Assembly (NCBI GenBank): GCA_030651135.1
Contig: JAUSCS010000013.1
Coordinates: forward strand, 124,001 to 188,000
DNA: 64,000 bases
Source: Candidatus Woesearchaeota archaeon
GTDB lineage: Archaea > Nanobdellota > Nanobdellia > Woesearchaeales > JACPBO01
Direction: 5' to 3'
Below, piece after piece: positions 1 to 64,000 of the stretch. Position 1 is the first letter of the stretch, and the number at the start of each line of letters is the position of its first letter. The notes beneath the pieces were generated by a model. The model saw only the letters and a list, made by a program, of their open reading frames with translations. It did not search any database and had not been told where the DNA came from. Both the position numbers and the translations under genes were made by a program.

Positions 1-29
1 ACTGCCTTGCTATCATCCTCTTGCTTCAT
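1..29 (-). CDS. Partial N-terminus of an unidentified protein
   Basis: A minus-strand ATG at 29-27 follows a strong purine-rich ribosome-binding site (GAGGGGGAAAG). The nine visible codons read MKQEDDSKA and stay open to the window edge. Too little is present to assign a family. It lies downstream of the Bro-N gene and of the duplicated apt tail. Confidence 0.35.
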
Positions 30-170
30 CTTTCCCCCTCTTTTCAAGTGATTTACTGGTATTTATTAATGATCTCTTACAAAAACCAACATCAAGCCAT
101 ATTTAAAGTTTTGTGCTTTGAATAATATATATCGCAAAAATAACTTTGAATGATTTAAATTAAATTGCTT

Positions 171-241
171 ATTCTCCTTCAAACTCTACCAGATTGAAAA
201 CCTTGTAATTATTTTCCAGTAATTTGTTCTTTCTTTTCAAT
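171..241 (-). repeat. Duplicated 3' end of apt (copy A)
   Basis: These 71 bases match 1070-1140 (the real apt 3' end) at 65 positions. Read on the minus strand in the apt frame, the copy still encodes the last codons of Apt (KNKLLENNYKVFNLVEFEGE) followed by TAA. Most differences are synonymous third-position changes, so this copy has a coding history: either a formerly intact second apt or an incoming apt tail from a relative. The Bro-N gene ends inside the copy in another frame. Confidence 0.9.
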
Positions 242-1066
242 CCTTTTTCTTTTGTCTTTTTCCGTTGCAGAAAGGTAATTCTCACCTGAAATGATTGATC
301 TGCCTATCTTTCTTTCAGCATCCTTCCTGGCGTTGCCCGCAACCTCTCCGCCTTCTTTTGCAGAATCTTTGCATTCTGGAAAACCCTCATCATCTTTATT
401 TCTTGTAATTTCAGTAGTAACCCTCTCGCCAAGCATTGTAAAGATAAGCTCCAGATCATTCATATGATCCCTAAGATTCTCTTTTTTCAGCCCTTTGAGC
501 TTTTGATATTCGCCTGGCGTCATTCCAAAAGTTGCTTTTGAGATCTCTGCCGTTAAAATAGCAAATTCCCTGTCAGCTTCCACCCCTCTTTTCTTCCATT
601 CATCTGTGAGTTCGTCTCTTATAGCAATTCCCCTTACTCTTTTTTCAATCCAATCATCAGAATAGCCTTTAGCTTTGTAGATTTCCTTCATTCGTTTCTG
701 GGCAAGCTCTGGGTTCTCTATTTCCTGCACTCGTTCATAGCCTGCCTTTGCTAACCAAAGCTTAAACGGCTCTGCTTTTTTAGAAGGGATTGACTGGATT
801 AAGCGGAATATTGTCTGCGTATTTGCGCAGTCACCCTCATAGAACTTGCCATCAGATGCAGGTAATTTCAGTTGGTTACAATTTGTAACCACCTCACTGC
901 CCTCCTCCTTCAATCTGTGTTTAAGCACTTTCCAATAGTTTCTTGGATCTTCACTTTCAGCTAAAATGCCTATAATATCAACTACGGAAAACCACCATTC
1001 ATCATTATGCCAGATTCTTCTTATCTGCTTTCCTTGGAATACAACTAATGCGTTATTTTCTTCCAA
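209..1066 (-). CDS. Bro-N / DinD-like DNA-damage-inducible or antirepressor protein
   Basis: The protein resembles the Bro-N/DinD group. Its first ~110 residues have the Bro-N pattern (ALVVFQGKQIRRIWHNDEWW, then SVVDIIGILAES and PSKKAEPFKLWLA). The middle carries the DinD-like segment with IRDELTDEWKKRG, TAEISKATFGMTPGEY and DLELIFTMLGE. Bro-N proteins bind DNA and are typical of viruses and mobile elements; DinD proteins are tied to DNA-damage responses. I chose TTG at 1066, two bases past the apt stop, because AAGGGG lies six bases upstream; a TTG at 1081 would overlap apt. The C-terminus (RIEKKEQITGK) is encoded by the duplicated apt tail read in a different frame, a sign of recent insertion. 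It is probably cotranscribed with apt. Confidence 0.85.
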   Translation of the reverse strand: MEENNALVVFQGKQIRRIWHNDEWWFSVVDIIGILAESEDPRNYWKVLKHRLKEEGSEVVTNCNQLKLPASDGKFYEGDCANTQTIFRLIQSIPSKKAEPFKLWLAKAGYERVQEIENPELAQKRMKEIYKAKGYSDDWIEKRVRGIAIRDELTDEWKKRGVEADREFAILTAEISKATFGMTPGEYQKLKGLKKENLRDHMNDLELIFTMLGERVTTEITRNKDDEGFPECKDSAKEGGEVAGNARKDAERKIGRSIISGENYLSATEKDKRKRIEKKEQITGK

Positions 1067-1067
1067 T

Positions 1068-1598
1068 TTATTCCCCTTCAAACTCCACCAGATTGAAAAC
1101 CTTGTAATTGTTTTCCAGCAATTTGTTCTTGCCTTTCAATTCAGGAAGATCAACAATGAAGGCGCACTCTACGATCTTTCCTCCGAGCTTTTCGATTAAT
1201 TTGCATGCTGCAAGAGCTGTACCCCCGGTAGCAATCAGATCGTCTATAAGCAGCACATTATCGCCTTCTTTTATTGCGTCTTTGTGCATTTCAATTGTGT
1301 CAGTGCTGTATTCTGTGTCATAAGTCAGCCTTTCAACCTCTGCAGGCAGCTTTCCTTTCTTCCTTATCGGAACAAATCCGACGCCAAGCTGATGCGCAAC
1401 TGCGCCGCCAAGAATAAATCCTCTGCTTTCAATCCCGGCAACAACATCTATTTTGGCATCTTTATATCTTTCAACAAATTCTTTGATCACATCTTTTAAT
1501 CCCTGGGCATCTTTCAGCAGTGTTGTAATGTCCCTGAACATAACGCCCTGCTTAGGCCAATGCGGAATTGTGCGGATTTTTGATTTAATATTGTCCAT
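1068..1598 (-). CDS. apt: Adenine phosphoribosyltransferase
   Basis: Converts adenine and PRPP to AMP in purine salvage. The 176-residue protein has the usual Apt length. It begins with the typical WPKQGVMFRDITTLL segment, carries AGIESRGFILGGAVA, and has the PRPP-binding loop VLLIDDLIATGGT at about 115-127. Start chosen at ATG 1598 (MDNIKS); an upstream ATG at 1619 would lengthen the overlap with the preceding ORF. It follows mtnP and a small ORF on the same strand; MtnP releases adenine, which Apt recovers. Its last ~70 bases recur at 171-241. Confidence 0.95.
   Translation of the reverse strand: MDNIKSKIRTIPHWPKQGVMFRDITTLLKDAQGLKDVIKEFVERYKDAKIDVVAGIESRGFILGGAVAHQLGVGFVPIRKKGKLPAEVERLTYDTEYSTDTIEMHKDAIKEGDNVLLIDDLIATGGTALAACKLIEKLGGKIVECAFIVDLPELKGKNKLLENNYKVFNLVEFEGE
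1070..1140 (-). repeat. Apt 3' end (copy B, in the intact gene)
   Basis: This is the genuine 3' end of apt and the partner of the copy at 171-241. The two direct repeats are 899 bases apart and bracket the Bro-N gene, so the interval behaves like an insertion unit with a gene-end attachment site. Confidence 0.9.
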
Positions 1599-1923
1599 AA
1601 CGCTCACACTCTTCATCATTCGGTGGTTCTTTGAGTTCGATCCTTCTTTCTATGCTTTTGAGTTTTTTATTCATTATTTCTTCAGATTTTTTATTAGAAG
1701 GGAAGGAATAAACATCATCATGTTCTTTTCTTAGAATGCAATAAACACCCCCTGCTTCCGGCGGCTCATCTGTTCTCACGATAAGTGAATTGTCAACAGT
1801 AATTATCAACATATGACTAAATTCTGACTTTAAGTCAGAAGAGATTTCATCAACGGACAGCGGAATAGTAAAAGATGTTGGTTTGATGCTGATTTCTTTC
1901 TCAATGCATTCTTCAACAGTCAT
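1585..1923 (-). CDS. Hypothetical protein in the purine salvage operon
   Basis: A 112-residue acidic protein with no family I recognise. The central part (MLIITVDNSLIVRTDEPP, then GGVYCILRKEHDD) looks like short beta strands of a small soluble alpha/beta domain. The C-terminal third is charged and helical. It starts four bases after mtnP ends and overlaps apt by 14 bases, so it is translated as part of the salvage operon. Function unknown. Confidence 0.7.
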   Translation of the reverse strand: MTVEECIEKEISIKPTSFTIPLSVDEISSDLKSEFSHMLIITVDNSLIVRTDEPPEAGGVYCILRKEHDDVYSFPSNKKSEEIMNKKLKSIERRIELKEPPNDEECERYGQY

Positions 1924-1927
1924 TTTC

Positions 1928-2683
1928 TCACCTTATTTTGGGTATTGTTTTCAACAGCAATTTTTTTACGTTCTCAACATTTTTTTCAAAAACCTTCAAT
2001 ATCTCATGCCATTCAACCGGCGCTTCATCTGTTTTCCAGCAGTCATAATCAGTTGACATAGCAACAACAGCATAGGGAATTCCTGCTTCATTTGCAAGTA
2101 TCGCTTCAGGAGCAACTGACATGTTTATCACATCTGCCCCCCATATCCTGAACATATTGGATTCTGCCCTTGTTGAAAATCTTGGGCCTTCAATTGTAAC
2201 AACAGTTCCCTTTTCATGTATTTTCAAGCCTAATTCTCTTCCTGTTTCTATTAATTTTTCCCTTAATTCTTCTGAAAAAGGATCTGCCATCGAAGTATGT
2301 TTTGCATTCTCTATGCCTGCTTCAAATTCTTCATAAAAGGTTATCTTTCTGTGCCTTGTGAAATCTATGAATTGGTCGAGAATGACAAAATCTCCTCTGT
2401 TAATCTCTTCCCTCAAAGAGCCGCAGGCAGTTGTTGCCAATATATGAGTGCAACCCTGCTCTTTTAGCGCATGAATGTTTGCCCTGAAATTAACCTGAGT
2501 TGGCGGAATAGTATGCTGCCTTCCATGCCTTGCAAGAAGCACAATATCAACTCCATCTATAGTCCCGATTGTCAGCAGAGAAGAAGGCTCGCCATAAGGA
2601 GTAATAACTTCTATTTCTTTTGCATCCTTCAATATCTTTGGATCATCCAGCCCAGAGCCGCCAATAATTCCTATTTTGACCAT
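1928..2683 (-). CDS. mtnP: S-methyl-5'-thioadenosine phosphorylase
   Basis: Phosphorolyses 5'-methylthioadenosine to adenine and 5-methylthioribose-1-phosphate (purine nucleoside phosphorylase family 2). The 251-residue protein is family length and starts with [12 protein letters not shown]. It has the phosphate-site segment [20 protein letters not shown], then [39 protein letters not shown] and MSTDYDCW. First gene of the operon with apt. A purine-rich ribosome-binding site (GGGGTAAAGCA) precedes the ATG. Confidence 0.95.
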
Positions 2684-2713
2684 TGCTTTACCCCAGCCAC
2701 AGATTTATTATTT

Positions 2714-2725
2714 GATTTAAATAGT
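2714..2725 (-). promoter_or_regulatory. TATA-type promoter of mtnP
   Basis: The minus strand reads ACTATTTAAATC here, about 30-40 bases before the mtnP ATG. Spacing fits an archaeal TATA box giving a very short leader. Confidence 0.5.
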
Positions 2726-2800
2726 TTTTGCTTAAAAAACCTCGGAAAAGCCAAGCTTTGACGTTGGTTTTTGCTTAATTTTTATTTTTATATTTTCAAG

Positions 2801-2869
2801 AGAAACCCGACACCCCTCATCACAGATGAGGGGATTGCTCGCTCACTCCGTTCGCTCGGTCGGGTTTCT
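2801..2869. other. Intergenic stem-loop element with nested hairpins
   Basis: The arms AGAAACCCGAC (2801-2811) and GTCGGGTTTCT (2859-2869) are perfectly complementary. Inside lies a second perfect hairpin, CCCCTCATC-ACA-GATGAGGGG (2813-2833), then a GCTCGCTCACTCCGTTCGCTC stretch resembling a REP element. The hairpin core CATCACAGATG recurs at 6453-6465. Flanking genes diverge, so this is not a simple terminator for either. Another small hairpin (CCAGTC-AAA-GACTGG, 2913-2927) follows. It may be a MITE-like or IS200/IS605-derived palindrome or a structured RNA. Confidence 0.6.
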
Positions 2870-3020
2870 AAGAATGCAAATATTCATGATGGGTTGTTTC
2901 GCTTACAAACCGCCAGTCAAAGACTGGATGGAATATTGGCATTTAATCTAGCAACAATTTTCAGAAATGTTTTTAAACTATAGAAGTTATTTTGCTTTAT
3001 CGTTAATGGAGGTTTTTAAT

Positions 3021-3386
3021 ATGGCAAAAGAAGATGAAGAAACTGAAGAAGAATTTGAAGATTATGATGAAAAAAAAGAGAAAGAAAGCGAGGCTGAAAA
3101 AACAGAAGAGTCTGAAGAAGAAATAGAAAAAGAAAACAAAGAAGAATCTGACGAAGGCGATGAAGAAGAGTCAAAAGAAAAAACCGAAGAGGAAAAGTCT
3201 GAAAGCGAAGACGATCAAACAACAAAAAATGTGGAAGAAACTGATGAGGATTCTGAAAAGGAAGGATCAGAAGAAGATGAAAAAGAGCTTGAAGATATAG
3301 AAGAAACCGAAGAGGAAGAATCAGAAGAAGAGCTTAAGAAAAAAAAGAAAAAAGACAAAGAAATAGACGAGGATGAAGAGGAATAA
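3021..3386 (+). CDS. Highly acidic low-complexity protein
   Basis: 121 residues built almost wholly from Glu, Asp, Lys and Ser runs (for example EEETEEEESEEE-like tracts), with no predicted fold, signal peptide or membrane segment. Start at ATG 3021 because GGAGG lies upstream. The composition predicts an intrinsically disordered, strongly negative protein; binding to basic proteins such as histones or ribosomal proteins is only a guess. It converges with the next gene, two bases apart. Confidence 0.65.
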   Translation: MAKEDEETEEEFEDYDEKKEKESEAEKTEESEEEIEKENKEESDEGDEEESKEKTEEEKSESEDDQTTKNVEETDEDSEKEGSEEDEKELEDIEETEEEESEEELKKKKKKDKEIDEDEEE

Positions 3387-3388
3387 AT

Positions 3389-3946
3389 TTATTTTTTGAG
3401 ATCTTGTCCTTTTCTTGAATAGGCATCAACCACAAAATCAAGGCATTTGCGGATTACTGGGATCGAAGAAGGCAGATGTTTTTCGATAAAATGAGCAATC
3501 CCTTTTCCTGCGCCGCTATAATATGCGCTTACAAACATCCTTCCACCATAAATATGCATTAAAACATCACGTTTAAATTCTTGAAGTCTTAGAACATTTG
3601 GATGTTTTGCACTTCTATATACAACAGTTGCAACAAAACACCCTCGGCCGTAACCAAAAAAATGCTCATCATCAGAATCTTTTGGGTATACATCAATATC
3701 AGTAATTGTCTCGATTTCCCCTAGATTTTTGATGGGAAAATATTCTCCATTCGTCAGTTTGATTGAATCCTCGTTTAATTTGTCTTGTTCAGAAAGATCT
3801 GAAAATGCTTTTGATTCGCTCCCCACCATCTTGCTGCATACAGAAAAGTCAACATAATGTTCTCCTGGAGTTCCTATGTCTACCTTAAGCAGGCCGTCTT
3901 CCAATTTATCTTGTTTTTCAACCGAAAGTGTCTTTACGATTGCCAT
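3389..3946 (-). CDS. CFI-box C-terminal domain protein
   Basis: 185 residues. The last ~80 carry a CFI-box-like module: GCFVATVVYRSAKHPNVLRL, then EFKRDVLMHIYGGRMFVSAY and an AHFIEKHLP helix. Such modules usually end secreted or membrane-associated bacterial and archaeal proteins. The N-terminal ~100 residues resemble nothing I recognise and lack a signal peptide. It stands alone, transcribed away from cbf5. Function unknown. Confidence 0.65.
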   Translation of the reverse strand: MAIVKTLSVEKQDKLEDGLLKVDIGTPGEHYVDFSVCSKMVGSESKAFSDLSEQDKLNEDSIKLTNGEYFPIKNLGEIETITDIDVYPKDSDDEHFFGYGRGCFVATVVYRSAKHPNVLRLQEFKRDVLMHIYGGRMFVSAYYSGAGKGIAHFIEKHLPSSIPVIRKCLDFVVDAYSRKGQDLKK

Positions 3947-4055
3947 TGGCTCTGAAAATAAAGTGTTATTTATAAATTTTGCTGTTGTGACTACTGCCGA
4001 ATAATCTCAATATAAAACCAATACCTTTTTATTTGAAAAGGCATTTTCTGAAGAT

Positions 4056-5045
4056 ATGATCAACAAGCTGCCGTTCGAATTAATAGAATACAAGATCTTA
4101 ATCAAAAAACCATCTGAAACTTCTGAAAAATACGGCTGCGCTCCTGAAGAAAGAAAGACAGAAGACATCATAGAATATGGGATAATTAACTTAGACAAGC
4201 CAAAAGGGCCTACATCGCACCAGGTTTCAGCTTATGTCCAAAAGATTTTAGGGATTTCGAAGTCAGGGCATTCTGGAACTTTGGATCCTGCTGTTACAGG
4301 CATTCTTCCGGTTGCCTTAGGCAGGGCAACAAGGATTGTGCAGACATTATTGCCTGCAGGAAAAGAATATATCTGCCTTATGCACATCCATAAACAAATA
4401 GAAGAAAAATTATTAAGAAAAGTTTTAGATGATTTTCTTGGAAAGATAAGGCAACTGCCTCCGATAAAGAGCGCTGTTAAAAGAGTTGAGAGAACAAGAG
4501 AAATATATTATTTGGAAATTCTTGAAATCCAGGATCAGGATGTTTTGTTCATAGTCGGCTGCCAGGCAGGAACATATATAAGAAAGTTATGCGACGATAT
4601 CGGAAAAAAACTTGGCTGCGGAGCGCATATGGCAGAGTTAAGAAGGACAAAAGCCGGGCCTTTCAAAGAGGATGAAAGCTTATCCACATTGCATGACCTG
4701 ACTGATGCATTTTACTATTACAAAAATGATGGCAATGATAAATTCATCAGAAAAATAATACTTACGATTGAACATGCTGTTTCTCATATCCCGCAAGCAT
4801 GGGTATTGGATACAACAGTCGACAGCCTGTGCCACGGCTCAGACCTGAAAATCCCAGGAATAAGCAAATTAAATGACCAAATAATTTTCAGCGATATGGT
4901 AGCTGTAATGACTTTAAAAAATGAATTAGTGGCGATCGGCACAGCAAAGATGAATTCTGAGGAGATTATGAAAAAAGATAAAGGCGTTGCCGTGAAAATA
5001 GAAAAAGTGTTTATGCAGCCGGGAACTTATCCGAGGATTTCCTGA
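4056..5045 (+). CDS. cbf5: Archaeal tRNA/rRNA pseudouridine synthase Cbf5 (H/ACA RNP)
   Basis: Catalytic subunit of archaeal H/ACA ribonucleoproteins; it can also make tRNA pseudouridine 55. The N-terminus (KLPFELIEYKILIKKP, YGCAPEER) is typical of Cbf5. The TruB-type catalytic motif GHSGTLDPAVTG holds the nucleophile Asp77. FIVGCQAGTYIRKLCDDIG marks the second conserved region. Residues ~245-325 look like a PUA domain. Length (329 aa) is normal. A TATA-like CCTTTTTATTTG at 4024-4035 lies about 25 bases before the ATG, suggesting a leaderless mRNA. Confidence 0.95.
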   Translation: MINKLPFELIEYKILIKKPSETSEKYGCAPEERKTEDIIEYGIINLDKPKGPTSHQVSAYVQKILGISKSGHSGTLDPAVTGILPVALGRATRIVQTLLPAGKEYICLMHIHKQIEEKLLRKVLDDFLGKIRQLPPIKSAVKRVERTREIYYLEILEIQDQDVLFIVGCQAGTYIRKLCDDIGKKLGCGAHMAELRRTKAGPFKEDESLSTLHDLTDAFYYYKNDGNDKFIRKIILTIEHAVSHIPQAWVLDTTVDSLCHGSDLKIPGISKLNDQIIFSDMVAVMTLKNELVAIGTAKMNSEEIMKKDKGVAVKIEKVFMQPGTYPRIS

Positions 5046-5056
5046 GTAAAACTGCT

Positions 5057-5197
5057 CTATTTGTAAATTAATTTAGCGATTACTAACGAAATTGCCAGAA
5101 TGATTTCTATTGTATTTGTTACAATGATCGGCATTTCTTTTATGCCAAACCCATAAACAAAATATAACAACAGGCCAAAAAACCCAATATCAGTCAT
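5057..5197 (-). pseudogene. Truncated SemiSWEET/PQ-loop transporter remnant
   Basis: A 46-residue reading frame starting MTDIGFFGLLLYFVYGFGIK, then EMPIIVTNTIEIILAISLVI and ending AKLIYK. It resembles the second and third membrane helices of SemiSWEET/MtN3 sugar transporters, which normally have ~85-90 residues and three helices. The frame extends a few codons upstream and meets TAG with no room for the first helix. I read it as a 5'-truncated remnant; a real two-helix microprotein is the alternative. Confidence 0.5.
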
Positions 5198-5232
5198 TTC
5201 ATCATTTGATATACCAGTATACAAAAACGTAA

Positions 5233-5245
5233 CATTTATATACTA
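5233..5245 (+). promoter_or_regulatory. Possible ftsZ promoter (TATA)
   Basis: CATTTATATACTA is the best TATA-like match between cbf5 and ftsZ. Used as promoter it would give ftsZ an untranslated leader of roughly 120 bases, unusually long for this window. A clear ribosome-binding site (GAGGTGA, 5377-5383) precedes the ftsZ ATG, which fits a leadered mRNA. Confidence 0.35.
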
Positions 5246-5387
5246 GTTATGATATCTATAGATTTCGAAAATCAAAATTCAAATCATATTATCCCTCACC
5301 AAATAACGCACATCACAGCTCACGCAATTATTCTCTTGATCAACAACAAAAAACTAAAACGATAGCATAAAAAATCGAGGTGAAAAA

Positions 5388-6410
5388 ATGGAGGAGTTAG
5401 AAGTCGGGAACGCAAATATAAAAGTTATAGGCGTAGGTGGAGCGGGCAACAATATGGTTTCATGGCTCTATAAAAAAGGAGTCAAGGGAGCCGAAGTTAT
5501 TGCTGTAAATACAGACAAACAGCATTTGGATATTTCTGAAGCAGACAGGAAGTTCTTGCTTGGCGTTGGTGTAACACGAGGCTTAGGCTGCGGCGGATTT
5601 CCTCAAAAAGGAGCAGCTGCTGCGCAGGAAACATTGAATGAGATAAAATCAGTGTTAACTGGTGCGGACATGGTTTTCATTTGCGCAGGAATGGGCGGCG
5701 GAACAGGAACAGGAGCAGCGCCGGTTGTAGCAAGAGTTGCAAAAGAAGCAGGCACAATTGTAATCGGCACAGTAACCATGCCATTCAAGATAGAAAGAGC
5801 AAGAATTGACAAGGCAGAATTCGGGCTGCAGGAATTAAGGCAGTCTTGCGACACAGTCATCGTGATTGATAACAACAGGCTAGTTCAGATTGCAGGCAAC
5901 CTGCCTATACAGCAGGCATTTGCAGTTGCAAATGAATTGATAAGCACAATGATCAGGGGCATAGTCGAAACAATTGCTATTCCCAGCTTAGTTAACTTGG
6001 ATTTCGCAGATGTCAAGGCAATAATGAGCAATGGAGGGGTTGCAGCAATTGGTGTAGGCGCATCAGACACAAACAACAGAGTGGATGAAGCAGTCAAAGG
6101 AGCATTATCCAACCCATTATTGGAAATAGACTACAAGGGTGCAACAGGCGCTTTGATACATATTGAAGGCGGCCCGGATATGACTTTGGATGAAGTAAGC
6201 AGAATTGGCGAAATGGTTACAGAAACGCTTGATGAAGACGCAAACGTCATCTGGGGAGCAAGAGTTAGCGATGCAATGAAAGGCAAAATAACTGTGATGA
6301 CAATAATAACAGGAGTTCATTCTCCATGGATAATCGGCAAAGTTGACAGGAAAACAAAGCAGCAAATGGCAAAAAGGATGAGTGAGGAGCTTGGAATTGA
6401 GTTGATGTGA
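5388..6410 (+). CDS. ftsZ: Cell division GTPase FtsZ
   Basis: Tubulin-like GTPase forming the cytokinetic ring. It has the nucleotide-binding start [13 protein letters not shown], the tubulin signature GGGTGTG at 103-109, NTD near 41-43, and the T7 loop NLDFADVK at 203-210 that completes the GTPase site of the neighbouring subunit. At 340 residues it holds the two globular domains but almost no C-terminal linker or tail. It is preceded by a ribosome-binding site and followed by a structured intergenic region. Confidence 0.97.
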
Positions 6411-6442
6411 TGATTTAATTTTTTTTATTTATTTAAATATGT

Positions 6443-6505
6443 CAAAAACCACCCATCACAGATGGGTGGCATGTTGCTAAATTCCACCGTATCAGGTGGT
6501 TTTTG
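6443..6505. other. Stem-loop with two mutually exclusive pairings
   Basis: CAAAAACCACC (6443-6453) pairs perfectly with GGTGGTTTTTG (6495-6505). The same CCACC also belongs to a 9-bp hairpin, CCACCCATC-ACA-GATGGGTGG (6449-6469). The two pairings exclude each other. The ACA loop and CATCACAGATG core match the element at 2813-2833. It lies just past ftsZ and could act in termination or be a MITE-like palindrome; no poly-T tract decides this. Confidence 0.6.
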
Positions 6506-6512
6506 AGCATGC

Positions 6513-6555
6513 TCGGAAATATAACATCAATCATAGACTGATGTTATATTTCCGA
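6513..6555. other. Perfect 17-bp inverted repeat before the repeat-protein gene
   Basis: The arm 6513-6529 is the exact reverse complement of 6539-6555, with a nine-base loop. The arms start TCGGAAATATAAC and end GTTATATTTCCGA. It ends 30 bases before the ATG at 6585. It may be a hairpin in the leader, a terminator of the ftsZ mRNA read in either direction, or a protein-binding palindrome. Confidence 0.6.
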
Positions 6556-6584
6556 CATATTAAACTGCAAAGAGGGGCGAGAAC

Positions 6585-7322
6585 ATGGGCGATGAAAAAA
6601 TAATTAAAAAAATGGTTACTGAAATGGTTGAAAAAAACCAATTAGTAATGCCGAAGGAAGATCTGTCGAATTTCAAGAAACTGGTTCCGGCATTGATAGA
6701 CAAAGGCGTAGACAATCTTAATTTATCAATGTTCAGCAATGAAATGAAACTAGGATTGCTGAATGCGCTTGGCGATGAATATCTGAGAAAAGGCAAAGTG
6801 CCTGAAGCGATTAAAGTGTTCATCTTGTCAGGCAACAGGAAAAAGCTTGTTGAGATAGGCGAGGACTATGAAAAAATAGGGCTGTTCTCTGATGCTATTG
6901 ACGCATACAGGCTTTCTGGCGACCATGATAAATTGATGAAGACAGGCAACAAATGCCTTAGTGAAGGCCATATGTCGGATGCAATAAAGGCATTCAGGAT
7001 TTTGAATGATGTTGACAAGCTGGCATCTGTAGGCGATGACTGCCTTAGAAAAGGAAAATGGGATTATGCGCTTGAAGTCTTTAATGCAATAAGCAACAAA
7101 AACAAGCTAGTGGAGCTTGGCGACAAATGCCTTGAAGACAGGCAGATTGCATTGGCTGCAAAAGCATACGAGCTTTCAGGAGACAAGGCAAAGCTCAGCT
7201 CATTGGGAGACACATGCCTGAAAGAAGGGCTGATAGCAACTGCTTTGAAAGCTTACACTTTAGCAGGCAATGAGATAATGGTCCAGTTCATCAAGGAAAA
7301 CTTTTCGAACAAATTAATCTGA
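6585..7322 (+). CDS. TPR-like helical repeat protein
   Basis: 245 residues. After ~75 N-terminal residues come about five repeats of ~33 residues with the pattern KLVEIGEDYEKIGLFSDAID-AY-LSGD. They resemble TPR/Sel1-type two-helix repeats with alternating G(D/E)-CL and A-KAY positions, pointing to a protein-interaction solenoid. No signal peptide or membrane segment. The start is supported by GAGGGGCGAGA. Two small genes follow closely. Proximity to ftsZ is suggestive, but the hairpins between them argue for separate transcription. Confidence 0.75.
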   Translation: MGDEKIIKKMVTEMVEKNQLVMPKEDLSNFKKLVPALIDKGVDNLNLSMFSNEMKLGLLNALGDEYLRKGKVPEAIKVFILSGNRKKLVEIGEDYEKIGLFSDAIDAYRLSGDHDKLMKTGNKCLSEGHMSDAIKAFRILNDVDKLASVGDDCLRKGKWDYALEVFNAISNKNKLVELGDKCLEDRQIALAAKAYELSGDKAKLSSLGDTCLKEGLIATALKAYTLAGNEIMVQFIKENFSNKLI

Positions 7323-7335
7323 AGCTGAGGGAAGA

Positions 7336-7662
7336 ATGGAAGACACATATTTATTGGAGCAGAAATTCCAGCTGTTAATGGATATAGGCAGCAAGAAATT
7401 GCAGCAGGAGATTGCAGCATTAAAAACAACAGTTTCAATGCTTCAGGATGAAGTGAGAAACTTAAGGAATGACAGGCGGAATGCCGCATTGGAGCAGCCC
7501 AGGCAGGCAAGCATGATTGAATCATCAGCGCCTGCAGTAAAAGCAGCCAGCGATGAAGGATATGTTCCGAAAAGCAACGTGAAGGAAGCGCATCCAAGGC
7601 TGGGCAATTACTCATCAGAGGATGTTTCAATAGAGAAGTTTTTCAACTATGGGAGAAAATGA
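7336..7662 (+). CDS. Small coiled-coil protein
   Basis: 108 residues. Residues ~8-50 (LLEQKFQLLMDIGSKKLQQE, then EIAALKTTVSMLQDEVRNLR) form a heptad-like coiled coil. The rest is a flexible Ala/Ser/Pro region ending in a short conserved-looking tail (SIEKFFNYGRK). It starts 13 bases after the repeat protein with GAGGGAAG as ribosome-binding site. Likely an adaptor for its neighbours; function unknown. Confidence 0.65.
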   Translation: MEDTYLLEQKFQLLMDIGSKKLQQEIAALKTTVSMLQDEVRNLRNDRRNAALEQPRQASMIESSAPAVKAASDEGYVPKSNVKEAHPRLGNYSSEDVSIEKFFNYGRK

Positions 7663-8039
7663 AAATGGTGAATTATTTGCTTACTGAGCGCATAAGATGT
7701 GATGTCGTCGGCTCAAATACATCCCACAATAGTGAGTATCATGACATGTTAACCGCTGGAAAAATCAAAGGCTATATTTTTGGAATAGATGATACTGGCT
7801 TGTTCATCAAGATGAGAATAAATTCATCGCACAGGATAGTTGCAGTCAGTGTTCCAACTGCTATTGCGGAAGTGGGCGATATAACAATATTGCTGGAGGA
7901 AGCCCTCTGTTCATATTTAAAACAGAGAAATGGTGACTCTTTTGTATTAGTTCATCCGCAGAAAGAAGATTTATTCAAGAGGATAGTTGAAAATAAGGGC
8001 TATAAAGCGAATTTAGTTGAACTGCGTAATTATAACTAG
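7659..8039 (+). CDS. Hypothetical alpha/beta protein
   Basis: 126 residues, overlapping the coiled-coil gene by four bases, so translation is probably coupled; ATG 7665 is an alternative start. Segments IKGYIFGIDDTGLFIKMRI and HRIVAVSVPTAIAEVGDITI suggest a beta-rich domain, followed by a helix and DSFVLVHPQKEDLFKRIVE. No family recognised. The three-gene cluster (repeat protein, coiled coil, this) looks like one operon. Confidence 0.6.
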   Translation: MKMVNYLLTERIRCDVVGSNTSHNSEYHDMLTAGKIKGYIFGIDDTGLFIKMRINSSHRIVAVSVPTAIAEVGDITILLEEALCSYLKQRNGDSFVLVHPQKEDLFKRIVENKGYKANLVELRNYN

Positions 8040-8053
8040 CCCAGCTTCTCAAA

Positions 8054-9454
8054 ATGCTAAAAAAACCAATCAACCTAGACAGAGAAGTCAAGAAAAGCCT
8101 AAGCTATTCGATAACAGAGGGATCCTTTTGGTCGATAATGGCTGGCTTCGGAGAATCGTTCTTCGGCGCATTTGCTGTTTTTCTCAATGCAAACAATGTC
8201 CAGATCGGCCTGCTTGGATCTCTGCCCCAGTTCTTAGGTTCAGTTTCACAGCTTTTTACATTGAAGCTGCTTGAATTTTTCAAATCAAGAAAAAAATTTG
8301 TAGTTGTAAATGTTGTGCTTCAGGCCTTAATGCACCTACCGATAATATTTGCCTTTTTTATTCCTCATGTGAAAATCCAGTACCTTATATTTTTTGTATG
8401 CCTTTATTTTATTTTTGGCGCGATTGGAAGCCCGGCATGGAACAGCTGGATGGGCAACCTTGTTGACAGCAGCACAAAAGGCTCTTTTTTTGGAATACGG
8501 AATAGGCTGATAAATATTTGCATGTTGCTGTCTTTCACTGCAGGAGGATATATACTCTATCGTTTCTCAGACGGCAGCATGAGGCAGTTTACAGGCTACG
8601 CAATAATCTTTTTCATAGCATTGCTTGCGCGATTAATGTCCTCTCATCTTCTGTCAAAGCAATATGAGCCGCATTATGCCGTGTCAAGAGAAAGAGATGT
8701 TGGCTTTTTTGAGATATTCAAAAAAAGCCAGTTCAAGAACTTCAAAAATTTTGCGTTATACATCGCTTTGCTGAATTTTGGCGTATTTATTGCAGGCCCA
8801 TTCTTCACCCCATACATGCTTTACGAGTTAAAGTTCAATTACTTGCAATTCACTGCCATAAACGCGACAGCCATTCTTGTAAAATTTTTATTCACACCAG
8901 TATGGGGCAAGCATATTGACACCTATGGCTCTAAAAAAGCCCTGATATTGGCAGGCGTCATGATGCCTGTTGTGCCTGTTCTGTGGTTTTTCTCCCAAAA
9001 TTTTTGGTATCTAGCAATAATACAGATTTATAGCGGATTTGTATGGTCGGGCATGGATACAGCGTCTGCCACCTATATCTTTGATTCAACTCTACCTTAT
9101 ACAAGGATAAAATCACTGTCTTATTATAATGTGCTTAGCGGAACAACAATGCTTCTTGGCTCTCTTATTGGCGGCTATACAATAAGGCTGAACAATATGT
9201 TCTGGTCAAGCTATCTTTTAGTTTTCATAATTTCAGGAATAGTAAGATTGTTTGCGTTGATACTGCTGTTAAAAATAAAGGAAACAAGGCCTGTTGAAAA
9301 GACATCTTATGACGGGCTGTTTTTCAAAATAGTCAGCAGCGAGCCTATAATGAACACAGTATATTCTTTTTTCTTTTTCAGGCAAAGAAAAATAAGAAAC
9401 GAAAAGATTTCAATCCACAGTAAAAAGGGAAGAGTCATGATCAACATCAAATAA
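8054..9454 (+). CDS. Major facilitator superfamily transporter
   Basis: 466 residues with about 12 hydrophobic helices and MFS-type organisation: a WSIMAGFGESFFGAFAVFL first helix, a cytoplasmic GSPAWNSWMGNLVDSSTKGS loop with the conserved small/charged pattern, and a second half opening at NFALYIALLNFGVFIAG. Substrate not predictable. Its 3' end overlaps the convergent DUF357 gene by 45 bases, and the last ~35 residues are basic and cytoplasmic. Confidence 0.85.
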   Translation: MLKKPINLDREVKKSLSYSITEGSFWSIMAGFGESFFGAFAVFLNANNVQIGLLGSLPQFLGSVSQLFTLKLLEFFKSRKKFVVVNVVLQALMHLPIIFAFFIPHVKIQYLIFFVCLYFIFGAIGSPAWNSWMGNLVDSSTKGSFFGIRNRLINICMLLSFTAGGYILYRFSDGSMRQFTGYAIIFFIALLARLMSSHLLSKQYEPHYAVSRERDVGFFEIFKKSQFKNFKNFALYIALLNFGVFIAGPFFTPYMLYELKFNYLQFTAINATAILVKFLFTPVWGKHIDTYGSKKALILAGVMMPVVPVLWFFSQNFWYLAIIQIYSGFVWSGMDTASATYIFDSTLPYTRIKSLSYYNVLSGTTMLLGSLIGGYTIRLNNMFWSSYLLVFIISGIVRLFALILLLKIKETRPVEKTSYDGLFFKIVSSEPIMNTVYSFFFFRQRKIRNEKISIHSKKGRVMINIK

Positions 9455-9700
9455 GCCCAGCCTTGCGCCGGCATCGAGCCAGCCGTGCGCGTAATTAAGG
9501 CAGGCGAATGCATTCACAATGTCGCCTTTCTCTTTGAAATGTTTTGCATCGTCATAATATCTCTGGGCCATGTCAAGAAAATCCTCAGCAGAGCTTTTCC
9601 AGCTGATCTTCCTCTCTTTGGCTATTTTTACCTTTTTCAATGCCCTGCCTGTGATGTCAAAGTATTTGCTTAGTTTATCGTTGGTTATCTTGTTTTCCAT
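9410..9700 (-). CDS. DUF357 family protein
   Basis: 96 residues from ATG 9700. It matches the archaeal DUF357 pattern: KYFDITGRALKKVKIA, SAEDFLDMAQRYYDDAKHF, then FACLNYAHGWLDAGARLGLF and DVD near the end. It is predicted to be a helical bundle; the cellular role of the family is not established as far as I know. It begins seven bases after the TIM-barrel gene stops and is probably its operon partner. Its 3' end overlaps the MFS gene on the other strand. Confidence 0.85.
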   Translation of the reverse strand: MENKITNDKLSKYFDITGRALKKVKIAKERKISWKSSAEDFLDMAQRYYDDAKHFKEKGDIVNAFACLNYAHGWLDAGARLGLFDVDHDSSLFTVD

Positions 9701-9707
9701 TAAGAAT

Positions 9708-11753
9708 TTACTCCAGCGGCACCTGAGTCCATAATGTCCAGTCATTTGAGGGCGAGTAAGCTCCAAACACATAATATGGCGTCTGTGTTTTCCCGAAATA
9801 AGAATTCTCCACATCACTCCATTTTGTTGTTGATCCTCCTCTCATAGGACCAACTGCGCCGTAAATAGGGCTGCCGAACAATCTCCATGACTCTGTCAGC
9901 TGCCTTCTGCCGCCTTCAGCAAATCCCTCGCTGACAAGCGTTCCCTTAAAGCCTTTTTTCATTAGATATTCTACTGCAGACTGTATTGGAGTTAATCCTT
10001 GCCCTGCTGGCAAATGTGTGTGCCCTCTTCCAAAGCCATCAACAATATGAACATGGCCTAATATCTTTTCTTTTTCCAATTCTTTTATCTGGTCCATATA
10101 CCAGCTGTCAAATCTTTTTCTAGTCTGTTCATTGGTTTCGCCTGGCTTTGGCTGGAAATATTTCCACCACATACCCAAATGCTGCGTATCAAGTGTTGCC
10201 TTAATATGATTCTCAGCTTCTTTTGTCGCTTGTTCTTTTGAAATGCCCCTGAAATAGGGATTTTCAACCATAATTATATTGCCTTCCCTATCACGATGGC
10301 CTTCTGGATCTGAAATCTTTTTTTCCGTCAGAAACTCAATCATTTTTTCTCTTGCGCCTTTAACAAGCTGTATCAATTCTTTAGGATGGCTTCCATATCC
10401 CATCTCTGGGAAAATATGCTCTGGCGCAACAAAAACATCGTTCTTCAGATGCTTCTCAGTGCTCTGCTGCATTGCATAAATCCCTGCCTGCGCATAAGAT
10501 TTCAATGACTGCTCAATTGCATATTTATTGACGGGCAAGACGTGTTTTAACTGCTCCTGAATCAAGTCAGCCTGAGCATCAGCAGAAGCAGATGATTCAT
10601 GCGTAAATTGAAGATGCTTCTCAAGTTGGTTTATGTTTTCCTTTAGCCATTCGCTCGGTTTTTTAACTTCAGGAGGAACTAAGCCGCCAAGTTCGCCTCC
10701 CATTTCTTTCATTATCTTCCATTTTTCATCTTCAGGAATATTTGATTCTAATTTTTCATAGTACTCCAAGGCTTTCAATGCCCTGTCCCTGTCTTTTTTA
10801 TAACGCTCGTAAAATTGTGCATGATACAATGAAGAGCCCCTTGCCTGCAGCATCTGGTTTTCAAGCTGCGTTTTATAGAACATCTCTTCTGGCAGTTTTT
10901 TATCACCAGGATGCTCTATAGTCCATTCTTCTGCTCTTTTTACAAAATCATCCCATGTCAATCTTTTGGTTTCAAATCTTGATCTGGTTTCATCCCATAT
11001 CGGGACTCTTTTGAATAAATCCTCTGCCTTGGTTGGATCAAGCCAAGTGCCACGCATATCAACCCAATCGTCTTTTCTGAAAACATGGCCTGTTTTTGGG
11101 TCTACCTTACCAACAAATCCATTAGTTTCAGCTGTCTTATAAACAGGCTCGTAAACAACCTGGCTCCTCTTGACATCACCAAGCACATGGCCTGTCCTGT
11201 CATCAACCATCCAAACTGTTGCTCTTGTTGCTTCTTCATCATAACCTCTAAACTCCCCCATCTTATTCCATTCCTGGTCGGAAAACGGCCTCTGGTATTC
11301 GCCAGTATGAACAACAACTGCCTGGCCGCCGACATCAGATGCAAATTCTATTGCCTTCTTTACTTCCTCTAAAGCAGTCTTTCTTACTTCGTCATTAAAC
11401 CCGCGCTGCGGGTCAAATCCTGATAAATTTCCAATTTGGTGCGGAGCATGAATGCTCGTTATTCTAACTTGGTTGGCGATTGCTAAATCTTTTAGCTCCT
11501 GCCTTGCTTCTTTGCCGTATGACTCTGCTCCAGTGCCTGGCTCTGCCCCTTCCATCTGCGTTGCAAGCTCTACCTGGCCAGCTCCTTCTCTTATTGCTGC
11601 CTGAAAACTTTGCAGAAATGTTCCTCCTCCGGCTCTTCCTTCTGTCACAGTTGCTCCTAAATCTGCTATTCCGATAACAGGGCTTTCAATATCCTTTGAC
11701 TGGCCGAAATAGCTGCGATCCATTGTATTGTAATATGGCCTTGCAAATTCCAT
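9708..11753 (-). CDS. Large xylose-isomerase-like TIM-barrel protein
   Basis: 681 residues. The ends resemble the AP-endonuclease-2/xylose-isomerase-like TIM barrel: an early GIADLGATVTEGRAGGGTFL strand, VRITSIHAPHQIGNLSGFD, GGQAVVVHTGEYQRP, and a late metal-site-like HVHIVDGFGRGHTHLPAGQG followed by KGFKGTLVSEGF. A mostly helical, charged insertion of about 300 residues (roughly 160-470) splits the barrel, making it about twice the usual size. Conserved His/Asp/Glu suggest a metal-dependent isomerase or phosphoesterase, but no substrate can be named. No signal peptide. It lies between a coiled-coil gene (one base apart) and DUF357. Confidence 0.75.
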   Translation of the reverse strand: MEFARPYYNTMDRSYFGQSKDIESPVIGIADLGATVTEGRAGGGTFLQSFQAAIREGAGQVELATQMEGAEPGTGAESYGKEARQELKDLAIANQVRITSIHAPHQIGNLSGFDPQRGFNDEVRKTALEEVKKAIEFASDVGGQAVVVHTGEYQRPFSDQEWNKMGEFRGYDEEATRATVWMVDDRTGHVLGDVKRSQVVYEPVYKTAETNGFVGKVDPKTGHVFRKDDWVDMRGTWLDPTKAEDLFKRVPIWDETRSRFETKRLTWDDFVKRAEEWTIEHPGDKKLPEEMFYKTQLENQMLQARGSSLYHAQFYERYKKDRDRALKALEYYEKLESNIPEDEKWKIMKEMGGELGGLVPPEVKKPSEWLKENINQLEKHLQFTHESSASADAQADLIQEQLKHVLPVNKYAIEQSLKSYAQAGIYAMQQSTEKHLKNDVFVAPEHIFPEMGYGSHPKELIQLVKGAREKMIEFLTEKKISDPEGHRDREGNIIMVENPYFRGISKEQATKEAENHIKATLDTQHLGMWWKYFQPKPGETNEQTRKRFDSWYMDQIKELEKEKILGHVHIVDGFGRGHTHLPAGQGLTPIQSAVEYLMKKGFKGTLVSEGFAEGGRRQLTESWRLFGSPIYGAVGPMRGGSTTKWSDVENSYFGKTQTPYYVFGAYSPSNDWTLWTQVPLE

Positions 11754-11754
11754 T

Positions 11755-12333
11755 TTAATCCCTCAATCCCATATACTTTCTCAATCCTTCAGCTTCTCCG
11801 CTCACAATATCGCGGATATGAGCAACTTCATGGTTCTCATTGGCATAATGCTTCGCTGCCTCGTTTATATCTCTCACTCCCTGATAAAATGTTGCCCTTT
11901 CCTGCGGATTCAGATAATGCTCTTCTCTTGCCTTTTCAAACATATCTTTGACAATCTGATAAGTCTGGCCCAATCTTTCACGATCTAATCCATCTTTCTC
12001 TTTTCTTTCCGCTTCTTCTCTTACTGTCTCTTCCAGCCTTTTTGATTCTTTTTCCTTAAGCTCATCTTCCAAAGAGCCTTTTCCTTCAACAAATCTTTTG
12101 ACCTTGAATATCTCTCTTTCTTCAGCAGTAAATAATCCCTGTATGTCTACTGTCTTGAGCTGCGGAATCGGTATTCTCTCAAGCTCTTTTCTTTCTTCCT
12201 CGATCTCCACATTGCTTTCCTTTATTAGTTTTTCAGCTTGTTCTATCTCGTTCTTTCTCTCTTCTTCCAGCTCTTTTAACTTTCTAATTCTTTCCTGCGG
12301 GGACAATGCCTTTAATTCATCTAATTTTGCCAT
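11755..12333 (-). CDS. Coiled-coil protein preceding the TIM-barrel gene
   Basis: 192 highly charged residues. The first ~60 (LSPQERIRKLKELEEERKNE and following) and ~95-130 are long Glu/Lys/Arg heptad-like helices. The C-terminal part (NPQERATFYQGVRDINEAAK, ANENHEVAHIRDI) is a helical domain. No family recognised. It is the first gene of the operon with the TIM-barrel protein; the one-base spacing suggests the products act together. Confidence 0.7.
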   Translation of the reverse strand: MAKLDELKALSPQERIRKLKELEEERKNEIEQAEKLIKESNVEIEEERKELERIPIPQLKTVDIQGLFTAEEREIFKVKRFVEGKGSLEDELKEKESKRLEETVREEAERKEKDGLDRERLGQTYQIVKDMFEKAREEHYLNPQERATFYQGVRDINEAAKHYANENHEVAHIRDIVSGEAEGLRKYMGLRD

Positions 12334-12373
12334 TTTTATTGTTAATAATTTTTGTTTTTATAACCTTTATGGA

Positions 12374-12751
12374 TTACTTTTCAATATAAATGATGTTTTC
12401 CTGGTTTTTAAAATGCTGATCACCTGAGATTAATTGCAGGTTATGAGCTTTTGCAGTTATGTATATCAAAGAATCTCCTAATCCCCATTTTTTCTCCCAG
12501 TTTAGTTTAGCTGCATTCAGGGCGGTTTTAGCTTCTACCGGCAGTATAAAGCATCTCGACATCATCATAGAAACAATCATATCGGCATCTTTTTCGCTTT
12601 TCCTGGATAAAGCATACTTGTATACTTCTGCAAGATTTATGACGCTAATAAACAGGCTTTTGTCTGAATCAATATATTCAGCTATCTTTTTTCCTGCATC
12701 TGTTCCGTTGAAATATTCGATCCAGCACCATGAATCAAGCAAAGCGGTCAA
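12374..12751 (-). CDS. vapC: PIN-domain toxin VapC
   Basis: 125-residue PIN-domain ribonuclease, toxin of a VapBC pair. Acidic metal-binding residues are visible: Asp6 in LLDSWCWIEYF, Glu in INLAEVYKYAL, Asp in WGLGDSLIYITAKAH and Asp in LISGDQHF. Typical VapC targets are tRNA or rRNA; the target here is unknown. It overlaps the antitoxin gene upstream by 17 bases. Confidence 0.92.
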   Translation of the reverse strand: MTALLDSWCWIEYFNGTDAGKKIAEYIDSDKSLFISVINLAEVYKYALSRKSEKDADMIVSMMMSRCFILPVEAKTALNAAKLNWEKKWGLGDSLIYITAKAHNLQLISGDQHFKNQENIIYIEK

Positions 12752-12929
12752 TTTCTTCCCTCTTAAACTCGCCTAATCCTTTGAATTTTCCGAAATATGA
12801 TTTTTTGGGCTTTTTTACCTCAGCCACGAGCTTGATTATTGTTTCATCGTAGGTTTCACTGTTTGTCTCTTCCTTCATCATCTTCAATATGCTAAATGTT
12901 TCCTCTTTCACAGCGATCGTTGTTGCCAT
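12735..12929 (-). CDS. vapB: VapB-type antitoxin
   Basis: 64 residues. The N-terminal half (TTIAVKEETFSILKMMKEET, then SETYDETIIKLV) fits the ribbon-helix-helix-like antitoxin pattern common before archaeal vapC. The basic C-terminal tail (KKPKKSYFGKFKGLGEFKRE) would wrap the toxin. Upstream AT-rich sequence on the minus strand (TATATTTAAAC-type, reverse of 12960-12980) should hold the promoter. Confidence 0.85.
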   Translation of the reverse strand: MATTIAVKEETFSILKMMKEETNSETYDETIIKLVAEVKKPKKSYFGKFKGLGEFKREEIDRFA

Positions 12930-13028
12930 GTTATATCACCATAGACTATATTGATATAAGTTATATTTAAACTTTATGTTTTTGAGAGTTGTTTCCAAAA
13001 GGCTGAGGTTTTTTCAGATGGCCCAGAT

Positions 13029-13181
13029 GGTTGTTTGTTTAAACATTGGGTTCTGTTAAAATCGTCAACCTTGCGAAGTGGGGTTTACCGACGAGTGAAA
13101 CGAGAAGAGTAAATTTGAAGTCCGTTTCCTCGAATGAGCGACAGCGATACATCAAGAACAAGAATCAAAGGGCAGTTCATT
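13029..13181. repeat. Left arm of an imperfect inverted repeat around a membrane-protein gene
   Basis: Contains AAATTTGAAGTCC (13111-13123), CGATAC, and GCAGTTCATT (13172-13181), plus GGTTGTTTGTTT and TGTTAAAAT further out. All recur in the same order in reverse complement at 13629-13698. The arms enclose one gene. Nothing else is recognisable in this stretch. Confidence 0.6.
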
Positions 13182-13188
13182 AAGATAA

Positions 13189-13587
13189 TTATTTTCTTAA
13201 AATAAATTTGATCGCTATTATTAATATAATTACTGGAAATATTAATCCCAAAATTACTGCAAGAGGACCTGTAGCCATTACAATTGGATTTACGCCTTTT
13301 GCAACTGCAACAATTCCTAATATTACTCCTATGATTACTGAAAATATTTGATCGAAAATATAAAGTCCTGGAAGCAATAATGCAATTTTTTCAATTTTCT
13401 TAACAAAGATTAATATGAACATGACTATGTTTAAAATGAACCAAATAAATATAATCGGTACCCATATTAATCCAATAGATAAAAGCAAATCAGGAATAAA
13501 AAAAATTATTCCAGTCAAAATTGAAATAGATGAATATATTATTGATAATATCAAATACCATTTGTAAATTCTTTTTTCTTCTGACAT
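13189..13587 (-). CDS. Small four-helix membrane protein
   Basis: 132 residues with four hydrophobic segments (for example YLILSIIYSSISILTGIIFF, then IWVPIIFIWFILNIVMFILI, a third at LLLPGLYIFDQIFSVIIGVI and a fourth near ILGLIFPVIILIIAIKFIL). Basic N- and C-termini. No family recognised. It sits alone between imperfect inverted repeats, so it may be cargo of a small mobile cassette. Confidence 0.6.
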   Translation of the reverse strand: MSEEKRIYKWYLILSIIYSSISILTGIIFFIPDLLLSIGLIWVPIIFIWFILNIVMFILIFVKKIEKIALLLPGLYIFDQIFSVIIGVILGIVAVAKGVNPIVMATGPLAVILGLIFPVIILIIAIKFILRK

Positions 13588-13628
13588 ATATCGTAATCTT
13601 AAGTATCATAGTTAATAAAACTTTCGAA

Positions 13629-13698
13629 AATGAACTGCTCTCTTCGTATCGTAGGACTTCAAATTTATTAATTTTAACAATTGTTAAACGAACAAACC
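13629..13698. repeat. Right arm of the inverted repeat around the membrane-protein gene
   Basis: The reverse complement carries AAATTTGAAGTCC, CGATAC and GCAGTTCATT in the same order as 13111-13181, with shorter spacers, and a TTTGTTCGTTTAAC outer part matching 13029-13045 loosely. Confidence 0.6.
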
Positions 13699-13728
13699 CT
13701 CCTTCAAATCAATCAGAACTCAACTCAT

Positions 13729-15330
13729 CTACCACGCAAGCATTGAATGCGCTTTCTTGAAGTTCTTGTAGCAGTTCCATATTGCGCCTATGCTGTGCTT
13801 GAGGGCTATGTCGCGTGTTTTTTCAACATCATATTCTTTCGGGCCTTTTTTCTTCCCGCCGGATGTAGGCAATTTTCCAAGCGATCCGAAAAGCTCTCCA
13901 AATCCGCCGAATAATGCTGTGAACGGCTCAGCTGCTGTCGGCAGCTTTGGCTTCTCTGTCGGCCCTTTTTTCTCTTCCGGAATCTCTTCTCCTGCTTCTA
14001 TTAAATATCTTTGCAGCTCTGCCCCTAATGCTTCCATCGCAGCTTTAACAGATGAATCTATGTCGCCCAACAACTCCAGATCCTCCTCTCTTCTCATCCT
14101 TTCATAATTTGCAAGCTGCTCATCTGTCCATCCATACCCCCTTATGCTCCAGTATAATTGGCCTGCATGTATTGGCCCCCTCTGATAGCCTTCCTGCTGA
14201 TAGCTCATCTGCGGCCTTGTCCTGAAATAAAAATTATGCACTACGCAGGAATTCACGCCGTTCCCGAACGGCCTCACTCCAATAAACTCTATTTCAATTA
14301 CTGACCCTTCAAAAGCGCTTATCAAATCAACAGTCTCAGCTTTTTTCTGGTCAAGCTGCAATCTTTTAATATTAATAAGATATGGCTTGACCCAGGACAT
14401 GTACATGTCAATGACATCCTTGTGCTGCCTTAGATACTGCAGTGTGAATCTCCTTCTTGTCATCAGCTCCTGAAAAGTTCTTTCCTTCCATTCAATGTAA
14501 GTTTTTAATTTTCTCTTCAGCACTTCTTTTACTTTCCTGTTAAACTGCAGGCTGTCAACATATTTATCAACATCCAATGATTTCAATGCAGTAGGAGCGG
14601 CAAAAAAGATGTCAGGCAGTGTTGTAAATCCAATCTCGCGCGCAAGCCCGAATACAGATCCTGGATTCTTTGCCCCGCCTTCAACCAAGTCAATCCAGTA
14701 ACCTTTTAAGCTTATCTCTGCTGCCTCGCTTTTTTCTCCCCTTAATCCATAGCTGTCGCGGTAAAGGTCAAGCCTTTCATCTATTATCCTCATCTCCCTT
14801 ACCATCTGGAATAAATCCTTTACAAGCTTCCCTACTGTTGCCAGCAGTCCGCTTATCCTGTCCTGCTGCAATCCAAGCCTTTGCTGCGCCACTCCGAAAA
14901 ATGCAGACTGCTCTGATGCTGTGAAAACATCTATTATTTTTATGAACTTGGGATAGCCGTAATCAAATTTCATGTAATTGAGAATCCAATAGTAACTCTC
15001 CTCTATTGAATGGTTGAATTTCTCGTAAACCAGCTTATAGCGGTGCGGCGGCGCAGGATAGCCTGTTTGCTGAAGTACAATTTTTGTGCTTTTTTGCGGA
15101 GATAATGCTTCCTCATATTCTTCCTCATCAGCATGGCCCTCAACTGCCTTTCGCTCTTCTTCGGAAAGCGATTTAAGATAAACTTCAAATTCCTTGCTTT
15201 TTTTATTTATAGTTGCTGCGTCATCATCTTTTCTTATTATGAATCTTTCATATTTGCCTTTAAACTTATCTTTAACAAAACCGTATTTTATCAGCCTCAA
15301 TGCAGTTTTTGGATCGCGGTAAAATCCCAT
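13729..15330 (-). CDS. Large conserved-looking protein of unknown function
   Basis: 533 residues, soluble, mostly helical, no signal peptide. The N-terminal ~110 residues are charged; ~110-330 form helices rich in aromatic and Arg residues (SYYWILNYMKFDYGYPKFIK, FQMVREMRIIDERLDLYRD). A beta-rich middle (GSVIEIEFIGVRPFGNGVNS) is followed by Gly/Pro-rich low complexity (PFTALFGGFGELFGSLGKLP) and a basic C-terminal helix. I recognise no domain. It stands as a single gene with its own upstream AT-rich region; perhaps a lineage-specific structural protein. Confidence 0.6.
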   Translation of the reverse strand: MGFYRDPKTALRLIKYGFVKDKFKGKYERFIIRKDDDAATINKKSKEFEVYLKSLSEEERKAVEGHADEEEYEEALSPQKSTKIVLQQTGYPAPPHRYKLVYEKFNHSIEESYYWILNYMKFDYGYPKFIKIIDVFTASEQSAFFGVAQQRLGLQQDRISGLLATVGKLVKDLFQMVREMRIIDERLDLYRDSYGLRGEKSEAAEISLKGYWIDLVEGGAKNPGSVFGLAREIGFTTLPDIFFAAPTALKSLDVDKYVDSLQFNRKVKEVLKRKLKTYIEWKERTFQELMTRRRFTLQYLRQHKDVIDMYMSWVKPYLINIKRLQLDQKKAETVDLISAFEGSVIEIEFIGVRPFGNGVNSCVVHNFYFRTRPQMSYQQEGYQRGPIHAGQLYWSIRGYGWTDEQLANYERMRREEDLELLGDIDSSVKAAMEALGAELQRYLIEAGEEIPEEKKGPTEKPKLPTAAEPFTALFGGFGELFGSLGKLPTSGGKKKGPKEYDVEKTRDIALKHSIGAIWNCYKNFKKAHSMLAW

Positions 15331-15379
15331 TTTTCCTCTTGAATGTTGTTTGTTTTTTTGTTTATATAGTTTTGTTTTA

Positions 15380-15625
15380 TTATTTTTTATATAAAGTGAT
15401 TGTGAATCCTATAATCTGCATAATTTCTGAGCTTGTTTTTTCAGCAATTTCTTTTGCAATGCTTTTCTTATCCTTGCCAGCGATAAATGATTTCAGCAGC
15501 TTGACTTTAATTATTTTTTTATCTTTAAGCTGCCTTTTAATCTCAGCTATAATGCCTTTTGTCAATCCGTTCTTGCCGATTCTCGCTGTGGCTTCAATGT
15601 TTCTGGCCTTGTCTTTTAAGCTCAT
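15380..15625 (-). CDS. yhbY: YhbY/CRM-domain RNA-binding protein
   Basis: 81 residues. It matches the CRS1-YhbY (CRM) fold: ARIGKNGLTKGIIAEIKRQL carries the GxxG-type RNA-binding loop, then KKIIKVKLLKSFIAGKDKK and helix KSIAKEIAEKTSSEIMQIIG. Bacterial relatives associate with pre-50S ribosomal particles; archaeal copies are presumed RNA-binding. It overlaps the antiporter gene upstream by four bases. Confidence 0.88.
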   Translation of the reverse strand: MSLKDKARNIEATARIGKNGLTKGIIAEIKRQLKDKKIIKVKLLKSFIAGKDKKSIAKEIAEKTSSEIMQIIGFTITLYKK

Positions 15626-17322
15626 TTTGCATGCTCCGGATGCTCATGACCCAGTTTCTTTCTCTCTTTAAGCTCTTCTATGTGCCTCATTTTTATTTCT
15701 AAAATGCTTCTTAAGTCAGCTGAAAATTTCTCAATAAGCAGGGAAACGTGCTCTCCACCAAGGAAATGCGGCAGTATGACATAATCGGCTCCGGCATCAT
15801 AAAGCTCTAAGGCATCATCAACATTATTTGCTGTAACAAACATAATTGCCTTTTCATTCGATTCTCTTGCATTTTTTATGATAAGAAGGTTGTCAAACTT
15901 GTCCGGAACAGTCGAAATAATCATGTTCATGTGGCTGAAGCCAAGCTTTGCCAATGTTTCTGAATCGCCGACATCGCCATACATGCACGAAAATTTCTGG
16001 CTTTTCAGCCTTTTGATGATATCAGGATTATAATCAACAATTATTGGCCTGTATCCCATTAATTTCAGTTTCTTGAGTATGCTGTAGCCTATCCTATCAT
16101 AGCCCAGAAGCGCAACATCATTATGCTCTGTCATGTTATCAGGCTCTTCTTCATATCTCACAAATACGCTGTAAAAGTTGAGCAAATGCCCGATTTTTTC
16201 GTAAAGGAAATTATCAAACTTTATGAAATAAGATGTGAAAAGCATTGTTGCAGTTGCAAGCACTACCGCCATTGAAAAGAATGCATTGCTTATATGGCCC
16301 AATAATACGCCCTGCATTACTATTATCAGCGAGAATTCGCTTGTCTGCGCCAATGATATTGCTGCAATGAAAGACGGCCTTTTTTTATAGCCGAAAATGC
16401 TGCATATTGTTATTGTCAATAGGGGCTTGATGATTATTATTGCAAGGATCAATGCTATAAGAAGCGGCAGCATCGGCATTATTGTTCCGGGCAATATCTG
16501 CAATCCAAGCGAAACAAAAAATATTGTGGAGAAGAAATCCTTCAATGATTTTATTTTGCCTGCTATTTCTATTGAATAATTTGTATTTGCAAGCGCAATT
16601 CCTGCTGTAAATGCTCCGATAACTATTGAAAACCCAAGATAGCTGAACAATATTGAGAATGCAAATGACGTTGCCAATGCTCCTAAAAATAATATTTCCT
16701 GTGTTTTTGCAGCAAATTTGAACAGGTAAGGCAGTATATATTTGCTTGCGATCCATGAAATCACAAAAACAGCTATTCCTTTCAAAGTCGAGATTGTAAT
16801 GTCATATAAGCCAAAATTGCCAAGATTCTGTATTAATGACAATGCGAATATTGCAACAACATCCTCCATAAGCAGGATTCCGATTATGATTCTGCCGTGC
16901 AGAGTTTCGATTTCGCCTTTGTCAGCCAGCAATTTAATGACAACCATTGTGGAGCTGAATGCTATGATCAGGCCCAGGTACAAAGGATCAAAGCTTTTAA
17001 AGCCGAAAAGAAATGCAATTAAAAATCCAAGGCCGAACAATGCAGCCATCTGAATCAGTCCGCCGGCTGTGCATACTAACGCAACGTTTTTCAGTTTCCT
17101 GAAATCCATCTCTAAGCCCACAATGAACAATAAGAAGGCAATGCCTATTTCTGATAATGTTGCTATTGATTCGTTGTTCACTATAAGCCCTAAAACAGGG
17201 CCGAGAAGAATGCCCCCGATAACATATGCAGGAATCAAAGGCTGCTTTATCAGCCTTGCCAAGAAGGCTCCAACTGCCGCAACAATTATTATTACCCCGA
17301 TATCAAGGAATATGTTTTCCAT
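15622..17322 (-). CDS. Kef-type cation/proton antiporter with TrkA-N domain
   Basis: 566-residue CPA2-family antiporter. About 12 membrane helices occupy residues 1-380, beginning FLDIGVIIIVAAVGAFLARL and including IGIAFLLFIVGLEMDF and the family-typical YLGLIIAFSSTMVVIKLLAD. A cytoplasmic RCK/TrkA-N Rossmann domain follows (~400-520: VALLGYDRIGYSILKKLKLM, PIIVDYNPDII, MYGDVGDSETL), likely sensing nucleotide. Predicted to exchange K+ or Na+ for H+. Its ATG sits one base after a small AbrB-type gene. Confidence 0.93.
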   Translation of the reverse strand: MENIFLDIGVIIIVAAVGAFLARLIKQPLIPAYVIGGILLGPVLGLIVNNESIATLSEIGIAFLLFIVGLEMDFRKLKNVALVCTAGGLIQMAALFGLGFLIAFLFGFKSFDPLYLGLIIAFSSTMVVIKLLADKGEIETLHGRIIIGILLMEDVVAIFALSLIQNLGNFGLYDITISTLKGIAVFVISWIASKYILPYLFKFAAKTQEILFLGALATSFAFSILFSYLGFSIVIGAFTAGIALANTNYSIEIAGKIKSLKDFFSTIFFVSLGLQILPGTIMPMLPLLIALILAIIIIKPLLTITICSIFGYKKRPSFIAAISLAQTSEFSLIIVMQGVLLGHISNAFFSMAVVLATATMLFTSYFIKFDNFLYEKIGHLLNFYSVFVRYEEEPDNMTEHNDVALLGYDRIGYSILKKLKLMGYRPIIVDYNPDIIKRLKSQKFSCMYGDVGDSETLAKLGFSHMNMIISTVPDKFDNLLIIKNARESNEKAIMFVTANNVDDALELYDAGADYVILPHFLGGEHVSLLIEKFSADLRSILEIKMRHIEELKERKKLGHEHPEHAK

Positions 17323-17323
17323 C

Positions 17324-17467
17324 TTACCTCTTTATTTTCAATAAAAAGCCATCTTTGTGCTTTTCAAATTCAATTTCCTGGCCTTTGTCCAGATGCTCAT
17401 ATTCAGCGAGCACTTTAGGTATCGTTATTATTAACTGCCCTGACTGAAGTTTTTGGATCTTTACCAT
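17324..17467 (-). CDS. AbrB/SpoVT-type DNA-binding protein upstream of the antiporter
   Basis: A 47-residue ORF: starts MVKIQKLQSGQLIITIPKVL and continues AEYEHLDKGQEIEFEKHKDG before ending FLLKIKR. The GQLIITIPK strand-turn and the hydrophobic tail are the swapped-hairpin AbrB pattern. It ends one base before the antiporter start, so it probably regulates its own operon. Divergent from another AbrB-like gene at 17676. Confidence 0.8.
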   Translation of the reverse strand: MVKIQKLQSGQLIITIPKVLAEYEHLDKGQEIEFEKHKDGFLLKIKR

Positions 17468-17588
17468 ACTATTATTTTAAATGGTTTTTATTATATTTTT
17501 TGATATGTTTTTAATAATTATCTATTTAATAGTATATAAAGGTTGCGGTTTTAATTAGTATTTACTTAATAATAGTTACAAATAGAAA

Positions 17589-17637
17589 GATTTAAATATT
17601 GACCTCGTATTTTTGATGTATATTTTATACATCAAAA
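17589..17637 (+). promoter_or_regulatory. TATA box and palindromic operator of the 17.7-22.5 kb operon
   Basis: GATTTAAATATT (17589-17600) is a good archaeal TATA box. A perfect 12-bp inverted repeat, TTTTGATGTATA-TTT-TATACATCAAAA, spans 17611-17637, exactly where transcription would start (about 25 bases downstream). Position and symmetry suggest a repressor operator, plausibly for the AbrB-like first gene product. Confidence 0.65.
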
Positions 17638-17675
17638 GGGGTTCTATAGGCATACGGATAATTCAGGGGTTAAAA

Positions 17676-17825
17676 TTGAAGAATAAACAATTTGTGCTGA
17701 CAAAAAGAATAGCCAAGCATGGAAGGCAGAACATAATAATTATTCCTTCATTCTTGCAAGATCAACTGAAGCCGAAGACAATTGTGAAATTGACGATTGA
17801 TGTTGTGAGAGAGGTAGAAAACTAA
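17676..17825 (+). CDS. AbrB-like regulator, first gene of the repeat-protein/radical SAM operon
   Basis: 49 residues from TTG 17676, chosen because AGGGGTT lies just upstream; an ATG at 17613 falls inside the operator. The sequence KNKQFVLTKRIAKHGRQNII, IIPSFLQDQLKPKTIVKLTI is a basic AbrB-type swapped hairpin. Its stop overlaps the next ATG (TAATG). Likely an autoregulator binding the palindrome at 17611-17637. Confidence 0.7.
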   Translation: MKNKQFVLTKRIAKHGRQNIIIIPSFLQDQLKPKTIVKLTIDVVREVEN

Positions 17826-20800
17826 TGAAATCACGCCCAACTTCAGAAACAGTGGATGAAATAGTTGATTTTATATTAATACACGAAGGCCCAGATTTAG
17901 ATAGACGGGCGCATCATAAGAAAAAACGAGTTCGATATGCAGATTTAGATGCAGCACTAAGCAGGATCCATCAAGAAGGACTTTTGCTTGATTTAAAAGA
18001 TTATCATTTTAATTATATTTTAAATATATGGAGTGCAGATAGAAGAAATGGCAATCCTTTAGGAAGAGAAATGACTGGTTTATTAATAGAGAGATTAAAG
18101 CGGAGATATGGCTCTTTGATTGAAGTTATAAAAAATATAAAAAAAGATGATTTCCATAATGAAGAGTTTGAATTCAAAAATAAAGATGGTGTCGTAAAAT
18201 ATAACCCAATACAGATGTTGCAATACGTTTATGCAAATTCTCCAAGCACAGCAGTTACAGATTGGCTACAAAATAATCCTGATGAAGAAGTAAGAAAAGA
18301 GTATGCTGGAATAAAACCATGGCATTTTGCAAGAGTTCCTTTAAATACATGGAAAGGAGAAGAAGGCAAGAAGAATGGAAGAGAACTGACAGGACAGCTG
18401 ATAGAAAGGCTAAAGCGGAGATATGGCTCTTTGATTGAGGTCATAAAGAACATAAAACAAGATGATTTTTTAAATGAGCAGTTTGAATTCAAAAATAAAG
18501 ACGGCGTCATAGAATACAAGCTGGGACAGATGTTACTATCTGATTATGCAGGTTCACCCACTGCAGCAGTTACAGATTGGCTACAAAACAATCCTGATGA
18601 AGAAATTCGCAAAGAATATGCTGGTATAAAACCATGGCATTTTGGAATGGCTCCTAAAAATACTTGGCAAGGCGAGGAAGGTAAGAAGAATGGAAGAGAA
18701 CTGACAGGACAGCTGATAGAAAGGCTAAAGCAGAGATATGGCTCTTTGATTGAGGTCATAAAGAACATAAAACAAGATGATTTCCATAATGAACAGTTTG
18801 AATTTAAAAATAAAGATGGGGTCATAAGCTATGATTTAGAACAAATGTTACTTAGAGTTTATGCAGATTCTCCAAGCGCAGCAATTACAGATTGGCTACA
18901 AAACAATCCTGATGAAGAAATTCGCAAAGCATATGCTGGAATAAAACCTTGGCATTTTGGAAAAACTACTCAAGGTAGTTGGAAAGGAGAAGAAGGCAAG
19001 AAGAATGGAAGAGAACTGACAGGACAGCTGATAGAAAGGCTAAAGCAGAGATATGGCTCTTTTATTGAGGTCATAAAGAAGATTAAACAAGATGATTTCC
19101 ATAATGAAGAGTTTGAATTTAAAAATAAAGAGGGCATAATAAGGTACAATCTATGGTCAATGTTAACCTATGTTTATGCAAATTCTCCAAGCACAGCAGT
19201 TACAGATTGGCTACAAAGCAATCCTGATGAAGAAATTCGCAAAGAATATGTTGGAATAAGGCCATGGCATTTTGGAATGGTTCCTCAGGGTACATGGAAA
19301 GGCAAAGATGGGAAGAAGAATGGAAGAGAACTGACAGGACAGCTGATAGAAAGGCTAAAGCAGAGATATGGCTCTTTTATTGAGGTCATAAAGAACATAA
19401 AACAAGATGATTTTTTAAATGAACAGCTTGAATTTAAAAATAAAGATGGCATAATAAGGTACAATCTATGGTCAATGTTAACCTGTGTTTATGCACATTC
19501 TCCAAGCACAGCAGTAATGGACTGGATACAAAACAATCCTAATGAAGAAATTAGCAAAGAATATGCTGGTATAAGGCCATGGCATTTTGGAATGGCTCCT
19601 TTGAATACATGGAGAGGTGAAGAAGGCAAGAAGAATGGAAGAGAACTGACAGGGAAGTTAATAGGAAGGCTAACGCAGAGATATGGTTCTTTAATTGAGG
19701 TTATAAAGAATATAAGACTTGATGATTTTCATAATGAACAGTTTGAATTTAAAAATAAAGAAGGCGGTATAGAATACAATTTATTGTCGATGCTAGGTTA
19801 TGTTTATGCAAATTCCCCAAGCGCAGCAATTACAGATTGGCTACAAAGCAATCCTGATGAAGAAATTCGCAAAGAATATGCTGGAATAAGGCCATGGCAT
19901 TTTGGAATGGCTCCTAAAAATACTTGGCAAGGCGAGGAAGGTAAGAAGAATGGGAGAGAGTTGACAGGACTTTTAATAGAAAGATTAAAGCAAAGGTATG
20001 GCTCTTTGATTGAAGTTATAAAAAACATTAGACAAAATGATTTTCATGATGAGCAATTTGAATTTAAAAATAGAGATGGTGTGATAAGATATAATCTAGA
20101 ATCAATGGTGGTGATTGTTTATACAAGTTCTCCAAGTGCAGCAGTAATGGACTGGGTAAAACACCAGCCAAAGCATATAAAAGAAAAATACTCATTTGTC
20201 AGACCTATACATTTTATTGGCTCAACAGAGACTAGAGGAAGAAGATTGACTGGAAAATTCAGTGCTTATGATTTATCAAAAATCAAAAAACAAAAGACAT
20301 ATGATACCTCGATATTTGGCTTTACCCAGTATCACTCTAGTGATAAGGGGGCAATAAGGGATATAATGGCTGAAGAAGCATCCAAAGTTCTAGGAGACAC
20401 TAGTATTGCTTATTTAGGTTTAGAAACAGAAAGATTCCAGAGTTTATTAAGTGTTTATGAATTGCTTAATCTTGATAGTTTCTCATCCACTATTATTGAG
20501 AGAGCTATAAGAGTTTATAATGCGATGAAAGCAGTACAGCAAAGAAAAATGCACGGAAAGGCTCTAAAGGGCATAGAGATAATCCACAACAGTTTAGATA
20601 AAGAAGTTAGTCAAATGCATGATAGAAAATACAACTATGTTAACTACGACTTCACTGGCCACCTGAGCCAGGACAAAGAAAGAGCAATAGGAGCTTTATT
20701 TGAGAATAACTTGCTGGCAGATACTGCTGTTATTTATATCACTTTACAGGAAACTGAATTATCAAAAGAAAGAGCGAAGAGAGCAGGTTTTGAAGATCAA

Positions 20801-20953
20801 GTTAAGGCTTTAAACCAGATGATGCAAAGTTATGCGAAAACACATTCATGCGAGCAGATGTTTACCTTGGATTATCAAGGCGGTACTAGCGAAAGAAAGA
20901 TGACACCCATGATTGTTATGGGTTATAAGGTGAGAAAATGTCAGGCTACCTAA
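17825..20953 (+). CDS. Giant repeat protein with methyltransferase-like C-terminus
   Basis: 1042 residues. Residues 80-804 are seven near-identical modules of 105 residues (the last shorter), each opening GRELTGQLIERLKQRYGSLI, continuing EVIKNIKQDDF, FEFKNKDGVIRYNL, SPSTAVTDWLQNNPDEEIRK and closing with KPWHFG and a W. A degenerate eighth start (GRRLTG) is at 805. The basic, Trp- and helix-rich modules look like nucleic-acid-binding repeats, but I cannot name the family. Residues ~850-1042 look Rossmann-like (DTSIAYLGLETERFQSLLS, IIERAIRVYNAMKA, YVNYDFTGHLSQ, ADTAVIYITLQETE), reminiscent of phage-type methyltransferase-like proteins such as TcmP; no definite SAM motif is visible. It overlaps neighbours by 1 and 16 bases. 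Confidence 0.85.
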   Translation: MKSRPTSETVDEIVDFILIHEGPDLDRRAHHKKKRVRYADLDAALSRIHQEGLLLDLKDYHFNYILNIWSADRRNGNPLGREMTGLLIERLKRRYGSLIEVIKNIKKDDFHNEEFEFKNKDGVVKYNPIQMLQYVYANSPSTAVTDWLQNNPDEEVRKEYAGIKPWHFARVPLNTWKGEEGKKNGRELTGQLIERLKRRYGSLIEVIKNIKQDDFLNEQFEFKNKDGVIEYKLGQMLLSDYAGSPTAAVTDWLQNNPDEEIRKEYAGIKPWHFGMAPKNTWQGEEGKKNGRELTGQLIERLKQRYGSLIEVIKNIKQDDFHNEQFEFKNKDGVISYDLEQMLLRVYADSPSAAITDWLQNNPDEEIRKAYAGIKPWHFGKTTQGSWKGEEGKKNGRELTGQLIERLKQRYGSFIEVIKKIKQDDFHNEEFEFKNKEGIIRYNLWSMLTYVYANSPSTAVTDWLQSNPDEEIRKEYVGIRPWHFGMVPQGTWKGKDGKKNGRELTGQLIERLKQRYGSFIEVIKNIKQDDFLNEQLEFKNKDGIIRYNLWSMLTCVYAHSPSTAVMDWIQNNPNEEISKEYAGIRPWHFGMAPLNTWRGEEGKKNGRELTGKLIGRLTQRYGSLIEVIKNIRLDDFHNEQFEFKNKEGGIEYNLLSMLGYVYANSPSAAITDWLQSNPDEEIRKEYAGIRPWHFGMAPKNTWQGEEGKKNGRELTGLLIERLKQRYGSLIEVIKNIRQNDFHDEQFEFKNRDGVIRYNLESMVVIVYTSSPSAAVMDWVKHQPKHIKEKYSFVRPIHFIGSTETRGRRLTGKFSAYDLSKIKKQKTYDTSIFGFTQYHSSDKGAIRDIMAEEASKVLGDTSIAYLGLETERFQSLLSVYELLNLDSFSSTIIERAIRVYNAMKAVQQRKMHGKALKGIEIIHNSLDKEVSQMHDRKYNYVNYDFTGHLSQDKERAIGALFENNLLADTAVIYITLQETELSKERAKRAGFEDQVKALNQMMQSYAKTHSCEQMFTLDYQGGTSERKMTPMIVMGYKVRKCQAT
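18062..20236 (+). repeat. In-gene tandem repeat array, 315-bp period, seven units
   Basis: Units start at codons for GRE(M/L)TG at residues 80, 185, 290, 395, 500, 605 and 710 of the 1042-aa protein. Neighbouring units share long identical nucleotide tracts, including third positions, so the array has expanded or been homogenised recently. The residues differing most between units are at the turn after MAP/VPL/TTQ and in the segment after the KNKDG motif, which may be the specificity-determining positions. Confidence 0.95.
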
Positions 20954-21342
20954 CAACTTCATATTTTATGAAAAAAGAAAAGGACCCAGATGCAACAATT
21001 ATTGCAATCTGCAGAAAGTCTCTTCCCTTCATCCCGCGAATATACGAAAGAATGCCTTTTTTTGGACCTTCAGTAGAACTATTAAGGCAGTACAAGGCAG
21101 AAGAGATGGGTTGGGAACAATACAGGGAGATTTATAAGAATGAGCAAAGGGCGCATTTTAAAGAAAGGCCGGATGATTTTAGGAATCTGTTAAAGAGAGC
21201 GCGGCTAGAAAAGATTATTTTATGTTGTTATGAAAAAACTAATCAAGAAAAAAATAATTGCCATAGATACTTGTTATTTGAAATTTTAAAACAAATTGCT
21301 CAAAAGGAGAGATATAACACAGAATTTGTAGAAGAAAAATGA
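20938..21342 (+). CDS. DUF488 family protein
   Basis: 134 residues. The DUF488 hallmarks are near the C-terminus: IILCCYEKTNQEKNNCHRYL, i.e. a strand-end Cys followed by Glu and then CHR. The N-terminus (TTSYFMKKEKDPDATIIAIC) and GWEQYREIYKNEQ fit the family. DUF488 proteins often neighbour DNA-modification and mobile genes; their chemistry is not established as far as I know. It overlaps the repeat-protein gene by 16 bases and the radical SAM gene by four, so the three are translated together. Confidence 0.85.
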   Translation: MSGYLTTSYFMKKEKDPDATIIAICRKSLPFIPRIYERMPFFGPSVELLRQYKAEEMGWEQYREIYKNEQRAHFKERPDDFRNLLKRARLEKIILCCYEKTNQEKNNCHRYLLFEILKQIAQKERYNTEFVEEK

Positions 21343-22457
21343 CAACTTTAGATAATTTTCAGCCTAGGAGAATATACGTATATTCTAGTGTTGTAGATAA
21401 TGATATAACCAAAAAGATTTTGCAAAAATATGAAGGGGTGCCTATGGAGATAGTTGAAACCCAAAAAGCAACAGAAATAGTCCCTACAAAGGACAAATCT
21501 TTTACTAGTGTTGTTAATGATGCAAAACAATTACTTATGCTTGGAACCACTGATAATTTTATTGAACATTTCCCAACAAGGGATGAACCTTATTGCGCTG
21601 GTTTAACAAAAATAAAGCCAATAACAAATGGATGTTATTTTTCTTGTGAATATTGCTATCTGCAGCAAACATACCGAAAAATAATGCCTTTCATAAAATT
21701 TAATGTGAACTGCAACGATTTAGTTGCACAAATAAAACAAAGAATGGCAAAAGGGGAAAAAGAGGTTTATGATATGGGTGAATTACAAGATAGCCTAGCT
21801 TTCGATGAGCTCTATCCGCTAACAAAAATATTGGTTCCGTTATTTGCTAAGTCAGATTCAAAGCTATTATTGTTAACAAAGTCAGATTGTATAGATAATC
21901 TGCTTGACTTAGAGCACAATGGCCAGACAATCGTTTCATGGAGTATCAATTGTGATTTTGTCACAGACAATCTTGAACATAGAACGGCCAGTTTAGACCA
22001 AAGAATCGAAGCAGCAAGAAAAGTGCAAGAAAAAGGGTATGAAGTGAGATTTCGCTTTGATCCTCTTTTAATGTTTGATGGCTGGCAAAATAAATATGCG
22101 CAAATGGTTGAAAAAGTGTTATCTAATGTGAGCCCAACTAGAATAACTCTTGGTAGCTTCAGGCTGGAAAGGGGGCTTTTTAGGCACATCAGGGAGAGAT
22201 TTCCACGCAGTATCTTGTTAGATGAAAGCAAATTAGCTATAATAACCTCTAAAGGACAAGCGAAAAGAGTAAGGTTTGAAGATGGCAAAGAAAGATATGA
22301 ACCAGATATAAGGGCAGAGTTATATCGTTTCGTAATTGAAGAAATCAAAAAAAGAAGTGATGCGGTTATTGCATTATGCAAAGAATCTGTTAGCATGTGG
22401 GAACAGGCTGGCCTGACACTAGACAAAGATAACTGCAAATGCCATTGCAAATTCTAA
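21339..22457 (+). CDS. Radical SAM protein, spore photoproduct lyase-like
   Basis: 372 residues. The radical SAM cluster motif CxxxCxxC appears as ITNGCYFSCEYCYLQQTYRK near residue 100. The layout (IVSWSINCDFVTDNLEHRTA, RIEAARKVQEKGYEVRFRFD, then RITLGSFRLERGLFRHIRER) matches the spore photoproduct lyase family, which repairs thymine dimers using a 5'-deoxyadenosyl radical. Many SPL-like proteins are not photoproduct lyases, so the substrate is open. The C-terminus ends in a Cys-rich NCKCHCKF. Last gene of the operon. Confidence 0.88.
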   Translation: MTTLDNFQPRRIYVYSSVVDNDITKKILQKYEGVPMEIVETQKATEIVPTKDKSFTSVVNDAKQLLMLGTTDNFIEHFPTRDEPYCAGLTKIKPITNGCYFSCEYCYLQQTYRKIMPFIKFNVNCNDLVAQIKQRMAKGEKEVYDMGELQDSLAFDELYPLTKILVPLFAKSDSKLLLLTKSDCIDNLLDLEHNGQTIVSWSINCDFVTDNLEHRTASLDQRIEAARKVQEKGYEVRFRFDPLLMFDGWQNKYAQMVEKVLSNVSPTRITLGSFRLERGLFRHIRERFPRSILLDESKLAIITSKGQAKRVRFEDGKERYEPDIRAELYRFVIEEIKKRSDAVIALCKESVSMWEQAGLTLDKDNCKCHCKF

Positions 22458-22471
22458 CAGGAGTTAAAAAT

Positions 22472-23344
22472 TTAAAATTTTAGTCTTCTAATTTCTTCCG
22501 CCATATCACTCGCCAAATAACTATAACCTTTATGTTTTTTCAATAAAATATCGCCGATCAATCCATTGAAATACGCAGCATTAACAGCAGATTGCCATAG
22601 ATCCCTGCTCTGCGCCAGAAAGCCAACACACAATCCTGCTAAAACATCACCTGTTCCTGCCTTTGTCATTCCTGCATTGCCTGTTTTGTTGTAAGCTATT
22701 TTGTTTTTAGAGATTATTGCATCAATCGGGCCTTTCAAAAGGATTATATTGTTTTTTATCCTGCTTTTTAATGTTTTCAGTATTAATTCTGCTTTCTTTT
22801 CGATGTTTTTTTCATTTATTATTTTTTTGATGATATTTTCACTTATTCTGGAATTTTTCAACAATAATTTCAATTCTAAAATGTGCGGCGTAATGATTGC
22901 ATTATTAGCATCATTTATCGAGATAACCTTTATCCCGTCAGCATCTATAACTAGCTTTTTATTAAGATTTTTAATTTTTTTAAAAAAAATCCTTGCAAAT
23001 TCTTTTGTTTCTTCTTCAACAGCCATTCCATTTCCAATTAATATTGCATCAATATTTTTAGAAAAACCGATAATTTCATCAATGTGCCTTTTATTCAGAT
23101 AATCACCATCTAATTTTTTTGTAACCAGATCTGCGCTCAGGCAATTTAATGCCCACGCCACTTTTGAAGGAGCAAATACAGTTACAATATCCGCACCTGA
23201 TCTTAATGCAGCAATTCCCGCTAATGCCAATGTCCCTGTATAACCTAGACTGCCGCCTATGATGGCAACTCTTCCGTTCTGCCCTTTATGGCTTTCAGGA
23301 TTCCTTTTTGGAAGTTTTATGGAGTTTTTTGTTAAATATTTCAT
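22472..23344 (-). CDS. nnrD: ADP-dependent NAD(P)H-hydrate dehydratase
   Basis: Repairs hydrated NADH and NADPH (NAXD/carbohydrate-kinase-like fold). The 290-residue protein carries KGQNGRVAIIGGSLGYTGTL, ALRSGADIVTVFAP, KLVIDADGIKVI, NAIITPHILELKLLL and the catalytic GMTKAGTGDVLAG. The fused NnrE epimerase domain seen in many organisms is absent. Last gene of the operon headed by tRNA-Ala genes, ten bases after mazG. Confidence 0.93.
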   Translation of the reverse strand: MKYLTKNSIKLPKRNPESHKGQNGRVAIIGGSLGYTGTLALAGIAALRSGADIVTVFAPSKVAWALNCLSADLVTKKLDGDYLNKRHIDEIIGFSKNIDAILIGNGMAVEEETKEFARIFFKKIKNLNKKLVIDADGIKVISINDANNAIITPHILELKLLLKNSRISENIIKKIINEKNIEKKAELILKTLKSRIKNNIILLKGPIDAIISKNKIAYNKTGNAGMTKAGTGDVLAGLCVGFLAQSRDLWQSAVNAAYFNGLIGDILLKKHKGYSYLASDMAEEIRRLKF

Positions 23345-23354
23345 GGTAAGTTTG

Positions 23355-23738
23355 TTATTTTCTTTGTTTATGTTCTTTCTCTTTTTTCTTTATCTCATTC
23401 CATCTTTTCACAGCCTCTTCGCTGCTCTTCACAGTTTCATTCCCGAAAACCCATGGCTTCCTTCTTATCAGTTTTTCTTTTACGCCGTCTATGACTTCTT
23501 TTGTTGTGAACAGCTTTTTCTCTTCTGCTATTGCGCAAATAAACAGAATGTCATAAAAAAGATCACCAAGCTCTTCCTTTAAATTTTCATAATCTTTTTT
23601 GTCAACAGCTTTAATGATTTCTTTTGCCTCGCTTAATATCTTTTTTTTGTGCTTTTCAATAGTCTGCTCTTTAGCCCAGGGGCATTTTTCAAGGGTTTTT
23701 TTGATCGCGATAACCAGCTCTTCAAAGCTTTGCTTCAT
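23355..23738 (-). CDS. mazG: MazG-family nucleotide pyrophosphohydrolase
   Basis: 127-residue single-domain MazG protein. It has CPWAKEQTIEKHKKKILSEA with the first acidic pair, LKEELGDLFYDILF with the EELGD metal motif at 55-59, and RRKPWVFGNETV. It hydrolyses NTPs or modified nucleotides to NMP and PPi. It overlaps the phosphoesterase gene by four bases; a housecleaning role fits the neighbours. Confidence 0.92.
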   Translation of the reverse strand: MKQSFEELVIAIKKTLEKCPWAKEQTIEKHKKKILSEAKEIIKAVDKKDYENLKEELGDLFYDILFICAIAEEKKLFTTKEVIDGVKEKLIRRKPWVFGNETVKSSEEAVKRWNEIKKKEKEHKQRK

Positions 23739-24214
23739 TTTATCTCAATAAACTCAACATTGTCTTTTTCCAGATCCAGCAATGCAATTGTATGGATAGG
23801 ATTTCCCAGATAATGCGTTCCCGGGTTTATGATCCTTGTTTTTCCTATTTTCTCATCTTTTGCTTTGTGATCATGCCCGTGCAGGATATAGTCGTATTTC
23901 CCTGAAAGCGCAAGTTCATTAATGTTGTCAGGCTTATGAATCAAAAATAGTTTTTTGTTTGACAGATTCAGCTCAGAGGAAATGCCGAGAAATTCTCCGC
24001 CAATCTCTTTTATTCTCTCTTTCATCAGTTCAACATCGCCGTCGCAGTTCCCTTTTATAAACTTCATTTTCAGTCCTTTGAAATAAAGCGCTGTAACAGG
24101 TGCAACAAGATCTCCAAGATGAATCACAAGATCAACTTTTCTATTCTTAAAAATATCAACAGCTTTCTTTATGTTCGGGATATTGTCGTGCGTGTCTGAT
24201 ATTATGCCGATCAT
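23735..24214 (-). CDS. Metallophosphoesterase, YfcE/MJ0936-like
   Basis: 159 residues with the calcineurin-like motifs in order: IGIISDTHDNIPN, VIHLGDLVAP, FIKGNCDGDVEL, LFLIHKPDNI and YILHGHDHKAKD, ending INPGTHYLGNP. Such archaeal proteins hydrolyse phosphodiesters with Mn/Ni. The fourth motif has His-Lys-Pro where His-Gly is usual. Overlaps both neighbours by four bases. Confidence 0.92.
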   Translation of the reverse strand: MIGIISDTHDNIPNIKKAVDIFKNRKVDLVIHLGDLVAPVTALYFKGLKMKFIKGNCDGDVELMKERIKEIGGEFLGISSELNLSNKKLFLIHKPDNINELALSGKYDYILHGHDHKAKDEKIGKTRIINPGTHYLGNPIHTIALLDLEKDNVEFIEIK

Positions 24215-24825
24215 TTTATCTCCTCTCTTTCTTTTTCAAATTCTTCTACAAATAGTTTTGTGAATTCATGCCTTTTTTTAACTATTTGTTTAGCAGTTTC
24301 TGTGCCAACAGAAGTTTCATCAATCTTCATTAGCTTATTTTTTATATGATATAAAGTCGAAAAATCATCATCTGAAACAAAAGGTCTTTTTTTATATGAA
24401 CCGCCGTCAAATGTTCTAGCTATGCCTACTGCACCTGTAGCTTCAATTCTATCAGCGTCTTTGATTATCTGCGCTTCTGTTGTTTCCGCTTTAAGGCCCT
24501 TGCTCCATCTATGAACTTCTATGCAGTGCTTTATTTTCTTTATCTTTTCCTCATTAAAGTTTAATTTTTTTAAAATCTTTTCAGCAATCTTAGAACTCTC
24601 CTCGGCATGGCATAAGTTTTTTTCTTTTGTTATTTGTTCGATGCCTCTTCCAGCATCATGCAATAAAGCTGCTGCTTCTATGATATCCAAATTGCCGCCT
24701 TCTTTTTGTTGCAATATCCTGGCAATTTTCAAAACCCTCAGCGTATGATCCCATCTATCTGGATTGGTATTCTTGAAATAAGGTTCTGCCAGCTTTTTTA
24801 GTCTTTCTATATCTTTGTTATTCAT
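24211..24825 (-). CDS. HD-domain phosphohydrolase
   Basis: 204 residues. The HD superfamily residues are visible: DRWDHTLRVLKIARIL (first His), EAAALLHDAGRGIEQ (HD), KHCIEVHRWSKGLKAE and IKDADRIEATGAVGIA. The family hydrolyses nucleotides or phosphoesters; the substrate here is unknown. It overlaps both neighbours (8 and 4 bases) inside the housecleaning operon. Confidence 0.9.
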   Translation of the reverse strand: MNNKDIERLKKLAEPYFKNTNPDRWDHTLRVLKIARILQQKEGGNLDIIEAAALLHDAGRGIEQITKEKNLCHAEESSKIAEKILKKLNFNEEKIKKIKHCIEVHRWSKGLKAETTEAQIIKDADRIEATGAVGIARTFDGGSYKKRPFVSDDDFSTLYHIKNKLMKIDETSVGTETAKQIVKKRHEFTKLFVEEFEKEREEIK

Positions 24826-26467
24826 TTTCCTTCTCTGCTTTCTTTAATATCTTTACGATACCATTATTGGCATCAACTTCAACTAAATCCCCCTCTTTGA
24901 GAATTTTTGTTGCATATTTAGTCCCAACAATGCAAGGTATCTTAAATTCTCTGGATAAAATAGAAGCATGGCATGTTAAACCTCCTGTATCAGTTATAAT
25001 CGCTGCAGCTTTCTTCATTGCGGGCACTATATTGGGGCCAGTCATCTGCGATACTAAGATATTGCCGAAATTCATTTTTTTCATATCTTCAACTGTCTCG
25101 ATAATGCTGACAATTCCCTTAGCATAGCCAGGATATGCTACCATTCCTATAAGATTATCAGGTTCTGTTTTTATGCCTTCAATTGAAATCTCTTTTTTGA
25201 AATTGTCAATTTCTTTTCCATAATAGAATATAATTTTATCTTTATCGAGATAATACAAGCTGTGCTTCTTTCTTAGTTCTAATTCAGAATTTGCATGCTT
25301 ATGCAAGAGTAATGCCTCTTCAAACTCCCAAGGAAATAGAAATCCAATTAATTCAAATGTTGTTCCAGTTCTCTTTGCAGCCTCTCTTAAAAAAGGCTCG
25401 TAACAATAAAAAAGATGATAAAATGTATCTTTCCTATAGCCTTTTAGCCAAACCAGTTCTGAAGCAAATCTAAGTAACTCTTTGTCTTTTTTATTTGGCT
25501 TAAAACTAGAAAGAATCTCATTCTGCTTAGATTCGATCTCCTTATGCTTCTTTTCTATTTGGTTTAACAGCTCTTTAGCTTTTGCTAAACCAATTTCTAT
25601 GAGTTCATCAACTCTTTCAAAAAAATGTGTAATGTCCTCTTTAGGCCCTATGTACATATAAGGCATCCAACAATATTTTTTATAATGTTTAATTAATTTA
25701 TTGTACGAAATAGGTTTTTGTTTCTTAATAGATAAAATTAACTTGCCTTTTGAAAAAGTTTTACCTGAAAATTTCCTGTCTTTAAGAATTTCAATGCAAA
25801 TTTCTAAAAGTTCCTTCTCTTCTTTTTCCCGAAAACTCTCTTCTCTGGGAGTAGTTAAGATAATCCAGCATTCAGTTAAATCTAATTCCTTTTTACTGGT
25901 TTCAATTAAATCCCGTATTTTATTAAGGACAGCATTTGATACTCTCTGCTGTTCTTCATCTGGAAGAAATGTTAAGATGCCTCCAATCAAATGATTTTTC
26001 CTTTGGAGTTCTGCTAATTTTTTGAATTCTGAAACAATTTCCAAATCAGACATCTTAGCAAAATCTAATGCCATGAATCTTTCTGATTTATTCATAAGCT
26101 CTCTAGCTAATTTGCGGTACTCTGCAACTCTATTTTTGTGCTCTTTTGTCATGTTAATTATGAATCCTGATAAAATATCTGCCGCTTTGTTAAACTGAGC
26201 TCTTTTAAGATGATAAGAGGCAGTGCCATTATTCCACTCAACAAATCCTTCTTTAATATATTCGCCAGCATTCACTAAGGGATAATCTCGGATAGGGTTG
26301 ATTAAATTATAGGCAAATAAAGAAACATAATTTGTATTCGGGATATCTGATAACTTAAACCAAATCCCTTCTTTTGCAGAAGAAGTAATAAGATTCTCTT
26401 TCTCCCCCTTCTTCTTCGTTAAAGCAATAATGGGCTGAGTTTTCTCTTTCATTTCCTTTTTTGCCAT
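24818..26467 (-). CDS. PEP-utilising-enzyme swivel-domain protein
   Basis: 549 residues. Residues ~435-540 form the phosphohistidine swivel domain of PEP synthase/PPDK proteins: GMVAYPGYAKGIVSII, ILVSQMTGPNIVPAMKKA, then DTGGLTCHASILSREFKIP with the phospho-accepting His, and GDLVEVDANNGIV. The first ~430 residues are helical and not the usual ATP-grasp or PEP-binding domains, so this is not a complete PEP synthase. It could be a phosphotransfer protein working on another substrate. Its ATG lies 22 bases past tRNA-Ala(CGC), with AAGGAAACAG as ribosome-binding site. Confidence 0.8.
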   Translation of the reverse strand: MAKKEMKEKTQPIIALTKKKGEKENLITSSAKEGIWFKLSDIPNTNYVSLFAYNLINPIRDYPLVNAGEYIKEGFVEWNNGTASYHLKRAQFNKAADILSGFIINMTKEHKNRVAEYRKLARELMNKSERFMALDFAKMSDLEIVSEFKKLAELQRKNHLIGGILTFLPDEEQQRVSNAVLNKIRDLIETSKKELDLTECWIILTTPREESFREKEEKELLEICIEILKDRKFSGKTFSKGKLILSIKKQKPISYNKLIKHYKKYCWMPYMYIGPKEDITHFFERVDELIEIGLAKAKELLNQIEKKHKEIESKQNEILSSFKPNKKDKELLRFASELVWLKGYRKDTFYHLFYCYEPFLREAAKRTGTTFELIGFLFPWEFEEALLLHKHANSELELRKKHSLYYLDKDKIIFYYGKEIDNFKKEISIEGIKTEPDNLIGMVAYPGYAKGIVSIIETVEDMKKMNFGNILVSQMTGPNIVPAMKKAAAIITDTGGLTCHASILSREFKIPCIVGTKYATKILKEGDLVEVDANNGIVKILKKAEKENE

Positions 26468-26489
26468 CTGTTTCCTTATTTATAATTAA

Positions 26490-26659
26490 TGGACCCATCG
26501 GGACTTTCATAGCCTCTTTGTTTGCGAAGCAAACCTAGGCGAGCGCACGCAGTGAAGCGAGCCGCATTTCACGAGGCTTTTTGCGTCAGCAAAAAGGCTC
26601 TTTTGAACCCGAGACATCCCCGCAGCGAACGGAGCATTCTACCGCTGAATTATGGGCCC
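26490..26659 (-). tRNA. tRNA-Ala(CGC) with a T-loop intron
   Basis: Acceptor GGGCCCA pairs with TGGGTCC and has the alanine identity pair G3:U70 and A73. D arm ATTC/GAAT, anticodon stem CTCCG/CGGGG with loop TTCGCTG (anticodon CGC). T stem TCGGG/CCCGA is interrupted: a 98-base insert at about 26505-26602 splits the loop TTCAA|GT. The insert contains several hairpins and a REP-like segment. The 5' junction GGTTCAAA and 3' junction GAAAGTCC are shared with two other tRNA genes here. Exact splice points are inferred. Confidence 0.88.
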
Positions 26660-26665
26660 ATTGAA

Positions 26666-26767
26666 TGGACTCGCCGGGACTTTCAAATCCTGAGTTTCCT
26701 CATGAATGTTTGAACCCGAATCTCACCCAAGCCAAGGGCGTATTCTACCAGGTTGAATTACGAGCCC
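26666..26767 (-). tRNA. tRNA-Ala(GGC) with a T-loop intron
   Basis: Acceptor GGGCTCG/CGAGTCC with G3:U70 and A73; anticodon stem CGCCC/GGGTG and loop TTGGCTT (anticodon GGC). T stem TCGGG/CCCGG is split after TTCAA by about 29 bases (26681-26709) containing a small TGAG-GAAA-CTCA hairpin. It lies six bases upstream of tRNA-Ala(CGC), so the two share a transcript. Confidence 0.9.
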
Positions 26768-26789
26768 ATATAGCAAAAGAATAAGAGAT

Positions 26790-26799
26790 AATATTTAAA
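26790..26799 (-). promoter_or_regulatory. Promoter of the tRNA-Ala pair
   Basis: The minus strand reads GTTTAAATATT about 25-30 bases before the tRNA-Ala(GGC) 5' end, the expected TATA position. No other promoter is apparent before the operon that follows the tRNAs. Confidence 0.6.
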
Positions 26800-26801
26800 C
26801 C

Positions 26802-27014
26802 TTACTTAACCGCCAGCTTTATATCTTCTTCATGTATTGTTTTTCTGCCGGCGTGCTTTGAAACCTGCACTGATCTTTCTGCAATATCCTTCGCAGTATC
26901 TTCGAGAACTTCCCTGAATGCGTCGATAGCGTCTTCTCCTACGCGGCCAGCTCCGTTCTTGATCAAGATCCGAGCAACTGCCGCTCTTGGGATTATTGCG
27001 GTTCTTTTTGCCAT
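26802..27014 (-). CDS. Archaeal histone (HMf-like)
   Basis: 70-residue histone-fold protein: RTAIIPRAAVARILIKNGAG, then RVGEDAIDAFREVLEDTAKD and AERSVQVSKHAGRKTIHEED-I. Length and positions match tail-less archaeal histones that wrap DNA as dimers and polymers. Start at ATG 27014, with GGTGATT just upstream; a TTG three codons earlier is less likely. A TATA-like TTTTAAATAAAA lies upstream. Confidence 0.95.
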   Translation of the reverse strand: MAKRTAIIPRAAVARILIKNGAGRVGEDAIDAFREVLEDTAKDIAERSVQVSKHAGRKTIHEEDIKLAVK

Positions 27015-27108
27015 AATCACCAAGTAGAATGTTTTTATTTAAAAATGTTGTTGTTTTTTCAAAAAAAATGTAATACTGCAGTATTGTGAATTTAGCCCTT
27101 AATTTATG

Positions 27109-27227
27109 AAAAAACACCACCACTGACGCAGATGGGGGGGAGGGTTGGCTCCTTCAGAGTACCCCATAGGGCAAAATCGAATGAAATGAGGTTTTGACCG
27201 TCTGCAGTCAGTTGTGGTGGTGTTTTT
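27109..27227. other. Long inverted repeat between histone and foldase genes
   Basis: The left arm (27109-27132) AAAACACCACCAC..TGACGCAGA pairs with the right arm (27201-27227) TCTGCAGTCAGTTGTGGTGG-TGTTTT with two small bulges. The interior (about 68 bases) is G-rich on one side (GATGGGGGGGAGGG). A perfect AATACTGCAGTATT palindrome lies nearby (27072-27085). The flanking genes diverge. It could be a MITE-like element or a structured RNA. Confidence 0.6.
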
Positions 27228-27321
27228 GTAATGTATGGTTTTTCTTCAAAACGCTTCAGAAAAGTAAATAATTATAAAAAACCGATAGCTTTATTAATCA
27301 ATTATTTTTGCTAACCACTCA

Positions 27322-28296
27322 ATGAAAGAAAGAAAATTGAGGGTGAAGAAGAACAGGCTGTTTATTATATTGGGGATTATTGCTCTGATAATCATCATAA
27401 TAATTGCTGTTTCTATTAACAAGACAAAAAAGCAGGTCATTGCAACTGTGAATGGCGAGCAAATTTACTTAGAAGATATAGACAAAGAATATAATAACAT
27501 AATCTTGAATTACCCTTATGCCACAAAAGAAATGGTTCTTAACTTGTCAATAAATGAGAAATTGTTGCTTCAGGCTGCTACCCAGGAAAGCATATCTGTT
27601 TCAAATAGGGAGGTTGATGATTTAATCTCCTCAATGCTGTCAAAAAGCGGCATCAGCATGGACATATTAATAGCCAACCTGGTCCAAAACAACATGACAA
27701 TTAGTGACCTGCAAAACCAGTACAAAAAGCAGATAACTATACAGAGGCTTATAGATAATAAAATAATGCCTTTCGTAAATGCAACTGAAGAGGAAGCTGA
27801 GAGCTATTATAACAGCAACAAGAATCGATACAAGACTGAAGAAAGCTTCACAATCCAGCGGTTATTGATTACAAAAGAAGATATGGCTCCTGAAGAAGCA
27901 TCTAAAAAAGCCAATGAAATAGGAGCAAAGATATTTTCGCACAATACAACAGATATAAGCAACTTTGATGAATTCATAGCTAATTTTTCAGATGATGCTA
28001 CAGGCGGAATTTATGTAATCAAAAGAGGAATGCTGGATGAGGCTTTTGAAAAAGTTGTTTTCAATCTTCTTACAGGCGAGATCACAAGATACCCTGTGCC
28101 GACTCCAGACGGATATAATTTTGTAAAGCTGCTCAACAAAACAATAGAAAGAATTCCTCCTTATGTGGAAATAAAAGAGAATGTTAAGAATGATCTAAAA
28201 GAGATGAGGCTGAATAATGAGTTTGCAGCTTATCTGGCAAAACTAAGAAGCGAGGCTAAGATAACAATCAATTATGGCTTATTGAGTAGTTCTTGA
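27322..28296 (+). CDS. Membrane-anchored SurA/parvulin-type peptidyl-prolyl isomerase
   Basis: 324 residues. A basic N-terminus and one hydrophobic helix (~12-32, FIILGIIALIIIIIIAVSI) anchor it with the bulk outside. Residues ~38-150 look like a SurA N-terminal chaperone domain (VIATVNGEQIYLEDIDKEYN). Residues ~165-270 look like parvulin (ESFTIQRLLITKEDMAPEEA, ANFSDDATGGIYVIKRGML, FNLLTGEITRYPVPTPDGYN). Predicted extracytoplasmic folding factor. The family is far commoner in bacteria, so an acquired gene is plausible. Confidence 0.82.
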   Translation: MKERKLRVKKNRLFIILGIIALIIIIIIAVSINKTKKQVIATVNGEQIYLEDIDKEYNNIILNYPYATKEMVLNLSINEKLLLQAATQESISVSNREVDDLISSMLSKSGISMDILIANLVQNNMTISDLQNQYKKQITIQRLIDNKIMPFVNATEEEAESYYNSNKNRYKTEESFTIQRLLITKEDMAPEEASKKANEIGAKIFSHNTTDISNFDEFIANFSDDATGGIYVIKRGMLDEAFEKVVFNLLTGEITRYPVPTPDGYNFVKLLNKTIERIPPYVEIKENVKNDLKEMRLNNEFAAYLAKLRSEAKITINYGLLSSS

Positions 28297-28788
28297 TTAT
28301 TTCATATTGAAATGTTTTCTTAATAAGAACAAAAGCTCTGGGTGGAATTTCTCTCTGTCTTTAATCATTTTCTGGATCTTATCTAAACTAAAGAATTCAA
28401 CTTTTTCAACTTCTACAGGGTTTATTTTAAATGATCCATTAAACACAGTTCTGAATGTAGCCAGGAATTTTCTGAAATTGCCTGTAACAGTGTAAAGATC
28501 TTTGTGCGCAAAATCAATCTTCGCCATAGTTCCGATTTCTTCTTTCAGCTCTCTTAAAGCTGCTTTTTCATAGCTTTCCCCTGACTGGGCATGGCCGCCA
28601 GCGCTGGTGCACCAATGCAGCGGACAAAAAGATGTGCATTTGCTTCTTAATTGCAAAGCCATTTCCCCTTTATCGTTGAAAACTAGAACATGAACTATCC
28701 TGTGAAGGAGCTGTTTTTCATAGATTTCTTTTTTAGAAGCTCTGCCTGTGATCTCATCATTTTCATTCACTGAATCTAAAAATTCCAT
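28297..28788 (-). CDS. Nudix hydrolase, IPP-isomerase-like
   Basis: 163 residues with a Nudix box GGHAQSGESYEKAALREL followed by KEEIG. The N-terminus (EFLDSVNENDEITGRASKKE) and HRIVHVLVFNDKGEMALQLR match the Nudix subgroup related to isopentenyl-diphosphate isomerase (YfcD-like). WCTSAGGH resembles the isomerase active-site region, but the short length favours a diphosphate hydrolase. Ends base-to-base against the foldase gene. Confidence 0.88.
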   Translation of the reverse strand: MEFLDSVNENDEITGRASKKEIYEKQLLHRIVHVLVFNDKGEMALQLRSKCTSFCPLHWCTSAGGHAQSGESYEKAALRELKEEIGTMAKIDFAHKDLYTVTGNFRKFLATFRTVFNGSFKINPVEVEKVEFFSLDKIQKMIKDREKFHPELLFLLRKHFNMK

Positions 28789-28824
28789 CGTGGCTCTTAT
28801 ACGAATAATAAAAAAAATAAAAAA

Positions 28825-30090
28825 TTAAAGCTCTGCGCTTGTTAAAATATTTATCCTCGTCTCTGTATTCCTGACTTTTGAGTCCATTGCAATCAGGTGC
28901 TTTATGCTCGATCTTTCAGCAATCTGAATCAATGCCCTGTCAATTATGCCGTCAAAGACAACTGCATAGCAGCCTGCGCCCAGGCTTTTTATTGTTGTCA
29001 GCAATTCCGATACAGGAACTTTTCCAAGAGTATTTGATTTTTCATCCAGAATATATGCTGCCCTTGTCCCTATAAGATCTTCAAGCATTCCCTTGAATGT
29101 TTTCTTTTCCTCAGGTGTTGCTATTGTTTTTCTTATCGGTGCAGGCGCATAAGAAGGCCTTGAAGGCTGTACAGGCTGCTGCATCGGCATCACTTGCCTT
29201 TGCGATGCAATAATTCTGCCTGCTGCTGTTGGTGCTCTTGATTCGCTTTCTGCGCTTCTTGAAACATCCAGCTTTAGCTGCTCTGCGCTTATTCTGCTTC
29301 TCAGTGCCTTGTGTATTTCCTTCTTTGTTATTTCTTCAACTTCTTTTCCATCAGGAGCTTTTACTGCATAGTCTATGTCCGTCGCAGACAACAATTCCTT
29401 TAAAATCAGGTCTCCGCCTCTGTCTCCATCAACAAATGCAGTAATTGTTTTTCTTTTGCTTAAGTCAATAATTGTCTGCGGAACAGATGTGCCGTTCATT
29501 GCTATTGCATTTTTTATGCCGTGCTTTAACAGATTGAGAACATCTGCCCTGCCTTCAACAACAACAATTTCATCAGATTCATCAATTGCCGGGCCTGCTG
29601 GCAGCCTGTCTTCGCCATATTCTGCTATTTCCATAACCCTTACAGAATAAGCCACTTCATCAGCAAGCTCCTGTGAATCCGGCATTGTTGTGTCAATAAG
29701 GCTTTTTAAAAGTTCTTTTGCCCTCTCTATAACAAAGCTTCTTTTTGAAACCCTGACATCTTCAATATTCTGCACTTTTGTTTTGGCATTGCACGGGCCT
29801 ATCCTTTGTATTATCTCAAGCGATGCTGCAACTATTGCTGTTTCTGCTTTATCTAATGAAGACGGAACTATTATTGATCCTGTTGTTTTGCCGCTTCTTG
29901 TTTCGAGATTAACTTCTATTCTTCCTATTTTTCCGCTTCTCTGCAGCTCTCTAAGCTCAAGATCTGCTCCAAGCAGGCCTTCTGTCTGCCCGAATATTGC
30001 TCCAATCACATCGGGTTTATCAACTACGCCCTCTATTTCTATAACTGTATGAACTATGTACTTTGACGAAACCGGTGCTATTTTTCCCAT
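28825..30090 (-). CDS. dnaG: Archaeal DnaG primase-like protein
   Basis: 421 residues from ATG 30090, selected because GGAGG lies six bases upstream. The archaeal DnaG N-terminus (KIAPVSSKYIVHTVIEIEGV, GAIFGQTEGLLGADLELREL) is clear. The Toprim domain (~165-250) shows EIVVVEGRADVLNLLKHGI and TAFVDGDRGGDLILKEL, with the catalytic Glu and DGD. Archaeal DnaG has primase activity in vitro and is a subunit of the RNA exosome. The Pro/Gln-rich linker around 300-330 precedes a C-terminal domain. Confidence 0.95.
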   Translation of the reverse strand: MGKIAPVSSKYIVHTVIEIEGVVDKPDVIGAIFGQTEGLLGADLELRELQRSGKIGRIEVNLETRSGKTTGSIIVPSSLDKAETAIVAASLEIIQRIGPCNAKTKVQNIEDVRVSKRSFVIERAKELLKSLIDTTMPDSQELADEVAYSVRVMEIAEYGEDRLPAGPAIDESDEIVVVEGRADVLNLLKHGIKNAIAMNGTSVPQTIIDLSKRKTITAFVDGDRGGDLILKELLSATDIDYAVKAPDGKEVEEITKKEIHKALRSRISAEQLKLDVSRSAESESRAPTAAGRIIASQRQVMPMQQPVQPSRPSYAPAPIRKTIATPEEKKTFKGMLEDLIGTRAAYILDEKSNTLGKVPVSELLTTIKSLGAGCYAVVFDGIIDRALIQIAERSSIKHLIAMDSKVRNTETRINILTSAEL

Positions 30091-30110
30091 TTTTTCCTCC
30101 AATAATCAAT

Positions 30111-30170
30111 CTAGAAGGAGCATACTAATTCATTCTCATCTACACAACTATCGAATGAAATCATAATCAT
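30111..30170 (-). CDS. Possible 19-residue leader ORF before dnaG
   Basis: An ATG at 30170 preceded by GGAAGGAAGC opens a short frame (MIMISFDSCVDENELVCSF, then TAG), ending 21 bases before the dnaG ATG. A TATA-like stretch (AAAAATAAG on the minus strand, ~30198-30208) would start transcription near it. It could be a regulatory leader peptide or chance. Confidence 0.25.
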   Translation of the reverse strand: MIMISFDSCVDENELVCSF

Positions 30171-30473
30171 GATGCTTCCTTCCAAAAAGCTAGAACAGGC
30201 TTATTTTTCTCTTTAACGTCTATTTTTTCCTTTTTTCAATGAAAAAATAATAAATAAAGTGAAATTGACCTTAATTTTGATTTTTCAGCCTATTTTTGCT
30301 TTTTTATGACTATTAATTGTTTTTTAACGTTTTTAAACTTAAAATATGATGAATTCGGGTATTTTAACCCCCACATACACACCATATTTTCTTTAATTAA
30401 AGATACAGCGGGTATATTTAAAATTATTGGTTTATGATCTGATAATGCCGGCAATAAAAGCCGGAGTAACTTT
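30171..30473. other. AT-rich intergenic region
   Basis: Between dnaG and the secreted repeat protein I see only AT-rich sequence with a probable dnaG promoter near 30198-30250 on the minus strand. No convincing gene or strong hairpin. An open frame at 30290-30481 has no family signal and unlikely composition. Confidence 0.5.
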
Positions 30474-32129
30474 TTATCCAAATAGTTTAGTGAACCAACT
30501 GATAATCTTTTGAATTAAACCAGAGCTTACACATTTTCCGTCAACACAGACATTTGTTGAGCATTCAAAATTATTATCGCAAGCCTCTTCTGATTTCAGC
30601 TGTTCTTTGAATATTCCGTTATCTGTGCAATATTTTCCGCCTTTTCTATAACCAAAAGGATAACACTTTCCATCTAATGGGCAGGAATCCTTGCAGAATA
30701 GTGTTTCTTCTTTAGATTCTTTCATTTCTTCTTTTAATTTTTCTAAGTCTACTGGCTGCGTTATTACTGCAGTCGCAGTTGGCTTTGCCGCTGCAGTCGT
30801 AGCTGGCTGTACTACTCCGGCCACAGTTTGTTGCGCTACTCCAGTCACTCCAGTAACAGCTGGCTGTGCTGTTGTAATAACAGTTTCATAACATTCTTCT
30901 AAAACACTGAAAGAATTAACCCCGCATTTGGACTTATCTTGGTAGCAATGTCCTTCACAATACAGTTCTGCTTTTTTATTCCAAACTTCAGCAGGCAAGC
31001 ACCCTGCGTCTTGGGATACAGAGCTCGTCTTATCATAACATTCCCAGGCTGCGCGTTGAAATCCTCTTCCAACAATCTGTTCAGGAGTTACTTCTTCTCT
31101 TGGGATGCATTTGAATTCTGCATCCTCATTATTTCCATCTAATAGAATATATGCATATCCTCCGCAGCTGCTTTTCAAAGCAGTCTTTCTCCCCTTTTCG
31201 CCAATTACCTCCATTACACAACCAGTTTCTCCTTCACAACTTTGTCCAAACTCAGAATAACACTTTTGCAGCTGTTTAGATTCTAAAAATTTGCATGTTA
31301 CCTGTTCTTTTACATTTTCAACAGGGGCAGCAGCCTCAGTGGAATAACATTTTTCAGTTTTAGTAAATTCATCGAAGACGCATTTAACGTCAGCTCCACA
31401 ATTAAACTCTGCAGTTTCGTCAGCATTGTCAAAAGTCACATAAGCAACTCCGCCGCAAGCCAATATATTAACTTTACTTCCTTCTGAACCCATTATAGCC
31501 ATAGTGCAAGAGTCAGTTCCTGTGCAAGTCAGATCCTGAACATTAGGATAGTAACATGTGTGTGTGGAAGTAGAACCTAAAAATTTACATGTTAACTGTT
31601 CATATAGCAGGTTATTTTTATTAGGAATCTGAGCCTCACATATTTTAGTTTGAGTAGCTTCATCGAAGACGCATTTAACTGCCATCTGAGTTTCGGTGCG
31701 GGTAGAGCAATTTTTAGTTTGGGTAGCTTCATCTACGACGCAGTTAACTGCTTTCTCAGGTTCTGGTGTATAACAATTGACCTCTACAGTTTCGTTAAAA
31801 CCGTCAATAATGACATAACCGACATTATTGCACGCTTTTATATCGACTTTAGACCCTTGTGTACCCATTACATTCATAGTGCAAGAGTCAGTTCCTGTAC
31901 AGGACAGATCAATATTAGGGGCGTAACATGTCTGTGTGGAATTAGACGCGGAAAATAAACACGTTACCTGCTCATATACTGTTGTTGAAGTAGTTGATGT
32001 CTGGCCGTCTGTTGGCGTTTCTTCTCCTTGGTCATTTGTAACCATTCCAGTAATCAAGTCGAAAATACCAGCATAAGCGATTGAACTGCTCAATACTGCA
32101 ATTAAGAATAATACGATAATCTTTTTCAT
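30474..32129 (-). CDS. Secreted Cys-rich repeat protein
   Basis: 551 residues with an N-terminal signal peptide (KKIIVLFLIAVLSSSIAYAG). Three repeats of ~65-100 residues follow, each with a Cys pattern: TCLFSASNSTQTCYAP, SCTGTDSCTMNVMGTQGSKV, then a VGYVIIDG-type strand and C. Shorter CVFDEATQTK units alternate. A Thr/Ala/Val-rich linker (~440-470) leads to a C-terminal Cys-rich region (CKDSCPLDGKCYPFGYRKGG, NFECSTNVCVDGKCV) and a short hydrophobic helix. Probably a disulfide-stabilised surface protein; binding partner unknown. Confidence 0.75.
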   Translation of the reverse strand: MKKIIVLFLIAVLSSSIAYAGIFDLITGMVTNDQGEETPTDGQTSTTSTTVYEQVTCLFSASNSTQTCYAPNIDLSCTGTDSCTMNVMGTQGSKVDIKACNNVGYVIIDGFNETVEVNCYTPEPEKAVNCVVDEATQTKNCSTRTETQMAVKCVFDEATQTKICEAQIPNKNNLLYEQLTCKFLGSTSTHTCYYPNVQDLTCTGTDSCTMAIMGSEGSKVNILACGGVAYVTFDNADETAEFNCGADVKCVFDEFTKTEKCYSTEAAAPVENVKEQVTCKFLESKQLQKCYSEFGQSCEGETGCVMEVIGEKGRKTALKSSCGGYAYILLDGNNEDAEFKCIPREEVTPEQIVGRGFQRAAWECYDKTSSVSQDAGCLPAEVWNKKAELYCEGHCYQDKSKCGVNSFSVLEECYETVITTAQPAVTGVTGVAQQTVAGVVQPATTAAAKPTATAVITQPVDLEKLKEEMKESKEETLFCKDSCPLDGKCYPFGYRKGGKYCTDNGIFKEQLKSEEACDNNFECSTNVCVDGKCVSSGLIQKIISWFTKLFG

Positions 32130-32373
32130 TGTTGATTCACCTCTACAAACTTATGTTATAATTTCTATTTTAGACTCACATATATATTAAGATATCGAAT
32201 TTGCCCCAGCCATTCCCCCTAGTGAAAACACCCTCCCATATTGCACATAATTATATCATATATAATTATAAAAGCACGAGGCAAAATTTACAGATAGTGC
32301 AAGAAGTAATTTACCACCGTTAAGTGGCTAATAAATGGAAACATTTATATATGAGTCATCATTAAATATCGTA

Positions 32374-32751
32374 ATGAAACCCATAATCATCAGACTTTAT
32401 GAACTTTTATTGGCAGATCCAACTAAAGATGCCGATTATACCGAAGGTAATGAAGTAAATGGATATAGGGTATTTGGCTCAGCTTTGGAAATGGCAGACA
32501 GGTTTTCTGGTGCATTTAATAAAAAACCAATTGGTTCACCATGTAATCTGTTAACTGGACCATCAATATGGCATGTAGATAATTGCACTATAAGGTATGA
32601 TACTAAAAGGGATAAAGAAATACCAAACAATCCGCTTTGTTTTGGCTATTTAACTGTTGTAGGTTCTAGACCAAATATTGATAAAGTTAATAAAATTTTA
32701 ACAGATTCATTTTCACGAATAGATGATCTAGTAAAAGACTGCGAATATTAA
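32374..32751 (+). CDS. Hypothetical protein, probably leaderless
   Basis: 125 residues from ATG 32374 (KPIIIRLYELLLADPTKDAD). A TATA box CATTTATATAT at 32341-32351 lies ~25 bases upstream, so the mRNA should start at this ATG; an earlier ATG at 32335 overlaps the TATA. No family recognised. Segments NGYRVFGSALEMADRFSG and FGYLTVVGSRPNIDKVNKIL suggest a small alpha/beta fold. Monocistronic. Confidence 0.6.
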   Translation: MKPIIIRLYELLLADPTKDADYTEGNEVNGYRVFGSALEMADRFSGAFNKKPIGSPCNLLTGPSIWHVDNCTIRYDTKRDKEIPNNPLCFGYLTVVGSRPNIDKVNKILTDSFSRIDDLVKDCEY

Positions 32752-32889
32752 TTACTTCTTGCCATTTATTCTTTTTTATTAGTTGCGCTAATACACGACC
32801 CCTAACGAGAGAGCATAACAACGATTCGCACATCTTATTTGCTTCACACTTTCCAAACCTTTTTATATCATTGCCTTTTCCCTTATTTT

Positions 32890-33600
32890 ATGCCGAAAGC
32901 AGTATTCCATGAATGGTTCAAAACTTACAAGAATGTATTTGATCAGCATAGCGAGCGCCTTATTTTCAAGCTGATTAGCGAGGGCTATTTTGAAGGATTA
33001 AAAAGTCCGATCTCAATCGGAAAGGAAGCGAATATTTTCTCAGCTGAAAAAAAGGACGGCAGCCCAGTTATTGTCAAGATTTACAGGCTGCAGAACTGCA
33101 ACTTCAATAAGATGTATTATTATATCCAGGCAGATCCAAGATTTCCTGCTTTAAAGAAACAGAGAAGAAAAGTCATATTTTCGTGGGTGCAGAGGGAATA
33201 CAGGAATTTACTAAAAGCAAGGGAAGCAGGAGCAAGAGTTCCAACGCCATTTACATTTGCAGACAATATCATTGTAATGGAATTCATAGGAGATGAAAAA
33301 GTTGCGCCAATGCTTAAAGATTCTTTGCCTTCAGATATGGCTTCTTTTTTTAATGACCTTGTTGATAATATGAAAAAAATGTACAAAGCAGGATTGGTGC
33401 ATGCTGATTTGTCTGCATTCAATATACTTAACTTTAATGATAGGCCTGTTTTTATTGATTTTTCACAGGGAACAGTCACAGACAACACAGAAGCGGAAAG
33501 TTTATTAAAAAGAGACATTAAAAACGTTTGTATATTTTTCAGAAAATATGGATTAAAGGCTGATGAAGAAAAAGTTTTAAAGAAAATTAAAGGTAAATAA
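32890..33600 (+). CDS. rio1: RIO1-type serine/threonine protein kinase
   Basis: 236 residues from ATG 32890, about 25 bases after a TATA box (CTTTTTATATC, 32861-32871), so leaderless. RIO kinases act in late small-subunit ribosome maturation. Visible: SPISIGKEANIFSAEKKDGS (P-loop-like), VIVKIYR with the ATP-binding Lys, the catalytic loop GLVHADLSAFNILNF, and the metal site PVFIDFSQG. The KH-domain gene follows two bases later, the usual archaeal pairing. Confidence 0.94.
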   Translation: MPKAVFHEWFKTYKNVFDQHSERLIFKLISEGYFEGLKSPISIGKEANIFSAEKKDGSPVIVKIYRLQNCNFNKMYYYIQADPRFPALKKQRRKVIFSWVQREYRNLLKAREAGARVPTPFTFADNIIVMEFIGDEKVAPMLKDSLPSDMASFFNDLVDNMKKMYKAGLVHADLSAFNILNFNDRPVFIDFSQGTVTDNTEAESLLKRDIKNVCIFFRKYGLKADEEKVLKKIKGK

Positions 33601-33601
33601 A

Positions 33602-34219
33602 ATGCAGGAATTCAGATACGAGCTCATTATACCGAAAGAAAGAATTGCAGTTTTAATAGGCAAAAAAGGCGAGGTCAAGAAAGCATTAGAGGCAAATACA
33701 AATACGAAATTAAATATTGATTCCAGGGAAGGCACTGTAAAAATAGAAGGCAAGGATGCAATAAGAATGTTCAATACACAAGAGGTTGTCAAGGCAATAG
33801 GCCGGGGCTTTAATCCTGATATTGCAATGCAGCTTCTTAAAGCAGACTATATTTTTGAGCTGATTGATCTAAAAGATTACGTGAAAGATAAGAAAAATCA
33901 CCTCATAAGGCTGAAAGGCAGGGTTATTGGTGAAAATGGAAAATCAAGGCGCATTATCGAAGAACTGACTGAAAGCGCCATATGCATCTATGGAAAAACC
34001 ATCGGCATCATAGGCGAAGCAGGGCACGTTTCTGTTGCCAAAAGAGCTGTTGAGAGCTTGCTTAAAGGAAGCCCGCATTCAACTGTTTACAGGTGGCTTG
34101 AAAAGCAGAGGAAAGAGTTGAAGAGAAAGGAGATGTTTAGCGAGGAGATTGAATTAAAAGAAAGTGTAAAGAAAATGCCACAACGTGATGCCGAAAATGC
34201 AAAGCACGAGAAAATTTAA
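33602..34219 (+). CDS. KH-domain ribosome-biogenesis protein (Dim2/Pno1-like)
   Basis: 205 residues with two KH domains: [20 protein letters not shown] (GKKG loop) and [20 protein letters not shown] (GENG loop). Archaeal relatives of Dim2/Pno1 bind the 16S rRNA 3' end and work with Rio1, the gene just upstream. The C-terminal ~35 residues are a charged tail reaching into the leader of top6B. Confidence 0.92.
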
Positions 34220-34316
34220 AAGAATTTTCTGTGTCCCGAAAACGCAAAGCGTTTTCAAGGACATTTTCAAGCACAAAAAGAATAATTATTTAAACAACCA
34301 TCATGCCATTTCAAAA

Positions 34317-35990
34317 ATGCCGAAAGAAAAAGAAGCGATAGAAGAAAGCAAAGAGCCGATCGCAATTGAGCTTGCTAAAGCTCAGAAAGAGATCTCAGTA
34401 GCGGAATTCTTTACGAAGAACAGGCATCTTCTTGGTTTTGATAATAAAAGAAAGGCATTATTGATGGCTGTGAAAGAAGCTGTTGATAATTCCTTGGATG
34501 CATGCGAAGAGGCAAGAGTTCTCCCGGAAGTAAAAGTTGATGTTATTGATATGGGCCAGGAAAGGTTCCGCGTCATTGTAGAGGATAACGGCCCAGGAAT
34601 TGTCAAGAAACAAATACCGCCTATTTTTGCAAAATTGCTTTATGGCTCAAAATTTCATACATTGAAGCAGAGCCGCGGCCAGCAGGGAATAGGAATAAGC
34701 GCTGCAGTTTTATATGCTCAATTGACAACAGGAAGGCCTGCAAAGATTGTCTCAAAAATCTCGCCGAAAGACCCTGCGCATTATTATGAGCTGCACATTG
34801 ATACGCAGCATAACAAGCCAGAGATTGTAAAAGAAGAAATCATTGAATGGAAAAAAGATCGTGGAACAAAAATAGAGCTTGACCTTGAAGCAGAATACCA
34901 AAAAGGAAGCCAGTCTGTTGACGAGTACTTAAAACAAGTTGCAATCGTAAATCCGCACATTACAATAATTTACACAAGCCCAAAAGCAGAGCAGATAATC
35001 TTCACAAGAATAAGCAATGAATTGCCTCCGCAGCCAAGGGAGATAAAGCCCCATCCTTACGGAGTTGAGCTTGGAATGCTTCTCAGCATGCTCAAAATTA
35101 CAGAATCAAGAACCTTGCAGAGCTTTTTGACAGCAGAATTTTCAAGAGTCGGCCCGGGAACAGCAAAAGAGATCTGCCAGAATGCAGCATTACTCCCAAA
35201 TACAAAGCCAAAAGATATGAGCAGGGAAATGGCTGAAAAATTATCGCAGGGAATACAGCAGACCAAAATAATTTCCCCTCCGACTGACTGCATAACCCCG
35301 ATTGGGGAAGCATTATTGGAAAAAGGATTAAAAAAAGAAATCAATGCAGAATTTTACTGCGCAACAAGCAGGCCGCCGGCTGTTTACCGCGGAAATCCGT
35401 TTATAATAGAGGCCGCTGTTGCATATGGAGGAGATTTGCCAAAAGAGGAAAGCGCAAAACTGCTGAGATATGCTAACAGAGTTCCATTGCTCTACCAGCA
35501 GGGAGCCTGCGCAATTTTTGACGCTGTTACGGAAACAAACTGGAAGCCTTATGGCCTGCAGCAGAGTGGAACTTCACTGCCTTTCGGGCCTATAGCGATT
35601 GTTGTTCATATGTCCTCTGTATGGGTCCCATTTACATCAGAAAGCAAGGAATCAATTGCGCATTATCCTGAAATTATGAAAGAGATAAAGCTCGCAGTTC
35701 AGGAATGCGGAAGAAAGCTGGGAAGTTATGTTTATAAGAAAAAACGTGTTTTAAATGAGGGCGCAAAGCGCGATTATATCAAAACATATATACCTCATGT
35801 TGCAGAAGCTCTTAAAGAAATTGTTGGCTTTAAGGAAGCTGATGAGAAAAAAGTTGAGAAATGCCTTGCTGAGATACTTGAAAAAAATAGGGGAGAACTA
35901 GAAGACCTGGAAATTGAAAACGAAGAATATGATGAAGAATTTGCTAAGATCGGCAGGGAAGACAGCAAAGAAGAGGCAGAAAATGAATAA
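34317..35990 (+). CDS. top6B: DNA topoisomerase VI subunit B
   Basis: ATPase subunit of the archaeal type IIB topoisomerase. 557 residues from ATG 34317; TATA-like AATTATTTAAAC (34283-34294) sits ~25 bases upstream, so the mRNA is probably leaderless. GHKL motifs: [31 protein letters not shown] and [13 protein letters not shown]; a transducer-domain segment [20 protein letters not shown] with a conserved Lys nearby. The H2TH and transducer regions appear complete. Overlaps top6A by eight bases. Confidence 0.95.
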
Positions 35991-37065
35991 AGTTGCACAA
36001 CAGATCATAGAACTTGCGCAGGGAATATATAAGTCAATTTTAGCCAAAAAACAGCCTAAAGTAGAATCGCCCCTGAGAGCTTTAGCCAATGTCAAGTATG
36101 ACGAAAAAACAGGCTATTTTGATTTGGTCGGAAAGATGAAATCAAGAACACTTACTGTAGGCAGCGTTAAAACATTCGCCCAGACTTTGCGGATGATGGC
36201 TTTATCAAAGGAATTAGTAGATAAAGATGATATTGCAACTAAAAGAGAGGCTTATTATGTTTCTAAAAACTGGGGCGAGGCCAGATTCAAAGAACAGCCG
36301 GAATCAGATACTGTTATGGATGATATTGAAGCAATGCTGATGGTTAATCGCGAGCAAATGGGCTTTATCCCGGAGGAAAAAGGCGGAGAAGTTGCCGGAA
36401 GGCTGATTGTAATTGACAAAGACCAGGATACAGGGAAAGAATTAAAGATTGACTGCACTAAAATGGGTTCTGGCGCATATTCTATTCCTTCATCTGTAGA
36501 GGAATTAAAATTTGAGACAGACGCAAAATTCATACTTGCTATAGAGACAGCAGGCATGTTCCAGAGATTAGTAAAGCATAATTACTGGAAAAAAGCAGAC
36601 TGCATTTTAATTTCAATGGGCGGGGTTCCGACAAGGGCGTGCAGAAGGTTTATCAGAAGGCTGGCGGATTTTAAAAAACTGCCTGTTTATGTTTTTACCG
36701 ATAATGATCCTTATGGGTACATGAACATATACAGGACGCTTAAGGTTGGCTCTGGCAATTCCGCGCATATTAACAGATATTTTTGCGTTCCAAATGCGAG
36801 ATTTTTAGGGGTTACAACGCAGGATGTCATAGATTATAAATTGCCTTCGCATCCTCTGAAAGAAGTAGATATTAAGAGAGCCAAAGATGCGCTGAAAAAT
36901 GATCCATTTGTACTGCATCATAAGGAATGGCAGAATGCCATAAAACAGATGATAGACTTAAAAGTCAGGGCAGAGCAGCAAGCTTTGGCTGCCTGGGGGC
37001 TCAACTATGTGATCAATACTTACCTGCCGGATAAGCTAAAGCACCCTGAGAAGTTTTTACCGTAA
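35983..37065 (+). CDS. top6A: DNA topoisomerase VI subunit A (Spo11-like)
   Basis: DNA-cleaving subunit. 360 residues from ATG 35983. The 5Y-CAP domain carries the catalytic Tyr in [14 protein letters not shown] (~91-92). The Toprim domain shows [27 protein letters not shown] and [20 protein letters not shown] with the metal-binding acidic residues. Translation is coupled to top6B by overlapping ATG/TAA. Confidence 0.96.
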
Positions 37066-37067
37066 AC

Positions 37068-37577
37068 TTATCTTTCCATTATTTCCTTTGTCTTTGCAAT
37101 GACCTTTTTTGCCAGTTCAAAAAGTTCTTTGTACAAATCATCTTTAATAGAAAGGCTTGTTCCGTATTGATACAGCTCCCTTATGTCAATTGTTGTTTGT
37201 TCCTCTTTTTTCTCAATATCTAAGGATGATATTTTATCTAACAGCTCTTTTTCAAAATCAATTTTACCATCTTCAATTAAGCTGTGAACTAAAGCAAAAG
37301 TGCATTCCTGATTCCCAGAATCATAACCGAATTTTGCAGCTATTGCAAGCAGGCAGTGATACATTGAATAAAACACGGTGCTTGCGCTTATGTCTGAGAA
37401 ATTCCCTTTTTTCAAATAACCTGTTGCTTCAAGATAATGCTCTGCTTTTGTTATATGGCCTCGTGCTTTTTCTAAGTTTGGATTTGCCTTGGCAAGCCCT
37501 CTATGTTTTCCTGTTTCCTTTAATTCCCGCTCTGCTTTTTTCAAGCACCATTCAACCTTGTTTTTTGCATGGCTCAT
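37068..37577 (-). CDS. HEPN-domain protein (toxin of a HEPN-MNT pair)
   Basis: 169-residue all-helical protein. The HEPN core is recognisable in KAEHYLEATGYLKKGNFSDI and ISASTVFYSMYHCLLAIAAK, followed by ALVHSLIEDGKIDFEKELLD. HEPN partners of MNT proteins are ribonuclease toxins that the nucleotidyltransferase silences, often by AMPylation. It overlaps the MNT gene by four bases. Confidence 0.87.
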   Translation of the reverse strand: MSHAKNKVEWCLKKAERELKETGKHRGLAKANPNLEKARGHITKAEHYLEATGYLKKGNFSDISASTVFYSMYHCLLAIAAKFGYDSGNQECTFALVHSLIEDGKIDFEKELLDKISSLDIEKKEEQTTIDIRELYQYGTSLSIKDDLYKELFELAKKVIAKTKEIMER

Positions 37578-38158
37578 CTTTTCATCACATCTATAAATGT
37601 GTCCTCCCCAAAAGCAACTATGCCTTTTATGGCATTCAGTATTATCTTATCCTGTTTTTTAATGTTGCTCTTAATATCTTCTTTTGATTGGTATATGGGA
37701 TGCAGCTTTTTTATGTTTACGAAATTTATTTTTTCCACTTCTTTCTTAAGCTTTTGAAATCTTTTTTGTTCTGCAGCGAGAAGCACATCTACATCTTTCG
37801 CTTCCTTCTGCTTATTTAAGACAGAGCCGAACAATAGTGCAAAATCTGCATTTTTTATTTTGCTGATTTCCCTCAGCCACACCTTTACGTAGCTTGAAGC
37901 CTGCTCTGCTTCTCTTTTCAGCAGAAATTTTATGTATTCCCTTACGTAATCATTTTCAAGAGCTAATTGATAAAACCTTGCTCTCCCCAATTGCCTTGAA
38001 ACTATTATCCCTTCCTTTTCAATCCTTCTTGCTATCTTCAAAGCGCCCATCGGGCTGATTCCCATAGCTCTCGCTATGCTGCTCGCGTTATATTCTGTTG
38101 CTGGATTTTTGAAGATGCCCAGGATAAAGAGCATCTCGTTTTTGGCTATGTCTCTCAT
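37574..38158 (-). CDS. wHTH-nucleotidyltransferase (MNT) antitoxin
   Basis: 194 residues from ATG 38158. The N-terminal winged helix (FILGIFKNPATEYNASSIAR, AMGISPMGALKIARRIEKEG) should bind DNA. The minimal nucleotidyltransferase motif GSVLNKQKEAKDVDVLL (GS...DxD) is intact, so AMPylation of the HEPN partner is possible. The ATG follows directly after two exact tandem operator-like repeats, so transcript leaders are minimal and autoregulation likely. Confidence 0.9.
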   Translation of the reverse strand: MRDIAKNEMLFILGIFKNPATEYNASSIARAMGISPMGALKIARRIEKEGIIVSRQLGRARFYQLALENDYVREYIKFLLKREAEQASSYVKVWLREISKIKNADFALLFGSVLNKQKEAKDVDVLLAAEQKRFQKLKKEVEKINFVNIKKLHPIYQSKEDIKSNIKKQDKIILNAIKGIVAFGEDTFIDVMKR

Positions 38159-38199
38159 ATAAACTCCAAGTTTAAATATATAAACTCCAAGTTTAAATA
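38158..38199 (-). promoter_or_regulatory. Tandem operator/TATA repeat of the HEPN-MNT operon
   Basis: Two exact adjacent 21-bp copies (38158-38178 and 38179-38199). Each contains on the minus strand a TATTTAAA box and the palindrome AAACT-TGG-AGTTT. The start codon abuts the proximal copy. The one-turn-spaced duplicated site overlapping the promoter fits cooperative repression by the wHTH domain of the MNT protein. Confidence 0.75.
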
Positions 38200-38250
38200 C
38201 TTTTCGGTTTTGAAATGCGCAGATGATCGGTTTTATTGAAAATTGCACAT

Positions 38251-38281
38251 AGGGTTTAAAACCCCGCACTTTAGTGCTGGG
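38251..38281. other. Palindromes resembling an IS200/IS605 end
   Basis: GGGTTTAAAACCC is followed at once by CCCGCACT-TT-AGTGCTGGG and GATGAGG. The layout (A-rich run, C-rich stem, TTTAG-type loop, G-rich stem, GATGAGG) resembles right-end hairpins of IS200/IS605 elements or the TnpB-associated RNA. No transposase or tnpB is nearby, so it would be a remnant. Placed between the HEPN-MNT operon promoter and the wHTH gene. Confidence 0.35.
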
Positions 38282-38295
38282 ATGAGGTAACAATA

Positions 38296-38574
38296 CTAAA
38301 CTTTTCCAATTTCTTTTAAAATTTTCTCCACATCTTTTGCCGTTTTCTTTCCTAAAGAAGTTATTTTGTAAAATCTGAACTTACGCTCATTAGGATTCTC
38401 ACAAACTATTACTTTTCTGCTCAAAAGCTCTTTTAATGTCCTGCTCGTATGAGATTCGTACATATTTGTTCTTTTCATAATTTGGGAGGGGGTTAGCTTC
38501 TCCTTTGCAAGTAGAAGAAGTACTTTTCTTCTATTCTTGGCTCTGAGGACAAATGAAATTAATTTACAATCCAT
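38296..38574 (-). CDS. Winged-helix transcriptional regulator
   Basis: 92 residues: FVLRAKNRRKVLLLLAKEKL, then TPSQIMKRTNMYESHTSRTL-KELL as recognition helix and KVIVCENPNERKFRFYKIT as wing. MarR/ArsR-like archaeal wHTH. It diverges from the lipoprotein gene at 38692, and an inverted repeat sits in between, so it probably controls both. Confidence 0.85.
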   Translation of the reverse strand: MDCKLISFVLRAKNRRKVLLLLAKEKLTPSQIMKRTNMYESHTSRTLKELLSRKVIVCENPNERKFRFYKITSLGKKTAKDVEKILKEIGKV

Positions 38575-38579
38575 ATGTA

Positions 38580-38627
38580 GAAATGGTAAGTCAAATAATA
38601 AATAAGGATACTACCATTTCACTTACC
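38580..38627. promoter_or_regulatory. Inverted-repeat operator between wHTH and lipoprotein genes
   Basis: GAAATGGTA (38580-38588) is matched by TACCATTTC (38612-38620), and GGTAAGT (38585-38591) by ACTTACC (38621-38627). The sites immediately precede the wHTH ATG and the TATA box (GATTTAAATAG, 38639-38649) of the divergent lipoprotein gene. Confidence 0.6.
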
Positions 38628-38691
38628 AAAATTAGAAAGATTTAAATAGCCTTTGTACTTAACAGGCACCATAATAAGCAGGGCGGTTTTT

Positions 38692-39402
38692 ATGAAAAAA
38701 ATAATATTAATAGTATTGTTTGGATTGATTTTGGGCATTTTGGTTTTAAGCGGATGTAGTAATTTAGACTTGAATAAATTGAGCAAAGAAGATGTGAATA
38801 AGATAATTGTCTGCGAGAAACCTTATATAAGACATGCTTCTGAATGTTGTTTAGACCAAAATGACAATAAAATATGCGACAAAGACGAAACTCAGGAAGT
38901 TCCAAAAAATGAAACTCTTATTGAATCTCAAAAAACCGATGTTGTTGCCGAGAATAAATCCGAAAAACCTGTTGAATATATAATCCCAACAGACAAATGT
39001 GTGACTGTAAAATTTACTAAGGATGTTTGGGAAAGTTATACTGAACAAGAGCCTTACACAGATACAGAGTATTATTATGTTACCGAAAAGACAACAATGA
39101 GCTGCTTTGATGCAATGAAAGAAGGTCTTAATAAACATCCTGAGTGTCTAAGTTCAAATTCGTTAAGTGATATAATTTGTTCTGGTCAATGTTATAAAGA
39201 ACAAGAAGTCCAAAAACAAAGAGAGGTAACTAAATATAGGTCAACGACTAAATCTCGTTTGGTGACAAGCACAGAAGATAGAAACTTTTGTGGCGAATCT
39301 ATTAGGCATGTTTGTACTATAAGTTCAGAAGGACAAATTACTTGCCCTGAAAGTTGCAAAGAAACAAGTTTAGGAGATATCACTTGTCAAACCAAAAGGT
39401 AA
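38692..39402 (+). CDS. Lipoprotein with Cys-rich extracellular domain
   Basis: 236 residues. The signal sequence KKIILIVLFGLILGILVLSG ends in the lipobox LSGC. The mature part has paired cysteines (CEKPYIRHASECCLDQNDNK-ICD, then CVTVKF and CSGQCYKEQ-like motifs) and a Tyr/Thr-rich segment (YTEQEPYTDTEYYYVTEKT). No family recognised. Start at ATG 38692 gives the signal peptide a proper basic N-terminus. Heads a run of small genes. Confidence 0.75.
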   Translation: MKKIILIVLFGLILGILVLSGCSNLDLNKLSKEDVNKIIVCEKPYIRHASECCLDQNDNKICDKDETQEVPKNETLIESQKTDVVAENKSEKPVEYIIPTDKCVTVKFTKDVWESYTEQEPYTDTEYYYVTEKTTMSCFDAMKEGLNKHPECLSSNSLSDIICSGQCYKEQEVQKQREVTKYRSTTKSRLVTSTEDRNFCGESIRHVCTISSEGQITCPESCKETSLGDITCQTKR

Positions 39403-39662
39403 TGAGAAAGAAAATGCCTAAAAAAGTAACAACAAAAGAACATCGGATGTTATTTGTAACTATATTCGCCACTATTTTAGTTGCTCAAATTGCCGATAAA
39501 ATTTTTGATTCTTTTTTAAGAGTATGGGGTTCACCAGATTTTAATTTTATTAGTAAAATAGCAGGTATTGTTGCTTACGTTTTGCTTGTAGGCATTATTT
39601 TGTTTTTTACAATGCTCATTGCATTAAAACTTTTTGGGTTTAAGACAAATAAATATTTTTAG
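39402..39662 (+). CDS. Small two-helix membrane protein
   Basis: 86 residues from ATG 39402, which overlaps the lipoprotein stop (TAATG). Two hydrophobic helices (MLFVTIFATILVAQIADKIF and AGIVAYVLLVGIILFFTMLI) with basic ends. Function unknown; translational coupling ties it to the lipoprotein. Confidence 0.65.
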   Translation: MRKKMPKKVTTKEHRMLFVTIFATILVAQIADKIFDSFLRVWGSPDFNFISKIAGIVAYVLLVGIILFFTMLIALKLFGFKTNKYF

Positions 39663-39672
39663 GGTGATTTAA

Positions 39673-39984
39673 ATGGCTAAATTTGAAGGTTCAGCAAAAA
39701 TATCGAAAAAAGAAGGTGATACCTCTATCAATGTTAGTTTGGGTAAAAAAGGATTTTTTGAAAGATTAAGAGAAAGAAGAGAATCTCAACTAAAACAAAA
39801 GCAACAATTTTGCGGTAATTGTGGTAAATTTATGAAAGAATCCTTTGCTATTTGTGCTGAAGATCAGAGAAAGCTGATGTATGATTGGCAAAGAACTTTT
39901 TTGTGTAAAGATTGTGCTAAAAAATGCAACAAATGCGGTAAATATTATTGTCCTACACATTTAAAGAAGCATAAATGCATTTGA
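39673..39984 (+). CDS. Zinc-ribbon protein
   Basis: 103 residues. The first half is basic and charged; the second half has paired zinc-binding motifs: CGNCGKFMKESFAIC, LCKDCAKKCNKCGKYYCPTH and a final HKC. This resembles a FYVE/AN1-like or B-box-like cross-brace. The start follows AGGGTGATTTAA. Possibly a nucleic-acid- or protein-binding factor. Confidence 0.7.
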   Translation: MAKFEGSAKISKKEGDTSINVSLGKKGFFERLRERRESQLKQKQQFCGNCGKFMKESFAICAEDQRKLMYDWQRTFLCKDCAKKCNKCGKYYCPTHLKKHKCI

Positions 39985-40020
39985 TAGAAGACGAGTATAA
40001 AAAGTAAAAGGTAATGCAAA

Positions 40021-40392
40021 ATGATATTAGATGTTTTATTTGGTTTAGTGCCAAAAGAATACTATATTTTGATTAGTCCAATCTCATTGATTATTTTAGG
40101 CATAGTGATAGACACAAAAATAAAAGAAGGCGAAGGTTTTGTTGGGCGTCTTAGTATGTTTTCACATTCTATGGCCTTAGCTAGCTTTTATTCATCTATA
40201 CCAAAAACACCTTTAATTATGAAAATAATTGTGAATATTGCGATCATCTTAGGTCTTATTGGGGTAATTGCATATGCTATGAATAAAAGTTTAAGCCATG
40301 AAAATTACTATAAATTTACAAAAATATTTAATCCTTTAATAACAGGTCTATTGATTTTAATTTATTATATTTTTCCAACGTGGTTTATTTAA
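40021..40392 (+). CDS. Small four-helix membrane protein
   Basis: 123 residues with four hydrophobic segments (for example YYILISPISLIILGIVIDTK, then MKIIVNIAIILGLIGVIAYA and NPLITGLLILIYYIFPTWFI). No family recognised. It is the last of four small plus-strand genes that probably share a transcript with the lipoprotein. Confidence 0.6.
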   Translation: MILDVLFGLVPKEYYILISPISLIILGIVIDTKIKEGEGFVGRLSMFSHSMALASFYSSIPKTPLIMKIIVNIAIILGLIGVIAYAMNKSLSHENYYKFTKIFNPLITGLLILIYYIFPTWFI

Positions 40393-40466
40393 TTACAGCC
40401 AAGATTACTACATCATCGCAGAACTTACCGTAAACTTTATAAATTCTGAAATTATTATTCTCTATT

Positions 40467-40610
40467 ATGCCAAAAACAAGCATTCCAGAATGCTGCATTG
40501 ACTGCATCAAATGGGAAAAGTTCAGGGAAGACTGCCATGTCTATTGGGAAGGGAAGAAGAACTGCACCCAGCATTCCAGGCTTTGGGGCAGTGAACAGCC
40601 TATTCTCTGA
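40467..40610 (+). CDS. Small Cys-rich zinc-finger-like protein
   Basis: 47 residues: PKTSIPECCIDCIKWEKFRE, DCHVYWEGKKNC, then a short tail. Spaced cysteines (CC..C...C...C) suggest one zinc site. A TATA box (CTTTATAAATT, 40434-40444) lies about 25 bases before the ATG, so the mRNA is probably leaderless. Function unknown. Confidence 0.65.
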   Translation: MPKTSIPECCIDCIKWEKFREDCHVYWEGKKNCTQHSRLWGSEQPIL

Positions 40611-40669
40611 CAAAATAAGGAAAATAAACAAAAACATTTATAAATAAATTTCAAATCTTTATTTCTTAA

Positions 40670-40772
40670 GCCCTCGTAGCTTAGACGCATTGGGTTTAGG
40701 CTCATGTGGAGCAATAGGTAGAGCGCATGACTGTTAATCATGAGGTCGGCAGTCCGAGTCTGCCCGAGGGCG
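40670..40772 (+). tRNA. tRNA-Asn(GTT) with a D-arm intron
   Basis: Acceptor GCCCTCG/CGAGGGC, discriminator G; anticodon stem CATGA/TCATG with loop CTGTTAA (GTT); T arm GGCAG-TCCGAGT-CTGCC. The D arm is only complete (GCTC-AATAGGTA-GAGC) if about 30 bases (near 40682-40711) are removed, so the intron breaks the 5' D stem around position 12/13. A TATA-like TTTATAAATAA at 40637-40647 sits ~25 bases upstream. Confidence 0.9.
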
Positions 40773-40777
40773 CTTTT

Positions 40778-40899
40778 GGCCCCGTAGCTTAGCCTGGTTA
40801 GAGCGTACGAGTAGAAGCTACGAAACTGATAACCGGCTTAGACATCGTAAGGATGAAAAATCCCGATTAAGGTCTGGAGTTCAAATCTCCGCGGGGCCA
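40778..40899 (+). tRNA. tRNA-Ile(GAT) needing three introns removed
   Basis: Acceptor GGCCCCG/CGGGGCC with A73, D arm GCTT-AGCCTGGTTA-GAGC, T arm TGGAG-TTCAAAT-CTCCG. Between D and T arms the gene is far too long. A perfect anticodon arm (TACGA-CTGATAA-TCGTA) and variable loop AGGTC arise only if three segments go: 40811-40825 (15 nt), 40832-40843 (12 nt, the canonical 37/38 site) and 40853-40872 (20 nt). Boundaries may shift by a few bases. Five bases separate it from tRNA-Asn. Confidence 0.8.
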
Positions 40900-40906
40900 T
40901 TTTCTT

Positions 40907-42487
40907 ATGAAAAAAACAAGTATGCCTCCGAAAGAAATAGAGCAATTGACAGATGACCCTTCGCTAAATATTGCGCTCGACACAATCAAAATAAAAAAAC
41001 AGGCTTTGATTTTCGTAAATACAAAAAGATCAGCTGAAAAAACAGCTGAAGAAATTGCAAAAAAGCTCAGAATAGGGGATGAAAGCCTTAACGAGTTATC
41101 AGAAAAAGCATTGCATGCAATTGCGCAGCCGACAAGGCAATGCATAAGGCTTTCAGAGTGCCTAAAAAAAGGCGTCGCATTCCATCATGCCGGGCTGCAT
41201 CACAAGCAGAAAGAGCTGATTGAAGAAAGTTTTAGGAAAGGTGCAATAAAAATAATTTGTTCTACACCAACACTTGCATATGGTTTGGATTTGCCGGCAT
41301 TCCGCTCTGTGCTGAAGGATCTCAAAAGATACGGGCATCAGGGCTATCAATACATTCCTGTGCTTGAATTCTTGCAGATGGCTGGCAGAGCCGGGCGCCC
41401 TAAATTCGACAGCTTCGGGGAAGCAATCTGCATTGCATCATCAGAGCCTGAAAAAGAAAAGATATATGAAAAATTCATTTTAGGCGAGCCGGAAGAGATA
41501 TCTTCAAAGCTTGCAGTTGAGCCTGTTTTAAGGACTTATCTGCTTTCGTTAATCGCTTCAAATCTTGTAAATACAAAAATCCAGATAATGGAGTTTTTTG
41601 AAAAAACATTCTGGGCATTCCAGTTCAAGGACATGGAAAAGTTAGAAGCGATAATTTTGAGGATGCTTGGCTTATTGGAAGAATGGAAATTCATAAAAAG
41701 CTCCGCAAAAGAGGATTTTAAATCTGCGAATGCTCTTGAAAACGAATCTTATGACGCAACATTGATTGGAAAAAGAGTTGCAGAGCTTTACATTGATCCA
41801 TTGACAGCGCATCATCTGATAACATGCCTAAAAAACAGCAGCGTTGTGACTGTGCATTCTTTTTCGCTTCTGCAAATTATATCGCATACTTTGGAAATGC
41901 GGCCTTTGCTGACTGTCAAAACAAAAGAATGGGATGAAGTGCAGGAAAAGCTTGCAAGTTACGAAAATAATCTGCTGGAAAAAGAGCCGACTCTTTACGA
42001 AGAAGAATATGATGAATATCTTAATTCTGTTAAAACAGCATTGTTTTTTGAAGAATGGGTTAATGAAAAGAACGAGGAATATTTGCTGGAGCAATACAAT
42101 ATAAGGCCTGGCGAAACCAGGGCAAAGCTGAATATTGCAGACTGGCTGCTTTATGCTTCTGAGGAATTGTCGAGAATTTTGGAAATAAAGCCTATGCTTA
42201 AAGAAATTCTGAAATTAAGGTTCAGGCTGAAATACGGCGTTAAGGAAGAATTATTGCCTTTGATGAAATTAAAGCACATTGGGAGAGCCAGGGGAAGAAT
42301 GCTTTTCAATAATGGAATCAAAGATATTGCAGATGTCAAAAAAGCTGATTTGACTGCATTGACGCAGATCCTTGGATCCAATACTGCAATAGACATTAAG
42401 AAGCAGGTTGGAGAGGATTTTGAGAAGATGAAAGTCAAGGAGAACAAAAGAAAAGGGCAGATTTCTCTGGCAGATTGGGGCGAGTAA
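40907..42487 (+). CDS. C-terminal half of a Hel308/Ski2-like helicase
   Basis: 526 residues. It starts directly in the second RecA domain: KKQALIFVNTKRSAEKTAEE (motif IV region), then ECLKKGVAFHHAGLHHKQKE, IKIICSTPTLAYGLDLPAFR and the motif VI QMAGRAGRPKFDS. A winged helix, a ratchet-like helical region and a C-terminal helix-hairpin-helix (LKHIGRARGRMLFNNGIKDI) follow as in Hel308. The first RecA domain with Walker A and DEAD/DExH motifs (~200-250 residues) is absent. Either a 5' truncation or one half of a split gene. Its ATG is seven bases past tRNA-Ile. Confidence 0.88.
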   Translation: MKKTSMPPKEIEQLTDDPSLNIALDTIKIKKQALIFVNTKRSAEKTAEEIAKKLRIGDESLNELSEKALHAIAQPTRQCIRLSECLKKGVAFHHAGLHHKQKELIEESFRKGAIKIICSTPTLAYGLDLPAFRSVLKDLKRYGHQGYQYIPVLEFLQMAGRAGRPKFDSFGEAICIASSEPEKEKIYEKFILGEPEEISSKLAVEPVLRTYLLSLIASNLVNTKIQIMEFFEKTFWAFQFKDMEKLEAIILRMLGLLEEWKFIKSSAKEDFKSANALENESYDATLIGKRVAELYIDPLTAHHLITCLKNSSVVTVHSFSLLQIISHTLEMRPLLTVKTKEWDEVQEKLASYENNLLEKEPTLYEEEYDEYLNSVKTALFFEEWVNEKNEEYLLEQYNIRPGETRAKLNIADWLLYASEELSRILEIKPMLKEILKLRFRLKYGVKEELLPLMKLKHIGRARGRMLFNNGIKDIADVKKADLTALTQILGSNTAIDIKKQVGEDFEKMKVKENKRKGQISLADWGE

Positions 42488-42494
42488 GTTGTTT

Positions 42495-43616
42495 TTATTT
42501 ATTTGATCTGTAAAATATTTCTCTTACAGACTGATTGTAGTGTAATCTGTTAATTGTGTAAGTAATTCTTTCCGTCAATGCGTGAACCTTTACAAACGGC
42601 AGTTCTAAAACTTCTTTTGTCTGAGGAATTGAGTCTGTAACATGCAACTCTTTAAGATTGTACTTTTCATTGGCTTCAATTAGTTTAGGTATTGATTTTT
42701 TATTTAACTTATTATGAGAAATAGCGGCATATATTTCATTAATATTGCGCTCCTCCGATAAAGACTTAGCAGCGCCTATTATTGAGTTGGCTGTGACTGT
42801 TTCATCATCTGTTATTAATGCTATATTTTTCCCATCTAGTTCACCTATGACTCCTAAAATATTTGCTTCTTGATCTTTCGGCCTGACTTTGCTTGTGATG
42901 CCATAGTCGATACCCATTGCTTCTGCATAATGTATTGTAAATTTAGCTCCACCTGCATCTGTTGAAATAGCTATCACATTTTTTAAGCCCCTGAATTTTT
43001 CAGATGTTTCGATAAACAAATCCAGGCCAGTTAGTGCTATTACCCCGTGAGGCTCATAAAATCCTTTTATAGCGTCTGTATGCAAATGGTAAAATAAAAT
43101 CTCATCCATGCCTGCAGTTATTAACAAATCAGCAACTAGTTTCGCTAATGTTGCCTCTCTTTGATGAAATGTTGGCTTATCTTGCCTCGAGTATGCAGAA
43201 TAAGGAGTTACAGCAGTTATTTTTTTTGCTCTATGTACTTTTAAAGTCCTAATCATTTGTAAAAGCTGCATCAGATTATCATTTACAGTTATGTTGGATG
43301 TTCTGTCAAGGACAGACTGGAAAACAAATGCATTTGAGCCTGCAACATGTTCGGGAAGCCTGGGTCTTGTTTCTGTATCATCAAATATCATGGTCATTGG
43401 CTCTCCATTTTTGCCTCCGCATAATAATGGAACCACTTTTAATTCGCTTTTGTTCTCTTTAAGTCTTTTTTCATAACTTTCTTCTACCTTTTTAGCCAAT
43501 TCTATTCCAGAATTACAGGCTACAAATAACAGCCAGCCATTAGGCCCTGCCAATTCTTTGAATTTAAGCTCTTCAAATTTTTCAGGTGTTATAAATGTGT
43601 CTTTAAAATTAGCCAT
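42495..43616 (-). CDS. prs: Ribose-phosphate pyrophosphokinase-like protein
   Basis: 373 residues, somewhat longer than typical PRPP synthetases. Family features: SNAFVFQSVLDRTSNITVND, KITAVTPYSAYSRQDK (the conserved Tyr/Arg-Gln-Asp segment), FYHLHTDAIKGFYEPHGVIA, and a variant PRPP loop NIALITDDETVTANSIIGAA. It should make PRPP for Apt and HisG, both in this window, but the loop differs from VDD(M/I)..TGGT, so activity could be altered. It converges on the helicase gene. Confidence 0.8.
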   Translation of the reverse strand: MANFKDTFITPEKFEELKFKELAGPNGWLLFVACNSGIELAKKVEESYEKRLKENKSELKVVPLLCGGKNGEPMTMIFDDTETRPRLPEHVAGSNAFVFQSVLDRTSNITVNDNLMQLLQMIRTLKVHRAKKITAVTPYSAYSRQDKPTFHQREATLAKLVADLLITAGMDEILFYHLHTDAIKGFYEPHGVIALTGLDLFIETSEKFRGLKNVIAISTDAGGAKFTIHYAEAMGIDYGITSKVRPKDQEANILGVIGELDGKNIALITDDETVTANSIIGAAKSLSEERNINEIYAAISHNKLNKKSIPKLIEANEKYNLKELHVTDSIPQTKEVLELPFVKVHALTERITYTINRLHYNQSVREIFYRSNK

Positions 43617-43745
43617 GCACTCCCCCTTAAGTTTTAAATCACATTGTAATTTAAATATCTTTCTCTTTTATTAACTACTTAAAAACAATAATTACGTAAT
43701 GGAGCGTAAAAATTAAATAATAGCATCACGTATAACTAAAATAAA

Positions 43746-44057
43746 ATGGCATCACTTAATTTCAACGAAAAGGTTCTTGCTCTTGTCAGGAAAATACCTG
43801 AAGGAAACGTAACGACATACAAGGAGATCGGCAGGGCATTAAAGAGAAAAGGACAGATTTACAGGGCAGTCGGAAGAGCATTGCATGAGAATAAATGTCC
43901 TGTGATCATACCATGCCATAGGGTTGTGAAAAGCGATGGAAGCATTGGAGGGTATTCAGGAGGAGTTAAGGAAAAAATAAAATTATTAAGAAAGGAAGGG
44001 ATTGAAATAAACAAGAACAAAGTTGTGGGGTTTGAAAAGAGAATGTTAAAATTTTGA
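43746..44057 (+). CDS. ogt: Methylated-DNA-[protein]-cysteine methyltransferase
   Basis: 103-residue C-terminal-type alkyltransferase that removes O6-alkyl groups from guanine. The helix-turn-helix (IPEGNVTTYKEIGRALKRKG) and the alkyl-acceptor motif PCHRV in CPVIIPCHRVVKSDGSIGGY are intact. Only the DNA-binding/catalytic domain is present, as in short ATL/OGT proteins; the acceptor Cys argues for true repair activity. Its stop abuts the TyrA-like gene. Confidence 0.93.
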   Translation: MASLNFNEKVLALVRKIPEGNVTTYKEIGRALKRKGQIYRAVGRALHENKCPVIIPCHRVVKSDGSIGGYSGGVKEKIKLLRKEGIEINKNKVVGFEKRMLKF

Positions 44058-45557
44058 TTATTTTTCAGTCCTATAAGCAACCAAATGCCCTAATGATGAT
44101 AATTCTTCTATTCTGTTCCATGTATCAAATATGTTCAAGAAAGGATCGCCAAATCTATTGAACATCTGCACCCTTTCATATTTTTGATTTTTTGTGTTAA
44201 ATCTTTTCAGGCTATCAAGAAATCCCCCAATCACTTGTACACCTTCATAACTGGCTTTAATCATTTCAGACATTTCATGATCTGACTTTTTTTCGCCGCT
44301 TAATATTGCAGTTAGCAGGTTATTGACATTTTCTAATTTCTCTACATCTAGCTTCTCTAAACCAGGAGGTACAGCAGGTGAGAACCTGATCTTTTTATTT
44401 TTATACCGGGGGTGATTTTTATTGTGAAGATAAAAGACATCCACTCCTTCTTTATAGCATTCTACTCCATGAGGGACACATTTTGCAAGCGGAAATACCC
44501 TCCTTATTTTAGTTAGTTCTCCATCTGGAATTTTCGTGGTGTCTAAATATTCCTTGTATCTTCGTATATCTGGATTAAATGGCTTAAGCGTCTCTTTTAT
44601 AGTATCACCTATTTCTCTTTCAAAATAAACTTCAATGCCAATGGGGTGGCCCATTATTTTGTCTGTTCTTTCTTCTGCAATCTTGGCATAGTTGCCTAAA
44701 AATTTGTTTAGTCTTTTATGCAAATCATCAAATCCTTGAAGGTCACCTGAAAGAGCTAGATTTTCTAGATGGTCTAAATTCTTCTTTAATAAAGCATATA
44801 CTTCTTTAGTTATTGGATTTTCAATTTGTATGGCGCCATACATTTTGCCTTGATTGGGATTTGCTACAACTCTTCCAGCTGCATCCAGCATCAGCCTAAA
44901 AAGCAATGTGGAATGCTTCTGCAGCCTTTCAAGACCGACCTTTTCAGACAGCTGTTCAAGCATTGACAGGAATAAATAAGCTATTGCCTGGGGCTTAACC
45001 TGTAAAGGGCCCATTTCTAAATCATGGTCGTGAGAATCGCGTAATATGTCTGTATTCGCCCTATTTTTGTCAAAAATAGCCATTAATCTGTTAAACCAGG
45101 GGCCGCCCTCTTTAGGCCTCTCGGGAACAAACAGCACATTCTGCCCTAAAGGCGATACAGTCGGCCTATACATTCCATGGACGCTAAATATCTCTACATT
45201 CGGCTTTGAATATTTAATCATGGCTTGGACAGACTTTGTTTTTGTAGAAGTAAGATCAGCTATGGCTTCATTAGCTTTGCCAGCCAATCTTTTTATTTCT
45301 GATTCCGTAATCCTCTCAATATTTTTTCCGATAATGTCCATGATCGGCAAAGAAAAAATCACAAGATTGCTTTTATCAACTAGCTCTTCAGAACTCATAT
45401 GAATATAGCCCCTTTCAGAACATAATCTTTTGGCTTTTTCAACATCAATATCAGATATGGCAATTTCTAAATTCTGCTTTTTTGCATTTTTTATAATGTC
45501 TGCAAAATGAGATCCCTCTTCCCCCGCTCCGCCGATTATTCCAACTAGTTCTGTCAT
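44058..45557 (-). CDS. Prephenate dehydrogenase (TyrA)-like protein
   Basis: 499 residues. The N-terminal Rossmann domain (LVGIIGGAGEEGSHFADIIK; NLVIFSLPIMDI; AIADLTSTKTKSVQAMI; SVHGMYRPTVSPLGQNVLFV) matches the TyrA family. The middle helical dimerisation region (AYLFLSMLEQLSEKVGLERL) follows. About 200 extra C-terminal residues (from ~300) are not recognised. No other aromatic pathway gene is nearby, so a different substrate is possible. Confidence 0.75.
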   Translation of the reverse strand: MTELVGIIGGAGEEGSHFADIIKNAKKQNLEIAISDIDVEKAKRLCSERGYIHMSSEELVDKSNLVIFSLPIMDIIGKNIERITESEIKRLAGKANEAIADLTSTKTKSVQAMIKYSKPNVEIFSVHGMYRPTVSPLGQNVLFVPERPKEGGPWFNRLMAIFDKNRANTDILRDSHDHDLEMGPLQVKPQAIAYLFLSMLEQLSEKVGLERLQKHSTLLFRLMLDAAGRVVANPNQGKMYGAIQIENPITKEVYALLKKNLDHLENLALSGDLQGFDDLHKRLNKFLGNYAKIAEERTDKIMGHPIGIEVYFEREIGDTIKETLKPFNPDIRRYKEYLDTTKIPDGELTKIRRVFPLAKCVPHGVECYKEGVDVFYLHNKNHPRYKNKKIRFSPAVPPGLEKLDVEKLENVNNLLTAILSGEKKSDHEMSEMIKASYEGVQVIGGFLDSLKRFNTKNQKYERVQMFNRFGDPFLNIFDTWNRIEELSSLGHLVAYRTEK

Positions 45558-45567
45558 TTTATTACTT

Positions 45568-46020
45568 CTAGATCATTCCTTCTAAATTTCTAAGCCCATC
45601 TAATACGTTCTTTTCATCAAGCCCGCTGTTTCCTACAACCTCTTTGCGCAATTCATCAATTCTTTTTTGAATTCCATGCACTTCCTCTTTTGTAAAACCG
45701 TCTCCGGCGGCCACGTCTATTTCGTGTTCAATACTTTTAATCTCTTTGTTTTTTGAGGTATATTCCTCCTTTGTTAATGAACCAGTCACAACAGTCAGAA
45801 TTATGTATTTGTCAATTATCGATAGTTCGTACCTAAGGCTGTTAGCCATACAAGGCGTAGATAACTGGCTTACGTCTTCTCTTAGATCTTCTACATCCCT
45901 TTGGTTATTCTTCATTACTTCTATAGCTCTATGATCATACCTGCTGAGAAAATAAGCAGAAATCAACATACCAGACACAAAAGTTAAAGCGTAGGTAATG
46001 ATTTTTCCAATTGGTTTCAT
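45568..46020 (-). CDS. Membrane-anchored coiled-coil protein
   Basis: 150 residues. One N-terminal membrane helix (IGKIITYALTFVSGMLISAY) is followed by charged helices (NNQRDVEDLREDVSQL; KEYTSKNKEIKSIEHEIDVA; HGIQKRIDELRKEVVGNSGL). No family recognised. It ends eleven bases before the TyrA-like gene on the same strand. Confidence 0.6.
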   Translation of the reverse strand: MKPIGKIITYALTFVSGMLISAYFLSRYDHRAIEVMKNNQRDVEDLREDVSQLSTPCMANSLRYELSIIDKYIILTVVTGSLTKEEYTSKNKEIKSIEHEIDVAAGDGFTKEEVHGIQKRIDELRKEVVGNSGLDEKNVLDGLRNLEGMI

Positions 46021-46105
46021 TTTGCCTGCTAAATAACTTCCCTAAGAACGATCTTAGAGGATATTTATGCCCCTCTTTTTTTAATTTAATCAAACATATT
46101 TAAAT

Positions 46106-47032
46106 TTATTTCTTCCTTTTCTTCTTCACTTTCTTAATCTCTTTCTCAAGATCAAGCTCATCCAGTAATTCCTTGTATCTGTTCCTGATCGTGACTTCTG
46201 TCACGCCTGCAACATCTGCGACTTCCCTCTGCGTTCTTTTCTCTCCGTGCATCAAGGCTGCGACGTACAAAGCAGCTGCTGCAATTCCTGTTGGCCCTCT
46301 TCCGGATGTTAATTCGGCTTTCTGCGCCCTTTCCAATATCTCAACAGACTTGCTCTGTGTTTCAGGGCTTAATTTCAGGGCAGATGCAAATCTTGGAATG
46401 TAATCAGCAGGATTTGAAGGCAGTATTGTTATGCCCAATTCTCTTGTTACAAAACGATAAGTTCTTCCGATTTCCTTTTTCTCAATTCCAGATGCCTCGC
46501 TTAATTCATCCAATGTACGAGGAACTTCATGCCTTCTGCAGGCAGCATATAAAGCTCCGGCAACAACAGATTCCATGCTTCTTCCTCTAACCAGACCGCG
46601 CTGCACAGCCAAAGTGTAAATTCTTGATGATTCTTCTTCAACAGACTTTGGAAGCTTCAGATAAGAGCTGACTCTTTTCAATTCAGCCAGCGCAAGCTTT
46701 AAGTTCCTTTCAATAGCTGTAGAAATCCTATACTGCCATTTTCTTAACCTGAAAAACTTGTTTCTGGCTTTGCTTCCTAATTGATATAAATCGCCATGCT
46801 GGCCGACTTCTGTACCTAATCCCTGATCATACTGCGTGTATGTCATAGGAGCGCCGCCCCTTCTTTTTGATTCGCCCCCTTCGTCTTCAAAATTACGCCA
46901 TTCCTGCGTGAAATCAACCATTTTGTCTTCAATAACAAGTCCGCAGTCTTTGCAGATAATCTCCCCTTTATCTTTATTCCAGAATAAGTTTATTCCGCCG
47001 CATTCAGGGCATTTTTTGACCATTTCAGGCAT
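46106..47032 (-). CDS. tfb: Transcription initiation factor IIB (TFB)
   Basis: 308 residues from ATG 47032, with GGTGA upstream. N-terminal zinc ribbon (KKCPECGGINLFWNKDKGE, CKDCGLVIED), B-reader region with EWRNFEDEGGESKRRGGAP, then two cyclin folds (RNLKLALAELKRVSSYLKLP and SVEILERAQKAELTSGRGPT). The recognition helix TQREVADVAGVTEVTIRNRY would bind BRE. Recruits RNA polymerase to the TATA-TBP complex. Basic tail KKVKKKRKK. Confidence 0.97.
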   Translation of the reverse strand: MPEMVKKCPECGGINLFWNKDKGEIICKDCGLVIEDKMVDFTQEWRNFEDEGGESKRRGGAPMTYTQYDQGLGTEVGQHGDLYQLGSKARNKFFRLRKWQYRISTAIERNLKLALAELKRVSSYLKLPKSVEEESSRIYTLAVQRGLVRGRSMESVVAGALYAACRRHEVPRTLDELSEASGIEKKEIGRTYRFVTRELGITILPSNPADYIPRFASALKLSPETQSKSVEILERAQKAELTSGRGPTGIAAAALYVAALMHGEKRTQREVADVAGVTEVTIRNRYKELLDELDLEKEIKKVKKKRKK

Positions 47033-47256
47033 TTTTTTCACCAGATAGCTTTATTCTTATAGCTCAAATATGGATCTTTTGCTGTTATACCCTTTTTCTT
47101 TCCCCAACATATATAATGAAGTATAACAATATTTATAAAGGAAATGCGTAACTCATATTTAAAGCTTTCGGTATTTTTGGACTTTTAGACGGTGAATTTT
47201 TTCAAAATTTTTATAGAAAACTTTAAAAAAGTTGTTATTTTCAAAATGAATGATAC

Positions 47257-47270
47257 AAAAATTTATATAA
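47257..47270 (+). promoter_or_regulatory. Promoter of tRNA-Ser
   Basis: AAAAATTTATATAA is a strong TATA match centred about 30 bases upstream of the tRNA-Ser 5' end. The 130 bases before it, back to the TFB promoter region, hold only AT-rich sequence. Confidence 0.6.
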
Positions 47271-47293
47271 TAACCCCTTATACGTTCTTTCAT

Positions 47294-47450
47294 GCCGCGA
47301 TGGCACAACCTGGTACTGCGTCAGCCTTGAGAGCTGATGGCCGAAAGGCCTTTCCGGTTCAAAACAATGATGTGTTAAATGGTCCTTAAAAAGATTTTTT
47401 GCACAGAGCCTGCTTCGCAGGCTCGATTGTCGAAAGTCCGGATCGCGGCG
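47294..47450 (+). tRNA. tRNA-Ser(TGA) with a T-loop intron
   Basis: Acceptor GCCGCGA/TCGCGGC with G73; anticodon stem TCAGC/GCTGA, loop CTTGAGA (TGA); a class II variable arm (GGCC-GAAA-GGCC). T stem TCCGG/CCGGA is split after TTCAA by about 73 bases (47363-47435). The insert has an ACAAT/ATTGT helix next to the junctions and a GAGCCTGC-TTC-GCAGGCTC hairpin. Same junction sequences as the tRNA-Ala introns. Confidence 0.9.
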
Positions 47451-47467
47451 TTTTTATTTTACAATAA

Positions 47468-47788
47468 ATGGCAAAAAACATGGCACAAGCATTAAAATTA
47501 AATGACTCAGTCAAGTACCAGAAAGGATCTGTTGTAAGCAAGGAAATAATACGTAAAGGCACAGGAACAATCACTCTGTTTGCTTTTGATCAGGGCCAGG
47601 GATTGAGCGAGCACACTGCTCCGTTTGACGCATTTGTTTATATACTTGACGGAGAAGCTGAAATCTCCATAGATAAGAAGCCATTTCAGTTAAAAGAAGG
47701 CGAAATGATCATAATGCCTGCCAATCATCCGCATTCATTGAAAGCAAAAAAGCAGTTCAAGATGATGCTTGTGATGATAAGATCTTGA
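47468..47788 (+). CDS. Cupin-domain protein
   Basis: 106-residue single-domain cupin: GQGLSEHTAPFDAFVYILDG (metal-binding His and Glu-type first motif, with Asp replacing a second His), then GEMIIMPANHPHSLKAKKQF (second motif with His). Related small cupins bind metals or act as sensors or isomerases; the role is unknown. Its ATG is 17 bases past tRNA-Ser with no promoter in between. Confidence 0.88.
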   Translation: MAKNMAQALKLNDSVKYQKGSVVSKEIIRKGTGTITLFAFDQGQGLSEHTAPFDAFVYILDGEAEISIDKKPFQLKEGEMIIMPANHPHSLKAKKQFKMMLVMIRS

Positions 47789-47859
47789 GTTGAAACTGTC
47801 TGGAGAAAAAAGAGCGCTAAACGAAAAGTTTATATTTAACTACTCAATACTAGTGAATT

Positions 47860-48564
47860 ATGTTTAGAAAAGGAATAGAGGGCATCACAAAAGATGCGCT
47901 AAAGGAAATCGAAAATGGGCACATTCATACTTCTGAAAGAGATAGGCCAGGAGAAACTTACGTCAAAGTGAACAAAGGGTATAGAGTATATTTTGAACAC
48001 TATGGCCCCCGCCATATTCCTCCGCAGATAACCGGCATTTATAAAAAAGAATCCTGTGGTGAAAGATTTAGCAGAAGGACAAGAAGATTTATTCATAATT
48101 TAAAATATATGAAAACAAGCCACGCTCTTTTGCTGGCCAGTGCAACTATTTCTGTTTTTTCAATGTTCTATCTTATGGGACCACCTTCGCATAAAGAAAA
48201 ACTTTTGTCTCTTCTGCTCCCCGGGCGTGTTGAATATAATGATGGAAGCATAGTTATGAAAGGTGTTAGAACAAGGTCGTCAAATGGAACTAAAGAAGAA
48301 TGCGACATTATCTGGAATCCCGGCGAGTGGTTAACATACCAAAAAGGAGGCCTACAAATTGAAAGAGAAGGAGTTGGAAAACCATGGGACATGTCTTGGG
48401 GGGAAAGAGGTAATTTTTATTTGGGAACGCATGATAGAGGCACTATTGAAGGCCAGATGACCCGAGATGGTGTTAAATACAATCAATCTCAAGGGGCAAA
48501 CAGGCAGATTCAAGGAGAAGAAATAACTTCGAAAGACAAGAAGATTGAAATCAAAGATTATTAA
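47860..48564 (+). CDS. Hypothetical single-pass membrane protein
   Basis: 234 residues. N-terminal ~85 residues basic and soluble, then one membrane helix (~91-108, HALLLASATISVFSMFYLMG) and a beta-rich external or internal domain (VEYNDGSIVMKGVRTRSSNG; DIIWNPGEWLTYQKGGLQIE). No family recognised. TATA-like TTTATATTTAAC (47829-47840) lies ~25 bases before the ATG. Confidence 0.6.
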   Translation: MFRKGIEGITKDALKEIENGHIHTSERDRPGETYVKVNKGYRVYFEHYGPRHIPPQITGIYKKESCGERFSRRTRRFIHNLKYMKTSHALLLASATISVFSMFYLMGPPSHKEKLLSLLLPGRVEYNDGSIVMKGVRTRSSNGTKEECDIIWNPGEWLTYQKGGLQIEREGVGKPWDMSWGERGNFYLGTHDRGTIEGQMTRDGVKYNQSQGANRQIQGEEITSKDKKIEIKDY

Positions 48565-48592
48565 GCTAGTATAAATGTTATTTAGTGAGAAA

Positions 48593-48922
48593 ATGAAATG
48601 CTTTACATGCGGAAAATCGGAATTAGTCAGGAAAAAATCAGAATATATGCAGTTTGGAATGAGCCTTGGCAGATTCGATGCTTTAGTCTGCCCGCAATGC
48701 AGGGAAACTTTGTTTGAAGGCAACGTAAGCGAGCAAATTGAAAAGAAGGCAAAAGAACTGGGGATCTGGGGCTTAGCGAGAAAGACGCGGATCGGCACTT
48801 CAGGATCGTCACTTGATGTTAAGCTACCAAAGCAGATCGCTGAATTCTTGGGCTTAAAAAAGGGCCAGGAAGTTGTTATAGAGCCCACAGCAAAGAGGAA
48901 GATAGAGATAACGGTGGTTTGA
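48593..48922 (+). CDS. YgiT-type zinc finger plus AbrB protein
   Basis: 109 residues from ATG 48593 (GTGAGAAA upstream). Two CxxC pairs (KCFTCGKSELV; LVCPQCRETLFEGNVSEQIE) form a YgiT/MqsA-type zinc finger. The C-terminal ~45 residues (SSLDVKLPKQIAEFLGLKKG; QEVVIEPTAKRKIEITV) are AbrB-type. The fusion resembles antitoxin/regulator proteins; no toxin gene adjoins. It precedes the restriction-modification gene by 60 bases and may regulate it. Confidence 0.85.
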   Translation: MKCFTCGKSELVRKKSEYMQFGMSLGRFDALVCPQCRETLFEGNVSEQIEKKAKELGIWGLARKTRIGTSGSSLDVKLPKQIAEFLGLKKGQEVVIEPTAKRKIEITVV

Positions 48923-48982
48923 TTTATTTCTGAATTTTTAATAAAAAGATTAATAAAGAACAGATAAAATAATTGCATTGCA

Positions 48983-51679
48983 ATGGATAAAGAAAAAACA
49001 AAGGCAGAAATAAAGGAACTTATTGATAAGTACAATAAAGTTGTAGAAGAAAAAAGAGTTAATAAATACAATGAAGAAATGACTAAAAAGGATTTTATTC
49101 TGCCTTTATTCCGTGCTTTGGGCTGGAATATTGAAGAGTCTAACGAAGTTTCAGCAGAAGAAAAAATCTCTAAAGGCAGAGTGGATTATTCTTTCAGGAT
49201 AAATGGGATTCCTAAGTTTTTCTTGGAAGCAAAAGCTTTGAAAGAGGACTTGGATGACCCTAAATTTATTGAGCAAACCATAAACTACGCATGGCATAAG
49301 GGCTGTACTTGGGCGGTTCTTACTGATTTTGAAAGCGTTAGGATATTTAATGCAGAATGGAAAAGTGCTAATCCTTTACAGGCTCAATTTGGGCAATCAT
49401 TGCCTTGCCATTTGTTTTTAGAGAGATTTGATCAATTATGGCTTTTGTCAAGAGAGAGCTTTGAGCAGGGTTTGATAGACAAAGAAGCAGAAAAATGGGG
49501 AAAGAAAACTAAAAAGACTTCTGTTGATAAACAGCTTTTGGCAGATTTTACTAGGTTCAGGGAGTTGCTTTCCAAAAACATAATGAAGCTTAACCAAAGC
49601 AGGAATTTAAAAGAAGAAGAACTAGACGAGTCTATCCAAAGGATTTTGGACAGATTGATTTTTATAAGAAACTGCGAAGATAGAGAACTAGAAGAAAGAA
49701 AATTATGGGAAGCTAAGAACGAAGCAAACATCCTTAAAAAGCTCAGGGAAGTTTTTGTTTATTTTGATAAACAATACAACAGCAAAATCTTTGCCAATCA
49801 TTTATGCGATAGTTTGGGTATAGATAATGAGGTTTTACATGAAATAATTGAAGGAATATATCACACCAAAGATAAATCAGTTTCTTACGATTTCTCAGCT
49901 ATTGAGGCAGATGTTTTAGGCAACATTTACGAGCAGTATCTAGGGCATATTTTAAAGAAAAGCGAAAAAAGGGCAAAACTTACAGAAAATCACGCACATA
50001 GAAAAGAGCAGGGAATTTACTACACACCCACTTACATAGTGGATTATATTGTAAGAAACACTTTGGGAGAATTACTCAAAGATAAAAATATGAATGCTGA
50101 AAAGATAAGGATTTTAGACCCTGCCTGCGGCTCTGGTTCGTTCTTGATTAAGGCTTTTGATGTTCTGAACGAACACTACTCAAAAAATGACAAAGACTAC
50201 AATCAGACAAAGCTGGACTTGAAGACAGGAACGCCATTTACAACAAAAGTAAAAATTTTGCAGAATAATATTTTTGGCGTTGATTTGGACAAGCAGGCAG
50301 TTGAAATAGCGCAGCTTAATCTTCTATTGAAAATCGCAGAACGAGGGCATCGGTTGCCTTTGCTTCAGCAGAATATCCAGAATGGAAACAGCCTAATTGA
50401 TGACTCAAGTATCGCAGGTGATAAAGCTTTCAATTGGAATGAGAAATTTAAGCAAATAATGGACGAAGGTGGTTTTGATGTTGTTATTGGGAATCCGCCG
50501 TATGGTTATCGTGGAATTCCAACTCCTGAAATAAAGGGAGCGTATGGCAAAAAATATGTAACCGCTGAAGGTAATTTTGATATGTATCGCTTCTTTATCG
50601 AACGTTCGATTAATCTTCTGCGGGAAGGAGGAACACTGGGTTTTATCATCCCTAACACCTTTTTAACTGCAATATCATACAAAAAATTACGAACGTATAT
50701 CCTTGATAACTGCACCATAGAAGAAATTGTGGATGTAGGCTTAGCCGTTTTTGAAGGAGTGACAGTTGAGAGTATTATATTGATACTCGAAAAGAATTCT
50801 GTCAAGAACGAAAGAAATAGACAGAATGTCAGTATATCCATCTGTCGCTCAAGAGATAAGTCCATAACCGACCCTACTAGCACTTACTTTATATCTCAAT
50901 CAAAATTTAACGAAACGAAAGACAACAACTTTAACATTTATCTAGACCAGAAGACAAGCCACATAACTAAAAGGATTGAAAACAGCTCGGTATCTCTTGA
51001 AAAGATAGCCTATGTAACTGTGGGGATAAATACGGGTTACATAAAAAACGTTTTGGTGGCCAACAAGAAGGTAGACAACAGATACCATAAACTTCTAAGT
51101 GGAAGGGACATATCTCGGTACTTCCTTAAGTGGCCTGGGCAATGGATATTATACGATAAAAAAGTTGTAGACAGTTATGGGGACAAAGGACGAACATTAC
51201 CTGATGAATCAATCTTTAAAGAAGATAAGATACTTGTACAAAGAACAAGAAGAGGTATGGCAAGAAAACTTATCTGCACTCTTGATAACGAGCAGTACTA
51301 CAATCTCAATAGGCTTGGCAATATAGTAATGCGAGACAAAGGTTTTTCATTAAAGTACTGTTTAGGTATCCTAAACTCAAAGCTAATGGATTACTATTTC
51401 CAAAAAACGTTTAATGAATATGAAGTAAAACCTGCACACCTACGGCAGCTACCGATTAAGCAAGTCACTCTATCTCAACAGCAACCCCTAATAAAACTTG
51501 TAGATAAAATGCTCTCCCTAAACAAACGCCTAAACGAAATCGGCGAGAAGAAGACAGATGAAAGGGCTAAAATCGAGGAAGAAATAAAGAAAACTGACGC
51601 TGAAATTGACGAGCTTGTCTATAAGATTTATGACATAACTACAGAAGAAAAGAAGATCATTGAGGAGAATTTGAAATGA
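48983..51679 (+). CDS. Type IIG-like restriction-modification protein
   Basis: 898 residues combining nuclease and adenine-N6 methyltransferase. An N-terminal PD-(D/E)XK domain shows KISKGRVDYSFRINGIPKFF and LEAK (Asp68, Glu82, Lys84). The methyltransferase has motif I DPACGSGSFLIKAFD (~378) and catalytic NPPYG (~503). A C-terminal target-recognition region follows (NRYHKLLSGRDISRYFLKWP; AHLRQLPIKQVTLSQQQPLI). Resembles Eco57I-type enzymes. Its last bases recur at two further gene junctions downstream. Confidence 0.93.
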   Translation: MDKEKTKAEIKELIDKYNKVVEEKRVNKYNEEMTKKDFILPLFRALGWNIEESNEVSAEEKISKGRVDYSFRINGIPKFFLEAKALKEDLDDPKFIEQTINYAWHKGCTWAVLTDFESVRIFNAEWKSANPLQAQFGQSLPCHLFLERFDQLWLLSRESFEQGLIDKEAEKWGKKTKKTSVDKQLLADFTRFRELLSKNIMKLNQSRNLKEEELDESIQRILDRLIFIRNCEDRELEERKLWEAKNEANILKKLREVFVYFDKQYNSKIFANHLCDSLGIDNEVLHEIIEGIYHTKDKSVSYDFSAIEADVLGNIYEQYLGHILKKSEKRAKLTENHAHRKEQGIYYTPTYIVDYIVRNTLGELLKDKNMNAEKIRILDPACGSGSFLIKAFDVLNEHYSKNDKDYNQTKLDLKTGTPFTTKVKILQNNIFGVDLDKQAVEIAQLNLLLKIAERGHRLPLLQQNIQNGNSLIDDSSIAGDKAFNWNEKFKQIMDEGGFDVVIGNPPYGYRGIPTPEIKGAYGKKYVTAEGNFDMYRFFIERSINLLREGGTLGFIIPNTFLTAISYKKLRTYILDNCTIEEIVDVGLAVFEGVTVESIILILEKNSVKNERNRQNVSISICRSRDKSITDPTSTYFISQSKFNETKDNNFNIYLDQKTSHITKRIENSSVSLEKIAYVTVGINTGYIKNVLVANKKVDNRYHKLLSGRDISRYFLKWPGQWILYDKKVVDSYGDKGRTLPDESIFKEDKILVQRTRRGMARKLICTLDNEQYYNLNRLGNIVMRDKGFSLKYCLGILNSKLMDYYFQKTFNEYEVKPAHLRQLPIKQVTLSQQQPLIKLVDKMLSLNKRLNEIGEKKTDERAKIEEEIKKTDAEIDELVYKIYDITTEEKKIIEENLK
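51644..51679 (+). repeat. Junction repeat, copy 1 (3' end of the restriction gene)
   Basis: Starts GAAGAAAAGAAGATCATTGA and ends TTGAAATGA, where the stop overlaps the next ATG. 32 of 36 bases match 52201-52236, and the end matches 53742-53765. Confidence 0.85.
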
Positions 51680-52236
51680 GTGAGATAGAATCCATCATAG
51701 ACTATTTTAAGAATGAATTATCTTTGTTATCTGGTAATTTTGAACAACTTGAACAGGAAAGAAAGTTCAATATGAGCCTAATAATTCTTGTTTTCTCAGC
51801 CATTGTTGTATTATCTTCCTCATTGTTTCAATCTTTTTTACAACTAGAATTAATTTTATTATACCCAGGAAGTATTTTTATTATTAAGTTAATCTTATTT
51901 TTAATATTGTTTTTTATAATAAGCTTTATTTTTTTAAACACATATATTCCTTATAAAACTAATAAATTTTATTTTGATATGAAAATAAAACTCGAAACGA
52001 TTCTAAAGTGTTTATTTTATTTTAAAGCGATAAAAATAGATAGCAAAAATGTGTCTTTGCTTACAGATAGACTAAAATTTGATTTATGGGATAATAGACC
52101 CAAGAATATTTTTAAAAGGAAAGATTATCAAAAATATGAAAATTTGAGGTTAAAAGAGTATTTACAGGTAATAAGTAAAATCAAAAACAAATTGGTCGCT
52201 GAAGAAAAGAAGATCATTGAGGAAAGCCTGAAATGA
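51676..52236 (+). CDS. Two-helix membrane protein inserted after the restriction gene
   Basis: 186 residues. Two membrane helices (~34-85: LIILVFSAIVVLSSSLFQSF and KLILFLILFFIISFIFLNTY) followed by a basic cytoplasmic part. Its last codons (AEEKKIIEESLK) duplicate the restriction gene's C-terminus (TEEKKIIEENLK) at DNA level, so it looks like a cassette inserted at that gene end. Overlaps both neighbours by four bases. Membrane partners are common in defence systems; role unknown. Confidence 0.7.
   Translation: MSEIESIIDYFKNELSLLSGNFEQLEQERKFNMSLIILVFSAIVVLSSSLFQSFLQLELILLYPGSIFIIKLILFLILFFIISFIFLNTYIPYKTNKFYFDMKIKLETILKCLFYFKAIKIDSKNVSLLTDRLKFDLWDNRPKNIFKRKDYQKYENLRLKEYLQVISKIKNKLVAEEKKIIEESLK
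52201..52236 (+). repeat. Junction repeat, copy 2
   Basis: GAAGAAAAGAAGATCATTGA, then GGAAAGCCTGAAATGA. It ends the inserted membrane-protein gene and overlaps the DUF1016 start, exactly as copy 1 overlaps the membrane-protein start. Confidence 0.85.
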
Positions 52237-52775
52237 AAAAACTAACAAATCCGAAAGACTATTCTTCATTAATAACAGATATAGGCTCTTTACTCGAGCA
52301 AGGCAGAAAGCAGGCATATCAGGCAGTTAATACAATTCTTGTCAGAACATACTGGGAAATAGGTAAGAGAATAGTTGAATTTGAGCAGCACGGAAAAGAA
52401 AAGGCAGAATACGGCTCTGCGCTTTTGGAAAACCTTTCCAAAGACTTGAAACTAAGGCATGGAAAAGGGTTTAGCAAAAGCAATCTGATATACATGAGGC
52501 TGTTTTATCTTAAATACAAAAAAAGTGAGACGCTGTCTCACCAATTGTCATGGAGCCATTATTTTGAGCTTCTAAAGATAGAAGATGATTTAGAAAGGTC
52601 ATTTTATGAAATAGAGCTATCAAAAAAAAGGCAAGTTATAGAAACTGCCAAAGATTTGATAAAAGATCCGTATGTGCTGGAATTTCTGAAAATACCTGAA
52701 GATTACAGCTACTCTGAAAAAGAACTTGAACAGAAGATTATTGATAATAGTACAAACTTAACGAAAACTTTATAA
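52233..52775 (+). CDS. YhcG/DUF1016 protein lacking its nuclease domain
   Basis: 180 residues matching the YhcG (DUF1016) N-terminal domain: YQAVNTILVRTYWEIGKRIV, KAEYGSALLENLSKDLKLRH, LSHQLSWSHYFELLKIEDDL, KDPYVLEFLKIPEDYSYSEK and ELEQKIIDN. Full YhcG proteins (~340 aa) continue with a PD-(D/E)XK nuclease. Here the frame stops (NLTKTL) where that domain should begin, and the next gene's TATA box overlaps the end. No remainder is visible downstream. Probably a truncated gene. Confidence 0.85.
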   Translation: MKKLTNPKDYSSLITDIGSLLEQGRKQAYQAVNTILVRTYWEIGKRIVEFEQHGKEKAEYGSALLENLSKDLKLRHGKGFSKSNLIYMRLFYLKYKKSETLSHQLSWSHYFELLKIEDDLERSFYEIELSKKRQVIETAKDLIKDPYVLEFLKIPEDYSYSEKELEQKIIDNSTNLTKTL

Positions 52776-52816
52776 ATAACTGCACTATAACATTAAACAA
52801 ATAAGAGGTTGCTAAA

Positions 52817-53065
52817 ATGGAGTTCATCTCATTAAAAAATGTTTCTTTAAACTCGAAGATACTTTTACTAAAGGAATTAGGCTATAACTCAGATGGTGAG
52901 TTTGTTGTAGGTTCTGATGGGAATAAGGTAGTGGACAGGTATCTAAACATACCAATAATGGTGAATAATATGGTAATTTTTCCTGGTAGCGAAATTATTT
53001 TGGACGATAATGAATTAAGTATTTCTTCCTATATACAAGAGTTTGGAGAAGATGTCCTCGAATAA
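52817..53065 (+). CDS. Small hypothetical protein in the defence island
   Basis: 82 acidic residues (SLNSKILLLKELGYNSDGEF; NIPIMVNNMVIFPGSEIILD). No family recognised. TATA-like ACTTTATAAATAA (52768-52780) precedes it by ~30 bases, and AAGAGGTTGCTAAA carries a ribosome-binding site. It overlaps the next gene by 14 bases. Confidence 0.6.
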   Translation: MEFISLKNVSLNSKILLLKELGYNSDGEFVVGSDGNKVVDRYLNIPIMVNNMVIFPGSEIILDDNELSISSYIQEFGEDVLE

Positions 53066-53732
53066 TCCTGTCTCTGATGCTGCTGAGGGTATTACAAAGG
53101 GGGTTTTAGAATGGTCTTCTGAGAAAATAGCTTCGTGGGTAAAAAAATTTAGAGATAGAAAACTTGCATTTATACAAGACCAAAAAACAATAGAGGTGGT
53201 CAAAGAGCAATATAATTCTGGTGAAACAAAATTTTACAAAAATTACATAAAAGATGAAAAACTTTTATTTCTTGTAAGATTAGGGTTAACGCTAAGAAAG
53301 TTAGAAGAAGAAGATGAGAGGCTACATAATCTTAGAGGTAAAATTTTTAAAAAATATAATGTAGAAGGATTGCATATAGCGGAATTTGCTCAAAATGGTG
53401 TGTTGAACATGTATGTAGGAATTCTTTTAGAGGAACTAACTTCGATACAAAAACTTGAAGATGATATAGGCGAGCTCTTGAAAAATATAGAGAAATATAC
53501 GCTTTTTGTTCAAGGAACAAGTAAAAAAGCAGATGTTATAAAAACTGTAGATGTAAAGGCAAAATCTCATTCGCCAAAAATTTTTATTATTTCAGGTTTT
53601 AAACAAGCGGCTAAACTTGTTTCAGAAAGCGTAGATTCGATTAAGATCATTCTGGAAGATTATGATTTTGAAAGATTTAGTGGTGGAGAAAAAGAGATCT
53701 TATTTTTTAAAAAGAAAAAACCAGCAACATAG
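53052..53732 (+). CDS. Hypothetical helical protein in the defence island
   Basis: 226 residues from ATG 53052 (TTGGAG just upstream). Mostly helical with charged segments (ITKGVLEWSSEKIASWVKKF; LGLTLRKLEEEDERLHNLRG; LLEELTSIQKLEDDIGELLK) and a C-terminal beta part (KIFIISGFKQAAKLVSES). No family recognised. Coupled to the 82-aa gene by overlap, so the two probably act together. Confidence 0.6.
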   Translation: MSSNNPVSDAAEGITKGVLEWSSEKIASWVKKFRDRKLAFIQDQKTIEVVKEQYNSGETKFYKNYIKDEKLLFLVRLGLTLRKLEEEDERLHNLRGKIFKKYNVEGLHIAEFAQNGVLNMYVGILLEELTSIQKLEDDIGELLKNIEKYTLFVQGTSKKADVIKTVDVKAKSHSPKIFIISGFKQAAKLVSESVDSIKIILEDYDFERFSGGEKEILFFKKKKPAT

Positions 53733-53741
53733 CAGAGCAAA

Positions 53742-53765
53742 ATTAATGAGGAAAGCCTGAAATGA
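53742..53765 (+). repeat. Junction repeat, copy 3 (partial, non-coding)
   Basis: The 19 bases TGAGGAAAGCCTGAAATGA are identical to the end of copy 2 and again finish on the ATG of the next gene. Here it follows a stop codon and is not coding. Confidence 0.75.
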
Positions 53766-54100
53766 CTGAAACCGGAATTAAAATCGAATTGGCAAAATCT
53801 TGGTTTATAATGGCCCAACTAACAATGATATTGGCTGGGTTTTTGTTTGCAACAGGAGGAGTTGCATGGACTAATTCTTTGAATTCCTTGAACTTCGGGT
53901 TTAATTTGATTAGTGATGTTTGTCAGAATTTAAATAAAAGTGCGATTCCTACTGCATCGTATGCAGATTTAGTACCTAATTTGGTGACTAGCCAAATTGA
54001 GCTAGCTAGATTTTGTATTTTATTTGGAGTCATAATGACCATCATCTCTCTTCTCTTTTTCATAATCGGGCAAACACAATTAAGAAATAGCGACAAATAA
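53762..54100 (+). CDS. Small two-helix membrane protein
   Basis: 112 residues with helices at ~15-37 (WFIMAQLTMILAGFLFATGG) and ~83-105 (FCILFGVIMTIISLLFFIIG). The loop between has one Cys. No family recognised. It starts on the third junction repeat, so it was probably once, or elsewhere, the gene behind a restriction-gene end. Confidence 0.6.
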   Translation: MTETGIKIELAKSWFIMAQLTMILAGFLFATGGVAWTNSLNSLNFGFNLISDVCQNLNKSAIPTASYADLVPNLVTSQIELARFCILFGVIMTIISLLFFIIGQTQLRNSDK

Positions 54101-54112
54101 TTATTAAGATTT

Positions 54113-57100
54113 TTAAACTATCTTATCAAACAAAATCCTTATCTCCTTCCCTTTAATGCTCTCTTTCACTTCAACATTATGCTTCCTTGCAGGCTCCTGA
54201 TCAGATATCTTTATCTTATCTGCTCCGCACTTCTCCTTTATTGCATCTTCCCATTTTGCAAGCATCTCTTTCAGATCTTCATCAACTTTAACGAATAAAA
54301 CAATCCTGTCCTTCTTTTCAAGGCCGTTCTTCTTCCTTGCTTCCTGCACTCTCCTCATGATCTCCCTGGAATATCCTTCTGCTTCCAATTCATCGTTTCT
54401 TTCAGCATTAAGATAAAGCTGCCCATATCTAAATTCAACTTCCTTGAACGGAAAAGGAACTTCTCTTGTGACAACAATATGGTCCCTGAGAAGATTTATG
54501 CTCTCATTATCGACTTTCAAAACAAACTTTCCTTCTTTTTTAATGTGGCTTAAGACATTCTCTGCACTTTCTGTTGAAAGCTTTGCAATTATCTTTGGAA
54601 CTTTATTGCCGAAAGCCGGGCCAAGCTTGTTAAAATCTGCTTTGACAATGGTCTTTGACTGCGGGAATATTTTCTGTATTTTCAATTCTTTAACATTAGT
54701 CTGTTTTTTAATCGCATCTTCAAGCTTTTCAACAGCGCTTACTGCCTTTTCATCATCAATAATTAAAATAACTTCTTTTAGCGGCCATCTCACTCCAAGG
54801 CTTATTTTCTCCCTCCCGGCAAGTATTGACTGTATGAAATCTTTCACAACGCTGAAATCATTTTCTAGCTCTGCATTAATTTTGTTTTTATCATAAACAG
54901 GCCAGTCAAACAAGTGTATGCTCTCTTCATTTAATCCAAAAGCTTCTTTTAAATTAAGGTAAATCTGCTCTGAAATAAACGGCGCAACTGCTGCAAACAT
55001 TTTCAGAATATGCATTGTATTTTCATAAAGCGCGAATAAAATAACTTTTTTCTCATTATCTTCTCCTGAAAATTTATCCCTCACAAGCTGCACATAGGTT
55101 CTTGATAATTCAAGATAAAGCTCTTCAATGGCAAGCGGAACTTCATTTAATCTATATTCCTCGAAAAGCCCTGTAACTTTCTTGATTGTTGAATTAAGCT
55201 TTGAAAAAATATATTTTTCTTCTATTTCAAAATTCTTCTCAACGCTTTCAGCAGTTATTTTAGAAGGGTTGATGCCGCTGTTTTGCGCCAAATCAACCAT
55301 GTAATTGGCAAGATTCCAAAGCACAAACAGGTTTTTGTTTTTTATCTTCAGGTCATCAAAATTATAATTGATGTCAACCCCGGGATTTGCTCCGCATATC
55401 ATATAGTACCGCAGCGTATCTGCCCCGTATTTTTCAATGACTTCATAAGGAGAAACCTGATTTCCAAGGGATTTTGACATTTTTCTTCCAAGTGCATCCT
55501 GAACAAATCCGTGCATATAAACTGCCTTGAAAGAAGGCCTGTTCATGCTCACAAACGATGCAACCATTAAAAGATTGAACCATCCTCTAATCTGGTCTTT
55601 TCCTTCCAGAATAAATTCAGGCGGAAACATTTTTTCAAATAAATCTTTTCTCTGCGGATAATCTAAACAGCTCCATGATGTTGTCCCTGCATCAACCCAT
55701 ACGTCTAAAATGTCAGGGATTCTTTTCTTTATGCCCCCGCAGCTGCATTTTATTGTGACTTCATCAATATATGGCTTATGAAGATCTTCAGGAACTTTAT
55801 TTGCTAATGCTTTCAGCTCATTAGCAGATCCTATTACAACATAATCATTGCATTTCTCGCATTTCCATACTGGCAATGGGCAGCCCCAATACCTTTGTTT
55901 TGTAATTGAATTGTCCCTTAAATTTTTCAGCCACGACTCAAATGCATTGAAGGCAGCTTCAGGCACCCATTTTATTTTTTTATTCGCTTCAATCATCTTT
56001 TCTTTAAGATCTTCCACTTCGAAGAACCACTGCTTTGTTGTTTTATAGATAACTGGATTATGGCATCTCCAGCAATGCGCGTATTCATGCTCTACTTTTG
56101 TTGTTGCAATCAGAGAATTTGCTTCTTCCAAAGCTTCTATGAATTTTTTATCATCTTTTTTTGCGATCAAGCCTGCAAATATGCCCATCTCTTTTGGGAA
56201 TTCCCCTCTTTCGCTTAGATTGTTGAACGGCTTTATTTCGTTTTTATGGCCCACTTCATAATCCTCTGGGCCGCAGCCAGGGGCGCAATGCACTAATCCT
56301 GAGCCTGCGCTCAGATCAACATATTCTGAAGATAAAATCACAGAATGCACTTTCAAAGATTCTTTTTCAAGCTCGTCATAAACATTTTTAAGCTCTTTGT
56401 AAAGAGGATGCTCATACCTTGTTCCCTCTAATTTATTGCCTTTGAATTCTTCCAAAATAGTAAAATCCTTGTTTGCAACTCCTCCTATAAATGCTCCTGC
56501 CAATCCTTTTGCAACAATCCAGACTTCACTTCCAACTTTCGCCCTTACATAATCAAGTTCAGGATTAACCATTACTGCTAAATTGAATGGAATTGTCCAT
56601 GGTGTTGTTGTCCATATCACCAGATACTCGTTTGGCTTGTCTTTTACCTTGAATTTCAGGAAAATAGAATCATCTTCAACTGTTTCATATTCCAGTTCGT
56701 GCTTTGCAAGCGCTGTTTCGCAATGGCCACACCACGTCATTGTTCTTAAACCTTCATACAGCCTTTTGTTCTCATGCGCTCTTTTTATAAGCCACCATTC
56801 GCCTTCAATAAACTCGTTTTTCAAGGACTGATAGGCATTTTCAAAATCCATCCATATGCCGAGCCTTATAAAATCATCATTCATCAGCTTCATGTTTTCT
56901 GTTGAAAGCGTTTTGCATTCTTTTATAAACTTTTCAACTCCGAACTTTACAATGTCTTCTTTCTGCTTTATTCCAAGTTTTTCCTCGACTTTATGCTCTG
57001 TCGGCAAACCATGCATGTCATAGCCTGCCCTGTCCCAGATGTTGAAGCCATTCATTCTTTTAAATCTGATGAAGCAGTCCTTTAGCGATTTGTTCCATGC

Positions 57101-57262
57101 CGTCCCAATATGCACTCTGCCCGATGTGTATGGCGGCCCATCTAAGAAATAGAAGATCTTTCCTTTCCTGTTCTTTTCTTTTGCTTTCTCGTAGATCTTT
57201 TTCTCTTTCCAGAACTTCAGAGTATTCTCTTCAACTTCCCTGAAATTATAATTTTTGAGCAT
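54113..57262 (-). CDS. ileS: Isoleucyl-tRNA synthetase
   Basis: 1049-residue class I synthetase. HIGH-type motif PPYTSGRVHIGTAWNKSLKD near residue 50, editing domain (LVIWTTTPWTIPFNLAVMVN), KMSKS motif in DALGRKMSKSLGNQVSPYEV near 590, anticodon-binding domain (NLFVLWNLANYMVDLAQNSG) and a C-terminal extension of the archaeal/eukaryotic type. It charges tRNA-Ile; a tRNA-Ile gene is at 40.8 kb. A TATA-like ATATATTTAAATG lies ~30 bases before the ATG. Confidence 0.97.
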   Translation of the reverse strand: MLKNYNFREVEENTLKFWKEKKIYEKAKEKNRKGKIFYFLDGPPYTSGRVHIGTAWNKSLKDCFIRFKRMNGFNIWDRAGYDMHGLPTEHKVEEKLGIKQKEDIVKFGVEKFIKECKTLSTENMKLMNDDFIRLGIWMDFENAYQSLKNEFIEGEWWLIKRAHENKRLYEGLRTMTWCGHCETALAKHELEYETVEDDSIFLKFKVKDKPNEYLVIWTTTPWTIPFNLAVMVNPELDYVRAKVGSEVWIVAKGLAGAFIGGVANKDFTILEEFKGNKLEGTRYEHPLYKELKNVYDELEKESLKVHSVILSSEYVDLSAGSGLVHCAPGCGPEDYEVGHKNEIKPFNNLSERGEFPKEMGIFAGLIAKKDDKKFIEALEEANSLIATTKVEHEYAHCWRCHNPVIYKTTKQWFFEVEDLKEKMIEANKKIKWVPEAAFNAFESWLKNLRDNSITKQRYWGCPLPVWKCEKCNDYVVIGSANELKALANKVPEDLHKPYIDEVTIKCSCGGIKKRIPDILDVWVDAGTTSWSCLDYPQRKDLFEKMFPPEFILEGKDQIRGWFNLLMVASFVSMNRPSFKAVYMHGFVQDALGRKMSKSLGNQVSPYEVIEKYGADTLRYYMICGANPGVDINYNFDDLKIKNKNLFVLWNLANYMVDLAQNSGINPSKITAESVEKNFEIEEKYIFSKLNSTIKKVTGLFEEYRLNEVPLAIEELYLELSRTYVQLVRDKFSGEDNEKKVILFALYENTMHILKMFAAVAPFISEQIYLNLKEAFGLNEESIHLFDWPVYDKNKINAELENDFSVVKDFIQSILAGREKISLGVRWPLKEVILIIDDEKAVSAVEKLEDAIKKQTNVKELKIQKIFPQSKTIVKADFNKLGPAFGNKVPKIIAKLSTESAENVLSHIKKEGKFVLKVDNESINLLRDHIVVTREVPFPFKEVEFRYGQLYLNAERNDELEAEGYSREIMRRVQEARKKNGLEKKDRIVLFVKVDEDLKEMLAKWEDAIKEKCGADKIKISDQEPARKHNVEVKESIKGKEIRILFDKIV

Positions 57263-57325
57263 ATAGTGTTAGTTTTTATATTCATTTAAATATATTATGG
57301 TTAAATGGTGGTTAAAAAAAGAATA

Positions 57326-57423
57326 TAGCCCCAGGCGGATTCGAACCGCCGTCAGAGCCTCCAGAGGGCCCTATCCTTAGTCTTCTTGAAACTTTCAAGA
57401 ATTGACCGCTAGACTATGGGGCT
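57326..57423 (-). tRNA. tRNA-Gln(CTG) with a D-loop intron
   Basis: Acceptor AGCCCCA/TGGGGCT, A73; anticodon stem GGGCC/GGCTC, loop CTCTGGA (CTG); T arm GGCGG-TTCGAAT-CCGCC. The D loop (GTCT-AGCGGTCAA-GGAT) is broken by about 25 bases (57379-57403) forming a TTCTTGAAA/TTTCAAGAA hairpin. Exact splice points uncertain by a few bases. Confidence 0.92.
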
Positions 57424-57501
57424 TTATGTTGATTAATTATGTTTTGTTTTAAAAAGCTTTCTACATAAACATTTAAAAACAAACTGATTATTCTTTATGC
57501 A

Positions 57502-58113
57502 ATGAAACAGATCGGATCAGGGGCAGAGGCAATCATCTACCTTGACAGGGATGTTATAAAGGACAGGGTCAGAAAATCCTACAGGATCCCTGAAATAGAC
57601 GTGCCTTTAAGGAAAACCAGGACAAGAAGAGAAGCAAATATTTTGGTTAAATTAAACAAAATAGGTTTTCCTGCGCCCAAATTAGTCTATTCTGATGATA
57701 AAGAAAAAATAAAGATGGATTTTATTGAAGGCGATAAATTGAGAGATGCTCTGAATAAAGAGAATTGCAGAAAATTGTGCTTTGAGCTTGGGAAAAAGAT
57801 CGGAATTTTGCATAATAACAACATTATTCACGGCGATCTGACAACATCAAATATGATCCTGAACAAAAAAGACAGCAACAAGATTTACTTTATTGATTTT
57901 GGATTGAGCTTTATATCTTATAAAGTAGAGGACATGGCTGTCGATCTCCATTTGTTAAGGCAGGCCCTTGAAAGCAAGCACTATGAGATATGGAAGGAAT
58001 GCTTTGATTCTACTGTCGCAGGCTATAAGAAAGAAATGAAAGATAACAATGAAGTGCTGAAAAGATTTGAGATTGTTGAAATGAGAGGAAGGCATAAAAG
58101 AAAAAGCAGTTAG
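57502..58113 (+). CDS. bud32: KEOPS complex kinase/ATPase Bud32
   Basis: 203-residue atypical kinase, partner of Kae1 in making t6A on tRNAs. GSGAEAIIYLDRDVIKDRVR (short N-lobe), TRREANILVKLNKIGFPAPK, catalytic loop NIIHGDLTTSNMIL, metal site IYFIDFGLSFIS and basic tail MRGRHKRKSS with the Bud32-like end. Stand-alone, not fused to Kae1. A TATA-like ACATTTAAAAAC (57469-57480) is ~25 bases upstream, so leaderless. Confidence 0.95.
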   Translation: MKQIGSGAEAIIYLDRDVIKDRVRKSYRIPEIDVPLRKTRTRREANILVKLNKIGFPAPKLVYSDDKEKIKMDFIEGDKLRDALNKENCRKLCFELGKKIGILHNNNIIHGDLTTSNMILNKKDSNKIYFIDFGLSFISYKVEDMAVDLHLLRQALESKHYEIWKECFDSTVAGYKKEMKDNNEVLKRFEIVEMRGRHKRKSS

Positions 58114-58117
58114 CTCT

Positions 58118-59110
58118 ATGAAAAAAATAAAAGCAGTTGCATTATTGTCAGGCGGATTGGACAGCTCTCTCGCTGTAAAATTAATCAAAGACCAGGGCAT
58201 TGATGTTCACGCGCTTAACTGCACTTCTATTTTCTGCCTTTGCAACACAAGGGGAAGATGCGAGTCTGCCGAGGTTGCAAAAAAGTTTAATGTCCCGATA
58301 AAGATGATCAAAAAGGGAATGGAATACATAAAAATTGTCAGAAACCCTAAGCACGGCTATGGCTCTTCAATGAACCCGTGCATTGACTGCAGGATTTATC
58401 TTCTTAAGAAGGCAAAAAAATATGCCAAGGAGATCGGGGCAAAGTTTATCTTCACTGGAGAAGTGCTTGACCAAAGGCCAATGTCGCAGCATTTCAATAC
58501 CTTGATGCTCATTGAAAAAGAATCTGGCCTGAAAGGAAAATTATTAAGGCCGCTGTCAGCGAAATTGCTGCCTGAAACAGAGGCTGAAAAAAAAGGCTGG
58601 GTTAAAAGGGAGTTGCTATTGGGGATAAAAGGAAGGCAGAGAAAAGAGCAGATTGAGCTTGCTAAAAAGCTTAATTTTTCAGACTATCCCTGCCCATCTG
58701 GTGGCTGTTTATTGACGGACAAGTGTTTCGGCAATAAAATCAGGGATTTATTCGATCATAAAAAAACAATTTCAATGAAGGACCTGCTGATGCTGAAATA
58801 CGGGAGGCATTTCAGGCTTGACGGAAGCAAAATAATTGTGGGAAGGAATGAAGCTGAAAACAAGGAATTGCTGAGATTGAAAAATAAATCAGATTATTAT
58901 TTTGAAGTTCCTGATTGCGGAAGCCCGGTAACAGTATTGCAGGATAAAAAGACGAAAGAGGCAATTAAGCTGGCAGCGCAGCTTACAGCAAGGTACAGCG
59001 ATGATAAAAATGATGAAGTGCTTGTGAAATATGGCAGAAGCAGATCAGATAAAGAAATAAAAATCAATAAAATAAGCGAAGATGAAATAAATAAATTTTT
59101 TATAAAATAA
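58118..59110 (+). CDS. PP-loop tRNA thiolation-type ATPase with NFACT-R-like tail
   Basis: 330 residues. ATP-binding PP-loop ALLSGGLDSSLAVKLI at 8-23. Two Cys motifs (SIFCLCNTRGRC; NPCIDCRIYLLKKA) and CPSGGCLLTDKCF suggest thiolation or Fe-S chemistry as in ThiI/MnmA relatives. The C-terminus (LKYGRHFRLDGSKIIVGRNE) resembles the NFACT-R (DUF814) module. Four bases after bud32, so two tRNA-modification genes share a transcript. Confidence 0.82.
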   Translation: MKKIKAVALLSGGLDSSLAVKLIKDQGIDVHALNCTSIFCLCNTRGRCESAEVAKKFNVPIKMIKKGMEYIKIVRNPKHGYGSSMNPCIDCRIYLLKKAKKYAKEIGAKFIFTGEVLDQRPMSQHFNTLMLIEKESGLKGKLLRPLSAKLLPETEAEKKGWVKRELLLGIKGRQRKEQIELAKKLNFSDYPCPSGGCLLTDKCFGNKIRDLFDHKKTISMKDLLMLKYGRHFRLDGSKIIVGRNEAENKELLRLKNKSDYYFEVPDCGSPVTVLQDKKTKEAIKLAAQLTARYSDDKNDEVLVKYGRSRSDKEIKINKISEDEINKFFIK

Positions 59111-59170
59111 GATTAATTTCCAATAAATTTTTATAGTAATAACTTAAGGTGTTTTAAAAGAGGTGTTTTT

Positions 59171-61156
59171 GTGAGGAAGATAATTTTATTTTCGGTGTTA
59201 TTAATCCCGTTAATTTTGATTATTGGCTGTTCTCAGGAAGGTGAATTTGGCAAAAGGCCGGGAAGCCAGGAAATATACAATCCTGAGTTGCCCGGGGACA
59301 AAGGAATAAATGAGCCGCCAACACAGCAAGAAAAATGGCCGGAAGAAAGAAGCGATGAGTTGATGCTGCCTCCAATAAATACAGATTTGCCTTTGCCGCA
59401 ATCCCCTGAAGGAGTTCCAAAAGGGGAATTGATAAAAAAACAGCTTGGAGATGTTGAAGTTGCTTATTTCTCAACCGGAATTATCAGAGGCATGACTGAA
59501 AGCGGGCTTGACTATTTTATTGCACTAAAAAATAAAGGCAGCAGCGAGGCTTTTATCTCAATAACACCGGATCAGGAATTAATCAAGCAAGTTCCGGAAT
59601 GGAATCTTCATTTTTTCTCATTCCAGAATTCTCCTGTAAAAATAGCCCCGGGTGAGGAAAAAAAGCTCTGGTATTTCATCTCTCTTGACAGAGGCGGTGA
59701 AGAGACTTTCACAGTAAATTTTGAACTGAGCCAAGGAGGTAATAGCCTCAATTTGCCTGTAGTTTTTGGCACAGTTGATGATGATTTAAGGGGAAAAGAA
59801 ACAAGCAGGATTTATGGTTATGTAAAAGACGAAAATGGGAATCCAGTCAGCAATGTAAGAGTCGATGCCACGATGAATTGCGGCAGGTATGGGTTCAGAG
59901 GGGATAGTGACCGGCTTGGAAGATACAACATCAATGTACTTGGGATGGAAGATATTAACGCAATCTATGCAAGAGAAACCGCATGCGACTCAAATGATTA
60001 TTTTATTTCTGCTGATAAGGAAGGATACGAATATTATTTCAAAGGGCAGGTTGCGCCTACAAGAAAAGATTTTGTAAGGCTAGATATCATTCTTGAAAGT
60101 AAAAAAGAAACTGTTTCCTACAGTATGGAATGGGAAAAGCAGGTTGATGATAATTATGGCTTCTTTTGGATAAAAGCTGCAAACGATTTCAGCGTATTTG
60201 CTGCTGATCAGGCAAAGCATCCGCCTCAATTGGATAAGCCAACAAATTTTTATCTGTTTGACTCAAAAGGCAATGTTTTATGGAAGCAGCCTGCTGGCAA
60301 CGAGTGCTGGGGCATTGATATTGCAGAAGATGGCAGTAAAGTTACAGCTGGCTGCCACGATAATAAGATATACACTGTCGATAAAAGCGGCAAATTGCTG
60401 TGGTCTTTTGATGCAGGAGGAATGGTGAGGAGTGCCTGCTTTTCAAGAGACGGCAAAGAGGTTTTGTCTGGCGCTATCCAGAAATTGTATTTGTTTGATT
60501 CAGACACCGGAGCTAAAGAAGAAGTATCCTGGATTGATGAATGGTTTAGGAATTGCCGGTTTTATTATGATGACTCCGGGTTTATCGTTGGGGCAAGAAC
60601 CTTGGCAGGATTTGATTCCGATGGAAACAAAAAATGGGATTTTGTAATGGGCGAGTTCCCTATGTTCTTGGGGGTTGATAATAAGAAAAATGTTTTTGCT
60701 GCTGGAAAAAGCAGGACTTTGTTTTCATTCGATGCCGACGGCAACCTGCGATGGAAGCACAGGATTCCTGATCACGTTGCCGGAGCAGGCGCTGTAACGC
60801 CAGATGGCAGCAGAATTGTTCTTGGCACTGTTGGTGCTATGGTTTATATGTTTGACAATAATGGAAACCTTTTATGGAAAAGATCTATGATTGGGATAGG
60901 AGAAGAAGGGGGAATGGGGCATAATGCAATTACAATTTCCAATGATGGAAAAAGAATCGTTGTAGGCGGAGCACCAAGCAATTGTGTTATGGTTTATAAC
61001 GAAAAGGGAACAATGCTGTGGAAAGGCTGCAACAAAATAGGAAATGTCTCAAAAGATTTTCTTGTTGGAATAAACAGCGTTCAAATATCTGATGATAAAA
61101 CAAAAATAGTCGCAGCTTATGGCGATAATTATGTTCGTGAATTTATCGGGGGTTAA
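59171..61156 (+). CDS. Lipoprotein with Cna/carboxypeptidase-like and beta-propeller domains
   Basis: 661 residues starting at GTG 59171 (AGAGGTGTTTTT upstream). Lipobox LILIIGCSQ at ~17-25. Residues ~215-310 form a carboxypeptidase-regulatory-like beta domain (SRIYGYVKDENGNPVSNVRV). Residues ~325-660 hold PQQ/WD-type blades repeating NVLWKQPAGNECW, KLLWSFDAGG, NLRWKHRIPDH and NLLWKRSMIG. Likely a surface-anchored sensor or scaffold; no enzymatic motif visible. Confidence 0.85.
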   Translation: MRKIILFSVLLIPLILIIGCSQEGEFGKRPGSQEIYNPELPGDKGINEPPTQQEKWPEERSDELMLPPINTDLPLPQSPEGVPKGELIKKQLGDVEVAYFSTGIIRGMTESGLDYFIALKNKGSSEAFISITPDQELIKQVPEWNLHFFSFQNSPVKIAPGEEKKLWYFISLDRGGEETFTVNFELSQGGNSLNLPVVFGTVDDDLRGKETSRIYGYVKDENGNPVSNVRVDATMNCGRYGFRGDSDRLGRYNINVLGMEDINAIYARETACDSNDYFISADKEGYEYYFKGQVAPTRKDFVRLDIILESKKETVSYSMEWEKQVDDNYGFFWIKAANDFSVFAADQAKHPPQLDKPTNFYLFDSKGNVLWKQPAGNECWGIDIAEDGSKVTAGCHDNKIYTVDKSGKLLWSFDAGGMVRSACFSRDGKEVLSGAIQKLYLFDSDTGAKEEVSWIDEWFRNCRFYYDDSGFIVGARTLAGFDSDGNKKWDFVMGEFPMFLGVDNKKNVFAAGKSRTLFSFDADGNLRWKHRIPDHVAGAGAVTPDGSRIVLGTVGAMVYMFDNNGNLLWKRSMIGIGEEGGMGHNAITISNDGKRIVVGGAPSNCVMVYNEKGTMLWKGCNKIGNVSKDFLVGINSVQISDDKTKIVAAYGDNYVREFIGG

Positions 61157-61180
61157 AATAAAAATCAGGTTTAAGGAAAA

Positions 61181-61453
61181 ATGACCCGCCGCGAAGAGAT
61201 TGAAAAATTATTGGGAGAGAAAGCGCATTCTGTCCAGGACTTAGCGAATTATTTCAGGGTCACAGCCAAAGAAATTAAGGAAGATCTCAGCCATGTTGCC
61301 CGTTCTATAAAGCCGAGAAAGTTAAAGCTTGATCCAGCATACTGCAAGAGCTGCGGATTTGTTTTCAAGGAGAGATCCAAATTAAGCAGGCCAAGCAAAT
61401 GCCCTAAATGCAGAAAAGAATGGATCGAAGAGGCGAGGTTCAGCATAAAATAG
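61181..61453 (+). CDS. HTH plus zinc-ribbon regulator
   Basis: 90 residues. N-terminal helix-turn-helix (REEIEKLLGEKAHSVQDLAN; YFRVTAKEIKEDLSHVARSI), then a zinc ribbon (YCKSCGFVFKERSKLSRPSK; CPKCRKEWIEEARF). Such small archaeal proteins are predicted transcription regulators. Its end overlaps the convergent methyltransferase gene by 14 bases. Confidence 0.85.
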   Translation: MTRREEIEKLLGEKAHSVQDLANYFRVTAKEIKEDLSHVARSIKPRKLKLDPAYCKSCGFVFKERSKLSRPSKCPKCRKEWIEEARFSIK

Positions 61454-62213
61454 GTTTCTTGCATACAAAAAAAGTGCAGTTTCCAGTTATTAATTTTTCA
61501 TCTTCTTTTGCAATGCTGTTTCTTTTATCATAAAACACCAGTTCAAAGCCTGCTTTTTTAATTTGTTTGATTATCTTTGAAAGTCTCGGTATATGGATAA
61601 ACTGCTCATTTTCATATTCCTCTATACGCGCCCTTTTAAAGAACTGGTCGCCGTACTCTATTTCCCTTATATTCAGCCCAATAGGCTTAAAAATGTAAAG
61701 CCTGAGCCACTGTTTTATCCAAAACCAGAAATATTTCTTATTCAACTGCCTCAAATGCGATGTGAAAATAAAATATCCTCCTGGCTTTATTGCCCTGTTT
61801 GCTTCTTTTAATGCCTTCAGCCTGTTTTCTTCTCCTGGAATTTGATCCCAGCCGTTAAATGAGAACAATGCATTGTCAAAGCTTTCATTCCTGATTTTCA
61901 GGTTTGCTGCGTTGCCAACTCTAAAATCAATCTTTATCCTGAATTCTTTTGAAAGCCTTTTAGCTGTTTTGATCATTGCAGGAGTCAGGTCTATTCCTAT
62001 CACTTTATAGCCTATTTTAACAAGAGAAAAAGTTGTTCTTCCGGAGCCGCAGCCTATATCAAATATTCTTGATCCTGGCTTAAAATATTTTTTAAATAGT
62101 TTTTCTTCTGATTTCCACAAGCCTTCCCTTGTTGCTTCTTCGTATGATTTCTGGACTTTTTCATTTGAAAATTCCCTTACGACCAGATTTTGAAGTGGTT
62201 TGTAGCTACTCAT
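61440..62213 (-). CDS. SAM-dependent class I methyltransferase
   Basis: 257 residues from ATG 62213; TATA-like AAATTTATAAAC lies ~25 bases upstream, so leaderless. Motif I SRIFDIGCGSGRTTFSLVKI, acidic end of strand 2 KVIGIDLTPAMI, then FRVGNAANLKIRNESFDNAL and AIKPGGYFIFTSHLRQ. C-terminal extension of ~90 residues. Substrate unknown. Confidence 0.9.
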   Translation of the reverse strand: MSSYKPLQNLVVREFSNEKVQKSYEEATREGLWKSEEKLFKKYFKPGSRIFDIGCGSGRTTFSLVKIGYKVIGIDLTPAMIKTAKRLSKEFRIKIDFRVGNAANLKIRNESFDNALFSFNGWDQIPGEENRLKALKEANRAIKPGGYFIFTSHLRQLNKKYFWFWIKQWLRLYIFKPIGLNIREIEYGDQFFKRARIEEYENEQFIHIPRLSKIIKQIKKAGFELVFYDKRNSIAKEDEKLITGNCTFFVCKKPILC

Positions 62214-62299
62214 AATAATTAAAAATGCGGTTGTGTTTATAAATTTTACCGGCGTAAAACACAAAACCGAAAGTTATTTAAACAAAAAACACATTCCAA

Positions 62300-62458
62300 A
62301 TGACTATGATAAACAACACAATTGGTGGTTATCGGCATTGTTTTGAGCTGTAATTCTGTTTTGATTAGCTTGATCGCCAAGATTAATTCTGCATTCTTTC
62401 ATTGCTGGCTCAAAGCTAGCTCTATAAACTAAAACAAATTCTTTTAATTTCCGATAAG
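62300..62458 (+). ncRNA. Candidate structured RNA upstream of tRNA-His
   Basis: A TATA-like GTTATTTAAAC (62272-62282) would start a transcript near 62300. TTATCGG (62329-62335) pairs with CCGATAA (62451-62457), and inside it TTTGAGC (62342-62348) with GCTCAAA (62408-62414). No protein of note is encoded. A second hairpin AATAAGC/GCTTATT follows. The rest of 62214-62561 is AT-rich with a TATA (AAATAAAAAAT, ~62525-62535) for tRNA-His. No RNA family is identifiable. Confidence 0.3.
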
Positions 62459-62561
62459 GAAAAATAAGCTCATTTCGGGCTTATTTAAAGTTGATTTTGT
62501 CGTCGATAAAATCTAAGAAAGATCAAATAAAAAATAGCGTGAGCTATGAAAAATTCAAGAC

Positions 62562-62634
62562 GGCGATAGTGGTGTAATGGCAGCACAGGAGATTGTGGAT
62601 CTTCAGGACTGGGTTCGAATCCCGGCTATCGCCC
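62562..62634 (+). tRNA. tRNA-His(GTG)
   Basis: Acceptor GGCGATA/TATCGCC, discriminator C73; anticodon stem GGAGA/TCTTC with loop TTGTGGA (GTG); T arm ending GGGTTCGAATCCC. The base before position 1 is C, so the essential G-1 is not encoded and must be added after transcription. No intron. It ends 12 bases before hisG. Confidence 0.95.
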
Positions 62635-62646
62635 TTAAGGTGAAAA

Positions 62647-63231
62647 ATGAAAGGACCAATAATAATAAAGCCAACAAACAAAAGGCTACAGGAATTTGTG
62701 GAGAAAGGATTAGGATTTTTTAATAGATTGGAGGCTAAAGAAATGATGGAAGCAAGAGGTGAAGACATCCCAAGCATTACAGAGCAATTTGTAGAAGACA
62801 AGATGGTTGCTTTCGGCTTGACAGGAGAAGACCTTTTTAATGATTACATGCTAAGCAAAAGCTGTAATTCTAGGATAGAGATCATTAAAAGGATCGTGTG
62901 GCGTGATGAAAAAGCATTATTTGGCAAGCCAACATTATGTTTGCTTGGTCCCGATGGCGGCAATCCGCTGAGCAAAAATCCAAGAATTTGCATCAATGCA
63001 AAATACAAAAATATGGCGCTTGCATTTCTTAAGTCAAAAGGCATTAAGTTCAAACCCCTTTACGTTAATGGGCAAACAGAATCTTGTGTTGGAAAGATAG
63101 CTGACTTAGCAATTGACATTGTTTACAGCGGTTCTACTATAAGGGAGCTTAAGCTCGCAGTCTATGATAGGATATTTTCATCAGATTTTGTAATTATTGG
63201 AGGTAAAAATGGAAGCAAGGAACTATATTAA
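62647..63231 (+). CDS. hisG: ATP phosphoribosyltransferase, short form
   Basis: First step of histidine synthesis (ATP + PRPP). 194 residues, so short-form and normally requiring HisZ. Divergent but recognisable: GLGFFNRLEAKEMMEARGED, SITEQFVEDKMVAFGLTGED, RICINAKYKNMALAFLKSKG (the ATEYPN region), GQTESCVGKIADLAIDIVYS-GSTIRE. Starts with AGGTGAAAA directly after tRNA-His. Overlaps hisC by 23 bases. Confidence 0.82.
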   Translation: MKGPIIIKPTNKRLQEFVEKGLGFFNRLEAKEMMEARGEDIPSITEQFVEDKMVAFGLTGEDLFNDYMLSKSCNSRIEIIKRIVWRDEKALFGKPTLCLLGPDGGNPLSKNPRICINAKYKNMALAFLKSKGIKFKPLYVNGQTESCVGKIADLAIDIVYSGSTIRELKLAVYDRIFSSDFVIIGGKNGSKELY

Positions 63232-64000
63232 AAATCTGAACGGGTATGCGCCGCCAAATTCCGGAAGAAAGGATTTCATCAGGCTCGACTTTAATGAGAA
63301 CACAAAGGGATGTTCAAAAAAAGTGCTTGATAAAATGAAAAGCATAGATAAAATGTATCTTTCGACTTATCCCGATTATAGCGGCTTAAATGAAAAAGTG
63401 GCCGGATACTGCAAAGTAAAACCGAATAATATTGTGGTGACAAATGGCTGTGATGCAGCCTTAAAGTTAGTAGCAGATTGTTTTGTTGACAAAAATGACT
63501 CAGCTGTGATTATCGAACCAACTTTTTCCATGTATGAATTTTTTCTAACAATTGCTGGAGCAAAAATAAAAAAAATAAAATATAATAAAAATCTTAGTTT
63601 CCCAACAGAGAATTTATTAAAAGCTGTCAATAAAAAGACAAAAATTATCATCTTATGCAACCCAAACAACCCTACTGGAACATCAATAGATCAAAAAAGC
63701 ATTATGAGGATACTCAAAAAAGCAAAAAATTCAGTTGTTTTAATTGACGAAGCATATGGTGAATTTTCTAATTTTACAGCAAGCAATATGATTGAAAAAT
63801 ATGGCAATTTGATCATAACGAGAACTTTTTCCAAGGCTTTTGGATTAGCTGGGTTAAGGGCAGGATATATAATATCAAATAACAAAAATATTGAAATTTT
63901 GAAAAAGGCTTATGGCCCTTTTGAGGTGAATTCGATTGCTAAAACAGCCATAGAAGCGGCCTTGGACGATGTTGCTTGGATGAAAAAGAGCATTAAAGAT
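63209..64000 (+). CDS. hisC: Histidinol-phosphate aminotransferase (partial)
   Basis: PLP-dependent fold-I aminotransferase, open at the window edge. Start ATG 63209 with GGAGGT upstream. FIRLDFNENTKG, STYPDYSGLNEKVAGYCKVK, IIVTNGCDAALKLVADCF-type motif, ILCNPNNPTGTSID, VLIDEAYGEF and the PLP-lysine segment TRTFSKAFGLAGLRAGY are present. Its 23-base overlap with hisG indicates coupled translation. Part of a his operon continuing beyond the window. Confidence 0.93.
   Translation, partial: MEARNYIKNLNGYAPPNSGRKDFIRLDFNENTKGCSKKVLDKMKSIDKMYLSTYPDYSGLNEKVAGYCKVKPNNIVVTNGCDAALKLVADCFVDKNDSAVIIEPTFSMYEFFLTIAGAKIKKIKYNKNLSFPTENLLKAVNKKTKIIILCNPNNPTGTSIDQKSIMRILKKAKNSVVLIDEAYGEFSNFTASNMIEKYGNLIITRTFSKAFGLAGLRAGYIISNNKNIEILKKAYGPFEVNSIAKTAIEAALDDVAWMKKSIKD

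Follow-up and report, generated by a model that had tools for sequence, protein, structure and literature searches.

Why should the end of a restriction-modification (RM) gene be found again at the junctions between the genes that follow it? This question is raised by an archaeal DNA stretch of 64,000 nt (the window), in which an island of accessory genes, all co-directional, extends from a cupin gene to ileS (47789-54112, plus strand, as for every island feature below). Mobile elements of DPANN archaea are poorly known, and the island offers a readable record of accessory-gene gain, exchange, and loss beside a restriction enzyme. A genome of the same genus (G001) lacks the island, with the cupin and ileS genes abutting on its contig C42 at 88-92% identity on both sides and no DNA between them. 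Transposon ends at the island borders were rejected, as the edges show no clear target duplication and only a 6-bp match. An insertion sequence or transposon is not indicated either, given that no transposase family was found among the eight island ORFs scanned and that the duplications described below vary in length (25-148 nt). Nor did these island ORFs include an integrase family, as would be expected of integron gene cassettes.

The RM gene (48983-51679) encodes a single chain of 898 aa with family matches to PF07669 (E 6.7e-44), PF02384, PF12950, and PF04313. The combination within this chain of a nuclease, an N6-adenine methylase, and a target-recognition domain (HSDR_N, N6_Mtase/Eco57I, and TaqI_C) predicts a type IIG-like layout. 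Its final 11 codons and stop, with GAGGAG and ATGA, form the first copy of a junction sequence, or seam (copy A, 51644-51679). Copy B (52201-52236), an RM tail with GAGG and ATGA that serves as leader of a DUF1016 gene, matches A at 32 of 36 positions, the four mismatches all being transitions confined to positions 24-28. Copy C (53739-53765), the leader of the last gene, matches B at 24 of 27 positions and is identical to it over a 19-base core (53747-53765). All three copies close with an ATGA that overlaps the ATG of the next ORF. An earlier note on this DNA had reported the RM gene end to be repeated at the end of a membrane-protein gene, and the match was confirmed, since A finds nothing better than 25/36 when the window's mononucleotides are shuffled 30 times; no further A-like site within 10 mismatches occurs elsewhere in the window. 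The note's partial repeat before the last gene holds for the 19 identical bases, which are shared with B (chance expectation for C of 0.04 with up to three mismatches allowed), but not as a repeated gene end, as the preceding gene does not run in frame into C but has its own stop two codons earlier.

The segment between A and B (51680-52200) is the body of a membrane-protein ORF of 186 aa (51676-52236; flank-repeat score 26), which has its start codon within A and continues in frame into B at its C-terminus (ending in LVAEEKKIIEESLK). The GC content of this segment is 23%, as compared with 37% for the window, and no clear homologue of the ORF's protein was found in 353 genomes of the order. 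The DUF1016 gene behind B (52233-52775) is, judging from its family match and from a 339-aa copy at locus L035 (71% identity), truncated and internally deleted by 34 codons, with its N-domain largely kept (DUF1016_N, E 9e-40) and its nuclease domain mostly lost (YhcG_C, 2-35 of 157 only). It is followed by two accessory ORFs without family matches, of 82 aa (52817-53065) and 226 aa (53052-53732), and by the last gene of the island, encoding a small membrane protein of 112 aa (53762-54100). A homologue of the latter in G347 (L092; 31% identity, E 3e-14) likewise follows an RM tail via ATGA. Could the repeats simply reflect chance, or common coding of a conserved C-terminal motif, as the earlier note had itself considered? 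The RM family does have a common C-terminus, IYGITEEEKKIIEESLK, and yet such an origin is exceedingly improbable: the nucleotide identity is far above that of shuffles, the membrane protein carrying one of the other copies is not RM-like, C lies outside a gene, and many RM tails among the relatives are tiny stand-alone ORFs.

In these relatives, the same junction is followed by unlike genes. RM 3' tails without an RM gene (solo tails) were found in about 30 of the 353 genomes of the order, typically directly before unrelated accessory genes, and they are present in further orders of the class too; a degenerate tail pattern gave 59 matches, versus one for a reversed control. Depending on the relative, the genes behind the junction encode BRO, DUF1016/YhcG, Cas4/RNase H-like, SIR2-like, HEPN, small membrane, or zinc-ribbon proteins. 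One and the same right-hand gene can also be found with unrelated left sides (DUF1016, c28, 109-aa gene), and a right-hand gene marked by MTxEFNKKV occurs behind RM types that are just 37% alike. The direct joining of RM to DUF1016 that the earlier note had predicted exists, by ATGA, in G118 (L099), and G053 (L035) has a version of the junction with an internally deleted RM gene. The comparisons turned up no close relative in which RM-DUF1016 occurs without the membrane gene; the whole island is missing from G001, and L099 is distant. Compared with the RM tails ahead of DUF1016, B matches at 34 of 36 positions in L099 and 33 of 36 in L035; its being closer to the L099 tail than to A is at odds with insertion by target duplication. 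Gene order is not the same in all relatives, and the swapping of accessory genes at a fixed stop/start junction, as originally suggested, is supported. Because the final RM codons recur between unrelated neighbour genes, the comparisons show what appears to be repeated insertion or exchange of genes at exactly the RM stop/start point, in this archaeon and in dozens of its relatives.

The common seam also offers an explanation for how unrelated genes could be swapped and still be translated. Overlaps by ATGA or GTGA with an ORF of at least 50 aa characterize 22 of the 30 full RM genes, as opposed to 27 of 269 control ORFs (p 1e-13). Moreover, at the Glu codon giving rise to GAGG, GAG is used in 32 of 39 overlapping tails and in 17 of 30 other tails, while GAG makes up 24% of the Glu codons in the same RM genes (p 6e-14 versus RM genes). 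There is thus a statistical case for GAGG as a putative Shine-Dalgarno (SD) signal, and since the tail has this conserved GAGG together with an overlapping ATGA, any gene docked there would receive a start signal; we infer that the overlap also provides translational coupling. As evidence of such coupling, in-frame upkeep of eroded RM genes was not significant (5 of 8, with N-terminal relics searched in all frames). Coupling by termination-reinitiation at ATGA overlaps has been described for genes with the same 4-nt stop/start overlap and an SD motif inside the upstream gene (PMC6728339). There, however, it is a property of stable gene pairs, whereas here the overlap itself would be copied and reused. 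No description of gene-end duplication at a stop/start overlap was found in the literature searched.

Gene-end duplication around an inserted gene had been claimed for a second place in the window, and this example is real. The apt gene (adenine phosphoribosyltransferase) has its 3' end at 1068-1140, and a second copy of this end lies at 169-241, both on the minus strand, with a minus-strand BRO gene (209-1081; Bro-N, PF02498, E 9e-12, weakly DinD-like) inserted between the first copy, ahead of it, and the second, a displaced or duplicated apt end, behind it. BRO genes were found in 204 of the 353 genomes of the order, with several copies in many. Flanking direct repeats of 25-148 nt are carried by 17 of 97 BRO genes, the other 80 having no detectable flanking repeat; the corresponding counts are 10 of 311 for control ORFs (p 8e-6) and, as a further control for the BRO count, 11 of 1481 for swapped pairs. 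These repeats sit at gene boundaries, including the apt 3' end, the pelota 5' end (with BRO fused to the first codons of pelota), and convergent 3' ends, and a layout of RM tail, BRO, and tail occurs in L032 and L140. For the BRO gene of L193, there is an empty site: its flanks lie ~60-100 nt apart in G300, G301, and G303, and the target was found as a single copy in the congeners G300 and G301. Empty-site comparisons gave no BRO-free allele for L234 and L208.

We consider it fairly probable that single-gene insertions at gene boundaries duplicated long stretches of target, that the RM 3' end was one such target used repeatedly, and that recombination and decay followed. The three repeats would then be copies of one seam, namely the RM 3' end with its GAGG...ATGA serving the next gene, and a new gene entering at the seam would retain seam sequence on both its sides. 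The 23%-GC membrane gene would have gone in between RM and DUF1016, giving seams A and B, its own entry presumably being by target duplication, and DUF1016 with its neighbours would have been placed before an older resident gene (seam C). The mode of entry was probably the one seen in the BRO family, including apt-BRO-apt, where a target of long and variable length is duplicated at the boundary of a gene. Such insertion may be tolerated because the newcomers keep a start signal and, via ATGA, translational coupling. Later recombination among seam copies would exchange downstream genes, a crossover inside the seam being shown by L079, L036, and L110 (see below), and RM bodies would often decay, leaving solo tails. 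Overall, long target duplication on insertion, combined with seam recombination, accounts for the data better than a clean cassette system. Insertion with long target duplication is described in connection with RM systems (Nobusato et al. 2000, as cited in PMC3031569), and the likeness, as far as that citing account goes, is a long, variable target duplication without IS ends. Long direct repeats of this kind surround the membrane gene (A/B, 36 nt) and the 17 BRO genes noted above. In the cited account, however, it is RM genes that become inserted, and the hosts are bacteria, whereas here RM is the target in an archaeal host, BRO and further accessory genes act as guests, and the seam would provide the guest's start codon.

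The main rival to this reading, which we regard as unlikely, is a displacement resembling that of Rhs/CDI orphan modules, in which an incoming fragment of RM plus accessory gene recombines within the conserved RM tail and the old accessory gene is pushed downstream with its own copy of the tail. In most arrays, the solo tail is not nearest to the RM tail of its own genome, usually being nearer to those of other genomes, so that displacement of older RM alleles fits at least as well as fresh duplication. Recombinants whose breakpoint falls cleanly within the tail occur as well: L079 and L036 are alike on the left (81%), L036 and L110 on the right (81%), with the other flanks at random level, and L032 and L090 have only the left side in common. 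Furthermore, tail plus gene recurs as a unit (DUF1016, c28, c14, c44), and RM genes that are closely related diverge in the specificity part and have a tail block of ~180 nt in common. The layout is that of the orphan modules (PMC3150448; Jackson et al. 2009), in which swappable 3' modules follow a conserved sequence and displaced ones each keep a piece of it, just as solo tails here keep part of the conserved upstream sequence and the recombinant trio has recombined through it. Unlike those modules, which are toxin tips of one protein, the exchanged units here are whole separate genes behind a stop codon; there is no toxin/immunity pairing, and no family matches to C-terminal toxin domains with immunity genes were found among the proteins scanned. 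Against displacement, the solo tails have variable left ends (about 8 to about 60 codons), so that each join must be illegitimate on at least one side; this same variation led to the rejection of a site-specific, att-like core. Moreover, BRO genes show the same layout at apt, pelota, and further genes that do not act as hubs of recombination.

It is also conceivable, but quite improbable, that RM-accessory units once stood in tandem and that all RM bodies but one were deleted, leaving their tails behind. RM starts are fused to tails, or lie just before them, in L035, L081, L084, L085, L095, L110, L136, and L137, and some solo tails are explained by simple RM decay, as the eroded remnant of an RM start lies immediately ahead of eight of them. 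However, the loci read included no intact tandem RM pair, tails B and C have no upstream RM start, B forms the in-frame end of an unrelated gene, and the in-frame excess of relics is not significant (5/8).

Returning to insertion with target duplication, the findings on BRO suggest a simple and testable class of mobile genes, a fraction of which show long target duplications, with one verified empty site and no transposase seen. We tentatively propose, as a possibility somewhat short of an even chance, that in these DPANN archaea BRO (Bro-N/DinD-like) genes, along with other accessory genes, move singly as mobile elements that lack a transposase. Upon insertion at a gene boundary, they would duplicate 25-150 bp of target, such that the host gene stays intact and the guest captures a start signal, and RM 3' ends, having one tail in common, would repeatedly serve as a docking site at which guests accumulate and are exchanged through that tail. 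The tail pattern was absent from the viral contigs searched, and phages and plasmids yielded only distant RM relatives (<60% identity). The accessory genes rhuM, dinD, DUF1016, and rlo are found near hsd, embedded in type I RM loci. Similarly, the RhuM, DUF1016, Bro-N, SIR2, and HEPN families associate with RM genes here.

The 3′ end of the single-chain, type IIG-like restriction-modification (RM) gene serves repeatedly as a stop/start seam where unrelated genes come in and are swapped. This gene (48983-51679) encodes HSDR_N, N6_Mtase/Eco57I and TaqI_C domains, and its final 36 nt (copy A, 51644-51679) are matched at 32/36 positions by copy B (52201-52236), which ends a 186-aa membrane ORF and, translated in frame, forms that protein's C-terminus (...LVAEEKKIIEESLK). 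Nineteen bases of copy B recur exactly (53747-53765) within copy C (53739-53765), which is placed after the stop codon of the preceding ORF and ahead of the last small membrane gene. Each copy ends in an ATGA shared with the following ORF. An earlier note's claim that the restriction gene's end recurs at successive junctions was borne out, the best match of copy A in shuffled windows being at most 25/36 (30 trials). The A-to-B DNA has a GC content of 23%, below the window's 37% and the RM gene's 36%. Compared with a 71%-identical full copy, the DUF1016 gene after copy B has an internal deletion and is missing most of the nuclease domain. Within the window, copies A and B are more alike (32/36) than A and C (23/36), suggesting, from only two intervals, that the newest guest may be the RM gene's neighbor.

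The contig that contains the window is 272 kb long, and the whole genome 1.4 Mb. A same-genus genome, G001, is 88-92% identical to it around the island site and is without 47789-54112, its cupin gene directly adjoining ileS. The small gene ahead of the RM gene (48575-48922) has zinc-ribbon and AbrB/MazE-like features and is possibly a regulator or antitoxin.

The seam is real and general in this archaeal group. The genomes compared are mostly fragmented assemblies. At E <= 0.01, an RM tail profile matched 74/353 genomes of Woesearchaeales; searching with a degenerate DNA pattern gave 59 matches versus one with the reversed control. Tails without an RM body ("solo" tails) occur in ~30 genomes as tiny ORFs or fusions to other genes, a few at contig ends; other orders of the class also have them. 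Named records containing relatives of this RM gene are mostly Candidatus Woesearchaeota, the rest being a single Nanoarchaeota and a small number of bacterial MAGs. As the same note had anticipated in proposing that accessory genes are swapped at a fixed junction, the genes after tails vary, including Bro-N (BRO), DUF1016/YhcG, Cas4/RNase H-like, SIR2-like, HEPN, RhuM (starting 37 nt after the tail), small membrane and CxxC proteins, and the predicted direct joining of RM gene to DUF1016 was found in locus L099 (RM-ATGA-DUF1016, without the membrane gene). Locus L035 reads internally deleted RM-ATGA-DUF1016-tail-gene. As in copy B, the tail is fused in frame to accessory proteins in L140 (ribbon-helix-helix-like) and L110 (235 aa). 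In one genus (L079, L086, L089, L110), the RM island lies between iron-permease-like and winged-helix-like genes, its right edge marked each time by a decayed RM tail.

The tail also appears to carry a start signal for its neighbor. A 4-nt overlap with the next ORF occurs in 22/30 full RM genes versus 27/269 other ORFs. The Glu codon that forms GAGG in the tail (...IIEESLK) is GAG in 32/39 tails with an overlapping ORF versus 17/30 without; outside the tail, these RM genes use GAG for 24% of their Glu codons, and the tail's remaining Glu codons are mostly GAA. This pattern fits a ribosome-binding signal for the neighbor gene located inside the RM gene. Such overlaps in archaea have been shown experimentally to produce tight translational coupling (PMC6728339), and coupling at the RM seam is probable.

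Judged from flank comparisons, tails act as crossover points, since flanks are shared on one side of a tail and the same gene follows unrelated left sides. For example, locus L036 shares its left flank with L079 (81% over 180 nt) and its right flank with L110 (81% over 200 nt), the other comparisons being at shuffled level and the common part being an 87-nt tail. L032 and L090 share the left-hand BRO-tail and differ on the right. DUF1016, c28, a 109-aa gene and MTxEFNKKV each follow unrelated left sides, the RM genes in the MTxEFNKKV case being only 37% alike. L104 and L147 encode RM proteins ~37% alike yet have near-identical tails and the same next gene (82% in DNA). Copy B is slightly nearer to the L099 tail than to copy A, and solo tails are often nearer to foreign RM tails than to their own genome's, as expected if Rhs-like displacement by homologous recombination (PMC3150448) contributes. 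RM decay is also a source of solo tails, since an eroded RM start lies upstream of eight. Mini-ORFs joining the RM N-terminus in frame to the tail, with the catalytic body deleted, occur in L035, L081, L084, L095 and L110, the deletions in some cases coinciding with short stretches of similarity shared by both ends.

How guests enter is less firm; the leading explanation is that single-gene units would do so by long target duplication, best seen for BRO. The second gene-end duplication claimed for this window held up: the 73-nt end of apt (adenine phosphoribosyltransferase) flanks a BRO gene on both sides (1068-1140 and 169-241, minus strand), and the insertion (169-1140) also occurs, further decayed, in G001. 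BRO genes occur in 204/353 genomes, often in multicopy. Direct repeats of 25-148 nt flank 17 of the 97 copies with enough flanking sequence (L158 and L161 represent one insertion that two species inherited; L032 and L140 are RM-tail cases), versus 10/311 control ORFs (L035, L083 and L136 among the ten being RM-tail loci) and 11/1481 swapped flanks. The repeats sit at gene boundaries, either at the 3′ end of a co-directional or convergent gene or at a 5′ end with the first codons included. In L234, the first 18 codons of pelota are joined in frame to BRO, and pelota remains intact after it because its upstream and start region was duplicated (1906-2004 and 2874-2972, reverse complement of the locus). 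In L193 (genome G302), BRO and an acetyltransferase-like ORF lie between hypA-like and PEP-synthase-like genes; congeners G300, G301 and G303 are without BRO, their flanks ~60-100 nt apart, and one copy of the target was found in G300 and G301. The same anatomy is known from bacterial RM systems inserted with long target duplications, as cited from Nobusato et al. (2000) in PMC3031569. The membrane gene, with A and B on either side, shares the layout of repeat-flanked BRO genes; a pre-insertion allele for A/B was not found in a close relative. Elsewhere in the window, a tandem array (18096-20098; 315 bp x 6.4 copies) lies within a large minus-strand ORF.
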